Shown here: positions 1 through 64,000 of the stretch, piece after piece
Numbering within the stretch: position 1 is the stretch's first letter
Layout of the letters: the number at the start of each line of letters is the position of its first letter
NCBI RefSeq assembly: GCF_021287135.1
Contig: NZ_JAJTBB010000085.1
Location: 1-64,000 of the forward strand
Direction: 5' to 3'
From: Acidovorax sp.
GTDB lineage: Bacteria > Pseudomonadota > Gammaproteobacteria > Burkholderiales > Burkholderiaceae_C
Length of the DNA: 64,000 nucleotides
Program-made: the position numbers and the translations under genes
The notes under the pieces: model-generated
The model's database searches: none
Told to the model about the DNA's origin: nothing
The model's input: the letters and a program-made list of their open reading frames with translations, nothing else

Positions 1-3
1 GCC

Positions 4-111
4 GTGTGCATCTGCGGTCTCGGGCAGTCTGCTGCGTTGCAAATCCTCGCAATAGCTGCGGCTATTGCTGCGTTTTGCGCCTTGCAGCCCCTCCCGATCC
101 GCAGCGCACAC
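4..111. repeat. imperfect fold-back repeat
   Basis: The ends are imperfectly inverted: gtgtgc plus a ctgcgg..tcggg stretch on the left matches cccgat plus ccgcagcgcacac on the right. The centre holds caatagc/gctattg around position 58. No open frame here looks like a protein. It could be a REP-like intergenic repeat or a structured transcript end. The left edge of the window may cut it. Confidence 0.45.
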
Positions 112-141
112 TTGCCGCTCGATTTGTGCAGAGGATCCCTA

Positions 142-311
142 AGAGCCTGTTCACAATCTCGCAGGGGTCGCGTTGAAGCGCAATCGGGACGAGTGGGTGC
201 TGCGGATGCGCCGCATGGGCTCATGCTCCTGCAAGCAGCCGGGGCGTTCAGTCGCCCGATTTCGCTCCAACCCTTCGGGCAGCGACTCCTGGGAGATTGT
301 GAACAGGCTCT
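142..311. repeat. MITE-like fold-back element with 30-bp inverted ends
   Basis: The left end (142-171, beginning agagcctgttcacaatctc) and the right end (282-311) are inverted copies differing at 2 of 30 positions. Similarity continues inward (ttgaagcgcaatcggg against ttggagcgaaatcggg), so most of the 170 bases could form one long hairpin. It has no coding capacity of its own. I see no clear target duplication. It lies just past the 3' end of mtgA and could also act as its transcript end. Confidence 0.65.
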
Positions 312-350
312 CACGGCGACCCCGGTGGGCGGTCTGCCGCGTCGATGCCG

Positions 351-1085
351 TCAGGGCAGCTCCGCGCTTCCCATGCGGCCCAGGATCGTCCGCGTGCGCC
401 CCGCCAGATACGCCGACCCCGGCGCCTTCTCGAACCGCTTGGGGGCGGGCAGCATGACGGCCAGGCGGGCAGCCTCGGCCGGGCCGAGTTTGCCGGCGCT
501 CTTGCGGAAGTAGTGCTGCGCTGCGGCCTCGGCGCCAAAGACGCCTTCGCCCCATTCGACGTTGTTCAGGTAGATCTCCAGGATGCGCTCCTTGGAGAGC
601 AGCTGCTCCAGGGCCAGGGTCAGCACGAATTCCTGCCCCTTGCGCAGCAGGGTGCGCTCGCCTGAGAGCAGCAGGTTCTTGGCGAGCTGCTGGGTGATGG
701 TGGAGCCGCCGCGGATCTTGGGGGCGCGCTGGGGCCGGTCGGGGGCGCGCGCCAGGGCCTTGGTGGCCTGCGCTTCGGCCTTGGCGTTGCGTTCCCAGGC
801 CTTCTCGATGGCGTTCCAGTCCACGCCGTCGTGGTTGACGAAACCATCGTCCTCCGAGGCGATCACGGCCCGCTTGAGGTGGTCGGAGATCTCGGCATAG
901 GGCACCCATTGCTGGCGCCAGGGCACATGGCCCGTGCCGGACAGCAGCGTCCAGGCCTCGGAGCGCTGGAAGGTGGTGGACTGCGGGTTGACCACCACCA
1001 TGGCCGCGATGCGCAGCACAAAGAACAGCTGCAGCGCCACCAGGGCGAGCACCACCAGTCCCAGCCAACGCAGCACGGCTTTCAT
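351..1085 (-). CDS. mtgA: monofunctional peptidoglycan glycosyltransferase MtgA
   Basis: A 244-residue inner-membrane enzyme that polymerises lipid II into glycan strands without a transpeptidase domain. One membrane anchor spans about residues 7-30. The GT51 signature EDDGFVNHDGVD sits at residues 78-89 with catalytic Glu78. It is followed by GGSTITQQLAKNLLL and the EIYLNNVEWGEGVFG block, all typical of the family. The length matches the usual ~230-245. It lies downstream of aroE in the same direction, separated by 144 bases that hold a palindromic repeat. The pairing with aroE is common in Comamonadaceae. The identification is firm. Confidence 0.95.
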   Translation of the reverse strand: MKAVLRWLGLVVLALVALQLFFVLRIAAMVVVNPQSTTFQRSEAWTLLSGTGHVPWRQQWVPYAEISDHLKRAVIASEDDGFVNHDGVDWNAIEKAWERNAKAEAQATKALARAPDRPQRAPKIRGGSTITQQLAKNLLLSGERTLLRKGQEFVLTLALEQLLSKERILEIYLNNVEWGEGVFGAEAAAQHYFRKSAGKLGPAEAARLAVMLPAPKRFEKAPGSAYLAGRTRTILGRMGSAELP

Positions 1086-1140
1086 GGCGGCGTGTCTCCC
1101 CTTGTTTGGTTTTGTGTCTGGGCCGGCATGAACCCACTAG

Positions 1141-1204
1141 AACCGTTCACGCTGAGCCTGCCGAAGCGCGGCGCGGGGCTTCGACAGGCTCAGCCCGAAC
1201 GGTT
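1141..1204. repeat. palindromic intergenic repeat (ctgagcctg..gaagc type)
   Basis: The two halves read inward from aaccgtt and outward to aacggtt, with gctgagcctgccgaagc facing gcttcgacaggctcagc. This matches from memory a palindrome found between genes in many proteobacterial genomes. It lies between aroE and mtgA. It could fold in the transcript and separate expression of the two genes. Confidence 0.65.
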
Positions 1205-1229
1205 TTGCAGCTTCATGCTCGCGCATGGT

Positions 1230-2078
1230 TCAGGCGCCCTGCCGCATTTCCTGCAGCACCTGGCCCGAGGGCGGGCGCACGCCGCGCCACAGCAGGAAGG
1301 CTTCCGCGGCCTGTTCCACCAGCATGCCCAGGCCGTCGCGCGGCACGGCGCCATGCCGGCGGGCCCAGTCCAGAAAGCCCTGGGCCGCGGGGCCGTACAT
1401 CATGTCGTAGGCCAGGCTGCCGGGCCGCAGAACGTGGGCGGGCACGGGGGCTTCAGCGCCCGCCAAACTGCTGGCCGTGGCGTTGATGATCACATCAAAA
1501 TCAGCCTCCAGCGCTTGTGGGGAAAGCGCAAGCAGCTCTGCTTTTTGTAGCGCAGCCAGGGCGCTGTGCGATTGCACCAGGGCCTGGGCCTTGGCCAGCG
1601 TGCGGTTGGCCACGGTCACATGGACGGCCCCGGCCTGGAGCACCGGCCCCAGCACCCCGGCGGCCGCGCCGCCCGCCCCCACCAGCAGCACCCGCGCGCC
1701 TTGCAGGGGCACGCCGGCGTTGCGGGTGATGTCGGCCACCAGGCCCAGGCCGTCGGTGTTGTCGGCCTGGATGCTGCCGTCCGGCTGGAAGCGCAGGGTG
1801 TTGGCGGCCCCGGCCAGATGCACGCGCTCGCTGCAGGTGGTGGCCAGGGCCTGCGCCTCGAACTTGAAGGGCACGGTGATGTTGCAGCCGCGGCCGCCCT
1901 CGGCCCTGAAGTCGCGCACGGCCTGCGCAAAGCCGTCCAGCGCCACCAGGCGGCGCTCGTAGCGCAGGCGCTGGCCGGTCAGTTCGGCAAAGCGGGCATG
2001 GATGGCGGGCGAGCGGCTGTGGGCCACGGGGTTGCCCATCACGCAGTACAGGTCGGTGGCAGAAGGCGAAGAGGTCAT
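1230..2078 (-). CDS. aroE: shikimate dehydrogenase AroE
   Basis: A 282-residue NADP-dependent enzyme that reduces 3-dehydroshikimate to shikimate in chorismate synthesis. The shikimate-binding SRSP motif is near residue 21. Visible further on are ITVPFK with the catalytic lysine, NTDGLG, and the GAGGAAAGVL dinucleotide loop near residue 133. The length is normal. The stretch from about residue 177 to 195 is encoded by a copy of the dispersed repeat described separately; it falls in a variable loop before the conserved DVIINAT motif, so the enzyme should still work. The DAHP synthase at 18.6 kb feeds the same pathway. Confidence 0.96.
   Translation of the reverse strand: MTSSPSATDLYCVMGNPVAHSRSPAIHARFAELTGQRLRYERRLVALDGFAQAVRDFRAEGGRGCNITVPFKFEAQALATTCSERVHLAGAANTLRFQPDGSIQADNTDGLGLVADITRNAGVPLQGARVLLVGAGGAAAGVLGPVLQAGAVHVTVANRTLAKAQALVQSHSALAALQKAELLALSPQALEADFDVIINATASSLAGAEAPVPAHVLRPGSLAYDMMYGPAAQGFLDWARRHGAVPRDGLGMLVEQAAEAFLLWRGVRPPSGQVLQEMRQGA
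1495..1550. repeat. dispersed palindromic repeat, copy inside aroE
   Basis: The element has the core gcgcttgtggggaaagcgc at 1511-1529, flanked by tcaaaat on one side and agcagct..ctttttgtag on the other. The same layout occurs at 20.2, 21.7 and 40.9 kb. Here it lies within the aroE reading frame without disrupting it. Confidence 0.75.
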
Positions 2079-2116
2079 GGGAAGGGGTGAGGCCGGCGCC
2101 GCCGCGGAACTGGGGG

Positions 2117-2154
2117 CCCCCTGAGGGAAGGCGCCGCAGGCGACTCAGAGGGGG
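2117..2154. repeat. short GC-rich palindrome after the TonB-like gene
   Basis: The sequence runs from ccccctgag to ctcagaggggg and forms a hairpin directly after the stop codon of the minus-strand TonB-like gene. It resembles a degenerate copy of the ccccctgag-type intergenic repeat also seen after purH. It could stabilise or end the transcript, but there is no clear U tract. Confidence 0.5.
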
Positions 2155-3015
2155 TTACCGCACACTGGTTTCAAGGGTCTGTTCGCGGGTGAACTTGAAG
2201 CGCGCCACCATGGCGATCTGGTCGGCCTTCTTGCGCATGTCCGGGGAAAAGGTGCCAAACGGACCGGCGGCGCGTGCGATGGCCTGGGCGCGGCGGTCCA
2301 GCGTGGCGTTGCCGGAACCCTGCACGACTTCGGTGTCCAGCACGCGCCCGTCGTGGTTCACAGTGACGATCATGGTCAGCTCGCCGTAGAGCTTCTTGCC
2401 GCCCTGCTCGGGGAAATTCTCCGTGCCCTTGTCTTCCACCTTGTGGCGCAGCGCGTCGTAGTACAGGGCATAGGCCTCTTCACGCGTGGCGGGGCTGATG
2501 TAGCGCTTCTTGGGCCGCGAGTTTTCTTCGTTGATGCGCTTTTCAATCTCGGCCAGCAGCTTGACCAGCTGGCGGCGCTTTTCCTGCTCGCTGGCCTGCT
2601 CGGCGCTCTGGGCGGCCTGGCGCGGGTCGGGCACCGGCATGGTGGCCAGCTGCTTGCGCAGCTGCGCGAGCAGCTGGGCCTGCTGCTCCTGCATCGCATC
2701 CATCTTGCGCTGCGCTTCCTCGAAATCATCGCCGAGGGTCGTGAGCGCCGTGTACGGCAGCGGACTGGTGGCGCGGCCCTTGTCGGCATCGCCGCCGCCG
2801 GCCAGATTGGCCTGGGCAATGGCCTGGGCCTTGTCCGGCCGGTCGTTCGACTTGGCGTTGACCAGGATGACCTCCAGCGGCGTGTCCTGGAACACGCGGT
2901 TGAAGCCCTCGGGGTCGATGAAGCGCACGGAGATGAGCGCGGCATGCACTGCCACCGAGACGCCCAGCGCCAGTTGCAGCGTGCTGAAGGTGCGGAGGAA
3001 GGCAGGAAGTTTCAT
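2155..3015 (-). CDS. TonB C-terminal domain protein
   Basis: A 286-residue membrane-anchored protein with a hydrophobic segment near residues 12-33. A glutamine/arginine-rich, probably coiled-coil region covers about 95-165. A TonB/TolA-type C-terminal domain follows (YGELTMIVTVNHDGRVLDTEVVQGSG and onward, about 195-275). It has no long proline-rich spacer, so it may be closer to TolA-like proteins than to classical TonB. The family transmits inner-membrane proton-motive energy to outer-membrane transporters, but no exbB/exbD is nearby and the partner is unknown. It lies upstream of aroE in the same direction and probably shares a transcript with it. Confidence 0.8.
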   Translation of the reverse strand: MKLPAFLRTFSTLQLALGVSVAVHAALISVRFIDPEGFNRVFQDTPLEVILVNAKSNDRPDKAQAIAQANLAGGGDADKGRATSPLPYTALTTLGDDFEEAQRKMDAMQEQQAQLLAQLRKQLATMPVPDPRQAAQSAEQASEQEKRRQLVKLLAEIEKRINEENSRPKKRYISPATREEAYALYYDALRHKVEDKGTENFPEQGGKKLYGELTMIVTVNHDGRVLDTEVVQGSGNATLDRRAQAIARAAGPFGTFSPDMRKKADQIAMVARFKFTREQTLETSVR

Positions 3016-3046
3016 CGGCCGCGATTATCAGGGGGGATCCGGGGGC

Positions 3047-5125
3047 TCAGGCGGCGTTGGCAGCGGCCGCGGCGTCGGCAGCCGGCGCTTCGTTCACATC
3101 CACCGCAATGGCGATGGGGCCGGCCACGGTGTCGTCGTCCTCGGCATCGTCCACCGGGCCATCGTCGCTGGCGTCCTGCGGGTCGTCCAGGCGCTCGATC
3201 ACGGTGCCGTGGATGTCCAGCGTGATCTCGTCCACCTCGCCCAGCTTGACCAGGAGGCGCGCGCCGCGCGGCAGGTTCTGCGCGCCCAGCACGGGGAAGA
3301 CCAGCGGAATGTCATCCGCCCGCACCAGGAAGCTGCCGCCAGGCCCTTCCTTGAAGACGGTGGCGTTCAGCTCGGTGATGCCGTTCTGCTCCACGTACTT
3401 CAGCGTCCAGAAGCGCTCCATGCCGGCCTGGTAGCCGTTGTAGGCGCTGTAGGCCGCGTCAAAGCTGCTGATGATGGAGAACAGGTCGGCGTCCTTGGGC
3501 TTGAACGGCGCGGCCAGCGCGGCGGTTTTGCCGTGGCGGGCGCAGGCAATGATCTGCCACTGGTTGACCAGGTCGGTGTAGCGGCGCAGGGGCGAGGTGG
3601 CCCACGAATAGGCTTTGACGCCGATGCCCGCATGCGGCAGCGCCTTGGTGCCCATGCGCACCTTCACGCCCGGCGCCATGCTGGCCTGGCTGCGGTAGAT
3701 GCCGGGCACGCCCAGCTCGGCCATCCAGCTGCCCCAGGTGCTGTTGGCCACGATCATGGCCTCGGCCACGATCAAATCGAGCGGCGCACCGCGCTGGCGC
3801 ACGCTGATCTGCACTTGCTCGTTGCCGGTGGGCTCGGCGCCATCATTGCCGACCAGGCGGAAGTTGTAGTCGGGCCGGTTGAAGTTCTCGGGCTTGCCGC
3901 GCACCACCTCGCGGCGGGCCTTGAGGTCCCTGGCGAGGCGGTATAAAAAGGATAGCTGCCCGCGCAGGTCTGACAAGCGCTGCGGGTCGTTTTGGTGCTC
4001 AAACGCCGGGTTGGTGAGCCATTCTTCCGTCACCACGCTGTCGAGCTGGTCGTGGCGCAGGTTGGCGGCCACGTGCACGCGCTCGAGCCGGGTCTCGGAG
4101 CCCTTGAACTCCAGCGTCGCTTCGTCGATGGTCACGTACAGCGACACGGCCGGGTTGGCGCGGCCTTCGTCCAGCGTGTAGGTCTGCACCACGTCGTCGG
4201 GCAGCATGGTGATTTTGTAGCCCGGCATGTACACCGTGGACAGGCGCGCGCGGCCGAGCTGGTCGATGGCACTGCCGGGCTGGATGGCCAGCCCCGGCGC
4301 CGCGATGTGGATGCCCAGCACCACGGTGCCGGTGCCCAGGCCCTGCACGGACAGGGCATCGTCGATTTCGGTGGTTTGCGAATCGTCGATGGAATACGCC
4401 TGCGCGGGCGACAGCGGCAGCTCGTCCGCAATGGCGGGTGCCGTGAGCGCGGGGAAGCCCGTGCCCTTGGGGAAGTTCTCGAACAAGAACCGCTTCCAGT
4501 GGAACTGGTAGGCCGAGTCGATGGCCCCGGCCTTTTGCAGCAGATCGAGTGGCGCGGTGTGCGTGGCGCGGCTGGCCTCGACCACGGCCTTGTACTCGGG
4601 CGCGTTCTTGTCGGGCTTGAACAAAATCTTGTAGAGCTGCTCGCGGATGGGCTGCGGGCATTCGCCCCGGCCCAGCTGTGCGGCCCATTCGTCGATTTGC
4701 GCGAGGAGGGCCTTTTTCTTCTCGATGGCGGCCAGCGCCTGCTGCAGGATCTCGGCCGACGCCTTCTTGAAGCGGCCCTTGCCCGCGCGGCGGAAGTAGT
4801 GCGGCGCGTCGTAGAGGCGCAGCAGCGCACCGGCCTGCTGGGCCAGGGTGGCGTTCTCGGAGAAATAGTCGCGCGCCAGGTCGGCAAAGCCGAACTCGTC
4901 CTCGGGCGCGAATTCCCAGGCCAGGTCCAGCTCGATGGTCTCGGCCACGGCCTGGGCCTGGGCGATGAGTTCTGCCGGGGCGGGTTTTTCGAATTTCAGC
5001 AGGATATTGGCGGCCTTGACCTTGACCCGCTTGCCGGAATCGAGCTCCACCTGGGCGGAGGTGTCGGCTTCCGACAGGATACGGCCGGCCAGGAACTTGC
5101 CGGCTTCTTCAAACAATGCATGCAT
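3047..5125 (-). CDS. RNase II/R-family exoribonuclease (RNB domain)
   Basis: A 692-residue protein with a central RNB catalytic domain. The metal-binding aspartate motif IDDSQTTEIDDALS is near residue 250, and GRARLSTVYMPGYKITMLPDD follows. The family degrades RNA 3' to 5'. The N-terminal third lacks an obvious pair of cold-shock domains. The C terminus ends in an acidic then alanine-rich tail (DDPQDASDDGPVDDAEDDD), which is unusual for RNase R or RNase II of enteric bacteria. I chose the ATG at 5125 (MHALFEEAG) over one 18 codons upstream because the longer N terminus looks unrelated. The exact subfamily is not certain. Confidence 0.88.
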   Translation of the reverse strand: MHALFEEAGKFLAGRILSEADTSAQVELDSGKRVKVKAANILLKFEKPAPAELIAQAQAVAETIELDLAWEFAPEDEFGFADLARDYFSENATLAQQAGALLRLYDAPHYFRRAGKGRFKKASAEILQQALAAIEKKKALLAQIDEWAAQLGRGECPQPIREQLYKILFKPDKNAPEYKAVVEASRATHTAPLDLLQKAGAIDSAYQFHWKRFLFENFPKGTGFPALTAPAIADELPLSPAQAYSIDDSQTTEIDDALSVQGLGTGTVVLGIHIAAPGLAIQPGSAIDQLGRARLSTVYMPGYKITMLPDDVVQTYTLDEGRANPAVSLYVTIDEATLEFKGSETRLERVHVAANLRHDQLDSVVTEEWLTNPAFEHQNDPQRLSDLRGQLSFLYRLARDLKARREVVRGKPENFNRPDYNFRLVGNDGAEPTGNEQVQISVRQRGAPLDLIVAEAMIVANSTWGSWMAELGVPGIYRSQASMAPGVKVRMGTKALPHAGIGVKAYSWATSPLRRYTDLVNQWQIIACARHGKTAALAAPFKPKDADLFSIISSFDAAYSAYNGYQAGMERFWTLKYVEQNGITELNATVFKEGPGGSFLVRADDIPLVFPVLGAQNLPRGARLLVKLGEVDEITLDIHGTVIERLDDPQDASDDGPVDDAEDDDTVAGPIAIAVDVNEAPAADAAAAANAA

Positions 5126-5221
5126 GGCGCGGATTCTCCCATGGGTAGGCACGCTGGCCGGTGCGCCGCTGGCCAGCACCTATGATCCAGGGCTTTGCCC
5201 GAAGCGCCGCAGGAAAGCCCC

Positions 5222-6793
5222 ATGTTGTTTGATGCCATTGCCGCGCCGCTGGCCCTGCTGGCGGTGGCTCTGCCGTTTCTTTTCGCGGTCACGGACGCGC
5301 CCATGTCCAATTTCTGGCCGCTGGTGGCCTCATGGACCTGCGTGGCCGTGTTGCTGCTGCTGGGGGCGGCGTCGGTGCACCCGGCGCCGGGGCGCACGCG
5401 CCGGGACGCGCGCTGGTGGGCGCTGGTGCTGGCCGGCGGGCTGGGCGGGGCTGCGGTGCTGGCCAGCGGGATCGGGCTGGTCCAGTACGGGGTGGGCGAC
5501 GTGGGGCTGGGGCCGTGGATCCACGCCTCGGTGCCCGGGCAGGCGGTGGGCAACCTGCGCCAGCGCAACCAGCAGGGCACCCTGCTGAGCCTGGGCGCCT
5601 GGGCCTGGCTGTGGTGGACGCTGCATGCCCGGCCGCTGCACGGCCAGGACCTGGGCAGGGCCGGCGGGCCGGCGCGGGGCCTTCCCCGGGCCTGGAGCGT
5701 GGCCGCCGCCGTGGCGCTGGCCTGGCTGGCCGTGGGCGCGGCGGCCACGGCGTCGCGCACGGTGGCGCTGCAGTGGGCGCTGCTGCTGGGGCTGGTGGCC
5801 CTGTGGCCCGGGGCGGGCAAAAGCGCCGCGCTGCGCTGGGCCGCCGTGGGGCTGGCGCTGTTCCTCCTGGCGGCCTGGACGCTGCCCGAGGCGCTGTGGC
5901 GCTGGCAGGGCGTGCGCGCGGATGCGCTGTTCCACCGCTTTGCCGACGGCTCCCGCGCGTGCACGAGCCGCCGGGTGCTGTGGTCCAACATGCTGACCCT
6001 CATCGCCCAGAAGCCCTGGCTGGGCTGGGGCTGGGGCGAGCTGGACTACGCGCACTACGTCACCCTGTTTCCCGGCGAGCGGTTCTGCGTGCTGCTGGAC
6101 AACGCCCACAACCTGCCGCTGCACCTGGCGGTGGAGCTGGGCCTGCCCACGGCGCTGGTGCTGTGCGGTGGCGCGCTGGCCCTGTGCGTGTGGGCGCGGC
6201 CCTGGCGCGAAACCCAGCCCGCACGCCAGCTGGCCTGGGGGGCGCTGGCCTTCATCGGGCTGCACAGCCTGCTGGAGTACCCGCTGTGGTACGGGCCGTT
6301 CCAGCTGGTGGCGCTGTTTTGTCTGGTGATCCTGGCCTGGCCGCGGCAGGGGGGGCTGCGTGTGCCAGCGGCCGTGCTGGCGGGCGCTGTGCTGATGGTG
6401 GCGGGCGCCTGTGCCGTGGCCGCGTGGGACTACCACCGCGTCAGCCAGATCTTCAAGCCCGCCGCACAGCGGGCCGCAGCCTACCGCGAGAACACGCAGG
6501 CCAAGGTGTCGCGGTCGCTGCTGTTTTCCAGCACCCTCGACTTTGCCCGGCTGACGACCACCGGCCTGACCCGCGAGAACGCCGCGGAGCTGAACGCCCT
6601 GGCCCGGCAACTGCTCCACTATTCGCCCGAGCCGCGTGTCATCGAGCTGCTCATTGAAAGCGCGGTGATGCTGGGCCGGGACGACGAGGCGGCCTTCCAC
6701 CTGCAGCGCTACCGCATCGCCTACCCCGACGACTACCGCCGCTGGAAGGCAGCGGGCGGGGCGCCGCCCGCGCGGGGGGCTTCCGGCCCTTGA
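5222..6793 (+). CDS. O-antigen ligase/Wzy-family protein, PglL-like
   Basis: A 523-residue polytopic inner-membrane protein with about ten hydrophobic segments. It carries the Wzy_C-type periplasmic block GWGWGELDYAHY..DNAHNLPLHLAVELG near residues 270-305, a histidine-containing motif shared by O-antigen ligases, Wzy polymerases and PglL-type protein O-glycosyltransferases. The soluble C-terminal region (about 425-520) and overall size fit PglL-like enzymes, which move lipid-linked glycans onto pilins or other proteins. No glycan-assembly cluster or pilin gene adjoins it, so the acceptor is unknown. The start at 5222 drops nine residues of a longer open frame. Confidence 0.82.
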   Translation: MLFDAIAAPLALLAVALPFLFAVTDAPMSNFWPLVASWTCVAVLLLLGAASVHPAPGRTRRDARWWALVLAGGLGGAAVLASGIGLVQYGVGDVGLGPWIHASVPGQAVGNLRQRNQQGTLLSLGAWAWLWWTLHARPLHGQDLGRAGGPARGLPRAWSVAAAVALAWLAVGAAATASRTVALQWALLLGLVALWPGAGKSAALRWAAVGLALFLLAAWTLPEALWRWQGVRADALFHRFADGSRACTSRRVLWSNMLTLIAQKPWLGWGWGELDYAHYVTLFPGERFCVLLDNAHNLPLHLAVELGLPTALVLCGGALALCVWARPWRETQPARQLAWGALAFIGLHSLLEYPLWYGPFQLVALFCLVILAWPRQGGLRVPAAVLAGAVLMVAGACAVAAWDYHRVSQIFKPAAQRAAAYRENTQAKVSRSLLFSSTLDFARLTTTGLTRENAAELNALARQLLHYSPEPRVIELLIESAVMLGRDDEAAFHLQRYRIAYPDDYRRWKAAGGAPPARGASGP

Positions 6794-6833
6794 TGCGCGG
6801 GAAGCCGGCCGGTCGCACGCCCTCGGCCGGGGA

Positions 6834-7421
6834 TCAGCGCGCCAGTTCCAGGAAGGCGGCCACCTGGGGCAGGTAGTCGGCGAAATTCGACAGGGCGTGG
6901 TCCCCGCCCGCCTGCACCACCTGCCGGGCCTGCGGGTAGCGGGCCGCCATCTCGCGCCAGTCCAGCACCTCGTCGCCCTGGGCGATAAGCGCCAGCTCCG
7001 GGCCCGCGGCGGGCTGGCCCGAGACGTCCAGCGCCCGCAGTTCCTCAATGAACTCGGGCCGGAAGAAGAAGCGCTCGGCGGGATCGTGCCAGGCCGTCTG
7101 CTCGCCGATGTAGCGCGCCAGGTCGCGCGCCGGGTGCACGGCCGGATTGATGAGCACGCTGGCGCACCCCTTGCGCTGCGCCACCCAGCTGGCATAAAAG
7201 CCGCCCAGCGACGAGCCAACCACCGCCATCGCAGCATCCGGCCACCCGGCAATGCCCTGCGCGACCCTCTCCATGGCCTCCCGCGGCGAGGGCGGCAGCT
7301 GCGGGCACCAGAAGGTGACGGCCGGGTGGTGCTGCGCCACGAAGGCCGCCGTCTGCCGGGCCTTGGCCGACTGGGGGGACGAGCGAAAGCCGTGCAGGTA
7401 CAGAAGGTGGGTGGTGGTCAT
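6834..7421 (-). CDS. YqiA/YcfP-type alpha/beta-hydrolase
   Basis: A 195-residue cytoplasmic hydrolase. It begins with LLYLHGFRSSPQSAKA, a signature of the YqiA family, and has the nucleophile elbow VGSSLGGFYAS near residue 75. A late aspartate (QGDEVLDW) and histidine (GGDHALSNF) complete a likely catalytic triad. YqiA members hydrolyse short acyl esters or thioesters, and the natural substrate is not known. It runs convergent to the ligase gene on its left and divergent from the kinase gene on its right. Confidence 0.88.
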   Translation of the reverse strand: MTTTHLLYLHGFRSSPQSAKARQTAAFVAQHHPAVTFWCPQLPPSPREAMERVAQGIAGWPDAAMAVVGSSLGGFYASWVAQRKGCASVLINPAVHPARDLARYIGEQTAWHDPAERFFFRPEFIEELRALDVSGQPAAGPELALIAQGDEVLDWREMAARYPQARQVVQAGGDHALSNFADYLPQVAAFLELAR

Positions 7422-7520
7422 GGGGCAGGGGAATCACCGCTATGGAAGGGGCTGGGCGGGGCATAAGATGGGGCACGCGCCCTGTATCCCGGGGCTGAGC
7501 CTGATCCTCGATCCCCCGCC

Positions 7521-9923
7521 ATGACCGATTTTGCCCCGCTTTCCGCCGCCAAACGCTGGGCCCTGGGATCCACCACCGACAAGCCTCCCGCCTCCGTGGG
7601 GCGATTCATATTGCAGCGCCAGCTGGGCCGCAGCGCGCAGGCCAGGGTGTGGCTGGCGCGCGATCCGCGCCTGGAGCGCGACGTGGTCATCAAGCTGCTG
7701 CCGCCCCTGCCGCAAGAAGATCCGCTGCTGCTGGCGCAGTGGCTGCGCGAGGCGCGCCATGTGGGGCGGCTGGCACACCCCTTCATCGTGCCGGTCTTCG
7801 AGGCCGATGTGCAGGGCCGCCAGCCCTTCCTCGTCTTCGAGTACGTGCCGGGCTGCACGCTGGCCGAGCACCTGGCGCAGCAAGGCCGCTGCGCCCCGCA
7901 CGACGCCGTGGCTCTGCTGGTGGACGTGCTCGACGGCCTGCAGGCCGCGCATCAGGCGGGCATCGTGCACCGCGACCTCAAGCCCTCCCACATCATGATC
8001 GACGCCCAGCGCCATGCCCGGGTGATGGATTTCGGCATGGCCGGGCCGGTGGCTCCGGCGGCGTCTGCCGGCACGCCCGCCTACCAGGCGCCCGAGGCGG
8101 CCGCCGGGGCTGTGTCCACGCCTGCCATGGACGTGTATTCCGCCGCGCTGGTGCTGCTGGAGATGCTCACCGGCCAGCCGCCGGCCCCGGCGGGGCGCCA
8201 GGAGGCGCCGGGGCCCGCGGCCGATCTGGGGCCGGGCGCGGACGACGGGTTGCGGGCCATCGTGCAGCGGGCGCTGGCGCGCGAGCCCGGCGGCCGGTAC
8301 GCGTCGGCGGCGGAGTTCCGCGACGCCCTGCGCGCCTGGGCCGCGCCCGCCAGCGCGCCCACGGCCGCCAGCAACGCGACGCTGGATTTTCTGCTGCGCC
8401 GCATGCGGCACAAGAGCGACTTTCCGGCGCTGTCGGACTCGGTGGCGCGCATCCAGCGCGTGGCCACGTCTGAAGACGACAGCATCAGCGACCTCACGCA
8501 CGAAATCCTCAAGGACGTGGCCCTGACCCACAAGCTGCTGCGCCTGGTCAACAGCGTGCACTACGCCCACGCGAGCCGGGGAACCATCAGCACCGTCTCG
8601 CGCGCCGTGAGCCTGGTGGGGTTCAACGCCGTGCGGAACATGGCGCTGAGCCTGGTGCTGCTGGACCACATGCAGGACAAGGCGCATGCCAGCCAGATGC
8701 GCGAGGAGTTCCTGCGGGCCATGATGGCCGGCTCGGTGGCGGCGGAGCTGTGCGCCACGGCCCAGGCGGCCGAGGAGGCGTTCATCGGCGCCATGTTCCA
8801 GAACCTGGGCCGCATGCTGTGCGAGTTCTACTTCCCCGAAGAGGCGCGGCAGGTGCGCGCCTTGCTGGCGTCTGGCCGGGTGCAGGGTGAAGAGTCGGCG
8901 GCGCTGCAGGTGCTGGGCCTGGGGTTTGAGGACCTGGGCGTGGGCGTGGCCCGCGTCTGGGGGCTGCCCGAGAGCCTGCAGCGCTGCATGCGCAAGCCGC
9001 TGGGCTCGCCCACGCAGCGGCCGCCGGAGCAGGGCGCCGAGCGGCTGCGGTGGGTGGCGCTGGCTGCCAACGAGGTCGCCGGCACGCTGCTGGCGAACGA
9101 TCCTGCGCGGGTGGCGCCCCTGCTGGGCCAGATCGGCACCCGCTATGCGCGCACCCTGGGCCTGTCCGCCGAGGCGATCGGGGAGGCCACCCTGCGCGCG
9201 CGCCACAAGCTGGTGGCCCTGGCCGACGCGCTGGAGCTGCGGGTGGAGCCCGGGTCGGCGGCGGCCCGGCTGCTGCAGCTCCCGGCGGCGGCGCAGGACG
9301 GGGCGCTGGCGCCGGACGACGGGCTCGAACCCCTGGAGCTGCGCGCCAGCACCGCCCCGGCGCTGCCCACGGTGCTGCAGCCGCAGGCCGGTGGCGCCGT
9401 GTCGCTGGCGCAGGTCCACGACGTGCTGACCGCCGGCATCCAGGATGTGACCAACGCCATGGTCGAGACCTTTCAGCTCAACGACGTGCTGCGCATGATC
9501 CTGGAAACCATGTTCCGCGCCCTGGGCGTGCGGCGCATGGTGTTCTGCCTGCGCGAAACCCGCAGCGAGACGCTGACCGGGCGCTTCGGCCTGGGCGAAG
9601 GCAGCGAAGCCGCGGTGCGGGCCATGAAGATTCCCCTGCGGGCCGCGGGCGACCTGTTCGCCACCGTGTGCCTGCGCGGCGCGGATACGCTGATCAACGA
9701 CGCGGCCGACCCGCGCATGCAAGCCCGTTTGCCGCCGTGGTACCGCGCGGGGCTCAACGCGCCGTCGTTCCTGCTGCTGCCGCTGCAGATCAAGGGGCAG
9801 ACCTTCGCGCTGATCTACGCCGACCAGGCCGTGCCCGGGGGCATCGTGGTCGATGACAGGGCCCTGGGCCTGCTGCGGACCTTGCGCAACCAGGCCGTGA
9901 TGGCCTTTCGCCAGGCCGGCTGA
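7521..9923 (+). CDS. Ser/Thr kinase-like, HDOD and GAF fusion protein
   Basis: An 800-residue three-part signalling protein. Residues about 28-275 form a Hanks-type kinase fold with Lys58 (VVIKLL), HRDLKP at 150-155, DFG at 170-172 and a TPAYQAPE segment. About 287-490 is an HDOD domain. About 635-795 resembles a GAF sensor domain. Two kinase signatures deviate: the glycine loop reads LGRSAQARV, keeping only the first glycine, and the metal-binding Asn after HRDLKP is His157. It may be a weak kinase or a pseudokinase that senses a ligand and acts through HDOD. rodA follows 48 bases later in the same direction. Confidence 0.87.
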   Translation: MTDFAPLSAAKRWALGSTTDKPPASVGRFILQRQLGRSAQARVWLARDPRLERDVVIKLLPPLPQEDPLLLAQWLREARHVGRLAHPFIVPVFEADVQGRQPFLVFEYVPGCTLAEHLAQQGRCAPHDAVALLVDVLDGLQAAHQAGIVHRDLKPSHIMIDAQRHARVMDFGMAGPVAPAASAGTPAYQAPEAAAGAVSTPAMDVYSAALVLLEMLTGQPPAPAGRQEAPGPAADLGPGADDGLRAIVQRALAREPGGRYASAAEFRDALRAWAAPASAPTAASNATLDFLLRRMRHKSDFPALSDSVARIQRVATSEDDSISDLTHEILKDVALTHKLLRLVNSVHYAHASRGTISTVSRAVSLVGFNAVRNMALSLVLLDHMQDKAHASQMREEFLRAMMAGSVAAELCATAQAAEEAFIGAMFQNLGRMLCEFYFPEEARQVRALLASGRVQGEESAALQVLGLGFEDLGVGVARVWGLPESLQRCMRKPLGSPTQRPPEQGAERLRWVALAANEVAGTLLANDPARVAPLLGQIGTRYARTLGLSAEAIGEATLRARHKLVALADALELRVEPGSAAARLLQLPAAAQDGALAPDDGLEPLELRASTAPALPTVLQPQAGGAVSLAQVHDVLTAGIQDVTNAMVETFQLNDVLRMILETMFRALGVRRMVFCLRETRSETLTGRFGLGEGSEAAVRAMKIPLRAAGDLFATVCLRGADTLINDAADPRMQARLPPWYRAGLNAPSFLLLPLQIKGQTFALIYADQAVPGGIVVDDRALGLLRTLRNQAVMAFRQAG

Positions 9924-9959
9924 GGCCGGCCGGGCGGGGGCTGTGCGGTGCGCGCCCCC

Positions 9960-9965
9960 GATAAT
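9960..9965 (+). promoter_or_regulatory. possible -10 box directly before rodA
   Basis: GATAAT ends six bases before the rodA start codon and no ribosome binding site lies between. If used, it would give a nearly leaderless rodA mRNA. There is no recognisable -35 box at the usual distance. Confidence 0.35.
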
Positions 9966-9971
9966 TGCGCC

Positions 9972-11144
9972 ATGGCCGTCGTTTTTGATAAACCCACGCT
10001 CGCCCAGCGTTTTGTCCCGCTGTTCCGCGGGTTCGATCTTCCCCTCATCCTGGTCGTGCTGCTGTTGGCCTGCGCCGGGCTGCTGGCCATGTATTCCTCC
10101 GGCTACGACCACGGCACGCGCTTTGTGGACCACGGGCGCAACATGCTCATTGCCGCGGCCATCCTGTTCATGGTGGCCCAGGTGCCGCCCCAGAAGCTGA
10201 TGGCGCTGGCCGTGCCGCTGTATGCGGCGGGCGTGGCCTTGCTGGTGGCGGTGGCGCTGTTTGGCATCACCAAGAAAGGGGCGCAGCGCTGGATCAATGT
10301 CGGGGTGGTGATCCAGCCCAGCGAGATTCTCAAGATCGCCATGCCGCTGATGCTGGCCTGGTGGTTCCAGAAGCGCGAAGGCACGCTGCGCCCGCTGGAC
10401 TTTGCTGCCGCCGGCCTGCTGCTGGCCATGCCCGTCGGGCTCATCATGAAGCAGCCGGACCTGGGCACCTCGCTGCTGGTGCTGGCGGCGGGGCTGTCGG
10501 TCATCTTCTTTGCCGGCCTGTCCTGGAAACTGGTGCTCCCGCCCGTGCTCATCGGCGGAGCCGGGGCCCTGGCGCTGGTGCTGCTGGGCGACCAGCTGTG
10601 CGCCGACGGCGTGCGCTGGGTGGTGCTGCACGACTACCAGCAGCAGCGCATCTGCACGCTGCTGGACCCCACGCGCGACCCGCTGGGCAAGGGCTTTCAC
10701 ATCATCCAGGGCATGATCGCCATCGGCTCGGGCGGCCTGTGGGGCAAGGGTTTCATGGCCGGCACCCAGACGCACCTGGAGTTCATTCCCGAGCGCACCA
10801 CGGACTTCATCTTCGCCGCGTTCTCCGAGGAGTTCGGCCTGGCGGGCAACCTGTTCCTGATCGTGTGCTTCCTGCTGCTGGTCTGGCGCGGGCTGGCCAT
10901 TGCGGCGGGCGCCACCACGCTGTTCAGCCGGCTCATGGCCGGCGCCGTATCGATGATCTTTTTCACCTACGCCTTTGTGAACATGGGCATGGTCAGCGGC
11001 ATCCTGCCCGTGGTGGGCGTGCCCCTGCCATTCATCAGCTATGGCGGCACGGCCATGGTGACGCTGGGCCTGGCCCTGGGCATCCTGATGTCGGTGGCCC
11101 GCGCGCAGAAGCAGGAGCCGCAGGAGGCGCCGCCCGCGCTGTAA
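9972..11144 (+). CDS. rodA: rod-shape SEDS glycosyltransferase RodA
   Basis: A 390-residue SEDS-family integral membrane protein (about ten segments) that polymerises lipid II during cell elongation with a class B PBP. Conserved blocks are GAQRWINVG..IQPSEILKIAMPLML, MKQPDLGTSL, and FIPERTTDFIFAAFSEEFGL, whose TDF aspartate is the catalytic one in the family. A late VGVPLPFISYGGTAM block follows. The SEDS partner penicillin-binding protein and mreBCD are not in this window. The start at 9972 is the only sensible methionine near the N terminus and lacks a ribosome binding site. Confidence 0.94.
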   Translation: MAVVFDKPTLAQRFVPLFRGFDLPLILVVLLLACAGLLAMYSSGYDHGTRFVDHGRNMLIAAAILFMVAQVPPQKLMALAVPLYAAGVALLVAVALFGITKKGAQRWINVGVVIQPSEILKIAMPLMLAWWFQKREGTLRPLDFAAAGLLLAMPVGLIMKQPDLGTSLLVLAAGLSVIFFAGLSWKLVLPPVLIGGAGALALVLLGDQLCADGVRWVVLHDYQQQRICTLLDPTRDPLGKGFHIIQGMIAIGSGGLWGKGFMAGTQTHLEFIPERTTDFIFAAFSEEFGLAGNLFLIVCFLLLVWRGLAIAAGATTLFSRLMAGAVSMIFFTYAFVNMGMVSGILPVVGVPLPFISYGGTAMVTLGLALGILMSVARAQKQEPQEAPPAL

Positions 11145-11231
11145 AGCGCTTGGCCCCGTGGAACCGTGCGCGCAGGCGGCACAGGGCATAGGGGTATCGC
11201 CTGCGCGGGCCGGGGGCACAGGCCCCGCCTC

Positions 11232-11237
11232 TAAAAT
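11232..11237 (+). promoter_or_regulatory. possible -10 box directly before tldD
   Basis: TAAAAT ends six bases before the tldD ATG with no ribosome binding site between, as at rodA. No clear -35 box is visible. It suggests a leaderless mRNA. Confidence 0.35.
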
Positions 11238-11243
11238 GCCCGC

Positions 11244-12728
11244 ATGACTTCCCGCTCCCCCCTTGCCGCGCCGCAGCGCGCAGCCACCAGCCAGCGCATC
11301 GACATTGCCCGTGAACTCCTGCTGACGCCTTTCGGGCTCGACGAGAGCCACCTGGCCCGGGCGCTGGCCGAGATTCGCGCCCACCGGGTGGACGACGCCG
11401 ACCTGTACTTCCAGTACACGCGCAGCGAGGGCTGGAGCCTGGAAGAGGGCATCGTGAAGACGGGCTCCTTCAGCATCGACCAGGGCGTGGGCGTGCGCGC
11501 GGTGAGCGGCGAGAAGACGGCCTTCGCCTATTCCGACGACATCTCCGAGGCCTCGCTGCTGGATGCCGCCCGCACGGTGCGGTCAATTTCGGCTGCAGCC
11601 CAGGGTGGTAAAGCGCGAGTAGCTCCTAAAAAGATAGCTGCAGCGCGCAGCCTCTACCCCGGTCTGGACCCTATCGCCTCGCTGGACAGCACCGCCAAGG
11701 TGGCGCTGCTGGAAAAGCTGGAGCGTCGGGCCCGCGCCAAGGACCCGCGCGTCGTCCAGGTGATGGCGGGCCTGGCCAGCGAATACGACGTGGTGCTGGT
11801 GGCGCGGGCGGACGGCACGCTGGCCGCCGACGTGCGTCCGCTGGTGCGCCTGTCGGTGACGGTGATCGCCGAACAGAATGGCCGGCGCGAGATGGGCTCG
11901 GCCGGCGGTGGCGGCCGCTTCGGCCTGGCGTATTTTGATGACGAGCAGATGGGCCGCTACGTGGACGAGGCGGTGAACGCTGCCCTGGTGAACCTGGAGT
12001 CGCGCCCCGCCCCTGCGGGAGAGATGACCGTGGTGCTGGGCTCGGGCTGGCCCGGCATCCTGCTGCACGAAGCCGTGGGCCATGGGCTGGAGGGCGACTT
12101 CAACCGCAAGGGCTCCAGTGCCTTCAGCGGCATGATCGGCCAGCGCGTGGCGGCTAAGGGCGTCACGGTGCTGGACGATGGCACCATCGCCGACCGCCGG
12201 GGCTCGCTCAATGTGGACGACGAAGGCCATGCAAGCCAGCGCAACGTACTGATCGAGGACGGCATCCTCAAGGGCTATATCCAGGACGCGCTGAACGCGC
12301 GCCTGATGGGCGTGGCGCCCACCGGCAACGGCCGGCGCGAAAGCTATGCCCACATCCCCATGCCGCGCATGACCAACACCTACATGCTGGGCGGCGACAA
12401 GGACCCGCAGGAAATCATCGCCAGCATCCAGAAGGGCCTGTACGCCAGCAACTTCGGCGGCGGGCAGGTGGACATCACCTCCGGCAAATTCGTGTTCTCC
12501 GCCAGCGAAGCCTACTGGGTGGAAAACGGCAAAATCCAATACCCCGTCAAGGGCGCCACCATCGTCGGCAGCGGCCCCGAGTCGCTCAAGAAGGTGACGA
12601 TGATCGGCAACGACATGCGCCTGGACAGTGGCGTGGGCACCTGCGGCAAGGAGGGCCAGAGCGTGCCCGTTGGCGTGGGCCAGCCCACTTTGCGCATCGA
12701 GGGGCTGACGGTGGGGGGCACGGCTTGA
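11244..12728 (+). CDS. tldD: metalloprotease TldD
   Basis: A 494-residue cytoplasmic subunit of the TldD/TldE zinc protease, which digests unfolded peptides and in other bacteria matures microcins. The zinc motif HEAVGH lies at residues 275-280, and GHGLEGDFNRKGSSAFSG plus the late RIEGLTVGGTA are typical. The partner gene (pmbA/tldE) is not in the window, as is usual. About residues 114-132 are encoded by a degenerate copy of the dispersed repeat, placed between conserved VRSI and SLYP. The frame stays open through it. It is the last conserved gene before the lower-GC island. Confidence 0.95.
   Translation: MTSRSPLAAPQRAATSQRIDIARELLLTPFGLDESHLARALAEIRAHRVDDADLYFQYTRSEGWSLEEGIVKTGSFSIDQGVGVRAVSGEKTAFAYSDDISEASLLDAARTVRSISAAAQGGKARVAPKKIAAARSLYPGLDPIASLDSTAKVALLEKLERRARAKDPRVVQVMAGLASEYDVVLVARADGTLAADVRPLVRLSVTVIAEQNGRREMGSAGGGGRFGLAYFDDEQMGRYVDEAVNAALVNLESRPAPAGEMTVVLGSGWPGILLHEAVGHGLEGDFNRKGSSAFSGMIGQRVAAKGVTVLDDGTIADRRGSLNVDDEGHASQRNVLIEDGILKGYIQDALNARLMGVAPTGNGRRESYAHIPMPRMTNTYMLGGDKDPQEIIASIQKGLYASNFGGGQVDITSGKFVFSASEAYWVENGKIQYPVKGATIVGSGPESLKKVTMIGNDMRLDSGVGTCGKEGQSVPVGVGQPTLRIEGLTVGGTA
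11583..11636. repeat. dispersed palindromic repeat, degenerate copy inside tldD
   Basis: Aligned with the copy at 21.66 kb it keeps ctgcagc, then 11 bases, then aagcgcgag.agct and a final aaaa.atag at identical spacing. The left half of the palindromic core has decayed. It is read in frame within tldD. Confidence 0.55.
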
Positions 12729-12762
12729 GCGGGGTGCTCTGCCCGCAGGGAGCCGCGCGCGA

Positions 12763-12787
12763 TGCCACGCAGCCGGTCTGCGTGGCA
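12763..12787. terminator. hairpin at the tldD/island junction
   Basis: A perfect 10-base inverted pair, tgccacgcag and ctgcgtggca, encloses ccggt. It follows the tldD stop by 35 bases. It has no U tract on either strand, so it is a terminator-like or repeat hairpin rather than a clear intrinsic terminator. It sits where the lower-GC island begins. Confidence 0.4.
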
Positions 12788-12855
12788 CCGGCCGGCTTCC
12801 GGGTGGATTAGGTGGCCGCCGAATGCAGCGCCCTGACCTGGCTGGCAGTCGACAA

Positions 12856-14046
12856 ATGAAACCAAGCGGGAGTTCCAAAAGCGCTCGTCGTGGAGGGGCG
12901 TCCTTTTGCCTGGCCTTTCTGGTGGCCGGTGGCGCGGCGCATGCACAGGCGTGCTACCCGGCTCCCGCCGGTGGAAAAAACGTGCCGGTACGCAGCCTGT
13001 ATGTCATCGCGGGACAGTCAAATGCCGTGGGGCTTGCCACTGTCAAGGATTTTGTGTCCGGGAAATTCGATCAGGTCCGCAGTGGCGTAGCGTACCAAAA
13101 TGTGAAGATTTACGGCGTACGCGGCGCGCCCATCGGCGTTGCGGGCAATGACGATGAGAGAAAATCAGCGCGTGTCCGCTGGAGCGAGTACGCGCAATGG
13201 CATGTCGCCCAGGCCGGATTTGGATACAAGAATTTTTCGGAAAATGCACGTTACTTCCCCTTCGGAGTGAGCGCGGGAGATTTTTTTGGCCCCGAGCTTT
13301 CGCTGGCATCCATGCTGAACAATAAGCCTCCGCAGGATAGCTATATTGCCAAGCTGGCGGTGTCGAACACGTCGCTGCACTTTGACCCGGCCGCAGACAG
13401 CTGGAGTCCTTCGGGGCGGCTTTACGCTGAGTTGCTGAGATTGATTGCCGAGGCTCACAATTCGAAAAGAAAGAGTGTGCGTCTGAATGTCGCCGGGATA
13501 TTTTTCATGCAGGGAGAAACAGATGCCCTGCATGAGGCGTGGGCGAAGGAATACAAGAGCAATATTCAAGAGTTTGTGAGGAAAATCCGGGGGGATCTTT
13601 ATCGCATGGGGTGTACTGAAGATCCCGATGTGCCGCTGGTTGTCGGCAGGATCCAGGACAACAAATTGTGGACGCATCGGAAATACGTTCGCTCTGCGCA
13701 AAATGAATTGGCCCGATCTTTCAGCAAGGTTGAGGTCATTGACACGGATGAGTTTTCGGATCACCTGGTCGTTGGCGGGGTGCACTTCGATGAATATGCG
13801 CAATTTACCCTTGGAAAGAAGGTGTTCCAAGCCTTCGAAAGGCTGGGCGCGCAAAAGAGCAGAGATTCTGGCCCTCGAGCGAATAGGGAGACGGATGCCC
13901 AGCGGGCCGCGATGATCGATGGCATCTGGGAATTTCATTGCTGCGATGCAGAAGCCGGGCGGCGCTGGCTCACTCAGGGTGCACTCCCCGTGACTTATCG
14001 ATACGATGGCGTTTGCAAGAGTGCTTCGTGCGCGGTCATTTGGTAG
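12856..14046 (+). CDS. exported SASA-type (sialate O-acetylesterase-like) esterase
   Basis: A 396-residue protein with a signal peptide (basic start, hydrophobic core, AHA-QA cleavage near residue 30). The fold signature is SGNH-like of the SASA/DUF303 type: YVIAGQSNAVGLA with the nucleophile serine, FFMQGETDA in the middle, and GGVHFDEYAQFTLG supplying a likely catalytic histidine. Such enzymes remove acetyl groups from sugars. Base composition is low (29 of 60 bases G+C at 13441-13500, against 40 of 60 at 12061-12120 in tldD), suggesting acquisition. The following carbamoyltransferase begins 55 bases later, so the two may act on one glycan, but the substrate is unknown. The start at 12856 fits the signal peptide. 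Confidence 0.8.
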   Translation: MKPSGSSKSARRGGASFCLAFLVAGGAAHAQACYPAPAGGKNVPVRSLYVIAGQSNAVGLATVKDFVSGKFDQVRSGVAYQNVKIYGVRGAPIGVAGNDDERKSARVRWSEYAQWHVAQAGFGYKNFSENARYFPFGVSAGDFFGPELSLASMLNNKPPQDSYIAKLAVSNTSLHFDPAADSWSPSGRLYAELLRLIAEAHNSKRKSVRLNVAGIFFMQGETDALHEAWAKEYKSNIQEFVRKIRGDLYRMGCTEDPDVPLVVGRIQDNKLWTHRKYVRSAQNELARSFSKVEVIDTDEFSDHLVVGGVHFDEYAQFTLGKKVFQAFERLGAQKSRDSGPRANRETDAQRAAMIDGIWEFHCCDAEAGRRWLTQGALPVTYRYDGVCKSASCAVIW

Positions 14047-14101
14047 GTCTTGCTGGTGTGCTGGCAAGTGCACCCGGATGAATTTGAATAAGGCGTAAGC
14101 T

Positions 14102-15931
14102 GTGAATATATTGGGGATTTCTTCGTATTACCACGATAGCGCTGCTGCGCTGCTGCGTTCGGGTGAGATCATCGCAGCCGCGCAGGAAGAGCGATTCACG
14201 AGAAAGAAGCACGATGCGGGGTTTCCCAGCAATGCGGTCCAATATTGCCTTCAGGAAGCAGGGGTTGATGTACGGTCCCTGGATTCGATTGTCTTCTATG
14301 ACAAGCCTATTTTGAAATTCGAGCGGCTGCTGGATACCTATCTCAGCTATGCGCCGCGGGGATTCAAGTCGTTCGTCACCGCATTGCCGGTGTGGCTCAA
14401 GGAAAAGCTCTATCTGAAGCGGACGCTCCAGAAGGAGCTTGCGGCCCTGCTGGAGTGTCAGGAGGCCGATCTGCCTCCCATTCTTTTCTGCGAGCACCAT
14501 GAGTCCCATGCTGCATCGGCTTTCTACCCCAGCCCGTACGAGAACGCAGCAGTGTTGTGCCTGGATGGCGTGGGGGAATGGGCAACCACCTCGGCATGGA
14601 TGGGGCAAGGGGCGGAGCTGAAGCCGTTGTGGCAACTGGATTTTCCGCACTCTCTGGGGTTGCTTTATTCTGCTTTTACGTATTACCTAGGGTTCAAGGT
14701 GAATTCTGGGGAATACAAGCTGATGGGGCTGGCGCCATACGGCAAGCCGGTTCATGCTCAACTGATACGAGAAAATCTTCTGGATCTCAAAGACGATGGT
14801 TCATTTCGCCTGAATCTGGATTATTTTGACTATTGCACCGGTCTGCAAATGACAAATCAGAAGTTTGCTGATTTGTTCGGCGCGCCTCCCCGCGGCCCGG
14901 AAAGCGTGCCCACGCAACGGGATATGGACCTGGCTGCCTCTATCCAGGTGGTCACGGAGGAGGTGGTCCTCAAGCTGGCCCGGCAACTCAGAAAAGAGAC
15001 AGGCGCGGACTACCTCTGCATGGCGGGTGGTGTGGCGCTCAATTGCGTCGCCAACGGTCGTTTGTTGCGAGAAGGGATTTTCAAGGACATCTGGATCCAG
15101 CCCGCGGCGGGGGATGCGGGGGGGGCGTTGGGCGCTGCCTATGCCGCGTACCACACCTATCACAAGAAGGAACGGGCTTACGTGCCCGGGGGCGACCGCA
15201 TGCAGGGATCGCTGCTGGGCCCGCGCTACACCGAGCAGGACGTCGTCTCAACCCTTGACAAGCTGGGGGCCCGCTACTCGGTGATGGAGATGGACGAGCT
15301 GTATGACGTCGTCGCGGGCCTGCTGGCGGAGGAAAATGTCGTGGGCTGGTTCCAGAACCGGATGGAGTTTGGCCCTCGCGCCCTGGGGGCGCGGTCCATC
15401 CTTGCGGACCCCCGCTCCAGTGCCATGCAGTCGCAGTTGAACTTGAAAATCAAGTTTCGCGAGTCTTTCAGGCCTTTTGCCCCAGCGGTCAAAGAGGAGG
15501 CGGTCGGGCAGTATTTCCACTTGGACAGACCGAGCCCCTATATGCTTCTGGTGGCACAGGTCCACGATACCATCCGGCACGAGCCGAACGAGCAGTTGCA
15601 GGGGCTGGAGCAGCTTTACCAGACCCGCTCGAGCATTCCCGCGGTGACCCACGTTGACTACTCTGCACGGGTGCAAACCGTGAACGAGCAAAGCAATCCG
15701 GAGTTTTATCGGTTGTTGAGCGCTTTTGAGCGAAAGACGGGGTGTCCTGTCTTGGTCAACACCTCCTTCAATGTGCGCGGAGAGCCCATCGTGGGGTCTC
15801 CAGAGGACGCTTTCCGTTGTTTCATGGGTACGGACATGGACTATCTGGTGCTCGGAAATGTCCTCCTGAAAAAGGCGGAGCAGGCAGATCTGAAAATTGC
15901 CCCCCGCACAGGGGCGTTGGCCCTGGACTGA
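14102..15931 (+). CDS. NodU/CmcH/SxtI-family carbamoyltransferase
   Basis: A 609-residue enzyme of the O-carbamoyltransferase family, which moves a carbamoyl group from carbamoyl phosphate onto a hydroxyl via a carbamoyl adenylate. The Kae1-like N-terminal half begins MNILGISSYYHDSAAALL and carries the metal-binding HHESHAASAF motif near residue 137. The YrdC-like C-terminal half includes FGPRALGARSILADPR and NTSFNVRGEPIV. The start is GTG. It is the first gene of a tight run of four (gap of 4, overlap of 1, gap of 4 bases). Family members decorate Nod factors, antibiotics, saxitoxin and glycans; nothing here identifies the acceptor. Confidence 0.93.
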   Translation: MNILGISSYYHDSAAALLRSGEIIAAAQEERFTRKKHDAGFPSNAVQYCLQEAGVDVRSLDSIVFYDKPILKFERLLDTYLSYAPRGFKSFVTALPVWLKEKLYLKRTLQKELAALLECQEADLPPILFCEHHESHAASAFYPSPYENAAVLCLDGVGEWATTSAWMGQGAELKPLWQLDFPHSLGLLYSAFTYYLGFKVNSGEYKLMGLAPYGKPVHAQLIRENLLDLKDDGSFRLNLDYFDYCTGLQMTNQKFADLFGAPPRGPESVPTQRDMDLAASIQVVTEEVVLKLARQLRKETGADYLCMAGGVALNCVANGRLLREGIFKDIWIQPAAGDAGGALGAAYAAYHTYHKKERAYVPGGDRMQGSLLGPRYTEQDVVSTLDKLGARYSVMEMDELYDVVAGLLAEENVVGWFQNRMEFGPRALGARSILADPRSSAMQSQLNLKIKFRESFRPFAPAVKEEAVGQYFHLDRPSPYMLLVAQVHDTIRHEPNEQLQGLEQLYQTRSSIPAVTHVDYSARVQTVNEQSNPEFYRLLSAFERKTGCPVLVNTSFNVRGEPIVGSPEDAFRCFMGTDMDYLVLGNVLLKKAEQADLKIAPRTGALALD

Positions 15932-15935
15932 CGAA

Positions 15936-16349
15936 ATGGTGAAGATGGCAAATAAAGATGTCGTTGAGAGGGCGGAGCTGCGCAAGTTCGGCTATGTCAT
16001 GGCCGGATTTTTCGGCCTGGTGGTCGGTGCGCTTCTGCCGTGGTGGTGGTCGCTCAAGTGGGCCTATTGGCCATGGCTTGTGGCAGCATTTTTTTTGGTC
16101 CTTGCCGTTCTCTGGCCTTCTGCACTGGGCGGCGTGCACCGGTATTGGATGCGCTTTGCGCGGTTTCTGGAATGGATCAATACACGGATTGTCCTGGGGG
16201 TAGTGTTTTTCCTGGTGTTTACCCCCCTGGGTTTTGTGATGCGGTTGTTGGGCCGGGATACCCTCAAAAAGTCGTGGGACCGCGGGGCGAGCACCTACCG
16301 GACGGACCGGCAATCAAGAAAAGAAAATCATATGGAAAGGCAATTCTGA
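15936..16349 (+). CDS. SxtJ-family membrane protein
   Basis: A 137-residue protein with three to four hydrophobic segments (about 20-40, 45-65 and 90-115). It has a basic N terminus with ELRKFGYVMAGFF and a C-terminal LLGRDTLKKSWDRGASTYR motif, both characteristic of proteins named after SxtJ of the saxitoxin cluster. The biochemical role is unknown; members are typically encoded next to carbamoyltransferases, as here. It begins four bases after that gene's stop and overlaps the next gene by one base, so co-translation is likely. A second possible start lies at 15945. Confidence 0.85.
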   Translation: MVKMANKDVVERAELRKFGYVMAGFFGLVVGALLPWWWSLKWAYWPWLVAAFFLVLAVLWPSALGGVHRYWMRFARFLEWINTRIVLGVVFFLVFTPLGFVMRLLGRDTLKKSWDRGASTYRTDRQSRKENHMERQF

Positions 16350-16501
16350 TGTTGGAACTTGTGAAGGAGCTTTTCCTTTTTTTCCGCGAGCACAAGAGGT
16401 ACGTCTTGATTCCCATCTTGCTCGTCCTGCTGTTGCTGGGGACCTTGATTGTCTTTGGCCATGGCTCGGTTTTTGCGCCGTTTATCTACACTTTGTTCTG
16501 A
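16349..16501 (+). CDS. DUF5989-like small membrane protein
   Basis: A 50-residue protein (MLELVKELFLFFREHKRY start) with one strong transmembrane helix rich in leucine and isoleucine and a short aromatic tail ending APFIYTLF. The FLREHKRYVLIPI-type block matches my memory of the DUF5989 family, often found with SxtJ-like proteins. Its ATG overlaps the upstream TGA by one base and the next gene starts four bases after its stop. The size and single helix suggest a membrane adaptor or complex stabiliser for the carbamoyltransferase; that role is inference. Confidence 0.82.
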   Translation: MLELVKELFLFFREHKRYVLIPILLVLLLLGTLIVFGHGSVFAPFIYTLF

Positions 16502-16505
16502 TCGA

Positions 16506-17654
16506 ATGAAAAAGATTGCTTACATACTGCTGCCCTCGCTGGTTTTGTGCGGACTGGTGGCGGCGGGGTATGGGGTAGGCCGTTATGTGGCGGGTGAGCG
16601 ATTCAGAAACGTCGTCATGTGGGTGGAAAAGGGCGAGAACCTTGCGAGCGTCTTGGCCGTCACGCCGTTGAATGATGAGCAGCGCAAAAACTACGCAAAA
16701 GCGTACACGGCCGCTTCTGTCGACGCGGGTGCCATCAGTTGGTCGGTTCCGAACCAACCCACCCCCTTTGTCGGAACGGCGCCTTCGCCGGGGCACCATC
16801 TCAACGCTTACATCAACTCCTGGCAAATGCGAAACAAGCAGGAGTTGCAAATGCCAAAACAGAAAGGCGTTTACCGCATCTTTTTGACGGGTGGCTCCAC
16901 GGCGTATGGCTCGGGCGCGCCCAGCCAGGAGTCGACGATCGGCAGCTTGTTGGAAAAACGGCTGAATGATGAGCTTTCCCAGAAAAGAAACCTGCATTAC
17001 GAAGTCTTCACGTTTGCGAATCCTGCCTGGGCTTCCACGCAAGAGCGGATTGCTATTGAGAACTATCTTTCGGAGTTGCAACCAGATCTGATTTTGTCTC
17101 TCTCGGGGAACAACGATGTTTTCTGGGGGGATGCGGGCCGCAATGTGCTATGGTTCAGCGCCTTTGCCGATGACTACTACCGGACATTGGCCAACGAGGG
17201 CCTGCGGATGGCCGGCCGCAAGGAGTTGGCGGATCTGCCGCAGGCGAAGCCTGTTGAGGGGCCGGTGCCGTCGGATATGGTTGCGTATCGATTGGAAAAG
17301 AATACGCGGTTGGGCGCGCACGCGTTGAAAGACAAGGGCGTGCCATGGGTTTTCTTCCTGCAGCCAACGCTTTCCGTGACAAAAAAGCCTCTTACGCCGA
17401 GGGAGCGGGACTTCTTGTCCAAATCCAAGGCGTACTATGAAGAGTGCTATCAAGCCATCGTTAAAAGACTTTCCTTGGTGGATGCCCGCAATTTCAAGTT
17501 TGTGAATTTGGCGGGAGTTTTTGATCAGTACGGTTCTGCGGAAGACATGTTCCTGGATCAATTTCATTTCGGGGACAAGGGTAATGCTGTGATTGCCGGT
17601 GCGATGTTCACGGCGCTCCTTCCCCGGCTGAGCAGCACCCCGCAGGCCGATTGA
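16506..17654 (+). CDS. membrane-anchored SGNH/GDSL hydrolase-like protein
   Basis: A 382-residue protein with an N-terminal hydrophobic anchor (about 5-24) and a periplasmic SGNH-type domain. The four family blocks are visible: FLTGGSTAYGSG with the serine, the ANPAWAS region, SLSGNNDVFWGD with the asparagine, and DQFHFGDKGN with the Asp-x-x-His pair. SGNH domains hydrolyse or transfer acyl groups on glycans and lipids. It is the last gene of the carbamoyltransferase operon. It is different in sequence from the SASA-type enzyme at the other end of the island. The acceptor is unknown. Confidence 0.82.
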   Translation: MKKIAYILLPSLVLCGLVAAGYGVGRYVAGERFRNVVMWVEKGENLASVLAVTPLNDEQRKNYAKAYTAASVDAGAISWSVPNQPTPFVGTAPSPGHHLNAYINSWQMRNKQELQMPKQKGVYRIFLTGGSTAYGSGAPSQESTIGSLLEKRLNDELSQKRNLHYEVFTFANPAWASTQERIAIENYLSELQPDLILSLSGNNDVFWGDAGRNVLWFSAFADDYYRTLANEGLRMAGRKELADLPQAKPVEGPVPSDMVAYRLEKNTRLGAHALKDKGVPWVFFLQPTLSVTKKPLTPRERDFLSKSKAYYEECYQAIVKRLSLVDARNFKFVNLAGVFDQYGSAEDMFLDQFHFGDKGNAVIAGAMFTALLPRLSSTPQAD

Positions 17655-17661
17655 GGGAACC

Positions 17662-17687
17662 AGGAGGGCGCGGGCACCCCGCCTCCT
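17662..17687. terminator. hairpin after the island operon
   Basis: The sequence aggagggcgcggg pairs with ccccgcctcct shortly after the hydrolase stop codon. No U tract follows, so termination is uncertain. It also marks the return to high-GC sequence. Confidence 0.4.
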
Positions 17688-17745
17688 CGAGGGGGTGGCC
17701 GGCGGAGGTTTTCAACGGCAGCACATTCCCGCGCAAAATGGCGCC

Positions 17746-18297
17746 ATGCCCGCCACGCGCCCCAGTAGCCAGCTGCTGACGATTCAGTCGTTCGGCGACA
17801 TCAGCCGCTTCCTGCGCGAAGGGGTGGCCGATGAAGAATCGCGGCAGTTGCGCGACAGCCTGGGGGCGCTGTCGGTGCATATCGACGAGGCAGTGCGCGC
17901 ACGCCGCACCAGCCAGGACACGCAGACCATCACACGCCGCGTTGCGGCTTTGTCGCAGTGTGCCCGGGAGCACCAGCTGTTCCTGACCGGTCTGGGTTCT
18001 GCGTGGCATGCGCTCTACGAGTTTGGTGCCTACCAGCGGGCGCTGCGCGAACTGCGCCAGGCCATTGCAAGCTGGCAGCAGATGCTGGAGCACCGCAGCG
18101 CCAAGGAACGCGCGAGCTTTGACCAGTTCGAGCTGCTGGCTTGGCGCACCCTGGGCGAGGCTTTGCTGTTGGTCGACATGTACGAGCACCAGAGCAATCC
18201 CCAGAGCGATCTGCCGCAAGGTGCCGAGCCGGCGGCGCAGCCGCGGTCGGCGCTGCAGCGCGTGCGCGCGTGGTGGAAGCGCTGGCGCCGCAGCTGA
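17746..18297 (+). CDS. conserved-looking hypothetical protein
   Basis: A 183-residue soluble protein I do not recognise. It is mostly helical in character, with many charged and glutamine residues, a repeated FGxYQRALRELRQAI type pattern and a very basic end (RVRAWWKRWRRS). There is no signal peptide or membrane segment. GC and codon use match the chromosome rather than the island, so it belongs with the downstream DAHP synthase region. The start at 17746 follows a -10-like CAAAAT by six bases and lacks a ribosome binding site. Confidence 0.6.
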   Translation: MPATRPSSQLLTIQSFGDISRFLREGVADEESRQLRDSLGALSVHIDEAVRARRTSQDTQTITRRVAALSQCAREHQLFLTGLGSAWHALYEFGAYQRALRELRQAIASWQQMLEHRSAKERASFDQFELLAWRTLGEALLLVDMYEHQSNPQSDLPQGAEPAAQPRSALQRVRAWWKRWRRS

Positions 18298-18389
18298 CCA
18301 CGCGCGTGCCGCGCGGGGAGGGCCGTGTCGCGCAATCGCAACATGCCGGACTTGCTGCAGTGCGGTACTCCTGTGCTACATTGGCTGCC

Positions 18390-18446
18390 ATGCAAGTTCG
18401 CAGCGCGTTTTACTTTTGGTTTTTTATCTCGGTCCCCGGCGGATGA
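18390..18446 (+). CDS. aromatic leader peptide for the DAHP synthase gene
   Basis: A short open frame of 18 codons encodes MQVRSAFYFWFFISVPGG. Codons 7-12 are Phe-Tyr-Phe-Trp-Phe-Phe, a run expected by chance very rarely and typical of leader peptides that sense charged aromatic tRNAs. The last codons (18437-18442, cggcgg) can pair with ccgccg at 18486-18491. The ATG lacks a strong ribosome binding site, which is the main weakness. The DAHP synthase starts 150 bases later. Confidence 0.7.
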   Translation: MQVRSAFYFWFFISVPGG

Positions 18447-18484
18447 GAGGAAAACGCGCAAGCCAACACAAGCTCCCCTTACCA

Positions 18485-18521
18485 ACCGCCGACGCTGCAA
18501 AGCCCGGCGGTTTTTGTTTTT
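18485..18521 (+). terminator. transcription attenuator hairpin
   Basis: Accgccg (18485-18491) pairs perfectly with cggcggt (18505-18511), followed by tttttgttttt, an intrinsic terminator placed before the DAHP synthase start codon. Its left arm can instead pair with cggcgg inside the leader peptide (18437-18442). Stalling at aromatic codons would therefore favour the antiterminator and read-through. Confidence 0.75.
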
Positions 18522-18595
18522 CTGGCCCCCTCATTCCGTTTTTCTTTTTCATCGTTCCACCCACCTCCAACACAACTCCAAGAGGAAGCAACACC

Positions 18596-19717
18596 ATGAC
18601 CGCAGCCACCACCCCCCCCAGCGATGCCTGGTACCGCAGCGTCGAGAAAACCAGCCAGACCGACGACGAACGTATCCAGGACATCACCGTGTTGCCTCCT
18701 CCAGAACATTTGATCCGCTTTTTCCCGATCCGCGGCACGGCGGTCGAGGCGCTGATCACGCAGACCCGCAAGAACATCCACAACATCATGGCGGGCAAGG
18801 ACGACCGGCTGCTGGTCGTCATCGGGCCTTGCTCCATTCACGACCCCGCAGCGGCGCTGGAATATGCACGTCGCCTGAAGGCGGCGCGTGAGCAATACAA
18901 GGACACGCTGGAGATCGTGATGCGCGTGTACTTCGAAAAGCCACGCACCACGGTCGGCTGGAAGGGCCTCATCAATGACCCCTACCTGGACGAAAGCTAC
19001 CGCATTGACGAGGGGCTGCGCATTGCCCGCCAGCTGCTCATCGAGATCAACCGCCTGGGCATGCCGGCCGGCAGCGAGTTCCTGGACGTGATTTCTCCCC
19101 AGTACATCGGCGATCTGATCAGCTGGGGCGCCATTGGCGCGCGCACCACCGAAAGCCAGGTGCACCGCGAGCTCGCCTCCGGCATCTCGGCACCCATCGG
19201 GTTCAAGAACGGCACGGACGGCAACATCCGCATTGCCACCGACGCGATCCAGTCGGCCAGCCGCGGCCACCATTTCCTGTCGGTGCACAAGAACGGCCAG
19301 GTGGCCATCGTCAACACCAAGGGCAACAAGGACTGCCACGTGATCCTGCGCGGCGGCAAGGCGCCCAACTACGATGCGGCCAGCGTGGCTGCCGCGTGCA
19401 AGGACCTGGAAGCCGCCAAGCTGCCCGCGACGCTGATGGTGGACTGCAGCCATGCCAACAGCAGCAAGCAGCACGAGAAGCAGCTGGACGTGGCACGCGA
19501 CATTGCCGCCCAGATTGCGGGCGGCTCGCGCAGCGTGTTCGGGCTCATGATCGAAAGCCACCTCACGGCGGGAGCGCAAAAGTTCACGCCCGGCAAGGAC
19601 CAGCCCGCAGCGCTGGAGTATGGCAAGAGCATCACCGACGCCTGCTTGGGCTGGGATGCTTCCCTCGCCGCGCTGGCAGAACTGTCGCAGGCTGTGGTGG
19701 CCCGGCGCGCGCGCTGA
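18596..19717 (+). CDS. aroG: class I 3-deoxy-7-phosphoheptulonate (DAHP) synthase
   Basis: A 373-residue enzyme joining phosphoenolpyruvate and erythrose 4-phosphate in the first step of aromatic amino-acid synthesis. AroF/G/H-type blocks are clear: LLVVIGPCSIHDP, MRVYFEKPRTTVGWKG, GARTTESQVHRELASG, FKNGTDG and VDCSHANSSK. The N-terminal ~40 residues, which carry feedback-inhibitor contacts in this class, are present. Which amino acid inhibits it cannot be read here. The start at 18596 follows an aagaggaagc ribosome site. The upstream leader peptide and attenuator suggest control by aromatic tRNA charging. Confidence 0.94.
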   Translation: MTAATTPPSDAWYRSVEKTSQTDDERIQDITVLPPPEHLIRFFPIRGTAVEALITQTRKNIHNIMAGKDDRLLVVIGPCSIHDPAAALEYARRLKAAREQYKDTLEIVMRVYFEKPRTTVGWKGLINDPYLDESYRIDEGLRIARQLLIEINRLGMPAGSEFLDVISPQYIGDLISWGAIGARTTESQVHRELASGISAPIGFKNGTDGNIRIATDAIQSASRGHHFLSVHKNGQVAIVNTKGNKDCHVILRGGKAPNYDAASVAAACKDLEAAKLPATLMVDCSHANSSKQHEKQLDVARDIAAQIAGGSRSVFGLMIESHLTAGAQKFTPGKDQPAALEYGKSITDACLGWDASLAALAELSQAVVARRAR

Positions 19718-19832
19718 CCGCACCGCAGCACGCTGGCCGCCCGCGCGGCCGGCGTTGCCCTAAACTCCAGGCCACACACCGCCTGCTGTCCGGTCATGGC
19801 GCGGGCACGGCATCGAAGAAAGGAAAAACACC

Positions 19833-20144
19833 ATGCACAGCGAAGTGTCGGTCCAACTGGCTGCGAACCAGGAATTCCGTTTCGACCTGGAAGGCGCCGA
19901 GCCCATGGGCCACGAGGCTGGCAGGCGCTGGCTGGATGAGCAATTCACCGCGCTTGACTGCGAGCCGCTGCGCGCCAGCGGCAAGGTGCTGCTGGCCGAC
20001 AAGGTGCTGACCGTCGCCCGCGCCGCGGGCCCCCAGTTGCTGGCCGATCCGGCCTGGTCCCGCGACTTTGCGCGTGCCGCCAGCGCCGCGCTGGCCAAGC
20101 CCGTGGTGCGCGTGGACGTGCCCGGGATGGCCGTGACGTTCTAA
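19833..20144 (+). CDS. small hypothetical protein
   Basis: A 103-residue cytoplasmic protein I do not recognise. It begins MHSEVSVQLAANQEF, has no signal or membrane segment, and ends with a hydrophobic VVRVDVPGMAVTF. A good ribosome site (aagaaagga) precedes the ATG. It runs convergent with mpl, the repeat at 20.2 kb lying between and into mpl. Codon use matches neighbours, so it is probably real. Confidence 0.6.
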   Translation: MHSEVSVQLAANQEFRFDLEGAEPMGHEAGRRWLDEQFTALDCEPLRASGKVLLADKVLTVARAAGPQLLADPAWSRDFARAASAALAKPVVRVDVPGMAVTF

Positions 20145-20149
20145 GTTCT

Positions 20150-20211
20150 TTTCAAGCCAAAATAGGCTCTTGCGCTTGTCTGGCAAGCGCAAGCAGCTAT
20201 ATTTTTTGTAG
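20150..20211. repeat. dispersed palindromic repeat, copy overlapping the mpl 3' end
   Basis: The core gcgcttgtctggcaagcgc is at 20172-20190, flanked by caaaataggct on the left and agcagctat..ttttttgtag on the right. It supplies the mpl stop codon (20197-20199) and the last few mpl codons. Confidence 0.8.
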
Positions 20212-21621
20212 TGCACTGAGCAGCTTGGCGTGGATGCCGCCAAAGCCGCCGTTGCTCATGCAAACGATGTGGTCGCCGGCGCGCGCCACCTGCACCACCT
20301 GCTGCACCAGCGTGTCGATATCGCCAGCGGTCTGTGCCCGCTGGCCGGGCCCGACGCCCAGCGGGGCCAGTGCCTGGGCGGCGTCCCAGTCCAGCCCCGC
20401 CGTGTGGCAGAACGCCAGATCGGCCGGCTCCAGCGCCCAGGGCAGCTGCGACTTCATGGCGCCGAGCTTCATGGTGTTGCTGCGGGGCTCGAACACGGCC
20501 AGGATGCGGGCGCCGGGGCCCAGGCTGCGGCGCAGCCCGTCCAGCGTGGTCCGCAGCGCGGTAGGGTGGTGTGCAAAATCGTCGTACACCGCGATGCCCC
20601 GCACCGTGCCGCGCAGCTCCATGCGCCGCTTCACGTTCTGAAAGCGGGCCAGCGCGGCGGCGGACTCCGCCGGGTCGACCCCCACGTGGTGGGCGGCGGC
20701 AATCGCGGCCAGCGCGTTGAGCTGGTTGTGCAGCCCCGTCAGGGTCCATTCCACCCGTGCCACCGTGCGCCCCCGGTGCAGCACGTCGAACGCCTGGGGT
20801 TCGCCCTGGGCCGAAAAATCGCCGGTCACGTCGCCAAAGCGGGTCACCTCGCTCCAGCAGCCGGCGTGCAGCACCCGGGCCAGGCTTTCCTCCAGGCCGT
20901 TCACCACCACGCGGCCCGACGGCGGAACCGTGCGGACCAGGTGGTGGAACTGCCGCTCAATGGCGGCCAGGTCGTCGAAGATGTCCGCGTGATCGAATTC
21001 CAGGTTGTTCAGCACCGCCGTGCGCGGCCGGTAGTGCACGAACTTGCTGCGCTTGTCGAAAAAGGCCGTGTCGTACTCGTCCGCTTCAATGACGAACAGC
21101 GGCGCCGATCCGAGCGGCGAGGAACCCGGCCGCGGCCTGCGGTCTGCTCCCAGGCGGGCCGATACCCCGAAGTTCAGGGGCACTCCGCCAATCAGGAAAC
21201 CGGGCTGCTGCCCGGCGCTGTCCAGGATCCACGCGAGCATCGACGTGGTGGTGGTCTTGCCGTGCGTGCCGGCCACGGCCAGCACATGGCGCCCCTGCAG
21301 CACATGGTCGGCCAGCCACTGGGGGCCACTGGTGTAGGGCAGGCCCGCGTCGAGAATGGCCTCCATCAGCGGGAACTTGGGGGTGCCGTCGGCCAGCCGT
21401 GCGCGGCTGACCACATTGCCGACCACGAACATGTCGGGCGCCAGGCCGAGCTGCTCGGCCCCGAACCCTTCGATCAGGTCGATGCCCAGCGCCCGCAGCT
21501 GGTCGCTCATCGGGGGGTAGACGCCGGCGTCGCAGCCCGTCACCTTGTGCCCGGCTTCGCGCGCCAGCGCGGCCAGCCCTCCCATGAACGTACCGCAGAT
21601 GCCGAGGATGTGTATATGCAT
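20197..21621 (-). CDS. mpl: murein peptide ligase Mpl
   Basis: A 474-residue cytoplasmic ATP-dependent ligase that reattaches recovered tripeptide L-Ala-gamma-D-Glu-meso-DAP to UDP-MurNAc, a wall-recycling step. It starts MHIHILGICGTFMGGLAALA, typical for Mpl and distinct from MurC. The P-loop AVAGTHGKTTTTSML is near residue 110, and the Mur ligase blocks NNLEFDHADIF and YDDFAHHPTALRTTL follow. AmpD at 34.5 kb works in the same recycling pathway. The start at 21621 gives the usual N terminus; nine extra upstream codons were dropped. Confidence 0.94.
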   Translation of the reverse strand: MHIHILGICGTFMGGLAALAREAGHKVTGCDAGVYPPMSDQLRALGIDLIEGFGAEQLGLAPDMFVVGNVVSRARLADGTPKFPLMEAILDAGLPYTSGPQWLADHVLQGRHVLAVAGTHGKTTTTSMLAWILDSAGQQPGFLIGGVPLNFGVSARLGADRRPRPGSSPLGSAPLFVIEADEYDTAFFDKRSKFVHYRPRTAVLNNLEFDHADIFDDLAAIERQFHHLVRTVPPSGRVVVNGLEESLARVLHAGCWSEVTRFGDVTGDFSAQGEPQAFDVLHRGRTVARVEWTLTGLHNQLNALAAIAAAHHVGVDPAESAAALARFQNVKRRMELRGTVRGIAVYDDFAHHPTALRTTLDGLRRSLGPGARILAVFEPRSNTMKLGAMKSQLPWALEPADLAFCHTAGLDWDAAQALAPLGVGPGQRAQTAGDIDTLVQQVVQVARAGDHIVCMSNGGFGGIHAKLLSALQKI

Positions 21622-21642
21622 GGGCGCAGATTCTACGGTCCA

Positions 21643-21698
21643 ATGCAAAACGCCCTGCAGCGCTTGCCCGCCAAGCGCGAGCAGCTATGAAAATAGTA
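21643..21698. repeat. dispersed palindromic repeat, copy upstream of mpl
   Basis: The core gcgcttgcccgccaagcgc is at 21660-21678, with caaaacgccctgca before it and gagcagctatgaaaatagtag after. It lies in the divergent region between mpl and the 199-residue gene, so it may affect both promoters. Confidence 0.8.
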
Positions 21699-21792
21699 GT
21701 ATCCCTTGGGCATCCTGGGATGTGGCGACCGCCCGTGGGGCCGCTGGGGCCACAATGCGGGTTTCCCCTGCACCGGTTCGCCGTTCACTGCC

Positions 21793-22392
21793 ATGCACAC
21801 CCCGCTGAGCGAAGAGATCGCCCACACCGCCGCCCGGCTGGTGGTGGAGGAAGGCCTGGAATGGGGCCCCGCCAAACGCCGGGCGGTGCGCCAGCTGGGG
21901 CTGCCCGCGCGCACGCCGCTGCCCGACAACGAGCAGCTGGACGCCGCGGTGCGGGAATACATCCAGCTGTTCTGTGCCGACACCCAGCCGCGCGAACTGC
22001 GCGCCCTGCGCCAACTGGCCCTGGTCTGGATGGAGCGGATGGCGGCGTTCCGCCCGCACCTTGCGGGCGCGGTCTGGCAGGGCACGGCAACCCGCCTGTC
22101 CGATATTTACCTGCAGTTGTTTTGCGATGACCCCAAATCTGCAGAGATCGCACTGATCGATCACCATGTCGATTACGAGCCGCGCACCGTGACGGGATTT
22201 CATGGCGAATCGGTCGAGGCGCTGAGCCTGGCCAGCAAATCGCCGGAACTCCAGGAAATGATTGGCGTGCACCTCATGATCTACGACCTGGACGACTTGC
22301 GGGGCGCGCTGCGGCCCGACGCCAAGGGCCGCGTGGCGCGCGGCGACATGACGGCGGTGCGGCGCCTGCTACAGGAAACCGAACTTCCATGA
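21793..22392 (+). CDS. conserved-looking hypothetical protein
   Basis: A 199-residue soluble protein I do not recognise. It starts MHTPLSEEIAHTAARLVVEEGLEWGPAKRR and is mainly helical, with no signal peptide. A central FCDDPKSAEIALIDHHVDYEPRTV block and a C-terminal IYDLDDLRGALRPDAKGRV look conserved. It overlaps the following thioredoxin-like gene by four bases (ATGA), so the two are probably co-translated. It could relate to nucleotide or wall metabolism by position next to mpl, but nothing in the sequence shows this. Confidence 0.68.
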   Translation: MHTPLSEEIAHTAARLVVEEGLEWGPAKRRAVRQLGLPARTPLPDNEQLDAAVREYIQLFCADTQPRELRALRQLALVWMERMAAFRPHLAGAVWQGTATRLSDIYLQLFCDDPKSAEIALIDHHVDYEPRTVTGFHGESVEALSLASKSPELQEMIGVHLMIYDLDDLRGALRPDAKGRVARGDMTAVRRLLQETELP

Positions 22393-22979
22393 CCACGCCT
22401 TCTGCTTCCCCTTCCTCTTCGTCGCCAATCACCGCTGCGGCCGGCACGCCTGCTTCCACCCCCCGCCGCCGACTTTTGATGGCCGGGGTGGCTGGCGCGG
22501 CGGCGGTGGCCGGTGCTGGCGTGGCGTGGTGGAAGTTCAGTCCGCACGCGCTGGGCCCTGGCGCCGAGCAGGCACTGTGGGCGTCGGAGTTCGAGCAGCC
22601 CGGTGGCGGCACCGTGGCGATGAAGTCCTTTCTGGGCAAGCCGTTGCTGCTGAACTTCTGGGCCACCTGGTGCCCGCCGTGCGTGGAAGAGTTGCCGCTT
22701 CTCAATGCCTTCTACCGCGAACAGGCCGCCAACGGCTGGCAAGTGGTGGGTCTGGCCATTGACCAGCCGTCGTCCGTGCGCAAATTCCTGGAGCGCATCC
22801 CCCTGGCTTTCCCTGTGGGACTGGCGGGCCTGGGTGGCACGGATCTGGGGCGGTCGCTGGGCAACCTGACCGGTGGCCTGCCTTTCACGGTGGTGCTGGG
22901 CGCGGAGGGACGGGTGCTGCACCGTAAAATGGGGCAGTTGAGCCCGCAGGATCTGGCGCTCTGGGCGCCGTTGCGCTGA
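22389..22979 (+). CDS. TlpA-like thiol:disulfide oxidoreductase
   Basis: A 196-residue periplasmic thioredoxin-fold protein. An N-terminal arginine-rich stretch (TPRRRLLMAGVAGAAAVAGAG) looks like a Tat-type or uncleaved signal anchor. The active site WATWCPPC is near residue 92, and the cis-proline appears in GGLPFTVVLG. Family members reduce apocytochromes or periplasmic disulfides; the partner here is not evident. Translationally coupled to the gene upstream. Confidence 0.88.
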   Translation: MTTPSASPSSSSPITAAAGTPASTPRRRLLMAGVAGAAAVAGAGVAWWKFSPHALGPGAEQALWASEFEQPGGGTVAMKSFLGKPLLLNFWATWCPPCVEELPLLNAFYREQAANGWQVVGLAIDQPSSVRKFLERIPLAFPVGLAGLGGTDLGRSLGNLTGGLPFTVVLGAEGRVLHRKMGQLSPQDLALWAPLR

Positions 22980-23127
22980 CCGGGCGGGGCACCCGGGCCT
23001 CACCCCCGGGGGCGCTACACGCCGTTTTGGCTGATGTAGTTCATGAAAATTGCGCGTGGAAGACCGAGATAGGCCGAAATTGGAGTAAATTCGCGCCCTA
23101 TTTAGTTTTATAGCCGTTGGAGCTTCC

Positions 23128-23589
23128 ATGGATCTGCGAAAACTCAAGACCCTGATCGACCTCGTGTCCGAGTCGAATGTGTCCGAACTCGAAATCACCG
23201 AGGCGGAGGGCAAGGTCCGCATCGTCAAGAGCATGGGCGGCGTGGTTCAGCAGTACGTTGCTGCGCCCGTCCAGGCCCCCGTGCCCGCCGCCGCTGCGCC
23301 GGCCGCAGCCCAGGTCGCCGAACTGCCCGCCCCTTCGGCGCCAGCCGCGCCTGCCGGGCATGTCGTCAAATCGCCCATGGTGGGCACGTTCTACCGCTCC
23401 GCCAGCCCCGGCGCGAAGCCGTTCGTGGAAGTGGGCAGCCAGGTCAAGGAGGGCGAGACCGTCTGCATCATCGAGGCCATGAAGATCCTCAACGAAATCG
23501 AAGCCGACAAAACCGGCACCATCACCCGCATCCTGGGTGAGAACGGCCAGGCCGTCGAATACGGCCAGCCGCTGTTTGTCATTGAATGA
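23128..23589 (+). CDS. accB: biotin carboxyl carrier protein of acetyl-CoA carboxylase
   Basis: A 153-residue carrier that holds biotin for acetyl-CoA carboxylase. The N-terminal [22 protein letters not shown] region is followed by an Ala/Pro linker (about 55-80) and the biotinyl domain with [12 protein letters not shown]. Biotin attaches at Lys119. Length and order are standard. A ggagctt ribosome site precedes the ATG. accC follows after 168 bases that contain a repeat, so both are probably co-transcribed. Confidence 0.97.
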
Positions 23590-23596
23590 ACGCGCG

Positions 23597-23685
23597 CCGC
23601 CCCCTGAGCGGCCGGGCCGCTTATCTCTCTGTCTCGGGGCTTGCGCCCGGCAGGGAGGCGCCGCCGGCGCGGGGCGATCGCCTTT
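23597..23685. repeat. GC-rich palindromic intergenic repeat between accB and accC
   Basis: The sequence starts gccgccccctgagcgg and ends with a ggcgccgccggcgcgggg stretch, resembling the ccccctgag-type family seen after purH. It is non-coding and probably folds in the accB-accC transcript. Confidence 0.45.
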
Positions 23686-23757
23686 GCACCGACGCCTGCG
23701 GGCGGCCGGTGCATCCGTTTCAAGCGTTGCGGGCAGCGCGCACTGTGGACAACCTAT

Positions 23758-25107
23758 ATGTTTAAAAAGATTCTGGTCGCTAACCGTGGAGAGATTGCTC
23801 TGCGCATCCAGCGTGCCTGCCATGAACTGGGCGTGAAGGCCGTCATGGTGTACTCCGAGGCGGACCGCGACGCCAAGTACGTCAAGCTGGCCGAGGAAGC
23901 CGTGTGCATCGGCCCTGCGCCGTCGCCCCTGAGCTATCTCAACATGCCGGCCATCATCTCGGCCGCCGAGGTCACCGATGCCGAAGCCATTCACCCGGGC
24001 TACGGCTTCCTGTCCGAAAACGCCGACTTTGCCGAGCGCGTGGAAAAGAGCGGCTTCCAGTTTATCGGCCCCACGCCCGAGTCCATCCGCATCATGGGGG
24101 ACAAGGTGTCGGCCAAGCAGGCCATGATCCGTGCGGGCGTGCCCTGCGTGCCGGGTTCCGAGGGCGAACTGCCCGATGACCCGGTGCAGATCCGCCGCGT
24201 GGCCAAGGCCATCGGCTACCCGGTGATCATCAAGGCGGCGGGCGGTGGCGGCGGCCGCGGCATGCGCGTGGTGCACACCGAGGCGGCGCTGGTCAACGCG
24301 GTGCAGATGACCAAGGCCGAGGCCGGGGCGGCCTTTGGCAATCCGGCCGTGTACATGGAGAAGTTTCTCCAGAACCCGCGCCACATCGAGATCCAGGTGC
24401 TGGCCGACAAGTTCAAGAACGCGGTGTACCTGGGCGAGCGCGACTGTTCCATGCAGCGCCGCCACCAGAAGGTGATCGAAGAGGCGCCGGCACCCGGCAT
24501 TCCGCGCAAGCTGATCGAGAAGATCGGCGAGCGCTGCGTGGCCGCCTGCAAGAAGATCGGCTACCGCGGTGCGGGCACGTTCGAGTTCCTGTACGAGAAC
24601 GGCGAGTTCTACTTCATCGAGATGAACACCCGCGTGCAGGTCGAGCACCCGGTGACCGAATGGATCACGGGCGTGGACATCGTGAAGACGCAGATCATGG
24701 TGGCCGCGGGCGAGAAGCTGCCGTTCACCCAGCGGCAGATCGAGATCCGCGGCCATGCGATCGAGTGCCGCGTGAACGCGGAGGACCCCTACAAGTTCAC
24801 CCCCTCGCCCGGCCGCATCACCACCTGGCACCCGCCCGGCGGCCCCGGCGTGCGGGTTGATTCGCACGCCTACACCAACTACTTCGTGCCGCCCAACTAC
24901 GACTCGATGATCGGCAAGATCATCGTGCACGGCGACACCCGCGAACAGGCCCTGGCCCGCATGCGCACCGCGCTGTCCGAGACCGTGATCGAAGGCATCA
25001 ACACCAACGTGCCGCTGCACCGCGAGCTGATGGTGGACGCCAAGTTCATGGCCGGCGGCACCAACATCCACTATCTGGAAGAGTGGCTGTCGCAGCACAA
25101 GCGCTGA
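23758..25107 (+). CDS. accC: biotin carboxylase subunit of acetyl-CoA carboxylase
   Basis: A 449-residue ATP-grasp enzyme that carboxylates biotin on AccB with bicarbonate and ATP. Clear blocks are [16 protein letters not shown] at the start, the glycine loop [14 protein letters not shown] near residue 160, [10 protein letters not shown], and [14 protein letters not shown] with catalytic residues. Length is standard. The ATG at 23758 is selected because it begins the conserved N terminus. It is a housekeeping fatty-acid gene with accB upstream and prmA downstream. Confidence 0.97.
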
Positions 25108-25208
25108 TCCGGCCCGTTGCTCGCAGGCCGCCGTGCTGCGGCGCTTTTGCGCAGGGCGGCTGCGGCGCTGAGCGGCGTCTGGCGCGGCCCATGGCTTTTG
25201 TTTCACAG

Positions 25209-25236
25209 GCCCCCGGCAACGGGGGCATTCATTTTT
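25209..25236 (+). terminator. intrinsic terminator-like hairpin between accC and prmA
   Basis: Gcccccg and cgggggc pair around a gcaa tetraloop, followed by attcattttt. It would end or attenuate the accBC transcript before prmA. Confidence 0.6.
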
Positions 25237-25254
25237 GTTGAGAGGCATTCGCCT

Positions 25255-26166
25255 ATGTTCGAGTTGAGCCTGATGTGCCCGGAAGACCGCATTGAAGCGG
25301 TCAGCGATGCACTGGACGCGCTGGATGCGCTGTCCGTGTCGGTGGAGGATGCGGATGCACAGACCGACGCCGAGCGGGCGCTGTTCGGCGAGCCGGGCAT
25401 GCCTCCACCCAAGGAGGGATGGCAGCGCAGCCGGGTGGTCGCGCTCTTCCCCTCCGAAGAGGCGGCGCGCGAGGCGCAGCAACTGCTGGCGGTCCAGGAC
25501 TTTTTCGCGGGTTGCCAGGTGCTGGGCGTGTCTCACGTTCCGGAGCAGGACTGGGTGCGGCTCACACAGTCGCAGTTTGCGCCCGTGGAGATCACGCCGG
25601 ACTTCTGGATCGTTCCGACCTGGCACGAACTGCCCCCCCAGGCGCTGCGCAGCATCCGCCTGGACCCGGGGCTGGCGTTCGGCACGGGCACGCACCCCAC
25701 CACGCGCATGTGCCTGCGCTGGATTGCCCGCCAGGGGGGCCAAGGTATTTCGGGCGGTGGCAACAACCACCCGCTGGGCCGCGTGCTCGACTACGGCTGC
25801 GGCTCGGGCATCCTGGCCATCGGTGCGGCCAAGTTTGGCGCCACGGACGTGGATGCCGTGGACATCGACCCTGCCGCAGTGGATTCGACCGTGCTCAACG
25901 CACAGGCCAATGCCGTGCAACTGCGCGCCGGTTTGCCGGACAAGGCCGTCGGCGTGTACCAAACCGTGCTGGCGAACATCCTGGCCACGCCGCTGCGCGT
26001 GCTGGCACCCCTGTTGTGCGGCCATGTGGCGCCCGGCGGAAACCTGGTGCTGGCCGGCATTCTGGAACGCCAGGCCAGCGAGCTCCAGGAGGCCTACGCA
26101 CCCTGGGTCGCGCTGGAGGTGGCGGACTCCGAGGACGGCTGGATTCTGATGACCGCCAAGCGCTGA
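25255..26166 (+). CDS. prmA: ribosomal protein L11 methyltransferase PrmA
   Basis: A 303-residue SAM-dependent methyltransferase that trimethylates ribosomal protein L11. The N-terminal L11-recognition domain (about 1-95) precedes the Rossmann domain with VLDYGCGSGILAIGA near residue 180. GLAFGTGTHPTTRMCL and the catalytic-site VLANILATPL are present. The start at 25255 follows a gagaggc ribosome site. It commonly follows accC in proteobacteria. Confidence 0.95.
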   Translation: MFELSLMCPEDRIEAVSDALDALDALSVSVEDADAQTDAERALFGEPGMPPPKEGWQRSRVVALFPSEEAAREAQQLLAVQDFFAGCQVLGVSHVPEQDWVRLTQSQFAPVEITPDFWIVPTWHELPPQALRSIRLDPGLAFGTGTHPTTRMCLRWIARQGGQGISGGGNNHPLGRVLDYGCGSGILAIGAAKFGATDVDAVDIDPAAVDSTVLNAQANAVQLRAGLPDKAVGVYQTVLANILATPLRVLAPLLCGHVAPGGNLVLAGILERQASELQEAYAPWVALEVADSEDGWILMTAKR

Positions 26167-26325
26167 GCCCGCTGGCACGGCTTTCGCCTGCCTGCACGCC
26201 GGCTTCTTCTGCACCGTCCCCGTGTCCGCGCTGTGCTTCCGATCCTGTGCGTGACCGCCTTCGCAAGCGTTGCGGCCTCGCTCCCTGCGGTGCAGGGTGG
26301 CCGCTGAAGCGGCATGGGGCGACCC

Positions 26326-26331
26326 TACAAT
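26326..26331 (+). promoter_or_regulatory. possible -10 box directly before the zinc-ribbon gene
   Basis: TACAAT ends nine bases before the ATG with no ribosome binding site. If used, the mRNA would have almost no leader. Confidence 0.35.
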
Positions 26332-26340
26332 CCACCGCTG

Positions 26341-27939
26341 ATGAGCCAGATTACCCGCTGCCCGTCCTGCTCCACCACGTTCAAGGTCGTGGCGGACCAG
26401 TTGCGCATCTCGGAAGGGTGGGTGCGGTGCGGCCATTGCAAGGAAGTCTTTGACGCGTCGGCCCACCTGCTGGCGGTGGCGCCTGCGGCGCTGCTGCCCG
26501 ATGTCTCGCTGACCGATGTGCGGCCTCCGCCCGTGCCGGTGCCCCGCACGGTAGATGCGGGCCGGGCCTGGGGCGTTCCGGCGGGCGGGCCTCCTGCCGC
26601 GCCGGCACCCTCAGGGGCGAACGCCGCACCACCGCCGTTGCCGGCATCCTCGTCTGCGCTTGCGTTTTCAGCGTTGGCACCGGCTGCCCTGAATGCTCCG
26701 AAGGAAGATGTGCCGGACAGCGGGGACACGCGCTGGGGGGCGGCACCAGACGCGGACCCTCTGCAGGAGGACGCCGTACCGGTCCTGGAGGTGCCCCAGC
26801 CCACCGTCCCCGCGTTCCTCTCCGTGCAGGGGCCTGAGGCTGCTCAGCGGCGGCACGGGCTTGAGGCGGACCTTCTGGAGGCGTTCCCATGGCGGCCCAG
26901 CGCGGTGCCCGCCGTGGTGCCATCCGGTGCCGAGAACCGGGGCCTGCGTGGCGAGGACGTTGCCCCCCTCCAGGCGACAGAAAACGCCGGGGCGTCGGAT
27001 GCGGGCGCCGCGACGCCCCTGTCGCCCCTGGCGGCGGGGTACGAATTGCCTTCGGCCACGCTGCCGGATGACGAGGAGTTGGCACCGGAGCCGGAGGTTG
27101 TTGCAGACCCGTTGCCGCAGATCGATCCTCTGCACGACATGCCGGCCACCGAGGCTGCGGAACCGGAACCGGAACCGGAACCGGAACCTGTGCTCGGCGC
27201 AGGGACGCCGCAAGAGCCGCCGGCCGCAGCCGTTGCGCAAGGCGCTTCCACGCCTTTGCCTCCGGTGGATTTTGTGCCTGCCCCGCCGGCTCCCGCGCCG
27301 GAGGCTCTGGCGCTGGTCGAGGAGCGCACGCCGGCCCGTGTACTGCGCCCCCGTTCTGCCAATGCAGAGGACGCGTCGCTGGGCGAAGACAACAGCGCCG
27401 AGGACGAAGCGCCGGCCGATCACGAAGAGGTCAGCTTTGTCGTGGCGGCGCGGCGCAAGGCGTTCTGGCGCAAGCCGCTGGTGCGCGGGGTTCTGGTGCT
27501 GCTGGTCCTGGCGTCGCTGGCGGGGTTGGGCCTGCAGGTCGCGGTGCAAGAGCGCGACCGGCTGGCCGCCATGCATGTGCGCTTGCGGCCCTGGCTGTTG
27601 GCGCTGTGCGAGCCGCTGGGTTGCGAGGTCGCGCCGTACCGGCAGATCGCGGACGTGGTCATTGACAGCTCATCGTTCAACAAGGCCCGGGGCGACAGCT
27701 ACCAGTTGGCGCTGACCATGAAGAACCTGGCCGCCATTCCGGTGGCCACGCCAGCGGTCGAACTGACGCTGACCGACGCCCAGGACCAGCCCGTGCTGCG
27801 CCGGGTGCTGCTGCCGGCCGACCTAGGCGCTTCCGGCGAACTGCCGGCCCGCGGCGAATGGAATGCGTCGGTGTCGGTGCTGGTGACCACCGGGGGCACG
27901 CGCGTGGCCGGCTACCGGCTGCTCGCGTTCTATCCCTGA
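26341..27939 (+). CDS. zinc-ribbon and DUF3426 membrane protein
   Basis: A 532-residue protein. The N terminus carries a MJ0042-type zinc ribbon with two Cys-x-x-Cys pairs (CPSC near residues 7-10 and CGHC near 29-32). A long Ala/Pro/Glu-rich, low-complexity middle includes an EPEPEPEPEP run near residue 280. One transmembrane helix lies near residues 385-405, with a C-terminal DUF3426 domain outside. The role is unknown; regulatory or envelope-sensing is a guess. It is usually near prmA and accBC in betaproteobacteria, as here. Start at 26341. Confidence 0.85.
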   Translation: MSQITRCPSCSTTFKVVADQLRISEGWVRCGHCKEVFDASAHLLAVAPAALLPDVSLTDVRPPPVPVPRTVDAGRAWGVPAGGPPAAPAPSGANAAPPPLPASSSALAFSALAPAALNAPKEDVPDSGDTRWGAAPDADPLQEDAVPVLEVPQPTVPAFLSVQGPEAAQRRHGLEADLLEAFPWRPSAVPAVVPSGAENRGLRGEDVAPLQATENAGASDAGAATPLSPLAAGYELPSATLPDDEELAPEPEVVADPLPQIDPLHDMPATEAAEPEPEPEPEPVLGAGTPQEPPAAAVAQGASTPLPPVDFVPAPPAPAPEALALVEERTPARVLRPRSANAEDASLGEDNSAEDEAPADHEEVSFVVAARRKAFWRKPLVRGVLVLLVLASLAGLGLQVAVQERDRLAAMHVRLRPWLLALCEPLGCEVAPYRQIADVVIDSSSFNKARGDSYQLALTMKNLAAIPVATPAVELTLTDAQDQPVLRRVLLPADLGASGELPARGEWNASVSVLVTTGGTRVAGYRLLAFYP

Positions 27940-27986
27940 GCCGCCCTCCCTCTCGCTTTTTCTTTTGACCTACTTGTCCTTCTGAT

Positions 27987-28883
27987 ATGGCAGCCCTTAT
28001 TTGCGGTTCTCTCGCGTTCGACACCATCATGACTTTCGAGGGACGCTTTGCCGAGCAGATCCTGCCCGACCAGTTGCACATCCTGAATGTCTCTTTCCTG
28101 GTTCCTTCGCTGCGGCGCGACTTCGGCGGATGCGCCGGCAACATTGCCTACAGCCTCAAGCTGCTGGGCGGGGAGCCCCTGCCCATGGCCATGCTGGGCA
28201 GCGATGGTGCGGACTACCTGCAGCGGCTGGAGTCGTTGGGCATCAGCACGCGCCATGTGGGCCAAGTGCCAGAGACCTACACCGCCCAGGCCATGATCAT
28301 GACCGACCGGGACAACAACCAGATCACGGCCTTCCACCCGGGCGCGATGATGCAGGCGCACCGCAACCGCATCGAAGCAGGTGGCGGCGTGCAGGTCGGC
28401 ATCATTGCGCCCGATGGCCGCGATGCCATGCTGGAGCACGCGGCGCAGTTTGCCGCTGCCGGGATTCCCTTTGTGTTCGATCCGGGCCAAGGGCTGCCCA
28501 TGTTCAACGGCGAGGAACTGGCCCGGTTCGTGGAACAGGCCGCCTGGGTCACCGTGAACGACTACGAGGGAAAAATGCTGTGCGACCGCACAGGCTGGAC
28601 TCTGGCAGAGATCTCGCGCAAGGTGCGCGGACTGGTGGTGACGTTGGGCGCCCAAGGCTGCGAGGTCTGGGTGGAGGGGGAGAAGACCCATGTACCGGCC
28701 GTAGCGCCAGCTGCCGTGGTCGACCCGACGGGGTGTGGTGATGCGTGGCGCGGCGCGCTGCTGTTCGGCCTGGAAAAAGGCTGGCCGCTGGTGCGTTGCG
28801 CCGAGCTCGGCAACCGGGTGGGCGCGCTGAAGATCGCGCAGCGCGGGCCGCAGAACTACACGCTGGATTTCGTGCCCCAGTAG
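27987..28883 (+). CDS. PfkB-family carbohydrate/nucleoside kinase
   Basis: A 298-residue ribokinase-fold enzyme that phosphorylates a sugar or nucleoside with ATP. The N-terminal CGSLAFDTIM and GGCAGNIAYSLKLLGG bind substrate. The C-terminal VDPTGCGDAWRGALL signature holds the catalytic aspartate and anion hole. It is shorter than typical ribokinases and resembles adenosine-kinase-like members, but the substrate cannot be read. It is 47 bases after the DUF3426 gene and ends at 28883; a terminator for the opposing H1-like gene follows. Confidence 0.88.
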   Translation: MAALICGSLAFDTIMTFEGRFAEQILPDQLHILNVSFLVPSLRRDFGGCAGNIAYSLKLLGGEPLPMAMLGSDGADYLQRLESLGISTRHVGQVPETYTAQAMIMTDRDNNQITAFHPGAMMQAHRNRIEAGGGVQVGIIAPDGRDAMLEHAAQFAAAGIPFVFDPGQGLPMFNGEELARFVEQAAWVTVNDYEGKMLCDRTGWTLAEISRKVRGLVVTLGAQGCEVWVEGEKTHVPAVAPAAVVDPTGCGDAWRGALLFGLEKGWPLVRCAELGNRVGALKIAQRGPQNYTLDFVPQ

Positions 28884-29023
28884 CGCTGCCAACCGCGGGT
28901 CGCATCGCGGGCTTTTTGCTGCCGGTGGAGGAGATCGATCCGGCCCGAAGCGGGCAGCAACCGGGCGCAGATACCCGGGCACCGGGGGCGCAGGGCGAGC
29001 GCCAGGCCATCTGGCGCAGAAAC

Positions 29024-29049
29024 AAAAAACCCGGCGCTGGCGCCGGGTT
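29024..29049 (-). terminator. intrinsic terminator of the H1-like gene
   Basis: Reading the minus strand, aacccggcg and cgccgggtt pair around ccag, followed by a six-base U tract. It lies 23 bases after the H1-like stop. Confidence 0.75.
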
Positions 29050-29072
29050 GGGGAACGCGCGGGGCGTTCGTC

Positions 29073-29594
29073 TTAGGGCTTGTTGCCCGTAGGGAAAGGC
29101 CAGGCTGCCTGGGGGTTCAGCGTGGTCTGGGCTGCGGGAGCCGCAGCAGGGGCAGGGGCAGGCGCCTTGGCGGCCTTCTTGGCCGGTGCTGCCTTCTTGG
29201 CGGGAGCCTTGGCAGGAGCAGCCTTCTTCGCTGCGGCAGGGGCCTTCTTTGCAGGTGCTGCAGCCTTCTTGGCAGGAGCGGCCTTCTTCGCTGCTACGGC
29301 CTTCTTGGCAGGAGCAGCTTTCTTGGCGGGTGCTGCTGCCTTTTTGGCGGGAGCGGCCTTCTTTGCTGCTACGGCCTTCTTGGCAGGAGCGGCTTTCTTG
29401 GTGGGTGCTGCAGCCTTCTTGGCGGGAGCGGCCTTCTTTGCTGCTACGGCCTTCTTGGCAGGAGCGGCCTTCTTGGCGGGTGCTGCTGCCTTTTTGGCGG
29501 GAGCAGCCTTCTTTGCTGCGGCTGGCTTGGCAGCGGTTGCAGCTTTCTTCGCGGGGGCTGCCTTCTTGGCGGCCGGTTTTTTCGCAGTTGCCAT
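29073..29594 (-). CDS. lysine/alanine-rich H1-like nucleoid protein
   Basis: A 173-residue, strongly basic protein made mostly of AAPAKK/AAKK units, like the H1-type proteins of Bordetella and other betaproteobacteria that bind DNA and compact the nucleoid. The middle contains three 25-residue repeats (75 bp each). The C-terminal ~40 residues are Pro/Ala-rich and end WPFPTGNKP. Of two adjacent ATG codons the second (29594) has better spacing to the aaggag site. Codon use in the repeats is monotonous. Confidence 0.9.
   Translation of the reverse strand: MATAKKPAAKKAAPAKKAATAAKPAAAKKAAPAKKAAAPAKKAAPAKKAVAAKKAAPAKKAAAPTKKAAPAKKAVAAKKAAPAKKAAAPAKKAAPAKKAVAAKKAAPAKKAAAPAKKAPAAAKKAAPAKAPAKKAAPAKKAAKAPAPAPAAAPAAQTTLNPQAAWPFPTGNKP
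29244..29468 (-). repeat. three 75-bp tandem repeats in the H1-like gene
   Basis: The gcctt..tgctgctacgg stretch recurs at 29281, 29356 and 29431, exactly 75 bases apart. Each unit encodes AAPAKKAVAAKK followed by AAPAKKAAAPxKK. The frame is kept, so copy number could vary without breaking the gene. Confidence 0.85.
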
Positions 29595-29696
29595 CATGTT
29601 CTCCTTGGGTCAATTTGCAAAGAGCACTCCCTGTCTGCTATGGGCAGGAAGCGATCCATGGAGATGGAGACTGGGTCCATCCCCATGAACACGGAA

Positions 29697-29741
29697 ACGC
29701 CCCACAGGGCCGCGCCATGCGGCGCTGGCGGTGTGGGGCGT
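29697..29741 (-). terminator. hairpin after nrdB
   Basis: Acgccccaca and tgtggggcgt are perfect inverted arms placed 39 bases past the nrdB stop. On the minus strand only TTT follows, so it is a weak terminator or stabiliser. Confidence 0.5.
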
Positions 29742-29779
29742 GGTGTGCAAGCCATGGTGGTGTGATGCGGAAAAAGGCG

Positions 29780-30976
29780 CTAGTCCCAGGACAGCGCACC
29801 ACCGGACTGGTATTCGATCACGCGGGTCTCGAAGAAGTTACGTTCCTTCTTCAGATCAATCATCTCGCTCATCCAGGGGAACGGGTTCTCTTCATTGGGG
29901 AACAGCGTTTCCAGCCCGATCTGCGTGGCCCGGCGGTTGGCGATGTAGCGCAGGTAGCCTTTGAACATGGACGCATTGAGCCCCAGCACGCCGCGGGGCA
30001 TGGTGTCCTCGGCGTAGCGATACTCCAGCTCCACCGCCTTGAGGAACAGGGCCTTGATCTCGGCCTTGAATTCGGCGGTCCACAGGTGCGGGTTCTCCAG
30101 CTTGAGCTGGTTGATCAGGTCGATGCCGAAATTGCAGTGCATCGATTCGTCGCGCAGGATGTACTGGTACTGCTCGGCAGCGCCCGTCATCTTGTTCTGG
30201 CGGCCCAGGGCGAGGATCTGCGTGAAGCCGACGTAGAAGAACAGGCCTTCCATCAGGCAGGCGAAGACGATGAGCGACTTGAGCAGCGTCTGGTCGTTCT
30301 CGGGCGTGCCGGTCTTGAAGTTGGGGTCCATGATCGCGTCGATGAACGGGATCAGGAATTCATCCTTGTCGCGGATGGACGCGACCTCGTTGTACGCGTT
30401 GAAGATCTCGCCCTCGTCCAGGCCCAGCGACTCCACGATGTACTGGTACGCGTGGGTGTGGATCGCTTCTTCAAAGGCCTGGCGCAGCAGGAACTGGCGG
30501 CATTCCGGGGCCGTGATATGGCGGTAGGTGCCCAGCACGATGTTGTTGGCCGCCAGGGAGTCCGCGGTGACGAAGAAGCCGAGGTTGCGCTTGATGATGC
30601 GGCGCTCGTCTTCGGACAGGCCGTTCGGGTCCTTCCACAACGCGATGTCGCGCGTCATGTTCACCTCTTGCGGCATCCAGTGGTTCGCGCACGTGGCCAG
30701 GTATTTTTCCCAGGCCCACTTGTACTTGAACGGCACCAGCTGGTTGACGTCGGTCTGGCCGTTGATGATGCGCTTGTCGGCCGCGTTCACACGGCGGTGC
30801 GCAGCGGCCGATGCGGAGGCCTGCGCGCTGGAAGCGGGTGTTGCGGTGGTGGCCACGGGCTGCAACGAGGGGGTCTGGAAAGACAGGGGCGGTTGCCCCG
30901 CCTGGCGGTTGTTTTGCAGACCGCCGTCCAGTTGATTTTGCGATGAGGGCTTGACTTCTTCGTCCCAGGTCAACAT
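29780..30976 (-). CDS. nrdB: class I ribonucleotide reductase small subunit NrdB
   Basis: A 398-residue diiron protein that stores the tyrosyl radical for ribonucleotide reduction. Ligand motifs are visible: [34 protein letters not shown] (carboxylate, histidine and a tyrosine at the radical position) and [10 protein letters not shown]. The N-terminal ~65 residues are a low-complexity Gln/Ala/Thr/Ser extension not found in the enteric enzyme. The conserved part is close to the Pseudomonas type. nrdA lies 135 bases upstream on the same strand. Start at 30976, MLTWDEEV. Confidence 0.95.
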
Positions 30977-31070
30977 AGATTTTCCAGTGTTCGGATTATG
31001 AAAGCAGTGCTGCGAAAAGAAAAGCACCGAAGCGTTGCGCAGCAACGATTTGTTGCTTCACAGCACCGTT

Positions 31071-31100
31071 GCGACGCACCAGGAGCACCCGGTGCGTCGC
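31071..31100. other. hairpin between nrdA and nrdB
   Basis: Gcgacgcacc and ggtgcgtcgc pair perfectly around ten bases. There is no U tract, so it more likely tunes nrdA/nrdB mRNA stability than ends transcription. Confidence 0.5.
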
Positions 31101-31111
31101 GGGCGAAACCT

Positions 31112-34057
31112 TTATTGGCAAGCTTCGCAGGTGGGGTCGTCGATGGCGCAGAACTTGATGTCGGTGGCGGGCAGTGCCGCAGCTTGCGCTGCTGCCGCCG
31201 CAGCCGCGGCTTCCAGAGCGCTGGGCTGGGCCTGGGCCGGCGCTGCGGCCTGTGCTGCCGCGCCGCCGTCGTGGCCCGAGGAGACCGCGTTGAGCTGGCG
31301 CGTGTTTACCGTGCTCATCTCCACGTGGGTGGCGCTTTGCGTGCGCAGGTAGTAGGTGGTCTTCAGGCCGCGCACCCAGGCCAGCTTGTAGGTGTCGTCA
31401 AGCTTCTTGCCCGATGCGCCGGCCATGTAGATGTTCAGGCTTTGGGCCTGGTCGATCCACTTCTGGCGGCGCGATGCGGCCTCGACCAGCCAGCGGGGCT
31501 CCACCTCGAAGGCGGTCGAGTACAGGGCCTTGACGTCCTGGGGAACGCGGTCGATGGAGTGCAGCGAGCCCTTGAAGTGCTTCAGGTCCATGATCATCAC
31601 GTCATCCCACAGGCCCAGGCGCTTGAGGTCGCGCACCAGGCAACCGTTGATCACGGTGAACTCGCCCGACAGGTTCGACTTCACGGACAGGTTGCCGAAC
31701 GAGGGCTCGATCGACGCGTCCACGCCAATGATGTTGGAGATCGTGGCGGTGGGCGCAATGGCCACGCAGTTGGAGTTGCGCATGCCGTCCTGGGCGATCT
31801 TCTTGCGCAGGGCATCCCAGTCGAGCGTGGCGGAGCGGTCCACTTCCACATAGCCGCCGCGGGCTTGCGCCAGCAGGTCGAGCGTGTCCAGCGGGAGGAT
31901 GCCGCGGTCCCACAGCGAGCCCTTGTAGCTGGAGTACTGGCCCCGTTCGCGGGCCAGTTCGGTGGAAGCCCAGTAGGCGTAGTAGCAGATGGCTTCCATC
32001 GAGCGGTCGGCAAATTCGACGGCCTCTTGCGACGCGTAAGGGATGCGCAGTTCGTACAGGCTGTCCTGGAAGGCCATGAGGCCCAGGCCCACCGGGCGGT
32101 GGCGCAGATTGGAGTCTCGGGCCTTGTTGACTGCGTAGTAATTGATGTCGATGACGTTGTCGAGCATGCGCATCGCCACCGTCACGGTCTTCTTGAGCTT
32201 CTCGTGGTCGATCTGGCCGTTCTTCAGGTGCTGCAGCAGGTTGACCGAGCCGAGGTTGCACACGGCGGTTTCGGTGTCGCTGGTGTTCAGCGTGATCTCG
32301 GTGCACAGGTTGGAGGAGTGCACCACGCCGGCGTGCTGCTGGGGCGAGCGCACGTTGCAGGCGTCCTTGTACGTGATCCAGGGGTGCCCGGTCTCGAACA
32401 GCATGGTCAGCATCTTGCGCCACAGGTCCGTGGCCTGCACGGTCTTGGACGGCTTGATCTCGCCCCGGGCGGCCTTCTCTTCATAGGCCACGTAGGCCTT
32501 CTCGAACTCGGCGCCGAACAGGTCGTGCAGGTCGGGCACGTTGGAGGGGGAGAACAGCGTCCAGGTGCCCTTTTCCATCACGCGGCGCATGAACAGGTCG
32601 GGGATCCAGTTGGCCGTGTTCATGTCGTGCGTGCGGCGGCGGTCGTCGCCGGTGTTCTTGCGCAGCTCCAGGAACTCCTCAATGTCCAGGTGCCAGGTTT
32701 CCAGGTACGTGCAGACGGCGCCCTTGCGCTTGCCGCCCTGGTTCACGGCCACGGCCGTGTCGTTGACGACCTTGAGGAAGGGCACCACGCCCTGCGATTC
32801 GCCGTTGGTGCCCTTGATGTGCGAGCCCAGGGCGCGCACGCGGGTCCAGTCGTTGCCCAGGCCGCCCGCGAACTTGGACAGCAGCGCGTTCTCCTTGATG
32901 GACTCGTAGATGCCGTCCAGGTCGTCCGGCACGGTGGTCAGGTAGCAGCTGGACAGCTGGGAGCGCAAGGTGCCGCTGTTGAACAGCGTGGGTGTGCTGG
33001 ACATGAAGTCGAACGACGACAGGACTTCGTAGAACTCGATGGCGCGGCCTTCGCGGTCGCTCTCGTTCAGGGCCAGGCCCATGGCCACGCGCATGAAGAA
33101 CGCCTGGGGCAGTTCGATGCGGGTCTTCTTGACGTGCAGGAAGTAGCGGTCGTACAGCGTTTGCAGGCCCAGGTAGTCAAACTTCAGGTCACGGTCGGCC
33201 TTCAGGGCCGCGCCCAGGCGCTGCAGGTCGTACTGCAGCAAGCGCTTGTCCAGCAGCTCGTTGTCCACGCCCTTCTGGATGAACTCGGGGAAATAGCTGA
33301 CATAGGCCTCGCCCATGGCGGCCTGGGGCACTTCACGGCCGAGCACCTCGCGCACGATGGTGTGCAGCAGCAGCCGGGCCGTGGCGTAGGTGTAGTCCGG
33401 GTCCTTTTCGATCAGCGTGCGCGCCGCGAGGATGGAGGCCTTGTAGACCTCTTCCATGGGCACGCCGTCGTACAGGTTGCGCATGGTCTCGGCCACGATG
33501 GGCTCGGCCTTGACGTCTGCGCCCAGGTTCACGCAGGCCGACTCGATCAGCGTCTGCAGGCGCTGGGGGTCCAGTGCGACGCGCTGGCCGCCGTCGAGCA
33601 CATGCAGCTGGGGGGCGGACTGCGCCTGCGCCTGTTGCTCCACCTGGCGTGCACGTTCCTGGGTACGGCGCTCCCGGTACAGCACGTATGCGCGGGCCAC
33701 CTCATGGTGTTCGCCGCGCATCAGGCCCAGCTCCACCTGGTCCTGCACGTCTTCGATATGGAACGTGCCGCCTGCGGGCCGCGAGCGGACCAGGGCACGC
33801 ACCACGTTGTGGGTCAGCAGGTCCACGACTTCCCGCACGCTGGCGGACGCAGCACCCTGGGTTCCATGCACTGCCAGGAAGGCCTTCATCAGGGCCACCG
33901 CAATTTTTTGCGGCTCAAAGGGCACCACCGCGCCGTTGCGCCGAATGATCTGGTAATGCGCCAGGGAGTTGGCTGCGGTGGACGCGTCGGAGGGCGCGGC
34001 GGGCGCCTCCGTGGGGGTGGCATGGGCGGTGGAAGGCGTGTTCAAACCAGCTTGCAT
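31112..34057 (-). CDS. nrdA: class I ribonucleotide reductase large subunit NrdA
   Basis: A 981-residue enzyme that reduces ribonucleoside diphosphates to deoxyribonucleotides with NrdB. After a ~30-residue low-complexity start come two ATP-cone regions (about 35-130, and a second about 150-240 beginning VLDGGQRVALDPQRLQ). The catalytic barrel has NLCTEITLN and the late NCVAIAPTATISNI. The C terminus ends CEACQ, a Cys-x-x-Cys pair that passes electrons from thioredoxin. Tandem ATP cones resemble the Pseudomonas enzyme and allow dATP-driven inhibition. A gagga ribosome site precedes the ATG. Two NrdR boxes lie upstream. Confidence 0.96.
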   Translation of the reverse strand: MQAGLNTPSTAHATPTEAPAAPSDASTAANSLAHYQIIRRNGAVVPFEPQKIAVALMKAFLAVHGTQGAASASVREVVDLLTHNVVRALVRSRPAGGTFHIEDVQDQVELGLMRGEHHEVARAYVLYRERRTQERARQVEQQAQAQSAPQLHVLDGGQRVALDPQRLQTLIESACVNLGADVKAEPIVAETMRNLYDGVPMEEVYKASILAARTLIEKDPDYTYATARLLLHTIVREVLGREVPQAAMGEAYVSYFPEFIQKGVDNELLDKRLLQYDLQRLGAALKADRDLKFDYLGLQTLYDRYFLHVKKTRIELPQAFFMRVAMGLALNESDREGRAIEFYEVLSSFDFMSSTPTLFNSGTLRSQLSSCYLTTVPDDLDGIYESIKENALLSKFAGGLGNDWTRVRALGSHIKGTNGESQGVVPFLKVVNDTAVAVNQGGKRKGAVCTYLETWHLDIEEFLELRKNTGDDRRRTHDMNTANWIPDLFMRRVMEKGTWTLFSPSNVPDLHDLFGAEFEKAYVAYEEKAARGEIKPSKTVQATDLWRKMLTMLFETGHPWITYKDACNVRSPQQHAGVVHSSNLCTEITLNTSDTETAVCNLGSVNLLQHLKNGQIDHEKLKKTVTVAMRMLDNVIDINYYAVNKARDSNLRHRPVGLGLMAFQDSLYELRIPYASQEAVEFADRSMEAICYYAYWASTELARERGQYSSYKGSLWDRGILPLDTLDLLAQARGGYVEVDRSATLDWDALRKKIAQDGMRNSNCVAIAPTATISNIIGVDASIEPSFGNLSVKSNLSGEFTVINGCLVRDLKRLGLWDDVMIMDLKHFKGSLHSIDRVPQDVKALYSTAFEVEPRWLVEAASRRQKWIDQAQSLNIYMAGASGKKLDDTYKLAWVRGLKTTYYLRTQSATHVEMSTVNTRQLNAVSSGHDGGAAAQAAAPAQAQPSALEAAAAAAAAQAAALPATDIKFCAIDDPTCEACQ

Positions 34058-34150
34058 GGGGAGTCCTCTTCTTTGGGCTGTCTGGGGGAAGTGCGCGCGG
34101 ACTGCGGGCCGCCATGCCGCGGTGGGCTGCGGCGAGCGGTGGTCTGGCGC

Positions 34151-34166
34151 ACACTATATATGGTGT
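34151..34166 (-). promoter_or_regulatory. NrdR box 1 upstream of nrdA
   Basis: The 16-base palindrome acactatatatggtgt matches the NrdR consensus (acaCwAtATaTwGtgt). It is 94 bases from the nrdA start. Spacing to box 2 is 32 bases start to start, about three helical turns, as is usual for NrdR. Confidence 0.85.
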
Positions 34167-34182
34167 GTCCGATGCATTCAAG

Positions 34183-34198
34183 ACACTACCGGTAGTGT
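34183..34198 (-). promoter_or_regulatory. NrdR box 2 upstream of nrdA
   Basis: The perfect palindrome acactaccggtagtgt keeps the outer acac(t)..(a)gtgt of the NrdR box with a GC centre. It pairs with box 1 on the same helical face. ATP/dATP-dependent repression of nrdAB is the expected outcome. Confidence 0.8.
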
Positions 34199-34475
34199 AC
34201 CGCCCCCGGCACCCCGAAAAAGCGAAACAGCTTGTACCAGGCGCCTGAAGGGCGCCGCCGGGCCGTGCGCCAGGCCGCGGCACGACTGAAAAATCGCCGC
34301 CCGACCCGCGCCAGCACAGGCTTTGCCGGCGTGTTTGCCCTGCCAAGCGGCGTGCCATCTGGACGCAGCGTTTTGTGCGGTTGCACAAAGAAAAAATCCG
34401 GAGCGCGGCGCGGGCGCGACACCCGGCGCGACGATTCGTGCGGAGGATCCCGAGGGTCCCGAGTTGGAGTTTCGT
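34199..34475. other. intergenic stretch with no supported gene
   Basis: Apart from the NrdR boxes at its right-hand neighbour, this stretch between ampD and the nrdA control region holds no feature I can support. Short open frames exist on the minus strand, but they lack conserved features and a ribosome site and would cross the NrdR boxes. Confidence 0.5.
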
Positions 34476-35117
34476 TTAGTGCTGTGCCGGGAAGAAGGGC
34501 CGGACCGTGGCAGGAAAGCGGTGGGCCGGCCACTGCAGGGCCGCTTGCAGCCGCGCCCAGTCGAAGCCGGGGCCGGGGTCCTGCTTGCGGCCCGGGGCAA
34601 TGTGCTCGTGGCCGGCGATGTGCGCGATGGGGTAGCGCTGCTGGATGTCCTGGCACAGGCGGGCCAGGGCCTGGTACTGGGCGGGCTCGAACGGGCCGCC
34701 TTCCAGTCCCTCCAGTTCGATGCCGATTGAATCGTCATTGCACTGGCTGCGCCCGCGGTACGAGGACTGGCCGGCGTGCCAGGCCCGCAGGTCGCAATCC
34801 ACGAACTGCCACACAGCCCCCGAGCGTTCGATGAAAAAATGGGCAGAGACCTGGAGCCCGCGGATGCCCTGGTAGTACGGATGGGCGTCCCAGTCCAGGG
34901 TGTTGGTGAACAATTGTTGTACCGCGCCGGTTCCGTATTCGCCGGGCGGCAGGCTGATGGAATGGACCACGATGAGGTCGACGGCAGAGGCTGCAGCCAC
35001 GGGGCGGGTGCCGTGGTTGGGGGAGTCGAGCCGGGTGGCGCCGCGGAGCCATCCGCCCTGCCAACCACTGTGCCATGGCCTCGCGGCGGGCATCGCTGCG
35101 TCAGCCGGCGTCGTCAT
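34476..35117 (-). CDS. ampD: 1,6-anhydro-MurNAc-L-Ala amidase AmpD
   Basis: A 213-residue cytoplasmic zinc amidase that cleaves the peptide from anhydro-muropeptides during wall recycling. Family blocks are IVVHSISLPPGEYG (with the zinc His), SAHFFIERSG, SSYRGRSQCNDDSIGIELEG, AHIAGHEHIAPGRKQDPGPGFDW (second zinc His and Asp). It overlaps pilR by 17 bases. I prefer the ATG at 35117 because AGGA lies five bases before it; an ATG at 35123 has no room for a site. AmpD loss often raises AmpC expression in other bacteria; no ampC is nearby. Confidence 0.93.
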   Translation of the reverse strand: MTTPADAAMPAARPWHSGWQGGWLRGATRLDSPNHGTRPVAAASAVDLIVVHSISLPPGEYGTGAVQQLFTNTLDWDAHPYYQGIRGLQVSAHFFIERSGAVWQFVDCDLRAWHAGQSSYRGRSQCNDDSIGIELEGLEGGPFEPAQYQALARLCQDIQQRYPIAHIAGHEHIAPGRKQDPGPGFDWARLQAALQWPAHRFPATVRPFFPAQH

Positions 35118-36639
35118 GCGCATCCTGGTCGTTGGGGACGGCGATGTTCAGCCGCGCGATGCGGTAGCGGATCTGCCGCAGGCTGATGCCCAGGCGCGCC
35201 GCCGTGGCGGTCCGGTTGAAGCCCGACTCGCGCAGGGCGCGCACCAGGATGTCGCGCTCCTGATGGTCCAGCCAGGCCTGCAAATCGTTGGGCAGCGGCA
35301 CCGTGCTGCCGGGGTTGCTGGCCGCCACTGCGGCGGGCAGGCCGGGTGGCAGCTCGGCCGGGTACGGCAGGGGCGGCGCGTTCACCGCCATCCCGGCGGG
35401 GGAGCGCGGCTCGGCGGGCTCGGCCGTCCCCGTCCCGCTCGGCCAGTCGATGTGCAGTTCGTCGCCATCGCTCAGGGCAACGGCGCGGTGCAGCAGGTTT
35501 TCCAGCTCCCGCACGTTGCCGGTGAGCGGGTGGGCCGCCAGGGCCCGCAGGGCCTGGTCGGACAGCGCGGGAACGGGCACGCCGGACTCGTGGGCAATGC
35601 GCGCGAGCAAGGCGGCGCACAGCACCGGCAAGTCTTCGCGGCGCTCGCGCAAGGGGGGAATCACGATCTCGATGACGTTGAGCCGGTAGTACAGATCCTG
35701 GCGGAAACGGCCCGCCTGCACGTCGGCCGCGAGGTCGCGGTGCGTGGCGCTGACGATGCGCACGTCCACCGTCTCCTCCTGGGTGGAGCCCAGGGGGCGC
35801 ACGCTGCGCTCCTGGATGGCCCGCAGCAGCTTGGACTGCATCGCCAACGGCAGGTCGCCGATTTCGTCGAGGAACAGCGTGCCGCCACGGGCCGCCTGGA
35901 AGTAGCCGTCGCGGTCCTGGGTGGCCCCGGTGTAGGAGCCCTTGCGCGCGCCGAAGAACTCGGCCTCCAGGAGATTTTCTGGAATGGCGCCGCAGTTCAC
36001 GGCGATCAGCGGGCCATCGGCCCGCTGGCTGCTCGCGTGCAGCGCCTGGGCCACCAGTTCCTTGCCGGTGCCCGACTCGCCGTGGATCAGCACGGGCGCC
36101 ATGCCGCGGGCCACCTTGGCCACGCGCTGCTTGACGTTGAGGATGGCTTCGGAGGTGCCCACCAGCCGGTCCAGGGCGGTGCCGGCCGCGGGTGACTCCA
36201 CCGCAGCACTGGCCTGCCGCCCCTGCATGCCGCCGGTGCGGGCCGCCCGCGGTGGGGGCACGCCCCCGGTGCCCTGCACGGCGGACGCGACCACCGAGCG
36301 GAACTGCTTGAGGTCGACCGGCTTGGTCAGGTAGTCGAAGGCGCCGGAGCGCAAGGCCTCCACCGCGTTCTCCGCCGATCCGTAGGCCGTCATGACCACG
36401 CAGCGCTCGCGGCGCTGCTGCTCGCGCAGGTCCTGCAGCAGTTCCATGCCGAATCCGTCGGGCAGGCGCATGTCGGTGATGACCGCGTCGAAACGCTGGG
36501 CCTGCAGCTGGTCGCGCGCTTCCTGCAGGTTGGACGCGGTCTCCACGCGGTAGCCCTCGCGCAGGAGCGTCAGTTCGTACAGGGTGCGCAGATCGGGTTC
36601 GTCGTCCACGACGAGGATGGAGGCGGCTGGTGCGTTCAT
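35101..36639 (-). CDS. pilR: sigma-54-dependent response regulator PilR
   Basis: A 512-residue NtrC-type regulator. The receiver domain (about 1-120) has phosphorylation site Asp56 in ITDMRLPDG. The AAA+ domain has GESGTGKE and GGTLFLDEIGDLP. The sigma-54 contact loop reads GSYTGA instead of GAFTGA, a change often seen and probably functional. The C-terminal Fis-type helix-turn-helix ends NRTATAARLGISLRQIRYRIARL. It is next to its sensor pilS (11-base gap), so it likely drives type IV pilus genes such as pilA, which are not in the window. Confidence 0.9.
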   Translation of the reverse strand: MNAPAASILVVDDEPDLRTLYELTLLREGYRVETASNLQEARDQLQAQRFDAVITDMRLPDGFGMELLQDLREQQRRERCVVMTAYGSAENAVEALRSGAFDYLTKPVDLKQFRSVVASAVQGTGGVPPPRAARTGGMQGRQASAAVESPAAGTALDRLVGTSEAILNVKQRVAKVARGMAPVLIHGESGTGKELVAQALHASSQRADGPLIAVNCGAIPENLLEAEFFGARKGSYTGATQDRDGYFQAARGGTLFLDEIGDLPLAMQSKLLRAIQERSVRPLGSTQEETVDVRIVSATHRDLAADVQAGRFRQDLYYRLNVIEIVIPPLRERREDLPVLCAALLARIAHESGVPVPALSDQALRALAAHPLTGNVRELENLLHRAVALSDGDELHIDWPSGTGTAEPAEPRSPAGMAVNAPPLPYPAELPPGLPAAVAASNPGSTVPLPNDLQAWLDHQERDILVRALRESGFNRTATAARLGISLRQIRYRIARLNIAVPNDQDAHDDAG

Positions 36640-36650
36640 GGCAAAAGGTT

Positions 36651-38327
36651 TCAGACCACGATGGTGTCAAACAGCGTGGCGGCGTCGGTGGGACGGGTCG
36701 TGCGGCGAAAGCCCACCGTGAAGGCGTTGCCCCCGATGTCGCCGCGCGGGGTGCTCAAGGTCAGCCGCTGGTAGCTGATGGAGGCCCCGTGGCGCTGGCA
36801 CAGCTCCCGGCAGATGTACAGGCCCAGGCCGCTGGAGCGGCTTTCGGATGAGAAGAAGGGCTCGAAAAGGTGGCGCTCCACCGATTTATCCATGGGGGCG
36901 CCGTCGCTCCAGACCTGCAGGCTGGCCTGGCCCGACGCCGAGGTGCGGGTGGTCACCCGCAGGGAGTCCGGCTCCTGGCCCATGTAGCGCAATGCGTTGT
37001 CCAGCAGGTTCACGAGCACGCGCCGCAGGTGCTCCGTGTCGAACTCGACCTGGACCCCGCTCGCGTCCAGGCTCACCACGGCGCGGCGGCGCGCGGGGTC
37101 TTGCGCCTGCCAGTCGTTCCAGACCAGGGCCACGGCCTCGTCCAACGCCAGGGTGGAGGCGGGCGCATGGCTGATCTGGTGCTGCACGCGGGCGATGTCC
37201 AGCACTTCTTCGGCAATGCGCGCCAGGCGGTCCGCGTTCTGCTGCACCATGTGGGTCAGGCGCTTCTGCCCCGGGTCCTGCAGGTCTTCCTCCAGCAGGG
37301 CATTGGCCTGCACGATGGCCGCCAGCGGGTTGCGGATCTCGTGCGCCACGGCCGCCGACATGCGGCCCATGGCGGCGAGCTTTTCCGTGCGCAGCCGCGC
37401 TTCCATCTCGCGCAGGTCGTGCAGGAACATGACGCACAGCCGTTCGGTCCGGGCTTGGCGCGCGGCCTCGCGGGTGGAGGTGAGCCAGGTCCGCACATGC
37501 AGGCCGGTCGGGCTTTGTCCCGGGTGCAGCAGGTCGATGTCCGCGGTCTGTGGCTGCTCCTGCCGGAACGTGCGGCGCGCCAGGATGACCAGAGGCTGCC
37601 AGGGGGCTTGCGCCACCAGGGAGAGAGGCAGCTCGGGCGCGGACCCGGCAGCAAGCAGCTGCAGCCCTGCCGGGTTGGCGATGCGCACGGTATCGCTTTC
37701 GTCCACCACCAGCACACCATCGGTCAGGTTCTGGATCACCAGCGCGCTGACCTGCGCCTGCACGCGGGCGGCCATCTGGCTTTGCTGGGCCAGTTCCTGC
37801 TCCCGCGCCAGCCGGCTGGCCAGCTGGTGCACCAGGTAGCTCACGATGAAATAGCCGGTGCCGGTCAGCGCGCTTTGCAGGTAGCGGGGCGCATCGTCGC
37901 CGGTGGAACCGGTGGCCAGCCAGGCGGCCCAGCCCAGCAGCAGCAGGGTGACCGCCGCCGTGGTGCCCAGGGCCAGCGTCAGCGAGCCCAGCACGGCTGC
38001 CATGAGGATGGGCAGGCCGAACAGCGGCGTGTAGTTCATGCTGCCCGCGTGCAGCAACTGCAGCGCGGAGATGGCCGCCAGATCCACCCCGATGGAGAGC
38101 AGCCAGTGCGGGCCGGTGTGCGGCGCGGGCGGACGGTTGCGCCCCAGCACGCGCAGCACGACCGTGGCCCCGAGGTAGGCCACGCACACGCCCAGCACGG
38201 CAGGCTCGGTGGCCTGGTTGACGGCCTGGCCCACGCCCTGCAGCACCACCAGCGCCAGCGCCACCATCACGCGGCCGGTCAGGAACCCGCGCCACAGCCG
38301 CAAGAAAGGGGTGTCTGCCAGAGGCAT
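36651..38327 (-). CDS. pilS: sensor histidine kinase PilS
   Basis: A 558-residue inner-membrane kinase. The N-terminal third has about six hydrophobic segments (10-190). A PAS domain follows (about 215-290, NLTDGVLVVDESDTVRIANPAG). The HisKA box AAVAHEIRNPLAAI holds the phosphorylated His. The HATPase domain has NLLDNALRYMG and SSGLGLYICREL. PilS senses PilA levels in Pseudomonas; the same is expected here by family. pilR follows by 11 bases. Confidence 0.9.
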   Translation of the reverse strand: MPLADTPFLRLWRGFLTGRVMVALALVVLQGVGQAVNQATEPAVLGVCVAYLGATVVLRVLGRNRPPAPHTGPHWLLSIGVDLAAISALQLLHAGSMNYTPLFGLPILMAAVLGSLTLALGTTAAVTLLLLGWAAWLATGSTGDDAPRYLQSALTGTGYFIVSYLVHQLASRLAREQELAQQSQMAARVQAQVSALVIQNLTDGVLVVDESDTVRIANPAGLQLLAAGSAPELPLSLVAQAPWQPLVILARRTFRQEQPQTADIDLLHPGQSPTGLHVRTWLTSTREAARQARTERLCVMFLHDLREMEARLRTEKLAAMGRMSAAVAHEIRNPLAAIVQANALLEEDLQDPGQKRLTHMVQQNADRLARIAEEVLDIARVQHQISHAPASTLALDEAVALVWNDWQAQDPARRRAVVSLDASGVQVEFDTEHLRRVLVNLLDNALRYMGQEPDSLRVTTRTSASGQASLQVWSDGAPMDKSVERHLFEPFFSSESRSSGLGLYICRELCQRHGASISYQRLTLSTPRGDIGGNAFTVGFRRTTRPTDAATLFDTIVV

Positions 38328-38396
38328 AGGAGCGCGAAGCTGGAAAGAGGAGGAGAAAAAGCTCGGTGGAGGGCGGCGCCGGTTCCAGGCCCGGGC

Positions 38397-38624
38397 TCAG
38401 GCGGGTCCGCGCGCGCGGTGCTCCGCGCAGCAGTAGGGGCGGTTGCCGGCCATCAGGGCGTCGGCCTGGGGAATGTGCACGCCGCAGTGTGCGCAGGCCA
38501 GCATGGCCTGGGGCAGCGCCGGGGCCGGCGGCCGGGCGCGCTGCACGGGCGCATCCTTGGCGCGGCGGTTGCGCCACAGGCCATAGGCCACGGCCAGCAC
38601 CGCCAGCAGCACCAGGTATTTCAT
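38397..38624 (-). CDS. PP0621-family small zinc-ribbon-like protein
   Basis: A 75-residue protein starting with a hydrophobic MKYLVLLAVLAVAYGLW helix, followed by a basic stretch and two cysteine pairs (CAHC near residue 44 and CC near 65), fitting a small metal-binding domain. The PP0621 family has no known function. Its ATG overlaps the stop of the CcsA-like gene (ATGA), so they are co-translated. Confidence 0.8.
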   Translation of the reverse strand: MKYLVLLAVLAVAYGLWRNRRAKDAPVQRARPPAPALPQAMLACAHCGVHIPQADALMAGNRPYCCAEHRARGPA

Positions 38625-39418
38625 GCGCTGCGCCCCAGGACGACTTCCAGCACAAAGCGCGAGCCCACGTAGGCCAGCAGCAGGAGCGCCGAGCCGGTGT
38701 ACAGCACCCGCACGGCGCTGCGCCCGCGCCAGCCGAACCGCGCGCGCCCCAGGAGCAGGCCCGCGAACGTGATCCACGAGAGCAGGGAGAACACGGCCTT
38801 GTGGTCCCAGCGCCAGGCCTTTCCGTACAGCGTTTCTCCAAACAGCCATCCGGCCAGCAGGGTGGCGGTCAGAAGGATGAAGCCCGCGGTCACGAAGCGG
38901 AAGGTCAGGCGTTCCAGCGTGAGCAGGGGAATGCCGCTGTGCGGGTCTTCGGCGTGGCGGATGCGCTGCTCCGCGCGGGTCATGAGCCAAGCGTGCACGA
39001 CGGCGGCGGCAAACAGCCCGTAGCAGGCAATCCCCAGGGCCAGGTGCAGCGGCAGCCAGGCCGAGGCGCTCACATGCAGCGGCTGGCCGGGGAACAGCAG
39101 GGCCAGCACGATGGCCAGCGCGCCCAGCGACGCCAGGACCCAGCGGGACTGCATCTGCGGGAACAGCTGCCGCTCCACCGCGTAGACCGTCAGCACGAGC
39201 CAGGCCGTCATCGACAGCGCGGGGGCAAAACCAAAGCGGGGCGCCTCGCCCCACAGGCCCCATACCAGCACGGCGCCGTGCAGCACCCAGGCCACCAGCA
39301 GCGCATTGCGCGCGGCTGCCGCGCCCAGCTGCCGGGCGGCCGCGGCGGGCACGGCATATGCCAGGGCAGCGGCCAGGGCCAACAGCCAGCTGATGGGAGA
39401 GCTACTCGGTAAAATCAT
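38621..39418 (-). CDS. CcsA/YpjD-like cytochrome c assembly-type membrane protein
   Basis: A 265-residue integral membrane protein with about eight hydrophobic segments. The C-terminal half contains WRWDHKAVFSLLSWITFAGLLLGR, where the WDHK..S pattern is typical of the CcsA/CcmC-like family that handles heme or assembles cytochrome c. It lacks the WWD block visible in true CcsA proteins, so I call it the YpjD-like branch. It is divergent from ffh. E. coli YpjD is also encoded beside ffh. Confidence 0.85.
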   Translation of the reverse strand: MILPSSSPISWLLALAAALAYAVPAAAARQLGAAAARNALLVAWVLHGAVLVWGLWGEAPRFGFAPALSMTAWLVLTVYAVERQLFPQMQSRWVLASLGALAIVLALLFPGQPLHVSASAWLPLHLALGIACYGLFAAAVVHAWLMTRAEQRIRHAEDPHSGIPLLTLERLTFRFVTAGFILLTATLLAGWLFGETLYGKAWRWDHKAVFSLLSWITFAGLLLGRARFGWRGRSAVRVLYTGSALLLLAYVGSRFVLEVVLGRSA

Positions 39419-39517
39419 GGCTGACAGTTTAGCCTTTCAGCCCCACCGCCAGCCCTTGGCGGCCTGCGCCCGCAACCGCCGCGTTGACGCTGCGCAGGCA
39501 ACACCGGAACTCTCTTT

Positions 39518-40897
39518 ATGGCCTCCGCCCTTACCGACAAACTCACGCGCCTCGTCAAGGAGATGCGCGGCCAGGCCCGCATCACCGAGTCCAACGTGCA
39601 GGACATGCTGCGCGAGGTGCGCATGGCCTTGCTGGAGGCGGACGTGGCGCTGCCCGTGGTGCGCGATTTCATCGCCCGCGTCAAGGACAAGGCGTTGGGC
39701 CAGGAGGTGCTGGGCTCGCTCAAGCCGGGGCAGACGCTGGTGTCCATCGTCAACCGCGAGCTGGCCGCGACCATGGGCGAGGGCATTTCGGACATCAACC
39801 TGGCGGCGCAGCCGCCGGCGGTGATCCTGATGGCGGGCTTGCAGGGGGCGGGCAAGACCACCACCACGGCCAAGCTGGCCAAGCACCTGATTGAAAAGCG
39901 CAAGAAGAAGGTGCTCACGGTGTCCGGCGACGTCTACCGCCCCGCCGCCATCGAGCAGCTCAAGACCGTGACCCGGCAGGCCGGCGCCGAGTGGTTCCCC
40001 AGCACCCCGGACCAGAAGCCGCTGGACATCGCCCAGGCCGCCCTCGACTACGCGCGCAAGCACTATTTCGACGTGCTGCTGGTCGACACGGCCGGCCGCC
40101 TGGCCATCGACGAAGCCTTGATGAAGGAAATCAAGGACCTGCACGCCGCGCTGAACCCGGTGGAGACCCTGTTCGTGGTGGACGCCATGCAGGGCCAGGA
40201 CGCCATCAACACCGCCCGTGCCTTCAAGGAGGCGCTGCCCCTCACCGGCATCGTGCTGACCAAGCTCGACGGCGACTCACGCGGCGGTGCGGCGCTGTCG
40301 GTGCGGCAGATCACCGGCGCGCCCATCAAGTTTGCGGGCGTGTCCGAGAAGATCGACGGGCTGGAAGTGTTCGACGCCGAGCGCCACGCCGGCCGCATCC
40401 TGGGCATGGGCGACATCGTGGCCCTGGTGGAGCAGGTCACGGCCGGGGTGGACCTGGAGGCCGCCCAGAAGCTGGCGGCCAAGGTCAAAAGCGGAGATGG
40501 CTTTGACCTGAACGACTTCCTGGCCCAGATCCAGCAGATGAAGCAGATGGGCGGGCTGTCCAGCCTGATGGACAAGCTCCCGGCGCAGCTCACGGCCAAG
40601 GCCGGCGCCGTGGACATGGACAAGGCCGAGAAGGACATCCGCCGCAAGGAAGGCATCATCCAGAGCATGACGCCGCTGGAGCGCCGCAAGCCCGAGCTCA
40701 TCAAGGCCACCCGCAAAAAGCGCATCGCCAGTGGTGCGGGCGTGCAGGTGCAGGAGGTCAACCGCCTGCTCAAGGAATTCGAGCAGATGCAGGGCATGAT
40801 GAAGAAGATGAAGGGCGGCGGCCTCATGAAGATGATGAAGCGCATGGGCGGCATGAAAGGCCTGGGCGGCGGCGGCATGCCCAAGATGCCGTTCTGA
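39518..40897 (+). CDS. ffh: signal recognition particle protein Ffh
   Basis: A 459-residue GTPase of the signal recognition particle, which targets inner-membrane proteins with 4.5S RNA and FtsY. The N domain (about 1-90) is followed by the G domain with GLQGAGKTTTTAKLA near residue 108, DTAGRL and TKLDGDSRGG. The methionine-rich M domain ends MKGGGLMKMMKRMGGMKG. Length is standard. It is followed by a dispersed repeat and a perfect terminator. Confidence 0.97.
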   Translation: MASALTDKLTRLVKEMRGQARITESNVQDMLREVRMALLEADVALPVVRDFIARVKDKALGQEVLGSLKPGQTLVSIVNRELAATMGEGISDINLAAQPPAVILMAGLQGAGKTTTTAKLAKHLIEKRKKKVLTVSGDVYRPAAIEQLKTVTRQAGAEWFPSTPDQKPLDIAQAALDYARKHYFDVLLVDTAGRLAIDEALMKEIKDLHAALNPVETLFVVDAMQGQDAINTARAFKEALPLTGIVLTKLDGDSRGGAALSVRQITGAPIKFAGVSEKIDGLEVFDAERHAGRILGMGDIVALVEQVTAGVDLEAAQKLAAKVKSGDGFDLNDFLAQIQQMKQMGGLSSLMDKLPAQLTAKAGAVDMDKAEKDIRRKEGIIQSMTPLERRKPELIKATRKKRIASGAGVQVQEVNRLLKEFEQMQGMMKKMKGGGLMKMMKRMGGMKGLGGGGMPKMPF

Positions 40898-40899
40898 AT

Positions 40900-40957
40900 A
40901 TTTCAAGCCTTTTTGGCATCTAGCGCCCGTCGAATAAGCGCTAGCAGCTATCAAAAT
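40900..40957. repeat. dispersed palindromic repeat, copy after ffh
   Basis: The core gcgcccgtcgaataagcgc is at 40923-40941, preceded by tttcaagcctttttggcatcta and followed by tagcagctatcaaaatatgag. Same orientation as the 20.2 and 21.7 kb copies. Confidence 0.75.
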
Positions 40958-40965
40958 ATGAGCAA

Positions 40966-40993
40966 AAAAGAGCCGGCATGTGCCGGCTCTTTT
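40966..40993. terminator. bidirectional terminator between ffh and opgH
   Basis: Aaaagagccggca and tgccggctctttt are perfect inverted arms with T/A tails on both sides, so it can end transcripts from ffh (plus) and opgH (minus). Confidence 0.9.
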
Positions 40994-41037
40994 GCATGGT
41001 GCGCGGGGCGTGCCCGCCGGCTGGCCCGTGCTTGGGG

Positions 41038-43041
41038 TCACGCCGCCTTCAGCGCCGGGGCCGCGAACCGGCTCGCGTGGAGCCAGGCGCGGCGCAGCAC
41101 CGGGGGCGACCAGGACTCTTCGGGGATCAGCAGCAGCCGCCGCGCGCGCAGCGACTGGCCCAGCGCGATCTGGCTGGTGAGCACGGCCAGCGGAATGGCC
41201 AGGGCCAGCGGCAGGCCCACGGGCATGAGCCACAGCAGCGCGCTGCTGTCGATGGCGGCCACGCCCAGGGCCAGCAGGCCGATGACGGCGCTCATGGGGG
41301 CCAGCTGGCGCACGGCGTGGCGCCAGGGCACCGCCTGCGCTTCGCGCGGGGGCGACTTCCATTCCAGCTTCAGGCCCGTGAGGGCGATCAGCACGAACAG
41401 CGAGTGCGCCAGCATGCGGATCGGCGCCTGCAGGATGGCCAGCACGCTTTCCAGCGCGGCGCTCTTGAGCAGGCTGAAGCCGCCGCCGTACTGCTGCTGC
41501 TCGCGGCGCATGAACACGGCGGCCACGCCCAGCGCGCGGGGCAGGAACAACAGGCACAGCGTCCAGGCCCACAGCGACAGCAGCTCGGCCGGCAGCACAT
41601 GCCAGTCGGCCACCAGCCGCGCGCCCGAAAGCCACAGCGCCGTGCCCAGCGTGAGGAACGCGAGCCACAGCGGGGCCGACAGGTAGGCCATGGCGCCGGT
41701 CAGGAACATGGTGCGGTGCACGGCATGGATGCCGGGCTCGGCCACCAGCTGGGCGTTTTGCAGGTTGCCCTGGCACCAGCGGCGGTCGCGTTGCAGTTCG
41801 GCCAGCAGGTCGGGCGGCTGCTGTTCGTAGCTGCCCACCAGGTCGGCCGCCAGCCACACGTGGTAGCCCGCGCGGCGCATGAGCGCGGCTTCGACGAAAT
41901 CGTGCGACAGGATGCCGCCCGCGAGGCCCCCCTTGCCCTGGATGGGCGCCAGCGCGCAGTGCTGCATGAACGGCGCCACGCGGATGATCGCGTTGTGGCC
42001 CCAGTAGTGGGACTCGCCCAGCTGCCAGTACTGCATGCCCAGCGTGAACAGGCGCCCGGTCACGCGCGAGGCGAACTGCTGCGCCCGCGCGTGCAGGGTG
42101 ACGTGGCCGATGGCCTGGGTGGCCGTCTGGATGATGCCGGCGGTGGGGTGCGCTTCCATCAGCTTGGCCATGGAGACGATGCAGTCGCCGCTCATCACGC
42201 TGTCGGCATCCAGCACCACCATGTAGCGGTAGTCCTTTCCCCAGCGGCGGCAGAAGTCGGCCACGTTGCCCGCCTTGCGGTGCGTGCGGCGCGCGCGCAG
42301 CCGGTAGTACACCTGCACCTGCGGCTGCTGCGCGTGCTGCGCCAGCGCGGTGCGCAGCGCCTCCCAGGCCGCGCGCTCGGCGCGAACGATGGCGGGGTCG
42401 TAGCTGTCGGACAGCACGAACACGTCGAACGTGGCGCCGTGGCCGGTGGAGGCCACCGATTCGCAGGTGGCCCGCAGGCCCGCGAAGACCGTGGCCACGT
42501 CTTCGTTGCAGATCGGCATGATGATGGCGGTGCGCGCGTCCGCGGGCAGCTCGTGCTCCAACACGCTGCGCGCTGTCAGGGCGTGCCGGTCGCCCCGCAG
42601 CATCACCCAGAACCCCATCAGCCCGGTGAGGAAGCCGGTGACGACCCAGGCCGACAGCAGCGCGAACAGGGCCACCTGGCCGTAGCCCAGCCAGGCGTTG
42701 TCGTAGTCGGGCTGGACTGCGGCAAACAAGGTGCTGGCCAGCGCCGTGGCTAGCACCGTGAGCAGCGCAAACGTCCACCGGCGCTGCCGTGCGGCGCGCT
42801 GCCAGGGTTCGGCGGGCGCAGCGGCGGCGGCCGAGGCGCCGTCTGCGCCAGTGCGGCGGCCCGTGAGCCGCAGCAGCACGGCCGTGCCCAGGCTGTTCCA
42901 GAAGCCGCGCCATGGCACGGGGACCATGGAGCCGCGGTGCAGCGGCGGGGCGGTCACGGAGTTGGGGTGGCGCTCCTCGCGCAAGGCGCTGCGCCGGCCC
43001 GTGGAGGCGGAGCTCACTCGGGAAGAAGGATGTGTGTCCAT
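41038..43041 (-). CDS. opgH: glucans biosynthesis glucosyltransferase OpgH (MdoH)
   Basis: A 667-residue inner-membrane glycosyltransferase that makes the beta-1,2 glucan backbone of osmoregulated periplasmic glucans. The GT2 domain has YMVVLDADSVMSGDCIV (metal-binding aspartates), GILSHDFVEAALMRRAGY and QRDRRWCQGNLQN (the QxxRW-type block). Several membrane segments flank it. At 667 residues it is shorter than the ~847 of E. coli, mainly at the termini, which is usual outside enteric bacteria. It overlaps opgG by 28 bases. Start at 43041. Confidence 0.94.
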   Translation of the reverse strand: MDTHPSSRVSSASTGRRSALREERHPNSVTAPPLHRGSMVPVPWRGFWNSLGTAVLLRLTGRRTGADGASAAAAAPAEPWQRAARQRRWTFALLTVLATALASTLFAAVQPDYDNAWLGYGQVALFALLSAWVVTGFLTGLMGFWVMLRGDRHALTARSVLEHELPADARTAIIMPICNEDVATVFAGLRATCESVASTGHGATFDVFVLSDSYDPAIVRAERAAWEALRTALAQHAQQPQVQVYYRLRARRTHRKAGNVADFCRRWGKDYRYMVVLDADSVMSGDCIVSMAKLMEAHPTAGIIQTATQAIGHVTLHARAQQFASRVTGRLFTLGMQYWQLGESHYWGHNAIIRVAPFMQHCALAPIQGKGGLAGGILSHDFVEAALMRRAGYHVWLAADLVGSYEQQPPDLLAELQRDRRWCQGNLQNAQLVAEPGIHAVHRTMFLTGAMAYLSAPLWLAFLTLGTALWLSGARLVADWHVLPAELLSLWAWTLCLLFLPRALGVAAVFMRREQQQYGGGFSLLKSAALESVLAILQAPIRMLAHSLFVLIALTGLKLEWKSPPREAQAVPWRHAVRQLAPMSAVIGLLALGVAAIDSSALLWLMPVGLPLALAIPLAVLTSQIALGQSLRARRLLLIPEESWSPPVLRRAWLHASRFAAPALKAA

Positions 43042-44585
43042 GTTTCGCTCACAGCGTGGTTGTTGTGTTGAAGAAAGGCGCGCAGCTCGACCGGCCGGTC
43101 GGCCTTGAGACGCTGCACACGAACGGTCATGCGCCACTGCCCGGTGGCGGCGTTGCGGTAGGCGATGCTCTCCAGCACCTTGCCGTTGGCATCGCTGCTC
43201 ACCACCGCCTGCACGGGGGCGTTCTCCGGCAGGGCCTTGAGCGCGGGGCCGTCGAAATCGATCACGTACTGCGCCTGCTGGCGCAGGGCGTCGGGGCTCT
43301 GCTTGGTGTAGCCCATGCCGCGGCGCGACTGCGTGGTCCAGGCGCCAGGCGGGCGCTGCTGCTCATCGCCCTGCCAGCTCAGCTCGTAGGCAAACTCCAG
43401 CGGCTGGCCGGGGGCCGGCAGTTGGGCGGGCACCCAGTACGCGACGATGTTGTCGTGGGTTTCATCGGGCGTGTTCAGCTGCACCAGTTCCACCCGGCCC
43501 GCACCCCAGTCGTGCAGCGGCCGCACCCAGGCGCTGGGCCGGCGTTCGTACCGGGCTTCCACGTCCTCGTAGCTGGACCACTGGCGGTCGCGCTGCATCA
43601 GCCCGAAGCCCTTGGGGTTCTTGGTGGCGAACGAGGTCACCAGCGTCTGCTGCGGATTTTGCAGCGGGCGCCACAGCCACTCGCCCTCGCCCGTGGCCAC
43701 CATCAGGCCGTCGGAGTCGTGCACCTCCGGCCGGAAATCCTCCTTGCGCGGCTGGTTCTCGCCAAAGAAGAACATGCTGGTCAGCGGCGCGATGCCCAGG
43801 GTGGCAATGGGTTTGCCGGCGCCCGGGCGCACGAAGATCCGGCTGCGCACCGTGGTGGTGGTGTGCACGCCCGGCTGGATGTCGAAGCGGAAGGCGCCGG
43901 TGGCGCGGGGAGAGTCCAGCAGCGCGTACACCGTCACCTGGGTGGCCAGCGGCTCCGGGCGCACCAGCCAGAACTCCGTGAAGCGCGGAAACTCTTCGCC
44001 GCGGCCGCCCACGGTGTCGATGGCCAGGCCCCGCGCCGACAGCCCGTATTGCTGGCCCTTGCCCAGGGCACGGAAATAGCTGGCGCCCTGAAAAACCACC
44101 AGCTCGTCCTTGTACGCGCTGGTGTTGAGGTGGTTGTGCAGGCGGAACCCCGCAAAGCCCAGGTCGCCCCAGGCCTTGGGGTTCAGCGTGTTCTTGCCGT
44201 AGTCGAAGTCGGCCCGGTCGTAGGCGACGTGGCGCACGCCCTGGGGCGTGACTTCGTTGATCAGCACCGGCTCCTTCTGGTACAGGCCCAGGTGGAAGAA
44301 CATGGCCTCGAAGGGCAGCTTCTCGGCGCGCCACAGCGCCCGTTCGGGCCGCCAGCGGATGTCGCGTACGCCGTCGTAGTCCAGCCGCGCCAGGTCGGCC
44401 GGCAGTTTGTCGCTGGCTGCGCGGTACGGCTGGGCCGCACGCTCGCGGGCCAGGCGCGTGACGCTCTCGAAATCAAAGCCCTGCGCATGGGCCGTGGCGC
44501 CGGTCCACAGCACCAGGGCCACCGCCCAGGCGGGCCGTGCCAGCAGGCGCCGCGGGCGCAGGAGACGGGAGAAAACAGCTTGCAT
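43014..44585 (-). CDS. opgG: glucans biosynthesis protein OpgG (MdoG)
   Basis: A 523-residue periplasmic protein with an N-terminal signal peptide (AWAVALVLWTGATAHAQ, cleavage near 35). It branches or trims periplasmic glucans after OpgH. The family start GFDFESVTRLARERAAQPYR and the AFRFDIQPGVHT block are visible. The length agrees with E. coli OpgG (511). It is first in the operon, and opgH overlaps its end. Confidence 0.95.
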   Translation of the reverse strand: MQAVFSRLLRPRRLLARPAWAVALVLWTGATAHAQGFDFESVTRLARERAAQPYRAASDKLPADLARLDYDGVRDIRWRPERALWRAEKLPFEAMFFHLGLYQKEPVLINEVTPQGVRHVAYDRADFDYGKNTLNPKAWGDLGFAGFRLHNHLNTSAYKDELVVFQGASYFRALGKGQQYGLSARGLAIDTVGGRGEEFPRFTEFWLVRPEPLATQVTVYALLDSPRATGAFRFDIQPGVHTTTTVRSRIFVRPGAGKPIATLGIAPLTSMFFFGENQPRKEDFRPEVHDSDGLMVATGEGEWLWRPLQNPQQTLVTSFATKNPKGFGLMQRDRQWSSYEDVEARYERRPSAWVRPLHDWGAGRVELVQLNTPDETHDNIVAYWVPAQLPAPGQPLEFAYELSWQGDEQQRPPGAWTTQSRRGMGYTKQSPDALRQQAQYVIDFDGPALKALPENAPVQAVVSSDANGKVLESIAYRNAATGQWRMTVRVQRLKADRPVELRAFLQHNNHAVSETWTHILLPE

Positions 44586-44614
44586 GCCTGACCCAGGGCA
44601 AACCCTGTGCCAGG

Positions 44615-44632
44615 TTCAAAAAGCGCTTTGAA
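44615..44632. promoter_or_regulatory. dyad upstream of opgG
   Basis: The 18-base symmetric sequence ttcaaaaagcgctttgaa lies about 30 bases before the opgG start. It could be an operator. I know no regulator that matches it. Confidence 0.3.
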
Positions 44633-44767
44633 ATCAATCGGTTAGCGCTGGCTCTGCATGTAAGCAGTTGTGCGGCGCGCTCCCGGGCGTCTGCGGGGGC
44701 GGTTTTTGTCGTGGTTCAGCGACAGGCGGTCAGTCGCGGACAAAAAAACCCCAGCTAAATCAACGGC

Positions 44768-46183
44768 TTAGTCGTGTCGCTCGGTGGCGACATCGTCGCC
44801 GTCGCCCGCGTCGGCCTTGAAATGGCCGGGCGTCAGCGCGTGCTTTTGCAGCAGGCGGTAGAACTCGGTGCGGTTGCGTTGCGCCAGCCGCGCGGCGTCG
44901 GCCACATTGCCGTCGGTCATCTTGAGCAGCCCCACCAGGTAGTCGCGCTCAAAGCGCTGGCGCGCCTCCGCAAAGCTGAGGACCTGCGTGGACGGCGTGC
45001 GCAGCGCGCGCTGCACCAGCGTCAGGGGCACCAGCGGCGTGGTGGACAGGGCACACACCTGCTCCACCACGTTGTAGAGCTGGCGCACATTGCCGGGCCA
45101 GGCTGCGGTCGTCAGGGCCTTGAGCGCCTCGGGCGCAAAGCCCGACAGGCGCTTGTCGTACTTGCGCGCGAGCTTGTCCAGGAAATGGTTCGCCAGCAGG
45201 GCGATGTCTTCACGCCGGTCCGCCAGCGGGGGCAGCGCCAGCGTGACCACGTTGAGCCGGTAGTACAGGTCTTCGCGGAACTGGGCGGCTGCCATGGCCG
45301 CCTCCAGGTCGCGGTGGGTGGCCGAGATGATGCGCACGTTCACGGGGATGGACTGGCTGGCGCCCACGGGCCGCACGGCCCGCTCCTGCAGCACCCGCAG
45401 CAGCTTGACCTGCAGCGCCGGGGGCATGTCCCCGATCTCATCCAGCAGCAGCGTGCCGCCGTCGGCGGCCTGGAACAGCCCCTTGTGGTTGCTCACGGCG
45501 TCGGTAAAGGCTCCCTTGACGTGGCCGAACAGCTCGGATTCAAGCAAGGTCTCGGGGATGGCACCGCAGTTCACGGCCACAAACGGGTGGCGCGCGCGCG
45601 GGCTGGCCCGGTGGATGGCCTGGGCCAGCAGTTCCTTGCCGGTTCCGCTGTCGCCCAGCAGCAGCACGCTGGCATCGGACTGGGCGACCATGTAGGCCTC
45701 GGCCAGCAGGTCGGTCATGCGGGTGGAACGGCTCACGATGTCAGCGCGCCAGGCTTCGTTGGCCTGGGCGTGGGTGACCGCCGGGGCGCTCAGGGCCAGC
45801 GCCTGCGCGATTTTCTCCAGCAGGTCCTTGCCGTCGTAGGGCTTGGTCAGGTAGGTGAACACCCCGCGCGACGTGGCTTCCACCGCATCGGGAATGGTGC
45901 CGTGGGCGGTGAGCAGGATGACCGGCAGGGACGGGTGCCGCGACCGCACCTCGTCAAACAGCGCCAGCCCGTCGCGGCCCGGCAGGCGCACGTCGCTCAG
46001 CACCAGCTGCGGGCGGGCGATGTCGAGCTGGGCCAGGGCCGCCTCGGCCGAACCCACGGCCACTACCTCGTACCCCGCCGCCTGCAGGCGCAGCGACAGC
46101 AGGCGGAGCATGTCCGCATCGTCGTCCACCACCAGGATGCGGGCCGAGGGCGTTGCGCGGGAGGGAGCGTGGGCTGCGGGCAT
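44768..46183 (-). CDS. sigma-54-dependent response regulator, QseF/GlrR-like
   Basis: A 471-residue NtrC-type regulator. The receiver has Asp64 in LSDVRLPG. The AAA+ domain has GDSGTGKE and GGTLLLDEIGDMP. The sigma-54 loop reads GAFTDA where most family members have GAFTGA, a change next to the sigma contact that may alter activation. The C-terminal helix-turn-helix is weakly Fis-like (GNVADAARLAQRNRTEFYRLLQKH). It is the last gene of the sensor-lipoprotein-regulator set, matching E. coli glrK-yfhG-glrR order. Targets in E. coli include glmY; not seen here. Confidence 0.88.
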   Translation of the reverse strand: MPAAHAPSRATPSARILVVDDDADMLRLLSLRLQAAGYEVVAVGSAEAALAQLDIARPQLVLSDVRLPGRDGLALFDEVRSRHPSLPVILLTAHGTIPDAVEATSRGVFTYLTKPYDGKDLLEKIAQALALSAPAVTHAQANEAWRADIVSRSTRMTDLLAEAYMVAQSDASVLLLGDSGTGKELLAQAIHRASPRARHPFVAVNCGAIPETLLESELFGHVKGAFTDAVSNHKGLFQAADGGTLLLDEIGDMPPALQVKLLRVLQERAVRPVGASQSIPVNVRIISATHRDLEAAMAAAQFREDLYYRLNVVTLALPPLADRREDIALLANHFLDKLARKYDKRLSGFAPEALKALTTAAWPGNVRQLYNVVEQVCALSTTPLVPLTLVQRALRTPSTQVLSFAEARQRFERDYLVGLLKMTDGNVADAARLAQRNRTEFYRLLQKHALTPGHFKADAGDGDDVATERHD

Positions 46184-46217
46184 GGGTCTGGGCGTCGGGC
46201 AGGTGGCTGGGCGGTCG

Positions 46218-46934
46218 TCAGGGCGCGGGGCGCTGCGGGCTGCTGCCCGCGGGTGCGGGCGGGGTGGCCGGCAGCGCCGCAGGGCGGGTGGTCAGGCTGC
46301 GTTCGATGGCGCGCACGGCCTCCAGGCGTTCGTTGAGCTGGTCGTTGCGCCGCTGGGCATCGCGCAGCTGCTGGGTTTGGCGCTCCAGCTGGTCTTCCAG
46401 GCGGCGCTGCTGCAGCAGGCGCGCTTCCATCAGCCGTGCCAGCGGGTGCAGGGCTTGCGCGGGCGCGGTGCTGTTGCCGAGCACGCGCTGCACCAGGCCG
46501 AGCGCACGCGCCGTGTCCACCGGCTGGCGGGTCTGCGCGAGCGCGGTGGCCAGCAGCAGCGGGGTGTCGGGCGCTGCGTCCTCGGCCTCGCCCAGGCGGG
46601 CCACTTCGCGGGCCAGCTCTGCCGGCGGCAGGCGCAGGACGCGGTCGCTGTAGGCCAGCACCTGTTCCACCGCGGTCCCGGCCTGCGGGGCCGGCGCCGC
46701 GGGCGGGCGGGCGGCGTCGGGGGCCGGTGCAGCCGCAGGCTCGGCCGTCGCAGCGGCGGCGGTTCCCTGTGCGGCCGGTTCGGCCGTGGCGGCCGGCGCG
46801 GGCGCGGGCACGGGTGGCGCCGCACGGGGGGCCGTGGCATGGCAGCCCGCGAGCAGCAGGGCGGCTGCCAGCAGCAGGCCCCGGCCGGGGCCGGCCGGCG
46901 TGGCCGCGTGGGGTGGAAGGCAATCAGGCGGCAT
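46218..46934 (-). CDS. QseG-like outer-membrane lipoprotein
   Basis: A 238-residue lipoprotein: signal peptide with lipobox LLLAGC near residue 32, a Pro/Ala/Glu linker (about 40-85), and a coiled-coil C-terminal half with many Gln/Arg/Glu (LLQQRRLEDQLERQTQQLRDAQ). By position between sensor and regulator it corresponds to QseG (YfhG), which tunes QseE activity in E. coli. Sequence identity looks low. It overlaps the sensor gene by 11 bases. Confidence 0.8.
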   Translation of the reverse strand: MPPDCLPPHAATPAGPGRGLLLAAALLLAGCHATAPRAAPPVPAPAPAATAEPAAQGTAAAATAEPAAAPAPDAARPPAAPAPQAGTAVEQVLAYSDRVLRLPPAELAREVARLGEAEDAAPDTPLLLATALAQTRQPVDTARALGLVQRVLGNSTAPAQALHPLARLMEARLLQQRRLEDQLERQTQQLRDAQRRNDQLNERLEAVRAIERSLTTRPAALPATPPAPAGSSPQRPAP

Positions 46935-48384
46935 GCGGTAGTTCCATGCGAAAGAAGGAGTGCACGCCCTCTTCGACCAGCCGCACGCGGCCGCCGTGGG
47001 CGACAACGTACTCCTGGACGATGGACAGCCCGATGCCGGTGCCACGCACCGCGCCCTCGGGTTGGCGCACGCCCCGGTAAAAGGGCTCGAAGACGCGGTC
47101 GCGGTCGGCCTGGGCCACGCCCGGGCCCTGGTCCGATACGTCCACGAACACCCAGTCATTGTGGCGCGAGAGGGTCAGCCGCACCGTTCCCCCCTTGGGG
47201 GAGAAACGGATAGCGTTGGACAGCAGGTTGCTCACGGCGGAGGCGATTTTCTCGGCATCGATCTGCAGGGTCACCGGCGTGCCTTCCACCAGCACCCGCA
47301 GCCCCCGCGCCTGCCACTGCAGCCGCTGCGCCTCGACCTGGGCTTCGAGCAGGGCCAGCAGGTCGGTGTCCTGGCGCCGCAGCTGCCGGGCTTCGAAGGC
47401 CGCGGCGTTGAACCGCAGCAGGGCCTCGATCTCCTCCTGCAGCACCAGCGTGTTGTGGTGCAGGATCTGCGCCACCTCGCGCTGCCCGGCGTTGAGCTCG
47501 CCCGTCACCCCGTCCTGCAGCAGTGCCACGCCCTCGCGCAGCGCGGCCAGCGGGGTCTTGAGTTCGTGCGACACATGGCGCAGGAAACGGGCCTTGTCCG
47601 CGTCCAGCTCCAGCAGCCGCAGGCGCAGCCACTCCAGCTGCTGGCCCACGCGCCGCACGTCGTCCGGGCCGTAGATGGCCACGGGCGCCTCCAGCTGGTT
47701 CTCGCCCAGGCGGCGTATGGCGCGTTCCAGCCGCTTGAACGGGCGGGCCAGCCAGATGCCCAGCGCCAGGGCCAGCACCAGCGCCAGCACGATCACGCCC
47801 ACCACCTGGTGCGTCACGCTGCGACGGCTGGCTTCCAGCCGGTCCTGCAGCTCGCGGATGCGCTGGGTGTTCAGCTCCTGCACCGACTGGGCGATGGCCG
47901 CATGCAGCGCTTCCAGCGACACGAACTCCTCCGCAACCCGCTGTTCGTTCTCCAGCGCACGGTCGGGCGCGGCGTCCAGCAGCGCCTTGACGGCGTCGAG
48001 ATGGGTGTGCCACGCGGCGGACTGGTCCTGCGCCAGCCCGCCCTTGCGCAACTGCTCCAGCAGGCCCGCGGCCTCCACCGCCATCTCGTCGAAGCTGCGG
48101 CGCAGTGGCGCGTCGCGCAGCACCAGGGACTGCCGGGCCGCGCGCTCCAGGGCCTGGCCGCGCTGGCTGAGCGCCTGGGCCGCGCTGCTGAGCGCGGTGG
48201 CCTGCGCGGCGCCCAGGCGGCTTTGCAGCATGAGCTGTTCCAGCGTGTACAAGGCGCGCAGCGAACTCACGCCCAGCAGCCCCGCAATCAGCAGGAAGGC
48301 CAGCAGCAGCAACTGCTGGAAGGACAAGCCATGCAGCCACCCTTCGGGGCGCGTGCGGGGCGGGGTGGGCGGGGACGTCTCCAC
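46924..48384 (-). CDS. sensor histidine kinase, QseE/GlrK-like
   Basis: A 486-residue inner-membrane kinase with two transmembrane helices (about 21-42 and 190-212) around a mostly helical periplasmic domain. A HAMP linker, the HisKA box RHVSHELKTPLAALREG and an HATPase domain with NLLSNAIRFSPKGG follow. It pairs with the sigma-54 regulator at 44.8 kb. In E. coli the homologue responds to envelope stress. The start codon is GTG. Confidence 0.88.
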   Translation of the reverse strand: METSPPTPPRTRPEGWLHGLSFQQLLLLAFLLIAGLLGVSSLRALYTLEQLMLQSRLGAAQATALSSAAQALSQRGQALERAARQSLVLRDAPLRRSFDEMAVEAAGLLEQLRKGGLAQDQSAAWHTHLDAVKALLDAAPDRALENEQRVAEEFVSLEALHAAIAQSVQELNTQRIRELQDRLEASRRSVTHQVVGVIVLALVLALALGIWLARPFKRLERAIRRLGENQLEAPVAIYGPDDVRRVGQQLEWLRLRLLELDADKARFLRHVSHELKTPLAALREGVALLQDGVTGELNAGQREVAQILHHNTLVLQEEIEALLRFNAAAFEARQLRRQDTDLLALLEAQVEAQRLQWQARGLRVLVEGTPVTLQIDAEKIASAVSNLLSNAIRFSPKGGTVRLTLSRHNDWVFVDVSDQGPGVAQADRDRVFEPFYRGVRQPEGAVRGTGIGLSIVQEYVVAHGGRVRLVEEGVHSFFRMELPHAA

Positions 48385-48440
48385 AGGGCGGCGCTGAAGG
48401 GAGAGGGGCGGCGGCTGCTGTTGCTGCTGCGGCGGCGTGC

Positions 48441-49799
48441 TCAGCCCGCCAGGGCGGCGGCGTCGCCCTGCGCGTGCGGCTGCACCACGTCACCGCGCAG
48501 CGTGTAGGCCTTGGCTTCGGTGATGTGCACGTCCACCATCTGGCCCACCAGGCGCGGGTGGCCCGCAAAGTTGACCACGCGGTTGCACTCCGTGCGGCCC
48601 ATGAGTTCGTGGGCGTCGCGCTTGGACGTGCCTTCCACCAGGATGCGCTGCACGGTGCCCACGCGGCTTTCGCTGATGGCCTTGATGTTGGCGTTGATGA
48701 CCGCCTGCAGCTCCTGCAGGCGGCGCAGCTTCACGTCGTGCGGCGTGTCGTCGTACAGGCCCGCCGCGGGCGTACCGGGGCGCGGGCTGAAGATGAAGCT
48801 GAAGCTGTTGTCGAAGTGGATGTCGTCGATCAGCTTCATCATCTTGCGGAAGTCGTCCTCGGTCTCGCCGGGGAAGCCGACGATGAAGTCGCTGCTCATG
48901 GCCAGGTCGGGGCGGATGGCGCGCAGCTTGCGCACCGTGCTCTTGTATTCCATGGCGGTGTAGCCGCGCTTCATGGCCATCAGGATGCGGTCGCTGCCGT
49001 GCTGCACGGGCAGGTGCAGGTGGCTGGCGAGCTTGGGAATCCGGGCGTAGGCGTCAATGAGCCGGGGCGTGAACTCGTTGGGGTGGCTGGTGGTGTAGCG
49101 GATGCGCTCGATGCCCGGAATGTCCGCCACGTACTCCAGCAGCAGGGCGAAGTCGGCCACCTCGGCGGTGCCGCCCATCTTGCCCAGGTAGGCGTTCACG
49201 TTCTGGCCCAGCAGGGTGACTTCCTTCACGCCCTGGTCGGCCAGGCCCGCCACCTCCACCAGCACGTCGTCAAACGGGCGGCTCACCTCTTCGCCGCGGG
49301 TGTAGGGCACCACGCAGTAGCTGCAGTACTTGCTGCAGCCTTCCATGATGGAGACAAAGGCGCTGGCGCCCTCCACGCGCGCCGGCGGCAGGTGGTCGAA
49401 CTTCTCGATCTCCGGGAAGCTGATGTCCACTTGCGGCTTGTCCTGCTGCTCGCGCTGGTTCAGCATCTCCGGCAGGCGGTGCAGCGTTTGCGGGCCGAAC
49501 ACCACGTCCACATACGGCGCGCGCTTGATGATCTCCGCGCCCTCCTGGCTGGCCACGCAGCCCCCCACCCCGATCTTCACGCCGCGCGCCTTCAGGTGCT
49601 TGATGCGGCCCAGGTCGCTGAACACCTTTTCCTGCGCCTTTTCGCGCACGGAGCAGGTGTTGAAGAGGATCAGGTCGGCCTCGTCCACGTTCTGCGTGGG
49701 CTCGTAGCCCTGGGCCGCGCCCAGCACGTCGGCCATCTTGTCCGAGTCGTACTCGTTCATCTGGCAGCCGAAGGTTTTGATGAAGACTTTTTTGGCCAT
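48441..49799 (-). CDS. miaB: tRNA-2-methylthio-N6-isopentenyladenosine synthase MiaB
   Basis: A 452-residue radical-SAM enzyme that adds a methylthio group to i6A37 of tRNAs reading UNN codons. The N-terminal iron-sulfur cysteines lie in [22 protein letters not shown] and GGCVAS. The radical-SAM C-x3-C-x2-C motif is [13 protein letters not shown] domain ends the protein. Length is normal. Start at 49799 ([13 protein letters not shown]). Confidence 0.96.
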
Positions 49800-49917
49800 G
49801 GCGGGCTCGCAATCGGGCAATCGGAAAGAAACAACAGGACGGCACGCCGCAGCGCACCGCCGGTACGGGGCCGCCCGCGCGCCCGTGGGCGGGGCGCGGC
49901 GGCTGCGCGGTCGGGGC

Positions 49918-50361
49918 TTACTTCTGGACGGGGTCGGACTCGGCGCGGAAGTTCCGCTCGACCGTGTCGCTGCCCTTGCGGGGCTGTTCGGCTTCGCCCT
50001 GCGTGAGGATCCACGCGGTCAGCAGCATGCCGGTGCTGTTTTCGATGACGTAGTTCACCTTGTAGCTCTGGCCCAGCACGGAGTGGATCATCACCAGCGT
50101 GTTCTGGGGGCTCAGCAGGCGCATGCCGGGGGCCATGCGGATGGTGCGGCCGTTGAGCGTGGCTTCGGTCGCCGAATTGAGGGTCAGGTTGCCGCGCAGG
50201 GCCGCATCCGGGAACGTGCGCACGCCGCCAAGCCCGGGCTGGACCTGGGCGGCCGCGGGCAGGGCGCACAGGGCGAGCGCGCAAGCCAGCCCGGCGAGAA
50301 GCCCGCGGGACTGGGGAGCGAGGGAAAGGACGGGGCGCGAGGTCGTGGTGCAGCGGTTCAT
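49918..50361 (-). CDS. small exported hypothetical protein
   Basis: A 147-residue protein with a signal peptide ([20 protein letters not shown], cleavage near 40). The mature part is small, and I do not recognise it: [17 protein letters not shown] and [38 protein letters not shown] are the most conserved-looking stretches. It lies 118 bases upstream of miaB on the same strand. An alternative start lies at 50370. Confidence 0.65.
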
Positions 50362-50430
50362 GGTGTACATCCAGGGGCTGAAGCAGCGATTCTAAGAGGG
50401 GGCGCGGCGGCGGGCGGAGGCCGGGGTAGG

Positions 50431-50489
50431 GTCAAAAAAGATAGCGGCTTGCGCTTGACTGGAGCCGGACTCAAGGCCTTTTTGTGCCA
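50431..50489. repeat. dispersed repeat, degenerate reverse copy
   Basis: It begins gtcaaaaaagatagcggcttgcgcttgac and ends caaggcctttttgtgcc, matching the reverse form of the dispersed repeat, but the right arm of its core is lost. Confidence 0.5.
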
Positions 50490-50542
50490 GAAACCAGCGT
50501 CAACAAGCGGCAGCCGCTCTTCTTTTTGAAGCAGCGCCCCAA

Positions 50543-50574
50543 GAAAAAAACCCACAGTGCGCAGGCACTGTGGG
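50543..50574 (-). terminator. intrinsic terminator after tRNA-Met
   Basis: On the minus strand cccacagtgc and gcactgtggg pair around four bases, followed by seven T residues. It lies nine bases beyond the tRNA 3' end. Confidence 0.9.
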
Positions 50575-50582
50575 TTGGTATG

Positions 50583-50659
50583 TGGTGGTGGTACCGGGAC
50601 TTGAACCTGGGACATCAGCATTATGAATGCTGCGCTCTAACCAACTGAGCTATACCACC
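50583..50659 (-). tRNA. tRNA-Met (anticodon CAT)
   Basis: The 77-nt minus-strand sequence folds as a tRNA: the seven-base acceptor GGTGGTA pairs with TACCACC, the anticodon loop is TTCATAA on stem AGCAT/ATGCT, the T arm has GGTTCAAGTCC, and CCA is encoded. The acceptor pairs fully, arguing against an initiator tRNA, which has a mismatch at the first pair. A lysidine-modified Ile tRNA shares the CAT anticodon and cannot be fully excluded. Confidence 0.93.
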
Positions 50660-50684
50660 GAAGCCGCAAATTATAGAACAGAAT

Positions 50685-51464
50685 TTATTGGTGCGTAAAG
50701 TTCGCTGCGCGCTTATTCATGAAGGCGTCCATGCCTTCCTTCTGGTCCTGGGTGGCGAACAGGGCGTGGAAGAGGCGGCGCTCGAACATCACGCCGTCGG
50801 AGAGGGTGCCTTCGAAGGCGCGGTTCACCGATTCCTTGGCGGCCATCACGGCGATCTGGGAGAACCCGGCAATCGCCAGGGCGGCGCCCAGCGCCTCGTC
50901 CATGAGCTTGTCGTAGGGCACGACCCGGCTGACCAGCCCGGCGCGCTCGGCCTCGGCCGCGTCCATCATGCGGCCCGTCAGGGCCATGTCCATGGCCTTG
51001 GCCTTGCCCACCGCGCGCGGCAGGCGCTGCGTGCCGCCGGCACCGGGAATCACGCCCAGCTTGATCTCGGGCTGGCCGAACCGGGCGTTGTCCGCGGCGA
51101 TGATGAAGTCGCACATCATCGCCAGCTCGCAGCCGCCGCCCAGGGCAAAGCCGCTCACCGCGGCGATCACGGGCTTGCGGATGGAGCGGATGGTCTCCCA
51201 GTTGCGGGTGATGTAGTCGCCCTTGTACGTGTCCGCAAAGGTGTACTTGGCCATGGCGCCGATGTCCGCGCCGGCGGCAAACGCCTTTTCGCTGCCGGTG
51301 AGGATGGTGCAGCCGATCTTTTCGTCCGCATCGAAGGCCTGGAGCGCCGCGCCCAGCTCGTTCATCAGCTGGTCGTTCAGTGCATTCAGCTGTTTGGGGC
51401 GGTTGAGCGTGATGACGCCGACCTTGTCCGCTTCGACGCGGACCTCGATGGTTTCGTAGGCCAT
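50685..51464 (-). CDS. enoyl-CoA hydratase
   Basis: A 259-residue crotonase-fold enzyme that adds water to 2-enoyl-CoA in fatty-acid or related degradation. The oxyanion-hole region [13 protein letters not shown], the glycine-rich [15 protein letters not shown], and the catalytic Glu pattern [19 protein letters not shown] are visible. The substrate chain length cannot be read. An ATG at 51464 follows an aggaga ribosome site. It is 25 bases past the tRNA-Met 5' end. Confidence 0.94.
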
Positions 51465-51622
51465 GGGATCTCCTGGGTTTATAGGGGTTGTGACAGCCGA
51501 ACGACTATACCCAAGGCCGGCCGGCCGCCCCCGGCGTAGGTAGAACACCGTAGGGCACCGGCGGTGCCGTGCGCCGCTGCCGGAACGGGACCGGCGCAGC
51601 GGCGAACGCAAGCGCCTGCGCC

Positions 51623-53485
51623 TCAGCCCAGCCAGCGCTGCAGGGCGGCGGTGTCGCTGACCGACAGGCTGACGGTGTCGGGCGTGTTCGGCGCGGCCGC
51701 GGTGGTGGTCGCCTTGGCGGCCTTGGCCGTCTTGGCGGCGCTGCGCTGGGGCTTTCGCGCAGCGGCCTGGGGGCCGTGGCCGGGCAGTTCCAGCGCCAGG
51801 CGCAGCAGCCGCCCGTCGCGGGCCACCAGGGCGGTCACGGTGGCTGCCGTGCCGGCATAGAAGGCCACGTCGTCCAGCTTGCTGATGCGCCATCCCTGGC
51901 CGTCGGCCTCCAGCCCCAGCCACTCGTCGCCGGGCACCATGCCGGCCTTTTCGGCCAGCCCGCCGCGCAGCACGGTCTTGATGTGCACGCTGTGGGTTTC
52001 CGACACCCGCAGCCCCAGGCGCTGCGCCCACTGCGGCGCCTCGGCCTTGAGCTGCACGCCGTGCGCCTGCAGCAGCTCGGCCAGGGGCAGTTCGGCGGTG
52101 CTGTGCACCCATTGGTCCAGTTCCGCATCGAACGGCCGGCCTGCCAGGTCTTGCAGCACGGCCCGCAGGTCGGCCTCGGTCACGGGGCCGCCCCGGCTGC
52201 GCGTCCACAGCATCCGCAGGGCTTCGTCCAGGCTGGCCCGGCCGCCGGCACCGCCGCTGCTGCGCAGCGCCAGGTCCAGGCACAGGGCCACCAGCGAACC
52301 CTTGGTGTAGTAGCTCACCGTCGCGTTCGGGGTGTTCTCGTCCTGGCGGTAGTACTTGACCCAGGCGTCGAAACTGGCCTGCGCCACCGTCTGCACGAAG
52401 CGGCCGGGGGTCTGCAGCACCTGGTTGACCGTCTTGGTGATGAGCCGCAGGTAGGTTGCGTCGTCGATCAGGCCGGCGCGGCGCAGCAGCAGGTCGTCGT
52501 AGTAGCTCGTGAAGCCCTCGAAAAACCACAGCAGCCCGGTGTAGTTCTCGCGCGCATAGTCGTAGGTGGCGAACTCGGCCGGACGCAGGCGCTTGACGTT
52601 CCAGGTGTGGAAATACTCGTGGCTGATCAGCCCCAGCAGCGTGGTGTAGCCCTCGCTGGCGCGGGCTTCGCCCACGCGCGGCAGGTCGCGCCGGCCGCAG
52701 ATCAGCGCGGTGGAGTTGCGGTGCTCCAGGCCGCCATAGCCGTCGCCCACGGCATTGAGCAGGAACAGGTAGTTCTTGAACGGCGGCTTGCCCTCGCCGT
52801 GCCAGAAGCGGATGGCGGTCTCGCAGACCTTGCGCGCGTCGTCCAGCAGGCGCTTGCCGTCAAACGACGGCGCCGCGCCGGCCACCACGAAGCGGTGGGG
52901 CACGCCGCACGCGGTGAAGCGTCCCACCCAGAACGTCCCCATTTCCACCGGGCAGTCGACCAGCTCGTCATAGTTCGCCGCGGCATACAGGCCGAAGCCC
53001 TTGCGGTCCACCTGCAGCGCGGACAGGCCGGTGGCCGCGGACCATTCGGCCGTGGCGGGCGTGCGGGCGATCTCCAGCGTGTGGCGCAGGGCTTCCTGCC
53101 CGTGCACGCGCAGGCACAGGCTGGTGCCGTTGAAGAACCCGCGCGATGCATCGAGCCAGGCCGTGCGCACCGAGGTGTCGTAGGCGCAGACCGCATAGGT
53201 CAGCACCAAGGGGGCGCCGGCCGTGCAGTCGGCCTGCCAGCGGTGCTTGTCCAGCTGGGTCAGCCGCACGGCGGCCCGGCCCTGGGTGGCCCGCAGCTCC
53301 TGCAGGTTCTTGGAAAACTCCCGCACCAGATAGCTGCCCGGAATCCAGACCGGCAGCGAAACTTCCTGCCCCGGCGCGGGCCGCGCGATGGTCAGCGTGA
53401 TGCGGAACAGGTGGGCCAGGACATCCGAGGGCTCCACACGGTAGTGAACGCCGGCGGGGGCTTTGGGCGGGCGGGAAGTAGGCAT
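51623..53485 (-). CDS. M61-family metallopeptidase (glycyl aminopeptidase-like)
   Basis: A 620-residue enzyme. The zinc motif HEYFH with the downstream ligand Glu ([10 protein letters not shown]) lies near residues 287-340. An N-terminal beta-rich domain precedes it, and a PDZ domain follows (about 500-575). The C-terminal end is low complexity, rich in Ala/Lys/Thr. M61 enzymes release N-terminal Gly/Ala residues. There is no clear signal peptide, so it may be cytoplasmic. Confidence 0.92.
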
Positions 53486-53578
53486 GCGGAGGCGGCGGTT
53501 CGGGCGGGCCGGCCGAAGCGGACGGCCGGAGGGCGGGCAAGGACCGCAGGCGGCGCGTGTGCCGCGGTCCGCGCTGGA

Positions 53579-54313
53579 TCAGTTGGTGGCGGTCGGCTCG
53601 GTGCCTGCGCCGGCTTCTGCGAGCCGCTTTTCCACGTCCTTGGCGCCGATGGCGCCGGGCACGCGGGCTCCGTTGGCAAAAATCAGGGTCGGCGTTCCGG
53701 TAATCTTGTGCTTGCGGCCCAGGGCCAGATTGCGCTGCAGCGCGCCGGTGTCGCAGCTCGCGGCGGGCGCGGCCTTGTCGCGCACCATCTGGTCCTGCCA
53801 GGCGGTCACCGGGTCTTTGGAGCACCAGATGTTGCGCGATTTCTCGGCGGAGTCCGGGCTCAGGATGGGGTACAGGAACAGGTACACCGTCACGTTGTCC
53901 ACGTTCTGCAGGTCGCGCTCAAAGCGCTTGCAGTAGCCGCAGTTGGGGTCTTCAAACACAGCCACCTTGCGCTTGCCGTCGCCGCGCACGATGGTGATCG
54001 CGTCCTTGAAGGGCAGCGCGGCAAAGTTGATGGCGGTGAGCTTGGTGATGCGGTCTTCGGTCAGGTTGCGGCGCACCTTGGTGTCGATCAGCTCGCCCTG
54101 GATCACGTAGTCGCCCTTGGCGTCGGTATAGAACAGATCCGTCCCGATGCGCACTTCGTACAGGCCCTTCATGGCCGTCGGGCGCACCTCGTCGATCTTG
54201 TCCATCTGGGGAATGCGCTCGGCGAGCGCCTTGCGGATGTCCGCTTCTTGCGCGGAAGCGGCAAAACCGCAAGCCAGGGTGGCGGCGGCGATCAGGGAGG
54301 GGATCAGTTTCAT
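53579..54313 (-). CDS. dsbC: periplasmic disulfide isomerase DsbC
   Basis: A 244-residue protein with a signal peptide (MKLIPSLIAAATLACGFAASAQ), an N-terminal dimerisation domain (about 25-85) and a thioredoxin domain with the active site DPNCGYCKRF. The cis-proline appears in ITGTPTLIFANG. A second cysteine pair is C165-like and C185-like (IWCSKDP, ASCDTGA). It reshuffles wrong disulfides and is kept reduced by DsbD. Start at 54313. Confidence 0.95.
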   Translation of the reverse strand: MKLIPSLIAAATLACGFAASAQEADIRKALAERIPQMDKIDEVRPTAMKGLYEVRIGTDLFYTDAKGDYVIQGELIDTKVRRNLTEDRITKLTAINFAALPFKDAITIVRGDGKRKVAVFEDPNCGYCKRFERDLQNVDNVTVYLFLYPILSPDSAEKSRNIWCSKDPVTAWQDQMVRDKAAPAASCDTGALQRNLALGRKHKITGTPTLIFANGARVPGAIGAKDVEKRLAEAGAGTEPTATN

Positions 54314-54361
54314 GGAGTTCTCATTCAACGTTGGGGGCTCTGCAGGGAGTCCGCCGAGGGA

Positions 54362-55498
54362 TCAATAGTTTCCCATGGCCTGCCGGGCCACGAAATTCTT
54401 CAGGAGGCTGCTGCGCTCGAAACCCTTCATGCCCCAGTTGCGCAGCGATTGCAGCGCGCCTTCGGGCCGGGAGAAAAGCTGCTGCAGGCCGTCCGTGGCC
54501 AGCCCCATGGGCACCAGGGCCGCCTTGCGCTCCCGCTCGTACTGCCGCAGCAGGCGCAGATCGGCCACGCTGCGCCAGTAATCCCTGCCGTGCAGCGTGC
54601 GGGCGAGTGCGCGGGCATCGGCCAAGCCCAGGTTCAGGCCCTGGCCGGCCAGCGGATGCACATTGTGCGCGGCGTCGCCGGCCAACACCCAGCTGCGCGC
54701 GGCCTTGCCGCCCGCCGGGGGCAGGCTGCCGCACCAGCGGTCGGCGCGGGCCAGCTGCAGGGGCCAGGCGGCGCGTTCGGCGCTCAGCGCCAGCGTGCCG
54801 AGGGCATGCTGGCTGGCCTCGCCCAGCCGCTGGGCGAAGTCCTCGGGCGACAGCGCCAGCAGCGGCGCGGCCTCGCCTTGCGGCACGGACCAGACGACGG
54901 CCACCGAATGCCCCTGCGGCCCGCCCAGGGGCAGGAACGCCAGGATCCCGTCGGGCAGGAACCACTGCCGGGCTACCTGCCCGTGCGGGCGCTCGCACTG
55001 CAGCCGGGTGGCGATGGCGTGCTGCGGATACGGCGTGACGTGGAAGGTGGCGCCAAATTCTTCGCGGGTGCTGCTGGCGCGCCCTTCGCACACCACCGTC
55101 AGCGCGGCCGGCACCGGGGCCGCCACCACTTCCACCTGGGGCTGGTAGCGCACGGCTTCGGCCAGGCGGGCCTCCAGGGCCGGGACATCCACGATCCAGG
55201 TCAGGGCGTCCACCCCCTGCGTGGCGGCGTCAAAGTGCACGGCGCCGTCCTGATCACCCTGCACGTGCATGGACCGCACGGCGGTGGCATGTTCGGCGTC
55301 TGGCCAGCTGCGCAGCGATTCGAGCAGCTGCCGCGACGCCGCATTCAGCGCATAGGCCCGGACGTCCGACAGGGCCGGGCCCGCGGCGCCGGGCACCGCC
55401 ACCAGGGCCACTTTCAGCCGCTCGCGGGCCAGCAGCAGGGCCAGGGTCTTGCCCACAATGCCGCCGCCGCGAATACAGATATCAAAGGTTTGGGCCAT
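54362..55498 (-). CDS. UbiH/UbiF/VisC-family FAD monooxygenase
   Basis: A 378-residue flavoprotein with the FAD-binding GGGIVGKTLALLLARE at residues 11-26 and the late VLAGDAAHNVHPLAGQGLNLGLADA. It probably hydroxylates a ubiquinone precursor ring at one of the C5/C6/C1 positions. Which of UbiH, UbiI or UbiF it equals cannot be told from sequence. It sits beside dsbC, and the MOSC gene is divergent. Confidence 0.9.
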   Translation of the reverse strand: MAQTFDICIRGGGIVGKTLALLLARERLKVALVAVPGAAGPALSDVRAYALNAASRQLLESLRSWPDAEHATAVRSMHVQGDQDGAVHFDAATQGVDALTWIVDVPALEARLAEAVRYQPQVEVVAAPVPAALTVVCEGRASSTREEFGATFHVTPYPQHAIATRLQCERPHGQVARQWFLPDGILAFLPLGGPQGHSVAVVWSVPQGEAAPLLALSPEDFAQRLGEASQHALGTLALSAERAAWPLQLARADRWCGSLPPAGGKAARSWVLAGDAAHNVHPLAGQGLNLGLADARALARTLHGRDYWRSVADLRLLRQYERERKAALVPMGLATDGLQQLFSRPEGALQSLRNWGMKGFERSSLLKNFVARQAMGNY

Positions 55499-55601
55499 GG
55501 GCGCATTGTAGGAGGGGCCTTCGCGCGGCGGTGGCAGAGCACAATCGGGCTCCGTCCCCCGCGAGGACGGCTGTGTGTAGAGCGTAGAGGAGCCACGCCG
55601 C

Positions 55602-56471
55602 GTGACCTTTCCCACCGATTCCGACCTGTCCGGCACCATTGCCCGCCTGTTCGTGTACCCCGTCAAATCCTGCGCCGGCATTGAGGTGCAGGAAGCCTTG
55701 CTCACCGAAACCGGGCTGGACCTGGACCGTGCCTGGATGGTGGTGGATGCCGAAGGCAATTTCCTGACGCAGCGCGCGCTGCCCCGCATGGCCCTGGTCC
55801 GGCCGCAGCTCAAGAGCGACGAGATGGTGTTGCGTGCCCCGGGCATGCTGGCCTTGCATGTGGCGCTCGACGCCGTGGAGGCGCCCGCCACCGTGACCGT
55901 GTGGCGCGACACCGTCCCCGCCTGGGACATGGGCGCCGTGGCGGCCCAGTGGTTCACGGACTTTCTGGGGCAGCCCTGCCGGCTGGTGCGCTTTGATCCC
56001 GAGCACCGGCGGCTGTCCAGCCTGGAGTGGACCGGCGGCATCGAGGCGCCCAACCAGTTTGCGGACGGGTTTCCGCTGCTGGTGGCGAGCGAGGCGTCGA
56101 TGGACGAGCTCAATGCGCGCCTGCAGGCCGCGGGGCATGCCCCGGTGGGCATCGAGCGGTTCCGGCCCAACGTGGTGCTGGGCGGGGTGGATGCCCATGA
56201 TGAAGACCGGGTGGACCTGCTGCGCCTGGACGATGCCGCTGGCGAAGTCCACCTGCAGCCGGTGAAGCCCTGTTCGCGCTGCCCCATTCCAGACATTGAT
56301 CCCGCCACGGCCGAACGCTCGGCCAGCGTGGGCGCCACCTTGCGCACCTACCGGCAGGACAAGCGGCTGGACGGCGCCATCACCTTCGGCATGAACGCCA
56401 TCGTGCGGCAGGGCGCGGGCCAGGTGCTGCGGGTGGGCCAGCGCGTGGCGGCGGACCTGCGTTTCGAGTAG
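55602..56471 (+). CDS. MOSC-domain protein
   Basis: A 289-residue protein with an N-terminal beta-barrel MOSC_N domain (about 10-125, LFVYPVKSCAGIEVQEA) and a C-terminal MOSC domain (about 130-285) carrying the family's cysteine in PVKPCSRCPIPDID. MOSC domains bind molybdenum cofactor and reduce N-hydroxylated compounds (YcbX/mARC-like). The start codon is GTG at 55602; no ATG is available. Confidence 0.88.
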   Translation: MTFPTDSDLSGTIARLFVYPVKSCAGIEVQEALLTETGLDLDRAWMVVDAEGNFLTQRALPRMALVRPQLKSDEMVLRAPGMLALHVALDAVEAPATVTVWRDTVPAWDMGAVAAQWFTDFLGQPCRLVRFDPEHRRLSSLEWTGGIEAPNQFADGFPLLVASEASMDELNARLQAAGHAPVGIERFRPNVVLGGVDAHDEDRVDLLRLDDAAGEVHLQPVKPCSRCPIPDIDPATAERSASVGATLRTYRQDKRLDGAITFGMNAIVRQGAGQVLRVGQRVAADLRFE

Positions 56472-56552
56472 CGGGCGGGCCACGCCAACGGGTGGGACAT
56501 GCCGGCCCCGTAAAATCAGCGGTTTGTCCCCGAATTCCCAGAAAGCCACGCC

Positions 56553-57647
56553 ATGAGCCTCCAATGCGGCATCGTGGGCCTGCCCAATGTTGGCAAGTCC
56601 ACCCTTTTCAATGCGCTGACCAAGGCCGGCATCGCCGCCGAAAACTACCCCTTCTGCACCATTGAGCCCAACACCGGCGTGGTGGAGGTGCCGGATCCGC
56701 GCCTGCAGCAGCTGGCCGAAATCATCCACCCCGAGCGCATCGTCCCCGCCATCGTCGAGTTCGTGGACATCGCGGGCCTGGTCGCGGGCGCTTCCAAGGG
56801 TGAAGGCCTGGGCAACCAGTTCCTGGCGCACATCCGCGAGACCGACGCCATCGTGAACGTGGTGCGTTGCTTTGAAGACCCCAACGTGATCCACGTGGCG
56901 GGCCGCGTGGACCCCATTGCCGACATCGAGGTCATCCAGACCGAGCTGTGCCTGGCCGACCTGGGCACGGTCGAGAAGGCGCTGAACCGCTACAGCAAGG
57001 CGGCCAAGTCGGGCAACGACAAGGAAGCGGCCAAGCTTGTCTCGCTGCTCACGCCCATCCAGGCGGCGCTCAACGAAGGCAAGCCGGCCCGCAGCGTCCC
57101 GGTGAGCAAGGAGGACGCTCCGCTACTCAAGCAGTTCTGCCTGATCACCGCCAAGCCGGCGATGTTCGTGGGCAACGTGAGCGAGGACGGGTTCGACAAC
57201 AACCCGCTGCTCGAGCGCCTCAAGGAATACGCCGCCGGCCAGGGCGCGCCGGTGGTGGCCATCTGCGCCAAGATCGAGGCCGAAATGGCCGAGATGAGCG
57301 ACGAGGACCGCGACATGTTCCTGCAGGAAATGGGCCTGGAAGAGCCTGGCCTGAACCGCCTGATCCGCGCGGGCTTCAGCCTGCTGGGGCTGCAGACCTA
57401 TTTCACGGCCGGCGTGAAGGAAGTGCGCGCCTGGACCATCCACGTGGGCGACACGGCACCGCAGGCCGCCGGGGTCATCCACGGCGACTTCGAGCGCGGC
57501 TTCATCCGGGCCCAGACCATTGCGTTCGATGACTTCATCACCTACAAGGGCGAGCAGGGCGCCAAGGACGCGGGGAAGATGCGCGCCGAAGGCAAGGAGT
57601 ACGTGGTCAAGGACGGCGACGTCCTGAACTTCCTGTTCAACGTCTAG
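56553..57647 (+). CDS. ychF: redox-regulated ATPase YchF
   Basis: A 364-residue Obg-family P-loop protein that prefers ATP and binds ribosomes; it influences oxidative-stress responses. The P loop [14 protein letters not shown] starts near residue 8, followed by [26 protein letters not shown] domain closes the protein. The start at 56553 fits. A TAAAAT box lies at 56511-56516. The stop codon is the first base-pair of a 167-base hairpin. Confidence 0.96.
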
Positions 57648-57811
57648 GAGTCTGCGCGGCAGAAGGCATCGAAGCGAAACGCGCGAAAACCGAGGATCGC
57701 GTGGTGCTAGCGACAAGCCCAGGGTGGCCCCCTGGGCGCAGGAGGTAGCACCGCGCGAGACCGGTTTATCGCGCGTTGCAGCCGATGCTCCTTCTGCCGA
57801 GCAGACTCCTA
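57645..57811. repeat. 167-base fold-back hairpin at the ychF stop codon
   Basis: Taggagtctgc at the ychF stop pairs with gcagactccta at 57801-57811. Ggcagaagg pairs with ccttctgcc. Cgcgcg..aaaccg pairs with cggttt..cgcgcg, cgcgtggtgcta pairs with tagcaccgcgcg, and cccaggg pairs with ccctggg at the apex. Only small bulges interrupt it. It might be a mobile fold-back repeat, a structured RNA or an mRNA end. Confidence 0.75.
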
Positions 57812-57877
57812 GCCCCCCGGCCGCCGCTGGGCGACTCGCGACCGGCCGCGGTGCCGGGACGCACTCGCAACACGGAG

Positions 57878-57913
57878 AAGCCCGCGCATTTTTTGCCCAA
57901 GATGCGCGGGCTT
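57878..57913 (+). terminator. terminator-like hairpin downstream of ychF
   Basis: Aagcccgcgcat and atgcgcgggctt are perfect 12-base arms around a 12-base loop. The following gtttgt is only a partial U tract. Confidence 0.55.
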
Positions 57914-57997
57914 GTTTGTCAGGGGTCAACGCCGGCTGGGATGTCGCTGTGGTGAAATGCCCCTTCTACGAACTGGGGCTTGTGCCCGCCTCTCCGC

Positions 57998-59224
57998 ATG
58001 TTTTTTCGTCGCAAGAATCCGTTTTCGGCGACGGACGCTTTCCCGCTGTCCGAAGCTGTCATGGAGTTCGATGACTCGTCTTCCGTGGCCGTGCGGCCTG
58101 CCCGCCGGGCCATGGACGGGATGGGGCCGCAGGGCGGGCAGAGTGCCGTGCGGCAATGGCTGCAGGCGGGGGGGCTGATCAGTTTGTACGTGCTGGCGCT
58201 GGCCGGCTTTGTCGCCCTGGGGGTGGTGGAGTTGCGGGTGCTGGCGGCGCTGTGCGCGCTGGTGGCCCTGGGGTGCGGCGTGTTCTGGGTCGTGTTCAGC
58301 ACCGGCCTGTACAAGAAGGTGCGCCACCGGCACCTCAAGCTGGCCATGGTGGCGACGGCCATGGCGGCCATGCTGGGCGTGGCCTACCTTGCGCCGGTCA
58401 CCCAGATTCTGCTGGCGCCCTTTGCCTTCGTGGCCGTGGCCTACGGCATCTTCACGGTGCCGCGCACGGCGCTGCTGGCACTCACGGGCGGCCTGCTGGC
58501 GCTGTACGGGGTGGTGGTGGGCCTGCACGCGGTGCAGCAGCCCGGCGGTGCGCTGCTGCGCCTGGGCATGCTGCACTGGCTGGCGCTGGCCCTGTCGTTG
58601 CCGGCTTTCATCGTGCTCATGGGACGGGTGCAGCGCCTGTACCGCAGCCTTTACCACGCCAGCCGCAAGATCAAGAACATCCAGGAAGACGCGCAGCGCG
58701 ACCCGCTGCTCGGGTGCTTCAACCGCCGCTACATCCTGGCGGCGCTGGAAGAGCAGAAGCAGCTGGCGGACGAGAGCGGCATTCCGCTGTGCCTGGCGGT
58801 GCTAGACCTGGATCACTTCAAGCGCATCAACGACGAGCTCGGCCACCTGGAGGGGGATGAGGTGCTGCGCGGCTTTGCCCGCATTGCGCAGCAAGGGGTG
58901 CGCGGCGGCGACGTGTTCGGCCGCTATGGGGGCGAAGAGTTCTTGCTGATCTTCCCCGCCACCACGCTGCTGCCCGCGCTCAACACCTGCGAACGCATCC
59001 GCGCCCAGGTGGAGAACCATGCCTGGAGCGGGCTGCTCAAGGGGCGCGTCACCGTCTCGGTGGGCGTCACCCAGTACGTGATGGGCGAGTCGGTGCTGGA
59101 GTTCTTCTCGCGGGCCGATACCGCCATGTACCTGGCCAAGGAGGGCGGGCGCAACCAGGTGGTGGTCGAAGAGCCCGTGGCGCGCGACGATTCGCTGCTG
59201 CCCGAAGCGGCGGGCGCCGCCTGA
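57998..59224 (+). CDS. diguanylate cyclase (GGDEF domain)
   Basis: A 408-residue protein with six to seven hydrophobic segments (about 55-210) as a membrane sensor and a C-terminal GGDEF domain. The active-site motif is GGEEF (RYGGEEFLLIF) near residue 310. An inhibitory I site RxxD (RGGD) lies five residues before it, so product inhibition is expected. It makes cyclic di-GMP. An upstream TTG at 57980 and an internal ATG at 58061 are alternative starts; none has a strong ribosome site. Confidence 0.92.
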   Translation: MFFRRKNPFSATDAFPLSEAVMEFDDSSSVAVRPARRAMDGMGPQGGQSAVRQWLQAGGLISLYVLALAGFVALGVVELRVLAALCALVALGCGVFWVVFSTGLYKKVRHRHLKLAMVATAMAAMLGVAYLAPVTQILLAPFAFVAVAYGIFTVPRTALLALTGGLLALYGVVVGLHAVQQPGGALLRLGMLHWLALALSLPAFIVLMGRVQRLYRSLYHASRKIKNIQEDAQRDPLLGCFNRRYILAALEEQKQLADESGIPLCLAVLDLDHFKRINDELGHLEGDEVLRGFARIAQQGVRGGDVFGRYGGEEFLLIFPATTLLPALNTCERIRAQVENHAWSGLLKGRVTVSVGVTQYVMGESVLEFFSRADTAMYLAKEGGRNQVVVEEPVARDDSLLPEAAGAA

Positions 59225-59243
59225 CGGCGCGCGCAGCGGGCGC

Positions 59244-59726
59244 TCACACGGCCAGGTGGCCGGGCAGGGCGTACAGCAGCGCGCTGGTCATCACCAGGTA
59301 GCGGAAGAACTTGCCCACGGCCATGTAGGCCAGGCAGGGCCAGAACGGCAGCTTGAGCCAGCCGGCCACCGCGCACAGCGGGTCCCCCACCACCGGCAGC
59401 CAGCTCAGCAGGCAGGCGCGTGCGCCAAAGCGCCGCAGCCATTGCAGGGCGCGCACCTCCGTGGCGCTGCCTCGGGCCTTGTCCACCACCTTGTGGGCAC
59501 CCAGGCCCATCCACCAGCTCACGGCGCCCCCCAGGGTGTTGCCGACCGTGGCCACCAGGATGGCCGGCCAGAACAGGTCCGGATTGAGCTTGATCAGGCC
59601 GAACACGGCCGGCTCGGACCCCAGCGGCAGCAGCGTGGCCGAGATGAACGACACGACGAGGACCGTGCTCAGGCCGAATTGCGGCAGGGCAAGCCATTGC
59701 AGCAGCTGGTGCATCCAGATTTCCAT
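59244..59726 (-). CDS. YqaA/VTT-domain membrane protein
   Basis: A 160-residue DedA-superfamily membrane protein with about four helices. Family motifs are LPLGSEPAVFGLI, ATVGNTLGGAVSWWMGLG and RFGARACLLSWLPVVGDPLCAVAG. DedA relatives move lipids or keep membrane potential. The exact function is unknown. It converges with the cyclase gene, with 19 bases between them. Confidence 0.88.
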   Translation of the reverse strand: MEIWMHQLLQWLALPQFGLSTVLVVSFISATLLPLGSEPAVFGLIKLNPDLFWPAILVATVGNTLGGAVSWWMGLGAHKVVDKARGSATEVRALQWLRRFGARACLLSWLPVVGDPLCAVAGWLKLPFWPCLAYMAVGKFFRYLVMTSALLYALPGHLAV

Positions 59727-59906
59727 ACGCGCCGAGTGTAGGCGGGCGCTGCCCGCGCCTGGGCACCAGGCGGCGCCGTCCTACGCCGGCTGGCGGCGAA
59801 CGCGCATGCGCCGGTACAGGGCGCGTCACTATCGTGGAAGCCTGTTCCCGTGTCCCTGCCAGGGGCACGCGACCACCCCAGACGGACCGTACCAGGAGGA
59901 GGCCCC

Positions 59907-60479
59907 ATGCACCGTGAACCCTGCCAAGGCGCCAGCACCCACCGCAGCCCGGAGAGCATGCCACCGGGCGTGCGCTGGCCTGCGGCACTGCTCGCCCTGC
60001 TGCTGGCCGCGTGCGTCCACAGCCCGCAAGCGGCGGTGCCGGCGGCGACCGGTGGCGCGTGGACGGCGGCAGAGCTGGCGGCCTGCACGCAGCAGGTAGC
60101 GCCGGTTCCGGACGGGCTGGGCGCCGCGGCCCGGGAGCTGGCGCAGCAGGGTATGACCCTGGAGGCCATCTGCGCCGGGACGGGCTGGGCCGTGCGGGTG
60201 CGCGTGGTGGACGGCATGAAGGCGAGCAAGGTCGTGCGCGGCCCGCTGGCGGATGGGCAGGTGGTCGATATGGGCACGCCCGCCGGGGTGTTGCAACCGG
60301 GGGCGGAACGCGCCGCCCAGGGCTTCTCGCCCGACGTGCTTTACAACCGCGAGTGGCTGCGCGCCCTGATGGCGCGCCACCAGTGGGACGGCGCGGCCGA
60401 GGCCTGGTGGCGGTTTGCCCGGCGCGCCCCGGCAGCGGTGCCTGCTGCCGCGGCCGAAACGGACCTGGCCGCCCGCTGA
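59907..60479 (+). CDS. hypothetical lipoprotein
   Basis: A 190-residue protein with a hydrophobic stretch and lipobox LLLAAC near residue 36, preceded by a charged region longer than usual for a lipoprotein signal. The remainder has the pattern GMTLEAICAGTGWAVRVRVVDGMKASKVVRG and ends Ala-rich. I do not recognise the family. A strong aggagga site supports the start at 59907; a start at 59958 would give a cleaner signal peptide. Confidence 0.6.
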   Translation: MHREPCQGASTHRSPESMPPGVRWPAALLALLLAACVHSPQAAVPAATGGAWTAAELAACTQQVAPVPDGLGAAARELAQQGMTLEAICAGTGWAVRVRVVDGMKASKVVRGPLADGQVVDMGTPAGVLQPGAERAAQGFSPDVLYNREWLRALMARHQWDGAAEAWWRFARRAPAAVPAAAAETDLAAR

Positions 60480-60614
60480 GGCGCGCGCTCCGCACACCGC
60501 GGCGCAGCCCCGGCGGGGTGCGCACCGGCGGCCTCCACCGGGGGCTGAGAGCCTGTCTGCACTGGAAGCCGAGCGGATCGTTCCATCATTTCATTTGCTG
60601 AAATTTTGAGCAGG

Positions 60615-60620
60615 TACAAT
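60615..60620 (+). promoter_or_regulatory. possible -10 box for dusB-fis
   Basis: TACAAT lies 50 bases before dusB. TTGCTG at 60595 is only 14 bases away and would be a poorly spaced -35. Expected for the dusB-fis operon, but not strong. Confidence 0.3.
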
Positions 60621-60669
60621 CCTGCCTCCTTTTTCAGCATTCGCTGCTGCCCCCACCCATCCCCGCCCC

Positions 60670-61716
60670 ATGCAGATCGGCCACATTCCCCTGGCGAACC
60701 GGCTGTTCGTCGCCCCGATGGCGGGCGTCACCGACCGGCCCTTCCGCCAGCTGTGCAAGGCGCTGGGCGCGGGGTACGCGGTGAGCGAGATGGTGACCTC
60801 GCGCAGGGACTTGTGGAACAGCCTCAAGACCTCGCGCCGGGCCAACCATGAAGGGGAGCCGGGCCCCATTGCCGTGCAGATCGCCGGCACCGATGCGCCG
60901 ATGATGGCCGAGGCCGCGGTCTACAACGTGGAACGCGGCGCGCAGATCATCGACATCAACATGGGCTGCCCGGCCAAGAAGGTCTGCAACAAGTGGGCGG
61001 GTTCCGCCCTGATGCAGAACGAGGCGCTGGCGGTGGAGATCGCTGCCGCAGTGGTCGAGGCCTGCGCGCCTTTCAACGTGCCCGTCACGCTGAAGATGCG
61101 CACGGGCTGGTGCCAGCAGCACAAGAACGCCGTCACGCTGGCGCGGCAGTTCGAGTCCGTGGGCATCCAGATGCTCACGGTGCACGGCCGCACGCGCGAG
61201 CAAGGCTACAAGGGCCAGGCCGAGTACGACACCATCGCGGCGGTGAAGGCCGCGGTGAAGGTGCCCGTGGTGGCCAACGGCGACATCACCTCGCCTGAGA
61301 AGGCGCGCGATGTACTCGCCATCACCGGGGCCGACGCGGTCATGATCGGCCGCGCCGCCCAGGGCCGGCCGTGGATCTTCCGCGAGATCGGCCACTTCCT
61401 GGCCACGGGCGAACACCTGGCGCCACCGCTGGTGGCCGAGGTGCGCCGCCTGCTGCTGGACCACCTGCAAGACCACTACCACCTGTACGGCGAGCAGACC
61501 GGCGTGCGCAGTGCGCGCAAGCACATTGCCTGGTACCTGCGCGCGCTGCCGGGTGGCGAGGCCTTGCGGCAACACATCAACACCATTGAAGACTGCGCCA
61601 CGCAGTGGCAGGCCGTGGCCGACTATCTGGATGCCCTTGCGCAGCAGATGGACCGGCTGCCCGCCGCCACCGCCGCGGACGCCGACACAGAAGAACAAGA
61701 GGGATTGGCTGCATGA
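60670..61716 (+). CDS. dusB: tRNA-dihydrouridine synthase DusB
   Basis: A 348-residue FMN enzyme that reduces uridine 17 of tRNA to dihydrouridine. MAGVTDRPFR at the start, NMGCPAKKVCNKWAGSALM with the catalytic Cys near residue 100, and MIGRAAQGRPWIFREI near 222 are typical. The stop overlaps the fis ATG (ATGA), as in the classic dusB-fis operon. Confidence 0.96.
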   Translation: MQIGHIPLANRLFVAPMAGVTDRPFRQLCKALGAGYAVSEMVTSRRDLWNSLKTSRRANHEGEPGPIAVQIAGTDAPMMAEAAVYNVERGAQIIDINMGCPAKKVCNKWAGSALMQNEALAVEIAAAVVEACAPFNVPVTLKMRTGWCQQHKNAVTLARQFESVGIQMLTVHGRTREQGYKGQAEYDTIAAVKAAVKVPVVANGDITSPEKARDVLAITGADAVMIGRAAQGRPWIFREIGHFLATGEHLAPPLVAEVRRLLLDHLQDHYHLYGEQTGVRSARKHIAWYLRALPGGEALRQHINTIEDCATQWQAVADYLDALAQQMDRLPAATAADADTEEQEGLAA

Positions 61717-61946
61717 GCAAGAAACACATCGAGGAATGCGTGCGCGAGAGCCTGCAGGGCTACTTCCGCGACCTGGGCGGCGAGACGCCCGATGGCATGT
61801 ACGACATGCTGGTGCGCGTGGTCGAGCGCCCGCTGCTGGAAGTCGTGATGCAGCAGGCCGACAACAACCAGTCGCGCGCGGCCGAATGGCTGGGCCTGAA
61901 CCGCAACACGCTGCGCAAGAAGCTGGTCGAGCACAAGCTGCTGTGA
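61713..61946 (+). CDS. fis: DNA-binding protein Fis
   Basis: A 77-residue nucleoid protein. The helix-turn-helix NNQSRAAEWLGLNRNTLRKKL is typical of Fis. The N-terminal domain is shorter than in E. coli (98 residues), as is normal in betaproteobacteria. It bends DNA and regulates rRNA and many other promoters. It is translationally coupled to dusB and followed by purH. Confidence 0.95.
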   Translation: MSKKHIEECVRESLQGYFRDLGGETPDGMYDMLVRVVERPLLEVVMQQADNNQSRAAEWLGLNRNTLRKKLVEHKLL

Positions 61947-61960
61947 GCCGGATGTCAGGC

Positions 61961-62028
61961 ATTTTACTATTGATTTGATAGCTGTTTGCGCTTGATACAT
62001 AAGCGCTGCAGCCCGTTTTTATTCAAAA
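61961..62028. repeat. dispersed palindromic repeat, copy between fis and purH (reverse)
   Basis: The core gcgcttgatacataagcgc is at 61988-62006, with atttgatagctgttt before it and tgcagcccgtttttattcaaaac after. Reverse orientation compared with the ffh copy. It fills the gap upstream of purH and may alter its expression. Confidence 0.75.
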
Positions 62029-62043
62029 CTCTGCACCACCACC

Positions 62044-63648
62044 ATGAACGCACTCCTCTCCGTCTCCGACAAGACCGGCATCGTCGAATTCGCGCAAGCG
62101 CTGCACGCGCTGGGCATCAGGCTGCTGTCCACCGGCGGCACCGCCAAGCTGCTGGCCGACAACGGCCTGCCCGTGACCGAAGTGGCCGAGGTCACGCAAT
62201 TCCCCGAGATGCTCGACGGCCGCGTGAAGACGCTGCACCCCAAGGTGCACGGCGGCCTGCTGGCCCGCCGCGATGTGCCCGCCCACATGGCCGCGCTGAA
62301 GGAGCACGGCATCGACACCATCGACCTGCTGGTGGTCAACCTCTACCCGTTTGAAGCCACCGTGGCCAAGGCCGGCTGCACGCTGGCCGATGCCATCGAG
62401 AACATCGACATCGGCGGCCCCGCCATGGTGCGCAGCGCCGCCAAGAACTGGCAGGACGTGGGCGTGATCACTTCGGCCGACCAGTACGAGGCCGTGCTGG
62501 CCGAGCTGAAGGCCGGCGGCAAGCTCAGCGACAAGTTGCGCTTCGCGCTGTCGGTGGCGGCATTCAACCGCATCGCGCAGTACGACGGCGCGATCAGCGA
62601 CTACCTCTCGTCCGTCACCTTCGATGAAGACAAGCTGTCGGAAACCTACGTGCCCACGCGCGCCCTGTTCCCCGGCCAGAGCAACGGCATCTTCACCAAG
62701 GTGCAGGACCTGCGCTACGGCGAAAACAGCCACCAGCAGGCCGCGCTGTACCGCGACCTGCACCCCGCGCCCGGCTCGCTGGTCACGGCCGAGCAGCTGC
62801 AGGGCAAGGAGCTGAGCTACAACAACATCGCCGACGCCGACGCGGCCTGGGAATGCGTGAAGGGCTTTGACGCCGCGGCTTGCGTGATCGTCAAGCACGC
62901 CAACCCCTGCGGCGTGGCCGTGGGCCTGGATGCGCTGGACGCCTACAGCAAGGCCTTCCAGACCGACCCGACCAGCGCGTTCGGCGGCATCATCGCCCTG
63001 AACCGCACGCTGGATGGCGCCGCCGCCGCGCAGATCAGCAAGCAGTTTGTGGAGGTGCTGATGGCGCCCGACTTCACGGCCGAAGCGCTGGAGATCTTCA
63101 AGAGCAAGGTCAACGTGCGCCTGCTCAAGATCGCGCTGCCGCCCGCCCACGGCGGCAAGACGGACTGGGAACGCGGCCGCAATGCCATGGACGCCAAGCG
63201 CATCGGCTCCGGCCTGCTGCTGCAGACGGCCGACAACCACGAGCTGTCGCTGGTGGACCTGAAGGTCGTCACGAAAAAGCAGCCCACGCTGGAAGAAATG
63301 GAAGACCTGCTGTTCGCCTGGAAGGTGGCCAAGTACGTCAAGAGCAACGCCATCGTCTTCTGCAAGGGCGGGATGACCATGGGCGTGGGCGCGGGCCAGA
63401 TGAGCCGCCTGGATTCCGCCCGCATCGCCAGCATCAAAGCGGGCCACGCGGGCCTCACGTTGCAGGGCACGGCGGTGGCCAGCGATGCGTTCTTCCCGTT
63501 CCGTGACGGCCTGGACGTGGTGGTGGACGCGGGCGCGACCTGCGTGATCCAGCCCGGCGGCTCGATGCGCGACAACGAGGTGATTGATGCCGCCAACGAG
63601 CGCGGCGTGGCCATGGTCTTCAGCGGCGTGCGCCATTTCCGCCATTGA
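62044..63648 (+). CDS. purH: bifunctional AICAR formyltransferase/IMP cyclohydrolase PurH
   Basis: A 534-residue enzyme catalysing the last two steps of IMP synthesis. The N-terminal MGS-like cyclohydrolase domain includes [28 protein letters not shown] and [13 protein letters not shown]. The C-terminal AICAR transformylase domain includes [24 protein letters not shown] and the final [12 protein letters not shown]. Length is standard. Confidence 0.97.
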
Positions 63649-63659
63649 ATTCGGTACAT

Positions 63660-63850
63660 CCCCCTGAGGCGCTGCGCGCCTCGGCACCACCGCCAGAGGC
63701 GGTGGCTCTTCGGGCTCGTCCAAGCCTGCGCAGGCAGGCTTGGAGCCGCGGCCCTCAGCCCCTTCTATCGAATGGCTGCGCCATTCGGGAAGGGGGACAC
63801 CGCCAGCGCGGCGGGGCGGCCTTTGCGCTGGTGCGCTGGCATGGGCCGTG
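63660..63850. repeat. composite ccccctgag-type intergenic repeat after purH
   Basis: Several hairpins follow purH: ccaccgcc..ggcggtgg, ccaagcctg..caggcttgg, a cccctt..aaggggg arm pair, and a gcgcggcggggcggcctttgcgc block. The layout matches a repeat that I recall between genes in many Comamonadaceae genomes. It is non-coding. Confidence 0.6.
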
Positions 63851-63876
63851 CGCTTTCTGTCGGCAGAGGGGAAAAC

Positions 63877-63904
63877 AAAAGGCGGCCTGAGCCGCCTTTT
63901 TCTT
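63877..63904. terminator. bidirectional terminator at the right end
   Basis: Aaaaggcggc and gccgcctttt are perfect arms around ctga with T/A tails on both sides. It can end purH and the minus-strand gene entering from the right. Confidence 0.9.
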
Positions 63905-63956
63905 TGTGCGACGCGGCGCCAAGCCGGCGGCTTTCCAGCGCAGGTGGCGTTCCGCC

Positions 63957-64000
63957 TCAGGCGCCGAAGTTCATCGGCAGCCCCACATAGTTCTCCGCCA
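63957..64000 (-). CDS. 3' end of a minus-strand gene (partial)
   Basis: Reading the minus strand from the right edge gives AENYVGLPMNFGA and a TGA stop at 63957-63959. The frame is open to the window edge and a terminator follows. Thirteen residues are too few to identify the product. Confidence 0.55.
   Translation of the reverse strand, partial: AENYVGLPMNFGA

What the first reader, a model, noticed from the sequence alone, without database searches (positions are those of the whole stretch)
14102..17654. Carbamoyltransferase / SxtJ-like / DUF5989-like / SGNH cassette in a lower-GC island
Seen: four tightly packed genes (gap 4, overlap 1, gap 4 bases) in lower-GC sequence between the chromosomal genes tldD and a small unknown gene before the DAHP synthase. 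They encode a NodU/SxtI-type carbamoyltransferase, a small multipass SxtJ-like protein, a 50-residue one-helix protein and an anchored SGNH hydrolase-like protein. Known from memory: SxtJ- and SxtK-type proteins of unknown function accompany the carbamoyltransferase SxtI in saxitoxin clusters and others. Inference: the two small proteins form a membrane platform that lets the carbamoyltransferase and the hydrolase modify a lipid-linked or surface glycan. It is not in a glycan cluster, so it may be a stand-alone modification system.
Basis: partly seen in the sequence, partly recalled or inferred. Interest (0 to 1): 0.82.

Follow-up and report, generated by a model that had tools for sequence, protein, structure and literature searches.

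The report
Likely cross-membrane carbamoyl transfer cassette
A small horizontally spread gene cassette in an Acidovorax-type bacterium looks like a device that takes a carbamoyl group from inside the cell and hands it, on a tyrosine of a tiny membrane protein, to an enzyme outside, a job so far known only for other chemical groups.

Summary
Order: SASA, carbamoyltransferase, SxtJ, DUF5989, anchored SGNH enzyme. The carbamoyltransferase-SxtJ-DUF5989 link is strong (46 of 47 SxtJ genomes have DUF5989, 47 of 47 a carbamoyltransferase), recurs in Planctomycetota, and one genus carries a carbamoyltransferase-SxtJ fusion. The order equals published sxtI-J-K-L.

New here: DUF5989 ends exactly in F-I-Y-T-L-F. 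That is the FXYXXF acyl-shuttle motif of DltX and PatA-type MBOATs, whose tyrosine carries an acyl group to an SGNH partner. The tyrosine is kept in 88 of 88 unique DUF5989 ends examined, the exact motif in 78. It is the only protein end of this kind found in this genome, where no MBOAT was found.

Best reading: an MBOAT-free relay. The carbamoyltransferase makes carbamoyl-AMP, SxtJ docks it, DUF5989's outward tyrosine takes the carbamoyl, the SGNH enzyme transfers it to an extracytoplasmic hydroxyl. Linkage and motif are shown; chemistry, topology and acceptor are inferred. Against: the SGNH model's nearest folds are esterases; only 18 of 47 other contexts have an adjacent SGNH gene.

The parts
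12823..14046 (+). Real start may be the later ATG at 12856
   Evidence: Pfam PF03629 86.5 bits; present upstream of the carbamoyltransferase in 9 of 9 other cassette copies with invariant S66, E232, D234, H321
14102..15931 (+). class III O-carbamoyltransferase (TobZ/GdmN type)
   Evidence: Pfam; PDB matches GdmN 7vyj E 2.9e-94, TobZ 3ver E 6.6e-78; the published GdmN residues H27, H133, H137, D156, D333 align with window H11, H132, H136, D155, D338 (alignment, indices checked, residues from PMC9633730 passages)
15936..16349 (+). SxtJ-family membrane protein, 137 aa, three hydrophobic segments, basic C-terminal tail ending HMERQF
   Evidence: Pfam PF19588 53.0 bits; hydropathy; low-confidence AF2 model with helices 2-33, 45-59, 61-110
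16349..16501 (+). DUF5989 microprotein, 50 aa, one predicted transmembrane helix, N-in/C-out by charge
   Evidence: Pfam PF19451 75.4 bits; more K/R on the N side in 88 of 88 unique sequences
16481..16498 (+). C-terminal FXYXXF acyl-shuttle-like motif (FIYTLF, Tyr47) followed at once by the stop codon
   Evidence: genome-wide DNA pattern search; Tyr 88 of 88, exact motif 78 of 88; motif definition from PMC12148441
16506..17654 (+). SGNH/GDSL-family enzyme with N-terminal membrane anchor; Ser131, Asn203, Asp351, His354 invariant in the aligned relatives; proposed terminal carbamoyl transferase
11244..12728 (+). flanking chromosomal gene tldD (left border; not part of the system)
   Evidence: Pfam PmbA_TldD domains; next to the downstream small gene in 13 of 13 cassette-free loci of the genus that show both genes
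17746..18297 (+). flanking small gene of unknown function (right border; not part of the system)
   Evidence: present in 43 of 47 genomes of the genus whether or not the cassette is there; homologous ATG start seen in the junctions

Best explanation
The cassette is a self-contained, horizontally moving system for O-carbamoylating something outside the cytoplasm, and it works like the DltB-DltX-DltD and PatA-PatB acyl relays but without an MBOAT. Steps: (1) the cytosolic carbamoyltransferase turns carbamoyl phosphate and ATP into carbamoyl-AMP [family knowledge; active-site residues present]; (2) SxtJ docks it on the inner membrane and forms the passage [docking supported by the natural fusion; passage inferred]; (3) the carbamoyl lands on Tyr47 of DUF5989's outward C-terminal FXYXXF tail [inferred from the motif]; (4) the anchored SGNH enzyme takes it onto its Ser131 and transfers it to an acceptor hydroxyl in the periplasm or cell envelope [inferred]; (5) the SASA-family enzyme edits or removes groups on the same acceptor [guess]. 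The acceptor is unknown. Because the cassette sits alone at several loci, a generally available envelope polymer (peptidoglycan, LPS core or another surface glycan) is likelier than the product of one dedicated cluster.
For: Motif: DUF5989 ends F45-I-Y47-T-L-F50, an exact FXYXXF. Over 88 unique ends the Tyr is kept in 88, the exact motif in 78 and the N-side positive charge in 88. Among 10,325 mechanically called ORFs of 45 aa or more in the loci fetched by then, the only non-DUF5989 ends with F.Y..F are two MBOATs. In the whole genome the DNA pattern occurs 4 times (11 times for the reversed control pattern): two lack a stop codon and one ends no ORF of 20 aa or more, so DUF5989 is the only such protein end found. 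No MBOAT match in this 99.98% complete genome, so the tail is not an MBOAT accessory here. The mechanism of FXYXXF tails and their SGNH partners is published (PMC12148441: abstract, passages and section 7 read). Unit: SxtJ with DUF5989 in 46 of 47 genomes, SxtJ with carbamoyltransferase in 47 of 47, DUF5989 with carbamoyltransferase in 57 of 58, sample of 398. Both partners within 5 kb on the same strand for 40 of 48 SxtJ matches. Carbamoyltransferase-SxtJ fusion of 738 aa in two genomes of one genus, 73% identical. SGNH-like gene within 500 bp of the module in 18 of the 47 other contexts examined and in 9 of 9 five-gene copies, and in window order in a Planctomycetota locus, L178. Precedent for carbamoyl on a protein C-terminus: HypF to the C-terminal Cys of HypE (PMC9633730 passage).
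Against: The AF2 model of the SGNH protein resembles esterases and hydrolases most; no PatB, DltD or AlgX row is among the 50 shown, though that list cannot exclude them. 29 of 47 other contexts have no SGNH gene within 500 bp (some contigs end close by), so the last step would have to be supplied from elsewhere. DUF5989 has no Pfam match to DltX up to E 10 in 9 sequences tried: the likeness is a 6-residue motif plus architecture. The 88 ends come from the better matches; several weak planctomycete matches stop short of the tail in the profile (for example positions 1-37, 4-38, 4-36, 4-34) and were not fetched, so tail-less relatives may exist. One genome (G249) has carbamoyltransferase and SxtJ side by side without any DUF5989 match, and 12 DUF5989 genomes have no SxtJ match. 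How a carbamoyl group would cross the membrane is unknown; SxtJ has no strongly conserved His like the MBOAT catalytic one (74 sequences). Topology rests on charge and hydropathy only. Published work on the sxt cluster assigns the GDSL gene sxtL to decarbamoylation and the acceptor is a small molecule (PMC2679770 passages).
Confidence: 0.47

Rival explanations
1. Membrane platform: SxtJ and DUF5989 only anchor the carbamoyltransferase at the cytosolic face, where it carbamoylates a lipid-linked or membrane-embedded substrate that is later exported; the SGNH and SASA enzymes trim groups outside.
For: Strong linkage and the fusion fit an anchor equally well; Pseudomonas WapO is the putative carbamoyltransferase for LPS core (PMC8005017 passages) and I recall no membrane helpers for it; 13 of 37 contexts of 15 kb or more hold GT2/GT4 glycosyltransferases, and the S. 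meliloti locus has a GT2 and a GH26 gene about 8-11 kb from the trio.
Against: Does not explain why a 50-residue anchor keeps the FXYXXF acyl-shuttle end, with Tyr in 88 of 88 and the tail on the outer side by charge; 24 of 37 contexts and 9 of 9 five-gene contexts show no GT2/GT4 by my searches.
Confidence: 0.3
2. Writer and eraser: the carbamoyltransferase acts in the cytosol and the SGNH (and perhaps SASA) enzyme is a decarbamoylase/esterase that tunes the modification, as published for sxtL.
For: Published assignment of sxtL as decarbamoylation (PMC2679770 passages); SGNH fold neighbours are esterases; full Ser-Asn-Asp-His set.
Against: The published assignment is by homology; SGNH transferases share the same fold and triad (PMC12148441 section 7); it gives DUF5989's tail no role.
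Confidence: 0.12
3. The module decorates a secreted small molecule rather than an envelope polymer, as in cyanobacterial natural product clusters that hold sxtJ,K,L-like genes.
For: sxtI-J-K-L in a toxin cluster and sxtJ,K,L-like genes in the suomilide cluster (PMC2679770, PMC10157211 passages).
Against: No biosynthetic core genes were noticed beside the window cassette or its five-gene copies (ORF lists read by eye; Pfam was not run on all neighbours). L080 has a polyketide-synthase-like ORF upstream by eye, which fits this rival.
Confidence: 0.08

Closest known systems
DltB-DltX-DltD teichoic acid D-alanylation and PatA-PatB peptidoglycan O-acetylation (MBOAT-SGNH systems)
   Same: one-helix microprotein (DltX) or MBOAT C-terminus with FXYXXF at the extracytoplasmic end; SGNH partner enzyme with Ser-His-Asp triad and membrane anchor
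   Different: no MBOAT found; the donor enzyme is an O-carbamoyltransferase; SxtJ in the membrane role; DUF5989 has no profile match to DltX
sxtI-J-K-L genes of cyanobacterial clusters
   Same: published order and sizes: carbamoyltransferase 1839 bp, sxtJ 405 bp, sxtK 165 bp, GDSL sxtL 1281 bp (PMC2679770)
   Different: here preceded by a SASA gene, stand-alone, in the window's bacterial genus; in print sxtJ and sxtK are of unknown function and sxtL is called decarbamoylation
Class III O-carbamoyltransferases TobZ, GdmN, NovN
   Same: two-domain fold and metal-site residues
   Different: described as modifying secondary metabolites (PMC9633730 passages); membrane partners are not mentioned in the passages seen
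WapO of Pseudomonas LPS core
   Same: putative carbamoyltransferase for an envelope glycan
   Different: lies in an LPS core gene cluster; no SxtJ/DUF5989/SGNH set recalled for it
HypF-HypE
   Same: carbamoyl-AMP chemistry with transfer to the C-terminal residue of a partner protein
   Different: cytosolic (recalled), thiol acceptor, hydrogenase maturation

Membership tests
Class III O-carbamoyltransferase | Kae1-like N domain and YrdC-like C domain | tested here: met
   Pfam PF02543 and PF16861 full length; GdmN and TobZ matches
Class III O-carbamoyltransferase | iron ligands H133, H137, D156, D333 and base H27 (GdmN numbering) | tested here: met
   aligned with window H132, H136, D155, D338, H11 (residues from PMC9633730)
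SxtJ (PF19588) and DUF5989 (PF19451) | score above Pfam cut-off | tested here: met
   53.0 against 24.4 and 75.4 against 27 bits
sxtI-J-K-L type module | gene order and sizes carbamoyltransferase, about 405 bp, about 165 bp, GDSL | tested here: met
   window 1830, 414, 153, 1149 bp in the same order against the published table
sxtI-J-K-L type module | direct sequence orthology of DUF5989 to sxtK and of the SGNH gene to sxtL | not tested
   toxin-cluster genes were deliberately not fetched
DltX | one-TM microprotein with extracytoplasmic C-terminal FXYXXF | tested here: met
   (topology by charge only)
DltX | sequence match to the Pfam DltX family | tested here: not met
   nine DUF5989 sequences against all Pfam up to E 10: no DltX row (that Pfam holds a DltX family is recalled). 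Hence not filed as DltX
MBOAT-SGNH acylation system | MBOAT protein | tested here: not met
   no PF03062 match at E 0.001 in the genome
MBOAT-SGNH acylation system | membrane-anchored SGNH partner with catalytic residues | tested here: met
   N-terminal hydrophobic segment; S131, N203, D351, H354 invariant in 9 sequences
MBOAT-SGNH acylation system | SGNH partner structurally closer to PatB/DltD/AlgX than to esterases | tested here: inconclusive
   best rows CgnD and esterases; those names are not among the 50 rows shown
SASA carbohydrate esterase (PF03629) | score above cut-off and conserved catalytic residues | tested here: met
   86.5 against 24.8 bits; S66, E232/D234, H321 invariant in 10 sequences (catalytic role by position, inferred)
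Known anti-phage defence system | PADLOC model match | tested here: not met
   0 families for 5 proteins at E 0.01

The most novel reading that the evidence does not exclude
A class of transmembrane group-transfer machine distinct from MBOAT and AT3/TmAT systems: a soluble nucleotide-activating carbamoyltransferase coupled through SxtJ to an acyl-shuttle microprotein (DUF5989) that carries carbamoyl-tyrosine across to an SGNH transferase. This would explain the unknown small genes beside O-carbamoyltransferases in many bacteria.
Probability: 0.4. Interest if true: 0.92.

Novelty: new variant of a known kind. Interest (0 to 1): 0.8.

Why it matters
The acyl-tyrosine shuttle was worked out only recently and, in what I read, only for acetyl and D-alanyl groups passed on by MBOAT or AT3 membrane enzymes (PMC12148441). 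If DUF5989 is such a shuttle for carbamoyl groups, the mechanism extends to a new chemical group and a new membrane partner, two families of unknown function (PF19588, PF19451) gain a testable role, and the GDSL gene of the module would be a transferase rather than an eraser. DUF5989 was found in 58 of 398 sampled genomes of the window's phylum and 54 of 119 sampled genomes of the phylum of a Planctomycetota MAG, so the modification would be widespread and overlooked. A model strain, Sinorhizobium meliloti 1021, carries the three core genes, so one point mutation can test it.

Tried and rejected

Weak points in my counts: the glycosyltransferase profiles were home-made for GT2 and GT4 only. 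They missed or scored weakly the two Pfam-confirmed polymerase-type GT2 proteins I checked (window 41041-43137 at 3.5e-4; L205:30-1727 not reported). I therefore repeated the search at E 1e-3 with those two added as queries: still 13 of 37 contexts and 0 of 9 five-gene contexts. Other glycosyltransferase types were not looked for. The 48 contexts are those I fetched, not every match; L151 had no carbamoyltransferase and was dropped before the SGNH count (47 left). Six of the 47 are under 10 kb (L135, L143, L154, L156, L162, L166), and in L082, L120, L123 and L165 the SGNH gene is on the opposite strand. Pfam matched the SGNH candidates weakly: 7 of 8 have a GDSL-type match (3 over the curated cut-off, none for L121:7173-8363), 5 of 5 (3 over the cut-off). 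One search listed only part of the carbamoyltransferase places and I used the first 100, so linkage is a lower bound. Sampled genomes include close relatives, so Fisher values overstate independence. Motif ends: of the places listed only those with a locus were read (25, plus one).
Full report
OBSERVATION. The reported genes are at the stated places with the stated spacing, and Pfam supports each family (the SGNH gene only just, Lipase_GDSL 25.4 against 23.6). The block is larger than reported: the ORF 12823-14046 is a SASA-family protein and the real first gene. GC is 56.1% for 12823-17654 against 68.6% for the rest of the window.

THE CASSETTE AND ITS SPREAD. One carbamoyltransferase C-domain (PF16861) lies in the genome. 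In the same genus, 6 of 47 genomes hold the SGNH gene, all six with the five-gene order beside tldD, while the small gene downstream is in 43 of 47. In 13 of 13 cassette-free loci that show both flanks, tldD is next to it, with 122-142 bp between the two matches in the seven I measured. In 150 genomes of the family, 8 have SxtJ and the same 8 have DUF5989. Six of the 8 have the five-gene cassette, one of them from another genus at the same tldD site (L075), three at other sites (L076, L077, L079). The other two (L080, L081) have the SxtJ-DUF5989-carbamoyltransferase order with GT2 genes nearby. Named copies from the genome collection are Acidovorax facilis DSM 649, A. benzenivorans, Acidovorax sp. 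sif1233, sic0104 and MR-S7, and Ottowia sp. GY511. GC is lower than the flanks in all 9 other copies, so the cassette looks horizontally acquired, perhaps more than once. All genes are under purifying selection; DUF5989 is the most constrained (dN/dS 0.011 and 0.021), SASA and SxtJ the least (0.09-0.15).

THE CORE MODULE BEYOND THE FAMILY. In 398 genomes of the phylum: SxtJ in 47, DUF5989 in 58, carbamoyltransferase C-domain in 135. 46 of 47 SxtJ genomes have DUF5989 (12 further DUF5989 genomes lack a SxtJ match), 47 of 47 have a carbamoyltransferase, and 57 of 58 DUF5989 genomes have a carbamoyltransferase. Of 48 SxtJ matches, 40 have both partners within 5 kb on the same strand, 1 only DUF5989, 1 only the carbamoyltransferase and 6 neither. 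Two orders occur: carbamoyltransferase-SxtJ-DUF5989 (7, the window among them) and SxtJ-DUF5989-carbamoyltransferase (33). In two genomes of one genus the carbamoyltransferase and SxtJ are one 738-residue ORF, 73% identical to each other, followed by DUF5989 and an SGNH-like gene (the latter found by phmmer, and in L121 without a Pfam hit). Since the carbamoyltransferase part should be cytosolic, this puts the SxtJ N-terminus inside (inference). A second phylum agrees: 54 of 119 sampled genomes from the phylum of a Planctomycetota MAG have DUF5989. In 26 short loci from these and a sister MAG, 15 show a carbamoyltransferase by tblastn and 12 an SxtJ by profile, and L178 has carbamoyltransferase, SxtJ, DUF5989 and SGNH in window order (SGNH at 25% identity).

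GLYCAN CLUSTER OR NOT. Within the contexts of 15 kb or more that I fetched around other copies of the module, 13 of 37 have a GT2 or GT4 hit; 0 of 9 five-gene contexts do (repeated with wider queries). Other glycosyltransferase types were not searched. An SGNH-family gene lies within 500 bp of the module in 18 of 47 other contexts and in 9 of 9 five-gene copies. Pfam gives a GDSL-type match for 7 of 8 such candidates and 5 of 5, about half of them over the curated cut-off.

THE NEW CLUE. The JBC 2025 paper PMC12148441 (abstract, passages and section 7 read; [quoted passage not shown] The Tyr becomes acylated and hands the group to an SGNH partner. The window's DUF5989 is a 50-residue one-helix protein ending in FIYTLF. 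In 88 unique DUF5989 ends the Tyr is present in 88, the exact motif in 78 (exceptions FIYTLY 5, YIYAMF 2, LIYTMF, WLYPLF and FIYPLI 1 each), and the N-side is the more positive in 88, which predicts the tail outside. Among 10,325 ORFs of at least 45 residues in the loci fetched by then, the only other F.Y..F ends are two MBOATs, both confirmed by Pfam. In the whole genome of the window the coding pattern occurs four times, of which only DUF5989 is the end of an ORF with a stop. The genome has no MBOAT match. So a shuttle-like tail exists here in the near-constant company of a carbamoyltransferase and without the enzyme class that normally loads such tails. Limits: the 88 ends come from the better matches, and some weak planctomycete matches end before the tail in the profile and were not read.

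A MODEL STRAIN. Sinorhizobium meliloti 1021 pSymB carries the trio (its SxtJ is below the Pfam cut-off, 14.9 bits, but clear by my profile at 2.6e-29; DUF5989 86.6 bits) with a GDSL/ALGX-like gene on the other strand. A GT2 and a GH26 gene lie about 8-11 kb away, so this copy may serve a polysaccharide.

MECHANISM. I commit to the relay described in Best explanation (0.47). Shown: the genes, the linkage, the fusion, the motif, the intact active-site residues and the lack of an MBOAT match. Inferred: carbamoyl as cargo, Tyr47 as carrier, the SGNH enzyme as transferase, an envelope acceptor. The platform model is the main rival (0.30).

LITERATURE. The four-gene order is published as sxtI-J-K-L with sxtJ and sxtK of unknown function and sxtL proposed for decarbamoylation (PMC2679770 and PMC2684587 passages); sxtJ,K,L-like genes occur in the suomilide cluster (PMC10157211 passages). 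No paper in the held library contains DUF5989. A search for DltX, carbamoyl, SxtK and FXYXXF returned 12 papers with at least two of the terms; by its occurrence table none of these pairs SxtK with DltX or with FXYXXF, and of these only PMC12148441 has FXYXXF. That library lacks most subscription journals. My equating DUF5989 with sxtK rests on order and size, not on a sequence test.

Noticed in passing
L205:9631-13833 (NC_003078.1, Sinorhizobium meliloti 1021 pSymB): The model rhizobium carries the SxtJ-DUF5989-carbamoyltransferase trio with an ALGX/GDSL-like gene on the opposite strand; a GT2 (L205:30-1727) and a GH26 gene lie about 8-11 kb away. 37 of 57 plasmid records with a carbamoyltransferase match at E 1e-100 are Sinorhizobium or Ensifer.
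   Followed up: partly
L121:8691-10907 and L122:8702-10918: Carbamoyltransferase-SxtJ fusion proteins of 738 aa in two genomes of one genus, which also hold a separate unfused trio (L138, L152).
   Followed up: partly
L062:1498-1939: Two consecutive DUF5989 genes before one carbamoyltransferase; one ends LIYTMF, the other FIYTLY, the only LIY variant seen.
   Followed up: no
L084:7901-15445: An MBOAT ending in FIYFDF, three SGNH-like proteins and the carbamoyltransferase-SxtJ-DUF5989 trio side by side: possibly acylation and carbamoylation systems for one polymer.
   Followed up: no
L133 and L134 (Planctomycetota MAGs): Relatives of the window SGNH protein (36%) stand beside a divergent carbamoyltransferase (37%) without SxtJ or DUF5989 found there by tblastn; both genomes have a DUF5989 elsewhere.
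   Followed up: partly
L120 (genome G249): Carbamoyltransferase and SxtJ side by side in a genome without any DUF5989 match: either a broken module or one that works without the shuttle.
   Followed up: no
window 12823-14046: The SASA protein is the most diverged of the set (40-54% identity where the carbamoyltransferase has 74-83%); the window ORF (407 aa) and L078 (431 aa) have a C-terminal extension that the other eight copies (334-358 aa) lack.
   Followed up: partly
window 41041-43137, minus strand: A 699-aa GT2 family protein, by size perhaps an osmoregulated periplasmic glucan synthase (recalled, not tested).
   Followed up: no
L206:1-4790 (Leisingera plasmid): Annotated order carbamoyltransferase, SGNH/GDSL hydrolase, second carbamoyltransferase C-terminal domain protein, then YjbH and YjbF genes.
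   Followed up: no
L109:5349-8790: In one genome of the genus (G574) about 3.4 kb of further sequence lies between the cassette's SGNH gene and the usual right flank.
   Followed up: no
L077:1814-2841: IS200-type transposase ORFs (one Pfam-confirmed) about 5 kb from a five-gene copy that sits outside the tldD site.
   Followed up: no
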